Below, one piece after another: positions 1 through 12,518 of a stretch of DNA of 12,518 nucleotides. Every line of letters begins with the position of its first letter. Position 1 is the stretch's first letter. The DNA comes from Gallionella sp. (lineage in GTDB: Bacteria; Pseudomonadota; Gammaproteobacteria; Burkholderiales; Gallionellaceae): positions 1-12,518 of the forward strand of contig JAUYGW010000247.1 in NCBI GenBank assembly GCA_030690245.1, written 5' to 3'. The notes under the pieces are model-generated. The model saw only the letters and a program-made list of their open reading frames with translations. It had not been told where the DNA came from and searched no databases. The translations under genes were made by a program, and so were the position numbers.

Positions 1-586
1 CCTGCTGCGGCTCGTCGGCCCGCAGCGGCAGGTTCACGTAAATCTCGCCGAGGCAGAACCGCGAGCCGTGCGTGCGCGACAGCAGCAGGGAGTGCTTGCC
101 GCGCCACCCGATTCCGGCCTTGCGTGCCAGCTCCTTTTCCATGACTGGTGCGCTGTCGGCAAAGACTCGTCCTTCAAATCCGGCAACCTCGGCGCGGATT
201 TTTTCCGCCAGTTTCGCCAAACGGTTGCGCATCACCTTGTGGTAATCGCGCCCCAGCGCATAGCGCGAAATGAAAGCGCGTTCGCCTGCCTCCAGCACCT
301 GCCAACTGTCGCGCGCGTTGGGCGGCGCGTAATTCATGCGCAACGAAATCACCCGCAGCGTGCCGGGCAGCAGCTCTGCCGGGCGGCTGCGTTTGGTGCC
401 ATGTTTTGCCATATAATCCATCTCGCCGTGCATGCCGAGTGCGAGCCATTCCAGCAGGCCGGCTTCCGCCGCCGAAAGGTCGGTGTCGCTGATGCCCACG
501 GCCTGAAAGCCTAGCTCATGCGCCCATGTGCGTATTTGTGCGGCAAGCGCAGTGTAATTTATCGATTGAGGAACTTCGTTTTGCAT
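1..586 (-). CDS. queG: Epoxyqueuosine reductase QueG, N-terminal part (gene runs off the window)
   Basis: QueG is the cobalamin- and iron-sulfur-dependent cytosolic enzyme that reduces epoxyqueuosine to queuosine in the wobble position of GUN tRNAs. About 195 codons are present, read from the ATG at 586 down to the window edge, beginning MQNEVPQSINYTALAAQ. Family landmarks seen in order are MHGEMDYMAKHGTKRSRPAE (about residues 53-72), a YALGRDYHKVMRNRL block, and DSAPVMEKELARKAGIGWRG followed by KHSLLLSRTHGSRFCLGEIY. The C-terminal [4Fe-4S] cysteine clusters and the rest of the protein lie outside the window. No strong Shine-Dalgarno is seen before the ATG. The start codon directly abuts the TTG start of divergent tsaE, so the two genes share leader DNA. 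Identification rests on recognised motifs and is secure. Confidence 0.92.
   Translation of the reverse strand, partial: MQNEVPQSINYTALAAQIRTWAHELGFQAVGISDTDLSAAEAGLLEWLALGMHGEMDYMAKHGTKRSRPAELLPGTLRVISLRMNYAPPNARDSWQVLEAGERAFISRYALGRDYHKVMRNRLAKLAEKIRAEVAGFEGRVFADSAPVMEKELARKAGIGWRGKHSLLLSRTHGSRFCLGEIYVNLPLRADEPQQ
568..583 (+). promoter_or_regulatory. Ribosome binding site and TTG start of tsaE
   Basis: GAGGA at 568-572 is followed by 8 nt and then TTG at 581-583. This site favours the TTG start over the upstream in-frame ATG at 518, which would add 21 residues, lie deep inside divergent queG and lack a comparable site. The resulting 156-residue protein has the usual length for TsaE. The site lies inside the first codons of queG on the other strand. 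Confidence 0.65.
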
Positions 587-1051
587 AGTCCGGATGATAG
601 CCGAACCAGTATCACTCTCGCGGATGAAAACGCAACCCTTGCGCTGGCGCAACGCCTCACCGCGCGGCTCAAGCCCGGCATGGTGATCTATCTGCATGGC
701 GATCTCGGTGCAGGAAAAACTACGCTGGTGCGCGGCGTGCTGAATGCGCTGGGTTATGCCGGCCGGGTGAAAAGTCCCACCTACACGCTGGTTGAGCCAT
801 ACCAGGCTGTGGGGTTAGACTTGCGCCACTTCGACCTGTACCGCCTGCACGACGAGGAAGAATGGGAAGCGGCCGGCTTCCGCGACGAGTTCGACGGGCG
901 CAATGTCTTTTTCATCGAATGGCCGGAAAAGGCGCGAGGATTGATCCCGCAAGCCGATGTGGAAATTGCGTTCGAGATTCTGGAACAAGGACGCAACGCG
1001 GAAATCCATGCCAATACGGAAATGGGCAGGCAATGCTTAGAGCAGTTGTAA
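581..1051 (+). CDS. tsaE: tRNA threonylcarbamoyladenosine biosynthesis ATPase TsaE
   Basis: TsaE is the small P-loop ATPase that works with TsaB and TsaD in the cytosol to form t6A at position 37 of ANN-decoding tRNAs. From the TTG start the protein is 156 residues. The Walker A motif GDLGAGKTT is at residues 40-48, the SPTYTLVEPY segment at 65-74, HFDLYRL at 83-89 and the acidic FFIEWPEKA segment at 110-118, all in the expected TsaE order. The last 19 nt overlap the start of amiC in another frame, so the two genes are probably co-transcribed and translationally coupled. An in-frame ATG at 518 is possible but would add an atypical N-terminus overlapping queG. Identity is firm; the start is probable. 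Confidence 0.9.
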   Translation: MHSPDDSRTSITLADENATLALAQRLTARLKPGMVIYLHGDLGAGKTTLVRGVLNALGYAGRVKSPTYTLVEPYQAVGLDLRHFDLYRLHDEEEWEAAGFRDEFDGRNVFFIEWPEKARGLIPQADVEIAFEILEQGRNAEIHANTEMGRQCLEQL

Positions 1052-2370
1052 AACTCGCAACACTTTTGATCCTCTGCTGGCTGCCGCAGCAGGCCTGTGC
1101 AGCGGTCGCCGTCAGTGCCGCACGTATCTGGCCGGCGCAGGATTACACGCGCCTGACGCTCGAATCCAGACAGGCCATCCGCCACAACATGTTCACCTTG
1201 AGCGATCCGGAACGCCTGGTCATCGACCTGGAAGATGTCGAGCTCGGCGACATGCTCAACGGCCTGACCAAGCTGGTCGGCGAAGACGACCCCTACATCA
1301 GGAGCGTGCGCGTCGGACAGTTCAAACCCGGCGTGGTGCGCTTGGTGCTCGACCTGAAGAGCGAAGCCAAACCGCAACTGTTCGTCCTCAAACCGGTCGG
1401 CGAATACGGCTACCGCCTGGTGCTGGACGTATACCCCGCGCAGCCGCTCGACCCGCTGATGGCCTTGCTCGAACAACCCAAAGTTTCGGATGCGCAAGCT
1501 GCCAGCGCTCCCGCCACAACCGTGCAGGCTGCAGAAGAACCGCCTGCCGGAGAAAAACCCGGGCTAGCCCAAGACTTGGGCATCGGCAAAATTGACACGC
1601 GACTTCCGTCCGCAGCCCCTCCCCCAAAAAACATACCTGAACTGCGCGCCCGCACGCTGATTGTCGCAATTGATGCCGGGCATGGCGGCGAAGACCCGGG
1701 CGCAATCGGCAGCAAAGGCTCACGCGAAAAAAACGTCACGCTGGCAATTGCCCGCAAGGTAAAAACGCTGATCGATAGCTTGCCGAATATGCGCGGCGTA
1801 CTGATACGCGACGGTGATTACTTTATCCCGTTGATCGGGCGCGTTGCCAAAACGCGCAAGGTGAACGCGGACTTGTTCATCTCCATTCATGCCGATGCCT
1901 TTATAAAAAAAACCGCGCGCGGCTCATCGGTGTTCGCGCTCTCCGAACACGGCGCGACCAGCGCCGTGGCACGCTGGCTGGCGAAAAAGGAAAACGAAGC
2001 GGACCTGATCGGCGGCGTGAACATCGCGGTGAAAGACCCCTACCTGGCGCGCACCCTGCTCGACCTGTCTCAGACCGCCACCATCAATGACAGCATGAAG
2101 CTGGCCAAGCATGTGCTGAATGAACTGGGCGACATCAACGACCTGCATCGCGGCCATGTCGAGCAAGCCGGGTTCGCCGTGCTGAAATCGCCGGACATCC
2201 CGTCCATCCTTATCGAAACCGCCTTCATCAGCAACCCCAGCGAAGAGCGCCGTTTGAACGACGAGAACTACCAGATGAAAATCGCCAATGCGATCCTCGG
2301 CGGCGTCAAACGCTACTTCGCGCAGAACCCGGCGCTGTCCAAGCCAAAGTTCGCGCAGGCGGAGTTTTAA
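1033..2370 (+). CDS. amiC: Periplasmic N-acetylmuramoyl-L-alanine amidase (AmiC type, AMIN + Amidase_3)
   Basis: This zinc amidase cleaves the amide bond between N-acetylmuramic acid and the stem peptide and splits septal murein during cell separation. The 445-residue protein starts MLRAVVKLATLLILCW, a signal peptide with a likely cleavage near residues 22-26 (ACAAVA). An AMIN domain follows (about 28-135), then a Pro/Ala-rich linker (about 143-205) and an Amidase_3 domain (about 208-435). Predicted zinc or catalytic residues are H217 (DAGHGGE), E232 (GSREK), H286 (SIHAD) and E395 (ILIETAFIS). The segment at about 305-375 fits the regulatory insert of AmiB/AmiC enzymes, which in E. coli is relieved by EnvC or NlpD; that control is inferred here. 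The ATG at 1033 is chosen because it opens directly on the signal peptide; the frame is open back to 862 but encodes no sensible protein there. It overlaps tsaE by 19 nt. Confidence 0.93.
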   Translation: MLRAVVKLATLLILCWLPQQACAAVAVSAARIWPAQDYTRLTLESRQAIRHNMFTLSDPERLVIDLEDVELGDMLNGLTKLVGEDDPYIRSVRVGQFKPGVVRLVLDLKSEAKPQLFVLKPVGEYGYRLVLDVYPAQPLDPLMALLEQPKVSDAQAASAPATTVQAAEEPPAGEKPGLAQDLGIGKIDTRLPSAAPPPKNIPELRARTLIVAIDAGHGGEDPGAIGSKGSREKNVTLAIARKVKTLIDSLPNMRGVLIRDGDYFIPLIGRVAKTRKVNADLFISIHADAFIKKTARGSSVFALSEHGATSAVARWLAKKENEADLIGGVNIAVKDPYLARTLLDLSQTATINDSMKLAKHVLNELGDINDLHRGHVEQAGFAVLKSPDIPSILIETAFISNPSEERRLNDENYQMKIANAILGGVKRYFAQNPALSKPKFAQAEF

Positions 2371-3254
2371 GCCGGAAACACGCCCGTACTCAAATAGCGA
2401 TCCCCACGGTCGCAGACGATGAACGCGATGGTCGAGTTCTCGACCTGTTGCGAGATGCGCAGCGCGACGGCCAGCGCGCCGCCGGACGAGATGCCGCAGA
2501 AGATGCCTTCCTCGCGCGCCAGGCGGCGCGTCATGTCTTCCGCATCGCGCTGGTTCACATATTCCAAACTGTCCACATTTTTGCCGTCGTAAATTTTCGG
2601 CAGATAGGCTTGCGGCCATTTGCGGATGCCGGGAATCTGCGCGCCCTCTTCCGGCTGCACGCCGATGATCTGGATATTGGGATTCTGTTCCTTGAAAAAT
2701 CGCGAGCAGCCCATGATGGTGCCGGTGGTGCCCATGCTGCTGACGAAGTGCGTGAGCCTGCCTTGCGTGTCGCGCCAGATTTCCGGTGCGGTGCCCTCGT
2801 AATGCGCCAGCGGATTGTCGGGGTTGGCGAATTGGTCGAGGATGATGCCCTTGCCTTCGGCACGCAGTTTTTCCGCCGTGTCGCGCGCCAGCTCCATGCT
2901 GCCTTCTTTCGCTGTCAGCACCAGTTCCGCTCCATATGCATGCATGGTCTGGCGGCGTTCCATGCTCTGGTTATCCGGCATCACTAATATCATTTTATAG
3001 CCGCGCACCGCCGCCGCCATCGCCAGCGCGATGCCGGTGTTGCCGCTGGTCGCCTCGATCAGCGTGTCGCCCGGCCGGATGTCACCGCGCCGCTCGGCAC
3101 GCATGATCATCGACAGCGCCGGACGATCCTTCACCGAGCCGGCGGGGTTGTTGCCTTCGAGCTTGGCGAGGATGACATTCGAGGTGTTGCCGGGAATGCG
3201 CTTGAGCCTGACTAACGGGGTGTTGCCGACAAAATCTTCTATGGATGGATACAT
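2367..3254 (-). CDS. cysM: Cysteine synthase B (O-acetylserine sulfhydrylase, CysM type)
   Basis: This PLP enzyme makes cysteine from O-acetylserine and sulfide; CysM enzymes also accept thiosulfate to give S-sulfocysteine. The protein is 295 residues, normal for the family. The PLP lysine is K42 in NNPAGSVKDRPA, the substrate loop TSGNTG is at 69-74 and the phosphate-binding GTTGT is at 175-179. SMERRQTMHAYGAEL (about 97-111), EGIFCGISSGGA and CDRGDRYLSTGVF near the C-terminus are CysM-like rather than CysK-like. The start MYPSIEDFVGNTPLV is preceded by CAGGATAAT; a longer reading would run into hldD. Only 1 nt separates it from the hldD stop, so it is the last gene of the minus-strand operon. 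Its stop overlaps the amiC stop, leaving no room for an intrinsic terminator. Confidence 0.94.
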   Translation of the reverse strand: MYPSIEDFVGNTPLVRLKRIPGNTSNVILAKLEGNNPAGSVKDRPALSMIMRAERRGDIRPGDTLIEATSGNTGIALAMAAAVRGYKMILVMPDNQSMERRQTMHAYGAELVLTAKEGSMELARDTAEKLRAEGKGIILDQFANPDNPLAHYEGTAPEIWRDTQGRLTHFVSSMGTTGTIMGCSRFFKEQNPNIQIIGVQPEEGAQIPGIRKWPQAYLPKIYDGKNVDSLEYVNQRDAEDMTRRLAREEGIFCGISSGGALAVALRISQQVENSTIAFIVCDRGDRYLSTGVFPA

Positions 3255-3255
3255 A

Positions 3256-4254
3256 TTATCCTGCTGCTTTAAGCATCTGCTCCACATACCTCGCCACGCC
3301 CTGCTCAACCGTCAGGAACGCTTCGGCATAGCCGCTGTTGCGCAGCGCGCCGATGTCGGCCTGGGTGTAGCTCTGGTATTTGCCGCGCAATGCCTCGGGG
3401 AACGGGATGTACTCGATCAGGCCCTGCTGTTGCAGCTCGGCGAGGCCCAGCGCACTCTTGCCTTCGGCGTTGCGCAGGGTGTTGACGGTCGCCGCCGCCA
3501 CGTTGTTGAAGCTCTGCGCCTGCCCTGTGCCGAGATTGAAGATGCCGGATTTGTGCGGATTGTCGAGGAAGTACATATTGACCTTGACCACGTCTTCCAC
3601 CGAGACGAAGTCGCGCAATTGCCCGCCGTTGGCGTAACCGTCGCAGCCCTCGAACAGTTTCACCTTGCCTTCGGCGCGATACTGGTTGAAGAAGTGGAAC
3701 GCGACCGAGGCCATGCGCCCCTTGTGTTGTTCGCGCGGGCCGTACACGTTGAAGTAGCGCAGGCCGACGATCTGCGCGTTGCGCTTGTGCCAGCGGCGCC
3801 GCACGATCTGGTCGAACAGGAATTTGGAATAGGCGTACACGTTCAGCGGCGCCTCGCATTCGCGGTTTTCCCGGAACGCATTGCCGCCGCCGTACACCGA
3901 CGCGGATGAGGCATACAGGAACGGCACTTCCTCGTTCTGGCAGTAGTTCAGCAACTCCAGCGAGTACTGGTAATTGTTGTCCATCATGTAGCGACCGTCG
4001 GTTTCCATCGTGTCGGAGCACGCGCCCTGATGCAGCACCGCGCTGACCAGGCCGTCGAAAAAGCCTTCCTGCATTTTTTTCAGGAAGTCCTTTTTATCCA
4101 AATAGTCGGCGATTTCGCAATCGGCCAGATTCCTGAACTTATCGGCGTTCTTGAGGTTGTCCACCGCGATGATGTTGTGCTCGCCGCGCTCGTTGAGCGC
4201 TTTGACCAGGTTGGAACCGATAAACCCGGCGGCGCCGGTAACGATGTAGTACAT
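3256..4254 (-). CDS. hldD: ADP-glyceromanno-heptose 6-epimerase (HldD/RfaD)
   Basis: HldD converts ADP-D-glycero-beta-D-manno-heptose to the L-glycero form, the last step in making the heptose donor for the lipopolysaccharide inner core. It is a cytosolic SDR-type enzyme using NADP. The 332-residue protein begins [20 protein letters not shown], with the Rossmann glycine motif at residues 7-13. Also present are [12 protein letters not shown] (about 74-85), [10 protein letters not shown] with S116, and the catalytic Y140-x3-K144 in NVYAYSK. The start at 4254 has a good AAAGGGGA ribosome site 5 nt upstream; an open extension to 4314 is only repeat DNA. The next gene upstream, the heptose kinase, is 106 nt away across a palindromic repeat pair. 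cysM follows after 1 nt. Confidence 0.95.
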
Positions 4255-4277
4255 GACATCCCCTTTAAAAATTTGTC

Positions 4278-4364
4278 GTAGGGGCGTATGGCATACGCCC
4301 TTTTTGAAAAACAATACGCCTATTTTTGATACGCCATCAAGGGCGTATTGCCATACGCCCCTAC
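4278..4364. repeat. Inverted pair of GTAGGGGC-type palindromes between rfaE1 and hldD
   Basis: Positions 4278-4300 read GTAGGGGCGTATGGCATACG then CCC. Positions 4341-4364 carry the reverse complement of the same unit with one extra base. The 40-nt spacer holds two further degenerate GGCGTAT copies. Each arm is itself a small palindrome (GGGCGTAT / ATACGCCC), and the two arms could pair with each other in a stem of about 23 bp in the mRNA. The rfaE1 stop TAG (4361-4363) is the TAG of one GTAGGGGC unit, and the hldD ribosome site lies just beyond the other arm. Confidence 0.85.
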
Positions 4365-5302
4365 ACCTTCATATCCTGAATAATTTCTTCGCGCGACACC
4401 ACCGCCGTCCCCAGCTTGCCGACCACGATGCCTGCCGCGCGGTTGGCGATGTGCATCGCATCGGGCAAATCCGCGCCGCTCGCCAGCATCACCGCCAGCG
4501 TGGCGATCACGGTGTCGCCCGCGCCGCTGACATCGAACACTTCGCGGGTTTGCGTCGGCTCGTGCAGCGCTTCGTTGGCGCGGTATAGGCTCATGCCATC
4601 CTCGCTACGCGTAACCAGCAGCGCATCGAGCTGCAATTCGGTGCGCAGTTTTTCCGCCTTGCTGTTGAATTCCGCATCGCTCTTCCAGCTGCCCGCCACT
4701 TCGCGGAACTCGCTGCGGTTCGGCGTGAGCAGCGACGCGCCGCAATAGCGCGCGTAATCGTCGCCCTTGGGATCGACCAGCACCGGTTTGCCCGCTGCGC
4801 GCGCCAGGCGGATCATCTCGGCGATATGCGCCAGCCCGCCCTTACCGTAATCGGACAGGATCACCACATCCGCTTCCGGCAGCTTGACGCGGAAATCCGC
4901 CAGCTTCGCATTCAACACCTCATGGCTGGGCTGGGTCTCGAAATCGATGCGCAGCAACTGCTGGTGTCGCGCGACGGCGCGCAGCTTGATCGTGGTCGAA
5001 ATGCTGTTGTCGCGATGCAGCAGCGCGCTGATGTTGTCGTGCTGCTTGAGCAGTTTCTCCAGACACGCGCCCGCTTCGTCAGCGCCGACCACCGACAGCA
5101 AGGTGGCTTGCGCGCCGAGCGCGGCGATGTTGCGCGCCACGTTGGCCGCCCCGCCGGGGCGCTCTTCGACGCGTTCGACCTTGAGCACCGGCACCGGCGC
5201 TTCCGGCGAGATGCGGTTGACATCGCCGAACCAGTAACGGTCCAGCATGACGTCGCCAACTACCAATATTTTTGCGTTCTTGAATTCCGGCAATACGCTC
5301 AT
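4361..5302 (-). CDS. rfaE1: D-glycero-beta-D-manno-heptose-7-phosphate kinase (HldA / RfaE domain I)
   Basis: A PfkB/ribokinase-family enzyme that phosphorylates heptose 7-phosphate at C1 in the ADP-heptose pathway for the lipopolysaccharide core. The 313-residue protein begins [20 protein letters not shown]. It carries [14 protein letters not shown] (30-43), [17 protein letters not shown] (48-64), LSDYGKGG (149-156) and the ATP/anion-hole signature DVSGAGDT with catalytic base D263. It ends after the kinase domain, so it is the monofunctional form; the adenylyltransferase (RfaE2/HldC) must be encoded elsewhere. The ATG at 5302 is preferred: GGAGAG lies about 6 nt upstream and the family alignment begins there. 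The open frame to 5329 is derived from a repeat-associated duplication. The stop codon lies inside a GTAGGGGC palindrome. The gene stands between pyrF and hldD. Confidence 0.93.
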
Positions 5303-5312
5303 GCCTGCTCTC

Positions 5313-5383
5313 CGATTTCCTGATTCCAATTCTATTTCAAAATTTCAGGGCGCGATAAATCGCGCCCCTACGATTTCCTGATT
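5313..5383. repeat. Palindromic insertion flanked by 13-bp direct repeats at the pyrF-rfaE1 junction
   Basis: On the minus strand AATCAGGAAATCG occurs twice, at 5371-5383 and 5313-5325, exactly 13 identical bases with different bases on both sides. Between them lie 45 nt beginning with a GTAGGGGC-type palindrome (5348-5371; stem GGGCGCGAT / ATCGCGCCC, 9 bp). The palindrome encodes the last eight PyrF residues, VGARFIAP, and is followed at once by the TGA stop. Removing one direct repeat plus the 45 nt (58 bp) joins pyrF to rfaE1 through GCATGA, a stop/start overlap. The arrangement looks like an insertion with target duplication. Confidence 0.8.
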
Positions 5384-6058
5384 GATGTCGAGCAATGCCT
5401 GCAACGGGTCTGCCGCCTGGGTGATCGGGCGGCCGATCACCAGATAGCTGGAGCCGGCTTGCAGCGCGGCCAGCGGTGTCATGATGCGCCACTGATCGTC
5501 CGCAGATACATTGGCAGGACGAATACCTGGAGTGACCAGACAAAATCCCGCCCCAGCCTTTTTGCGCAATAACGCAGCCTCTTGCGCGGAACATACCACG
5601 CCATCCATCCCACTAGCTTGCGCCAATCCCGCCAGACGTAATACCAGTTCTGCAGCCGTTCCGGTGATGCCCAACTCCACAAGGTCTGCCTGCGCCATAC
5701 TGGTCAGCACCGTCACGGCAATCAATTTTGGCGGTTTAGCAAAATTCGCCAGCCCCTCGCGCGCCGCCTCCATCATGCGCCTGCCGCCAGATGCATGAAC
5801 ATTGACCATCCACACGCCCAACGCGGCGGCGGCTTTGCAGGCCTGCGCGGTGGTGTTGGGAATGTCGTGAAACTTGAGGTCAAGAAATATCTCGAAGCCG
5901 CGTTGCTGTAACTGCTCGACCAATCCCGGGCCGGTTGCGGTAAACAATTCCTTGCCGATTTTCAGGCGGCACAGTGCGGGTTGCAACCGCTCGACCAGGG
6001 CCAGCGCCGGTGCGGCGGCGGGATAATCCAGCGCGATGATGATTTTCGGATCGTTCAT
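5345..6058 (-). CDS. pyrF: Orotidine 5'-phosphate decarboxylase
   Basis: PyrF decarboxylates OMP to UMP, the last step of de novo pyrimidine synthesis, in the cytosol. The protein is 237 residues beginning [15 protein letters not shown]. Motifs seen are the substrate-binding LKIGKELF (32-39), the catalytic [10 protein letters not shown] (60-69, with D60, K62 and D65), [12 protein letters not shown], the phosphate-binding VTPGIRP and [13 protein letters not shown] near the C-terminus. The ATG at 6058 has no clear Shine-Dalgarno but lies 11 nt after the lapB stop, so translation is probably coupled. The final VGARFIAP is encoded by a palindromic repeat and is not expected to be conserved; the ancestral tail was probably GEQA. 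Position after lapB matches the order in many Proteobacteria. Confidence 0.94.
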
Positions 6059-6069
6059 AAAGAATGGGC

Positions 6070-7245
6070 TTATAACGGTATTCCGGTTTCTTCGCTGCGG
6101 CGCGGCGAATAGCTGTCCCAAGCATGGCAGGCCGGGCAGTGCCAGTAAAACTGGCGCGCCTTGAAGCCGCAATGGGCGCAGTGATACATGGCCAGGTTGC
6201 GCGTGCGTTTGTGCACCAGATCCTTCACCAGTTCGACATCGGCACGCCTGTCCATCGGCACTTCCAGCAGCCGCGCTTCGAGCAATTTATCCAGTCCCAG
6301 CAGAGTCGGGTTTCTTTGCAATTCGTCGCGCACCAGTTGGTAGGCGGCACCCGACCCTTCGTTTTTCAGTACACCGTCGAACACCACGTTCATCAAGTCC
6401 AGCGAATGGTATTTTTCCAGGTAGTCGCGCAACAACGCAACACCCTCCACTTCGCGACCCAGGCTACGATAGGCGTTCAGCAGGCGCTCTGCCACCAGCG
6501 GCAGATATTGCGCGTCCTGCGTCTCGATATTCTTCCAGATGGCGGCGGCTTCCTCAAGTTTGCCCTCACCGGCCGCCATGTCGCCCAGCATCATGGTGGC
6601 GCGCACCGCGTTCGGATAGGCTGTCAACGCCTGCCGCAGATGCCCGCGCGCCGCAGCGGAATCGCCGGCGGCGATTTCCTCGGCAGCCAGTTCGCAATAG
6701 AAAAAAGCGGCCAGCTTGCCGTAAGACTGCCCGGATACCGCCGTCAGCCGTTGCGCCACATCGATCGCCTTGAGCCAGTCATGTTCTTTCTGAAACAGCT
6801 CCAGCAGAAATTCCAGCGCAGGCTTGGCGTAGCGGGTTTTTTCCAGTTCGAGGAACAGGCTCTCGGCGCGGTCGAAAATGCCCGCTTTCAGATAATCCTG
6901 CGCCAGCTCGAAAATCGCCTGCTGGCGCTTGTCGTTATCCAGATCGGCGCGATCCACGAGGTTGTGGTGCATGCGCAGCGCGCGATCCACTTCGCCGCGC
7001 CGGCGGAACAGGCTGCCCAGCGCGAAGTGCAGTTCGATGGTTTGCGGATCGACCTTGACCACCTCGATGAATGCTTCGATGGCCTTGTCCTGCTGCTCGT
7101 TGAGCAGAAAATTCAGCCCCTGAAAATACGATTGCGGCAACGCGTTTGACTCCGAGAGCAGCTCCTTGATGTCGATGCGCGCGGCCAGCCAGCCCATGCC
7201 AAAAAACAGCGGAAAGATAAGCAGCATCCAGGGTTCAAATTCCAT
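6070..7245 (-). CDS. lapB: Lipopolysaccharide assembly protein LapB (YciM), TPR protein with rubredoxin-type zinc site
   Basis: LapB is an inner-membrane-anchored protein that in E. coli brings LpxC to the FtsH protease and so limits lipopolysaccharide synthesis. The 391-residue length is normal. The N-terminus [20 protein letters not shown] forms one membrane segment (about 5-22), with the rest predicted cytoplasmic. TPR-like helical repeats fill about 36-330, for example [20 protein letters not shown] and [20 protein letters not shown]. The C-terminal rubredoxin-like metal site has C356-x2-C359 (CAHC) and C370-x2-C373 (CPAC). AAGGTG about 7 nt before the ATG supports the start. It lies 160 nt downstream of lapA, an unusually wide gap filled by repeat-like DNA, and 11 nt before pyrF. 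Its link to the nearby heptose genes through lipopolysaccharide is inferred. Confidence 0.94.
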
Positions 7246-7405
7246 TTGGCACCTTCATAAATCCATTTGACGGGCGAATCGCTGCGTCGCATGCGCGCTC
7301 ATTCCTCGTCTATCTACCGCGATATGCCTCGTCATTCGCTGTGCGGCTCCTTGCGCTTCATCACGTAAAATTAATTTCTAAAGATGCCAAAATACCAAAA
7401 ATATA
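7246..7405. other. lapA-lapB intergenic stretch with repeat-like DNA
   Basis: This 160-nt gap interrupts an otherwise tight gene cluster. CCTCGTC occurs twice (7304-7310 and 7327-7333) and variants of the motif ATTCGCTG/AATCGCTGCG recur around it. The sequence has no sustained reading frame and no obvious terminator. It resembles a dispersed intergenic repeat of Betaproteobacteria from memory only. A promoter for lapB could lie here but none is clear. Confidence 0.4.
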
Positions 7406-7702
7406 TCAGGAGGGTTGAATGGGAATTTGCTGCGTTTCGCTGATGTCGGCCATTTTGTTTTTATGCCGGATATCGCGCTTGAGGCGCGCAATTTCGCGGC
7501 GTTGTTGCAACACATTGGGGAGCATCGCCAGCACGCCGACCACAGCACCGGCGGCAAAAAAAATCAATACTGCGACCACCAGCGAAGATTGCCATTCATA
7601 GCCGAAAAAATAGCGCATTGCGACCGGTTGATCGTTCTTGACCGCAAATCCGAGCAGCGCGATGAACAACACTATCCGCAACGCCCAATTAAGATAACGC
7701 AT
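7406..7702 (-). CDS. lapA: Lipopolysaccharide assembly protein LapA (DUF1049)
   Basis: LapA is a small inner-membrane protein encoded next to LapB and thought to act with it in lipopolysaccharide assembly. The 98-residue protein has two hydrophobic segments, about residues 8-21 (RIVLFIALLGFAVK) and 40-62 (SLVVAVLIFFAAGAVVG). These are joined by the NDQPVAMRYFFGYEW loop and followed by a basic, coiled-coil-like tail (LQQRREIARLKRDIRHKNK, about 65-83). This is the usual LapA layout. MRYLNWALR at 7702 is chosen because AAGGGT stands about 8 nt before it; upstream ATGs in the same frame lie close to or within the ihfB terminator. The gene comes after that terminator, so it probably has its own promoter or depends on read-through. 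Confidence 0.88.
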   Translation of the reverse strand: MRYLNWALRIVLFIALLGFAVKNDQPVAMRYFFGYEWQSSLVVAVLIFFAAGAVVGVLAMLPNVLQQRREIARLKRDIRHKNKMADISETQQIPIQPS

Positions 7703-7738
7703 AGCTTTTACCCTTAAAAACAGCCGCAACGATAGCAT

Positions 7739-7773
7739 AAAAAATGGCGGCCATACCTCGCGATATGCCGCCA
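7739..7773 (-). terminator. Intrinsic terminator after ihfB
   Basis: On the minus strand TGGCGGC (7767-7773) pairs with GCCGCCA (7745-7751), extended by ATA/TAT with one bulged G, and is followed directly by six T residues (7744-7739). It lies about 22 nt after the ihfB stop and before lapA, so it likely ends the aroA-rpsA-ihfB transcript, at least in part. Stem and U-tract were read by eye. Confidence 0.72.
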
Positions 7774-7795
7774 CTTGAGTTGCTTCAAAGCAGAA

Positions 7796-8083
7796 TCAGG
7801 GCTTCTGTTCGCAGACCCGTTCCCGCAATTCCTTGCCCGCCTTGAAATGCGGCACATACTTGGCGGGCACTTTCACTCTGTCGCCGGTCTTGGGATTACG
7901 CCCCTGGCGTGGCGGGCGGTAATTCAAGCCAAAACTGCCGAAGCCGCGAACCTCGACCCGTCCACCACGCGCCAGCGTGGCGGACAAGGAATCCAGAATC
8001 ACTTTAACGGCAAGCTCGGCATCCTTGGCCAGCAGTTGCGGGTGCAATTCGGCAAGCCTGGCAATCAAATCGGAACGTGTCAT
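7796..8083 (-). CDS. ihfB: Integration host factor subunit beta
   Basis: IhfB pairs with IhfA to form the nucleoid protein that bends DNA sharply at specific sites in transcription, replication and recombination. The 95-residue protein is the usual length. It begins [20 protein letters not shown], contains [20 protein letters not shown] (41-60) and the beta-arm tip GRNPKTGD with intercalating P64, and ends [15 protein letters not shown]. The ATG at 8083 is preferred over a TTG two codons upstream because GAGGT is 7 nt from the ATG but almost touches the TTG. It lies 16 nt after rpsA, the arrangement found in many Proteobacteria, and is followed by an intrinsic terminator. Confidence 0.95.
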
Positions 8084-8099
8084 GGTCAATACCTCACTC

Positions 8100-9821
<1,722 letters not shown>

Positions 9822-9843
9822 CGGAGGTACCTAAAGAAAAATT

Positions 9844-9857
9844 TCTGCTTACGCAGA
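9844..9857 (-). promoter_or_regulatory. Small hairpin in the rpsA leader
   Basis: On the minus strand TCTGC-GTAA-GCAGA forms a 5-bp stem closed by a GNRA-type loop, followed by AATTTTTCTTT and the rpsA start 22 nt later. It could be a leader structure for S1 autoregulation or a weak terminator between cmk and rpsA. The stem is short, so neither role is secure. Confidence 0.35.
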
Positions 9858-9899
9858 GGGTTAGTTAAATTTCCAGAATGACGGAGAGTCAGACGGGGC

Positions 9900-11987
9900 C
9901 TAGCTTTTGGAACCTTTCGCCGGGTAGCGTGCCAGCACTTCCTGAACTGCCTGCTCGATACTCAGAGCCGTGGTATCCAGCAGAATTGCACCCGGTGCCT
10001 GCTGCAAGGGCGCCGTGCTGCGTTGAGTATCTCGCTCGTCGCGCGCCTGTATATCTTGCAAAAGGGCGGCGATATTAGCACCCATCCCTTTTTCTTTCAA
10101 CTGCTTATAACGACGCTCGGCGCGCGCCCCGGCACTGGCGGTCATGAAGATTTTCAATGCCGCATCCGGAAACACCACCGAAGCCATATCGCGCCCGTCC
10201 GCCACCAGGCCCGGCGCGCGCCGGAAGGCGCGCTGCCTGTCCAGCAACGCCGCCCGCACCCTGGGTAACGCCGCCACCCTGGAGGCTGCCGCACCGCTTT
10301 GTTCGGTACGCAGCTCGTCGCCCACCTTCACGCCATCCAGCCAGATATCCTCCCCTTCAAAAAGGATATCGATGTTCTCCGCCAAGTCAGCCAGCTGCAC
10401 TTCCGCATCCAGCGCGATGCCGCGCTGTTGCGCCGCCAAGCCCAATAAACGGTACATCGCGCCGCTGTCGAGAAAATGGTAGCCCAGCTGCTGCGCCACC
10501 CGTTGCGCCACCGTACCCTTGCCCGAAGCCGAAGGCCCGTCGATCGCGATCACCGGCACGGCCTGCGTCACAGTGGCGAATGCCGCGAAATAATCGGGGA
10601 AGGTCTTGGCGACACAACCCGGATTGTTGATGCGCACACCCGCCCCGCCAAATGCGGCCAGCGAGAAGCACATCGCCATGCGGTGGTCATCATAGGTGTC
10701 GATACCGGATTGAGGAGCGAGGATCGAGGATCGAGCAAAACCAGCTGCTCCGCTTTCCTCAATCCTGAATCCTTGATCCTCGATCCTGCTTCTCGCTCCT
10801 CGATCCTCGCTCCTCAATCCTGTAATTCGAATGTAATCCGCGCCCTCTTCCACCGTCGCGCCGACCTTGCGCAGCTCCGTCGCCATCGCCGCGATGCGGT
10901 CGGTCTCCTTGACGCGCCAGCTGGCGATGTTGCGCAGCGTGGTCGTGCCGTCGGCGAACAACGCCGCGACCGCCAGCGTCATCGCCGCATCGGGAATATG
11001 GTTGCAGTCCAGGTCGATCGCCTTCAGCTTGCCGTCCGCCGGCGCGCGCGCCTCCATCCAGTTCGGCCCCTGTTCGATCTGCGCGCCCATCAGCACCAGC
11101 GCGTCGGCGAAACGCACATCGCCTTGGATGCTGTCGCTGCCCACGCCCTCTATACGCACCGGCCCGCCGCCGATCGCGCCCGCCGCGAGAAAATACGAGG
11201 CCGAGGAAGCGTCGCCCTCGACGTAGATCACCCCCGGCGATACATAACGGCTGCCCGCTGCCACCGTGAAGCTGCGCCAGCCGTCGCGCGATACGCTCAC
11301 GCCAAAGCGCGCCATCATCGCTAGCGTGATCTCGATATAAGGCTTGGAGATCAGCTCGCCCACCACCTCCACCGTCACCTCGCGATCCAGCAGCGGCATG
11401 GCCATCAGCAACGCGGTGAGGAACTGGCTCGACACATCGCCGCGCACAGATACTCTCCCCTCTCCCGCTTGCGGGAGAGGGGCTGGGGGAGAGGGTAGGT
11501 TTATCTCCAGCGGTGGGAAGCCTTCATTACCCAGATAATCGATGTTCGCGCCCAGCGCGCGCAACGCATCCACCAGGTCGCCGATCGGCCGCTCGTGCAT
11601 GCGCGCCACGCCGGACAGCTTGTAATGCCCGCCGGACAACGCCAGCGCCGCCGTCAGCGGGCGGAATGCGGTGCCCGCATTGCCCAGGAACAATTCGGCA
11701 TCCTTGACCGGAAAACGAGCGCAGCGAGTTTCGCTAAAGTTGCCGCCGCAACCAGTCACGCGGAACACATGCGTATCGAGTTGCTCCACGCCGACACCGA
11801 GGATACGCAGGCCATCCAGCATGCGTTCGGTATCGTCCGACAGCAGCACATCGCGCACCTCGGTCGCGCCGGAGGACAGCGCAGCCAGCAACAGCACGCG
11901 ATTGGAGATACTCTTCGAGCCGGGCAGCGTGATCGTGCCGTGGGCGGTCAGCAAAGGGGGAAGGTCGAGATAGTTTTCGGATGTCAT
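9900..11987 (-). CDS. aroA-cmk: Fused 3-phosphoshikimate 1-carboxyvinyltransferase / cytidylate kinase (AroA-Cmk) with two repeat-derived inserts
   Basis: The 695-residue protein joins EPSP synthase (about 1-472), which condenses shikimate 3-phosphate with PEP, to CMP/dCMP kinase (about 478-690). AroA landmarks are [10 protein letters not shown] (21-30), [11 protein letters not shown] (101-111, class I type), [14 protein letters not shown] (182-195), [14 protein letters not shown] (257-270), NHIPDAAMT (329-337), WRVKETDR (357-364) and [12 protein letters not shown] (431-442). Cmk has the P-loop [11 protein letters not shown] (482-492), DSGAMYR (507-513) and [13 protein letters not shown] (597-609). 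The domains meet with almost no linker ([20 protein letters not shown]), as if the aroA stop and cmk start had been lost. Two stretches do not look like AroA: 164-178 ([15 protein letters not shown]) and 390-427 (38 residues), both encoded by palindromic DNA and both between conserved blocks where E. coli AroA has loops. The ATG at 11987 has AAGG 10 nt upstream; a TTG at 12005 is less likely. Confidence 0.94.
10707..10820. repeat. 114-bp inverted-repeat element of degenerate heptamers, in frame inside aroA
   Basis: The element is bounded by inverted repeats at 10707-10734 and 10793-10820 that match at 27 of 28 positions. In minus orientation the left half is a run of degenerate heptamers of the type AGGATYG (AGGATTG, AGGAGCG, AGGATCG, AGGATCA and others). 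Its length is exactly 38 codons and its ends fall on codon boundaries (residues 390-427 of the fusion). Of the three frames on the coding strand only the one used lacks stops. Confidence 0.85.
11451..11499. repeat. C/T-rich palindromic repeat inside aroA
   Basis: Positions 11457-11468 (CCCCTCTCCCGC) pair perfectly with 11471-11482 (GCGGGAGAGGGG), a 12-bp stem with a two-base centre. A second G-rich copy, GGGGGAGAGGG, follows at 11485-11495. The unit reads as [15 protein letters not shown] in the AroA frame (residues 164-178). From memory it matches a very widespread dispersed proteobacterial repeat; copy number cannot be counted here. Confidence 0.8.
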
Positions 11988-12066
11988 TGGGAGCGAACCT
12001 TGCAACAGACTGTGCTAAAAATTCAAGGGCGAGATGATACCGCAGAGGGGAATTGTGCGCATGGTT

Positions 12067-12097
12067 GCCGGGGATGCCGGGGATGCCGGGGATGCCG
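12067..12097. repeat. 9-bp tandem repeat upstream of aroA
   Basis: GCCGGGGAT occurs three times without interruption (12067-12075, 12076-12084, 12085-12093), followed by a partial GCCG. On the aroA strand this is ATCCCCGGC, 80-110 nt before the start codon. Such short perfect repeats can change copy number by slippage. Confidence 0.85.
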
Positions 12098-12140
12098 AGC
12101 ATTTAACACCGCTCGCCCTGATGTATCGAAGGGGTAATGT

Positions 12141-12165
12141 GTAGGGGCAGGTCTCAGACCTGCCC
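12141..12165. repeat. GTAGGGGC-type palindrome with AGGTCT core
   Basis: GTAG is followed by GGGCAGGTCT (12145-12154), a single C, and AGACCTGCCC (12156-12165), a perfect 10-bp stem. The GTAGGGGC...GCCC frame is the same as in the copies at 4278-4364 and 5348-5371, while the palindrome core differs. Confidence 0.85.
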
Positions 12166-12194
12166 TTGATCATTCAAAAAAACAAGTCAACACC

Positions 12195-12297
12195 GCCGGG
12201 GGTAGCCCGGCAGCTAGTCACTTTCTTTTGCGTCGCCAAAAGAAAGTAACCCAAGAAAAGGCGACCCCGGTTTGCCGCCCCTGCGGGGTTCCCTCGA
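12195..12297. repeat. Three-hairpin repeat module
   Basis: Three stems follow one another. GCCGGG/CCCGGC is at 12195-12211, ACTTTCTTTTG/CAAAAGAAAGT is at 12220-12247 (11 bp, loop CGTCGC), and ACCCCG/CGGGGT lies within about 12263-12290. The middle stem and its flank resemble, from memory, a dispersed intergenic element of beta- and gammaproteobacteria often mistranslated as short proteins ending in lysine/arginine runs. Confidence 0.7.
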
Positions 12298-12350
12298 TCA
12301 ACCCCAAGATTACCGGGGATGAAAAGGCGAAATTCAAAAACCTTAAAATC

Positions 12351-12379
12351 GGTTGGGCACAAAATCGTGCCCACCCTAC
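12351..12379. repeat. GTAGGGTGGGCAC palindrome
   Basis: GGTTGGGCAC (12351-12360) pairs with GTGCCCACCC (12367-12376) at 9 of 10 positions around AAAATC and is followed by TAC. On the minus strand it begins GTAGGG, like the GTAGGGGC family, and may be a related class of small palindromic repeat. Confidence 0.7.
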
Positions 12380-12450
12380 TAGGGAAGGTCTGAACAAGTA
12401 GCCAAAAATGAAAACGCCGAATCCACAATCTGCCGCGAATGCTGAAATTG

Positions 12451-12483
12451 GCAAGAAACGCCCACATTGTTGGGCATTTCGCC
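12451..12483. repeat. Imperfect hairpin near the right edge
   Basis: GGC, GAAA and GCCCA on the left pair with TGGGC, TTTC and GCC on the right around CATTGT, with one C/A mismatch and an AA bulge. There is no T-run on either side, so it looks like a repeat unit rather than an intrinsic terminator. Confidence 0.5.
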
Positions 12484-12518
12484 TGTCCTTCCGGCCCATT
12501 TCCCGTTCATCAGGCGCA

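Follow-up and report, generated by a model that had tools for sequence, protein, structure and literature searches.

The GTAG REP at the pyrF-rfaE1 junction and its described relatives

The closest described systems are the GTAG REPs and BIMEs, which, as presented in the main text of PMC3733652, are short stem-loops with an unpaired GTAG head that occur in many copies and in inverted pairs, lie just after genes, encode residues at protein ends and often provide TAG stops to ORFs. That main text makes no mention of Gallionella or Sideroxydans by name; it lists 'S. lithotrophicus' (probably Sideroxydans) as CGTC-positive. The REPINs of Pseudomonas (PMC3116915) are likewise miniature, made of inverted REP pairs and linked to REP-associated tyrosine transposases (RAYTs; TnpA-REP, NF047646, PDB 4er8), and the spread of REPs has been called poorly understood (PMC8266576). 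Our literature search found no paper joining Gallionella with REP elements and nothing relevant on coupled micro-ORFs made by duplication, which is not proof of novelty for either.

The window analysed here (the whole stretch of 12,518 nt, contig 92 of the Gallionella assembly G000, which is 82.5% complete) carries an element of this kind between two genes on the minus strand: pyrF (OMP decarboxylase, 237 aa; 5345..6058; ORF and Pfam PF00215) and a PfkB-family kinase gene (4361..5302, start ATG 5302-5300; ORF and Pfam), which we take to be rfaE1, following the preliminary description. Exactly two copies of the 13-mer AATCAGGAAATCG lie in the window, at 5313-5325 and 5371-5383 on the minus strand with starts 58 nt apart, and the 13-mer is absent from all of 200 dinucleotide shuffles. 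The 45 nt between the copies (5326-5370) are the remainder of the palindrome GTAGGGGCGCGATTTATCGCGCCC (5348..5371, minus strand) and a further 22 nt; coordinates, reading frames and palindrome are all as the preliminary description gave them. Junction copy 1, AATCAGGAAATCG (5371..5383, minus strand), holds the last codons of pyrF proper, to which the relatives' codons are homologous, and its final G doubles as the G of GTAG. Junction copy 2, AATCAGGAAATCGGAGAGCAGGC (5303..5325, minus strand), lies immediately 5' of rfaE1 and resembles the second copy of REP-less relatives. The last eight PyrF residues (VGARFIAP) are encoded by the REP, the next codon is the stop TGA (5345-5347), and 42 nt separate this stop from the rfaE1 ATG. 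The PyrF C-terminal end of REP-less relatives differs, and the new tail and the 42-nt gap ascribed to an insertion are both borne out.

The window palindrome is an ordinary REP element of the GTAG type: an imperfect palindrome with GTAG at one foot and a 9-bp stem, belonging to a class with dispersed copies above control and frequent inverted pairs. The stem is seen in an RNA fold; for the surrounding 111 nt as a whole the predicted stability is unremarkable (z -1.32; 22 of 200 shuffles equally good), and Rfam gave no matches in the window at gathering scores. Genome-wide work on G000 consisted of pattern searches and individually retrieved stretches. The pattern GTAGGGGC-N4..24-GCCC has 81 matches in this genome versus 13 for the reversed control, with stem variants GCGATTYATCGC, GTATGGCAATAC, GAATTCATTC and others. 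An inverted partner end lies at most 100 nt away in 32 of 55 REP rows; the window copy is single, which in the terms of PMC3116915 is a defunct remnant. Among 37 genus genomes the pattern matches 146 times in G008 and not at all in G006, G029 and G031, with reversed-control counts of 1 to 40 per genome.

G000 also encodes a full-length RAYT of 150 aa (C281; NF047646 score 146 bits against a cut-off of 80; a single solved relative, the TnpArep 4er8), which is bracketed by GTAGGGGC palindromes about 62 nt 5' and 24 nt 3', as in the described RAYT systems. These REPs differ from the window copy in being of the GAATTC-stem type, sister to the window's GCGATTYATCGC type, for which no RAYT partner was found in G000. 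A second RAYT-type gene (C34, L213) is broken up, with GTATGGC-type GTAGGGGC elements inside it, and two of its pieces match NF047646 below cut-off (20.8 and 42.4 bits). Another small element (AGCCACTTATCC... / ...GGAATGGCTATGCA) was observed inside REPs: at the L065 junction (G000:C106) it sits in the REP loop, and at L081 in the partner half of a REP pair.

Behind the window palindrome lies a tail, TTGAAATAGAATTGGAAT (5323..5340, minus strand), that looks like one end of a roughly 125-nt inverted-repeat element present in several genomes of the genus. A 19-mer form of the tail (up to 2 mismatches) is present in 14 of 37 genus genomes and its reversed control in none; the tail sequence also follows REPs at L249/L283, L262/L276, L263/L280 and L269/L293. 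The 18-nt TTGAAATAGAATTGGAAT is similar to the inverted terminal repeats of a set of 124-191 nt elements, in which the two arms often covary (as ATTCCAATCCTATTTC does with GAAATAGGATTGGAAT). Elements of this size at L279, L284, L286, L296, L297, L300, L301 and L304 have 16-nt arms like ATTCCAATTCTATTTC / GAAATAGAATTGGAAT and, by eye, no evident target duplication; none of the Y1-type transposase loci retrieved has a close match to this arm. The left-hand end of the 125-nt GAAATAGAATTGGAAT element is absent within 260 nt of the window tail; inverted terminal repeats at both ends, as in that element, are not seen here. A composite of a REP with an GAAATAGAATTGGAAT end was not seen in the passages of PMC3733652 compared here. 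The idea that the 22 nt are a remnant of the first junction copy was dropped, as the 19-mer gave 27 more genus matches beyond three pyrF junctions, some of them adjoining REPs. We propose to define the insert as REP plus tail, 5323-5371 (49 nt); the apparent 13-bp repeat would then reduce to 9 bp (CAGGAAATC), because AAT is the end of the tail and G belongs to GTAG.

Other parts of the window hold repeats as well. The rfaE1 stop TAG sits within the GTAG of another REP, as described in PMC3733652, and the rfaE1-rfaD spacer contains an inverted REP pair of the GTATGGC type (4278..4364, no strand assigned; pattern search and relatives), with a close match in G017 among eight aligned relatives and a similar pair in G026. 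In most genomes examined this spacer holds, by eye, a hairpin or tandem-arm element of varying kind (REP pairs; GGGAGAA, GTGAAAC, GATTGAG and GAGTGGT arrays; CCCTCTCCC hairpins), as if it were a continually refilled spot. A single REP of a different stem type, GTAGGGGCAGGTCTCAGACCTGCCC, lies at 12141-12165 (plus strand). At 9900-12005 (minus strand) aroA and cmk look like one ORF, and its AroA part has segments resembling repeats inserted and read in frame (by eye).

Filled and empty junctions in the genus

We searched 76 genus genomes and read 68 junction alleles from 67 of them, the other nine having no usable junction (no match, a contig end or a REP-only match). The gap between pyrF and rfaE1 is at most 14 nt in 36 of the 68 alleles, the short one-copy junctions, and exactly 37 nt in 10 of the 68, all REP-less; 8 alleles carry a REP and 14 are of other kinds. 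Among the short junctions, 28 of 36 are an exact 4-base overlap of the ATGA type; of the other eight, five lie at +2 and in three the stop precedes the assigned start by 4-5 nt, and within these eight the start codon of G009 and G091 was misassigned by the method. The preliminary description predicted an empty junction reading through GEQA into ATGA, and the G016 junction reads AATAAAGAAATTGGAGAACAGGC/ATGAGC, that is NKEIGEQA with TGA overlapping ATG. A small element is thus inserted at the pyrF-rfaE1 junction, as had been claimed. The companion claim, that removal of 58 bp restores the ancestor, holds insofar as the coupled junction exists in relatives; this deletion product is not the sole possible ancestor, because REP-less alleles with two junction copies and a coupled micro-ORF exist as well.

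REPs are carried by the alleles of the window, contig 106 of G000, G021, G082, G083, G072, G064 and G099. In all eight the REP begins directly after the same base (..GAAAT[C/T]), and in seven of them a tail of related appearance (by eye) comes after it. G099 lacks the tail and has the REP followed by a copy 2 starting with ATG, a two-copy layout; G072 has REP and tail and no copy 2 that can be recognised; and in G082 both stem arms of the REP are changed (GTAGGGACGTGATTCATCACGTCC). Contig 106 carries a second pyrF-rfaE1 pair whose PyrF is 82% identical to the window's, which suggests a mixed-strain bin. Different inserts occupy the junction in G092, G085 and G023 (by eye).

Coupling was scored by tracing stops and starts through the 68 junctions. 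Each of the 10 gap-37 junctions contains a micro-ORF with a 4-base overlap at either end, one with the pyrF stop and one with the rfaE1 start; it has 9 codons in eight alleles (e.g. MNQKSAGRS, MNQEIGGTA; two begin with TTG) and 7 codons in two. This pattern is partly automatic, because a 26-nt duplication bounded by ATGA yields an in-frame micro-ORF. Among the 14 other junctions, three are coupled directly, five have a micro-ORF linked to pyrF, three have a micro-ORF not joined to pyrF and three have none (the script scored G007 and G032 as not pyrF-coupled; by eye the first micro-ORF links both). In G092 another palindrome pair lies inside the micro-ORF and is read through as 42 codons, still ending at rfaE1. 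None of the 8 REP alleles is linked to pyrF, six lacking a micro-ORF and two having a separate one. Judging from these layouts, ribosomes may use the junction micro-ORFs.

Origin of the flanking repeat and of the REP alleles

Our preferred reading, with a probability of about 0.64, is that an older tandem duplication of the junction was followed by the arrival of REP and tail in copy 1, the flanking repeat being the two old copies. The ancestral junction would have been a stop-start overlap, and in a sub-clade a 26-nt stretch (the last pyrF codons and the ATG) would have been duplicated in tandem, placing a second copy 5' of rfaE1. A GTAG-class REP carrying a tail of 25 nt, of a kind for which RAYTs are the presumed movers, would then have arrived in copy 1 directly after the Ile codon (..GAAAT[C/T]), and the second half of copy 1 would have been lost. 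The outcome would be a PyrF with a REP-encoded tail and early stop, and an rfaE1 left 42 nt downstream. We infer this order of events, the RAYT as mover and the effect on translation from the alleles and elements described here.

A second junction copy beginning AATCAG is found in ten REP-less alleles, eight of them of the 37-nt class (26 nt spacing), the other two being G069 and G070. In G077 it begins AATCAGGAAATCGGAG, with the window's 13-mer intact and 16-nt identity to the window; the copy 2 of the remaining two 37-nt alleles (G081, G061) is unlike. Among the eight REP alleles the flanking repeat is perfect only in the window: over 13 positions, copies 1 and 2 differ at 0 in the window, 4 in G021, 5 in contig 106, 5 in G082, 3 in G083, 5 in G072 (where no real copy 2 aligns), 3 in G064 and 5 in G099. 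The window's two copies are identical because its copy 1 reads AATCAG instead of the AACAA. of 6 of the 8 REP alleles. We rejected AATCAG as a diagnostic marker of copy 2, since 7 of 33 gap-11 alleles also begin AATCAG and one of them, G036, matches the window copy 2 at 16/16 positions; the enrichment of CAG in copy 2 versus copy 1 across 15 duplicated alleles gives a Fisher p of 0.025, ignoring kinship. Counting against the older duplication are the loss of some 13-17 nt of copy 1 that it needs, the missing recognisable copy 2 in G072, the one-copy G016 as nearest relative (see below), and the REP alleles not forming one clade.

On the pyrF tree (G069, truncated, was excluded) the 8 REP rows take 7 changes, about as many as under shuffled labels (mean 7.7), and at least 6 changes are forced by well-supported branches. 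A tree of the last 250 nt of pyrF requires 8 changes, and one of the first 250 nt of rfaE1 requires 6 (shuffled mean 7.6; 26 of 500 shuffles reach a value this low); on the latter, four REP alleles form a weakly supported group with G016 (85/68). Among the best 120 of 4524 protein matches to PyrF, 34 have REP-type tails, judged on protein letters only, with at least 10 changes forced. The history could not be rebuilt from pyrF by itself: pyrF, rfaE1 and the REP state give conflicting pictures, and recombination is therefore likely. One of the best 120 matches, P0089, reads NNEI-GEQA and shares a poorly resolved fork with relatives of the NNEI-VGA and NNEI-VGT forms; its reading is one such as a deletion between two junction copies would give (compare PMC5576700 on E. 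coli, with much longer repeats). Recombination and loss appear to act at the junction, and possibly repeated arrival as well.

Independent REP arrivals at one hot spot, with junction alleles exchanged between strains by homologous recombination, would be compatible with the older duplication, and we regard them as a tentative possibility at somewhat less than even odds. The scatter of the REP state on the pyrF tree and among the best 120 of 4524 PyrF matches would be expected from such arrivals, as would the tailless G099 and the other inserts in G092, G085 and G023. The constant insertion base and the related-looking tail in seven of eight alleles (by eye) argue the other way, and the weak grouping of four REP alleles with G016 in early rfaE1 would fit one origin plus recombination.

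The preliminary description explained the flanking repeat as a 13-bp target-site duplication. With the insert written as above, the 49-nt REP and tail (5323-5371) would have entered a junction with one copy, as in G016, and caused a duplication of about 9 bp (CAGGAAATC), which AAT and G extend to an apparent 13. The perfect 13/13 repeat of the window agrees with this and no deletion is required. Across a 100-nt block spanning the junction, the nearest of six REP-less relatives is the one-copy G016 (89%; two-copy G020, G027, G025 and G012 69-82%, one-copy G017 71%; the comparison ran without G062, G084 and G077), fitting a single-copy insertion with duplication, and the one-copy G036 has the same 16 bases. 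Against it stands the rest of the family. Of the 55 REP rows, 51 have no abutting repeat of at least 4 nt and 54 none of at least 6 nt, the row with a 17-nt repeat lying within a tandem array; this test is blind to repeats displaced by a tail. With the right copy allowed anywhere in 60 nt, 68 of 70 element-orientations (a count that takes each pair once from either side; the 55 rows also include a few single palindromes twice) have no repeat of at least 7 nt. The exceptions are the window (13 nt) and a 9-nt repeat near another REP pair (L087; chance expectation about 0.1), the latter a point in favour of duplication. Other tail-bearing REPs show no flanking duplication by eye, and transposition of the IS200/IS605 type is not known to leave one.

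A second filled and empty site points the same way. On contig 326, in a gene pair that we take to be gltB-gltD, the first gene has a lone REP at its end, read in frame as VGAQFIAPEKVS. G017 lacks it and is 27 nt shorter there, with both flanks 92% alike and no visible duplication. The REP is absent in 27 of 27 relatives measured, three of which have other inserts (28 of 30 loci were measurable, one being the window's own genome). The window element thus shares with classical MITEs and ISs a small insertion between direct repeats, and differs from them in that fixed-length direct repeats are not found at many copies, duplication is no habit of this REP family, and the second junction copy exists without the element. 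Taken together with the imperfect repeats of the other REP alleles, these observations make a target-duplication mechanism unlikely and probably wrong; we rank it second, after the older junction duplication, which more likely explains the repeat than an insertion scar does.

Ordinary intergenic decay, with palindrome and repeats arising by chance, deserves almost no credence, given the control counts, the eight alleles with a REP and the change of both stem arms in G082, and we found no points in its favour.

The junction as a natural series of coupling states

A broader reading, which we consider doubtful, is that the junction is a self-duplicating coupling device: tandem 26-nt copies of the stop-start overlap would build chains of short micro-ORFs along which ribosomes pass from pyrF to rfaE1. 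The REP allele would then be a widespread, reversible, decoupled state, lost by palindrome-aided deletion between the copies, with both kinds of allele kept in natural populations.

The REP element itself is ordinary; it is the coupled pyrF-rfaE1 junction that is unusually restless, and we find its dynamics moderately interesting. The filled and empty sites at pyrF-rfaE1 and gltB-gltD place single REPs at a gene's last codons just before the next gene, in one case (gltB-gltD) without a visible target duplication. The pyrF-rfaE1 alleles form a natural series, with gene pairs that overlap, pairs linked by a micro-ORF and pairs that are separated, in which the worth of translational coupling is directly testable.
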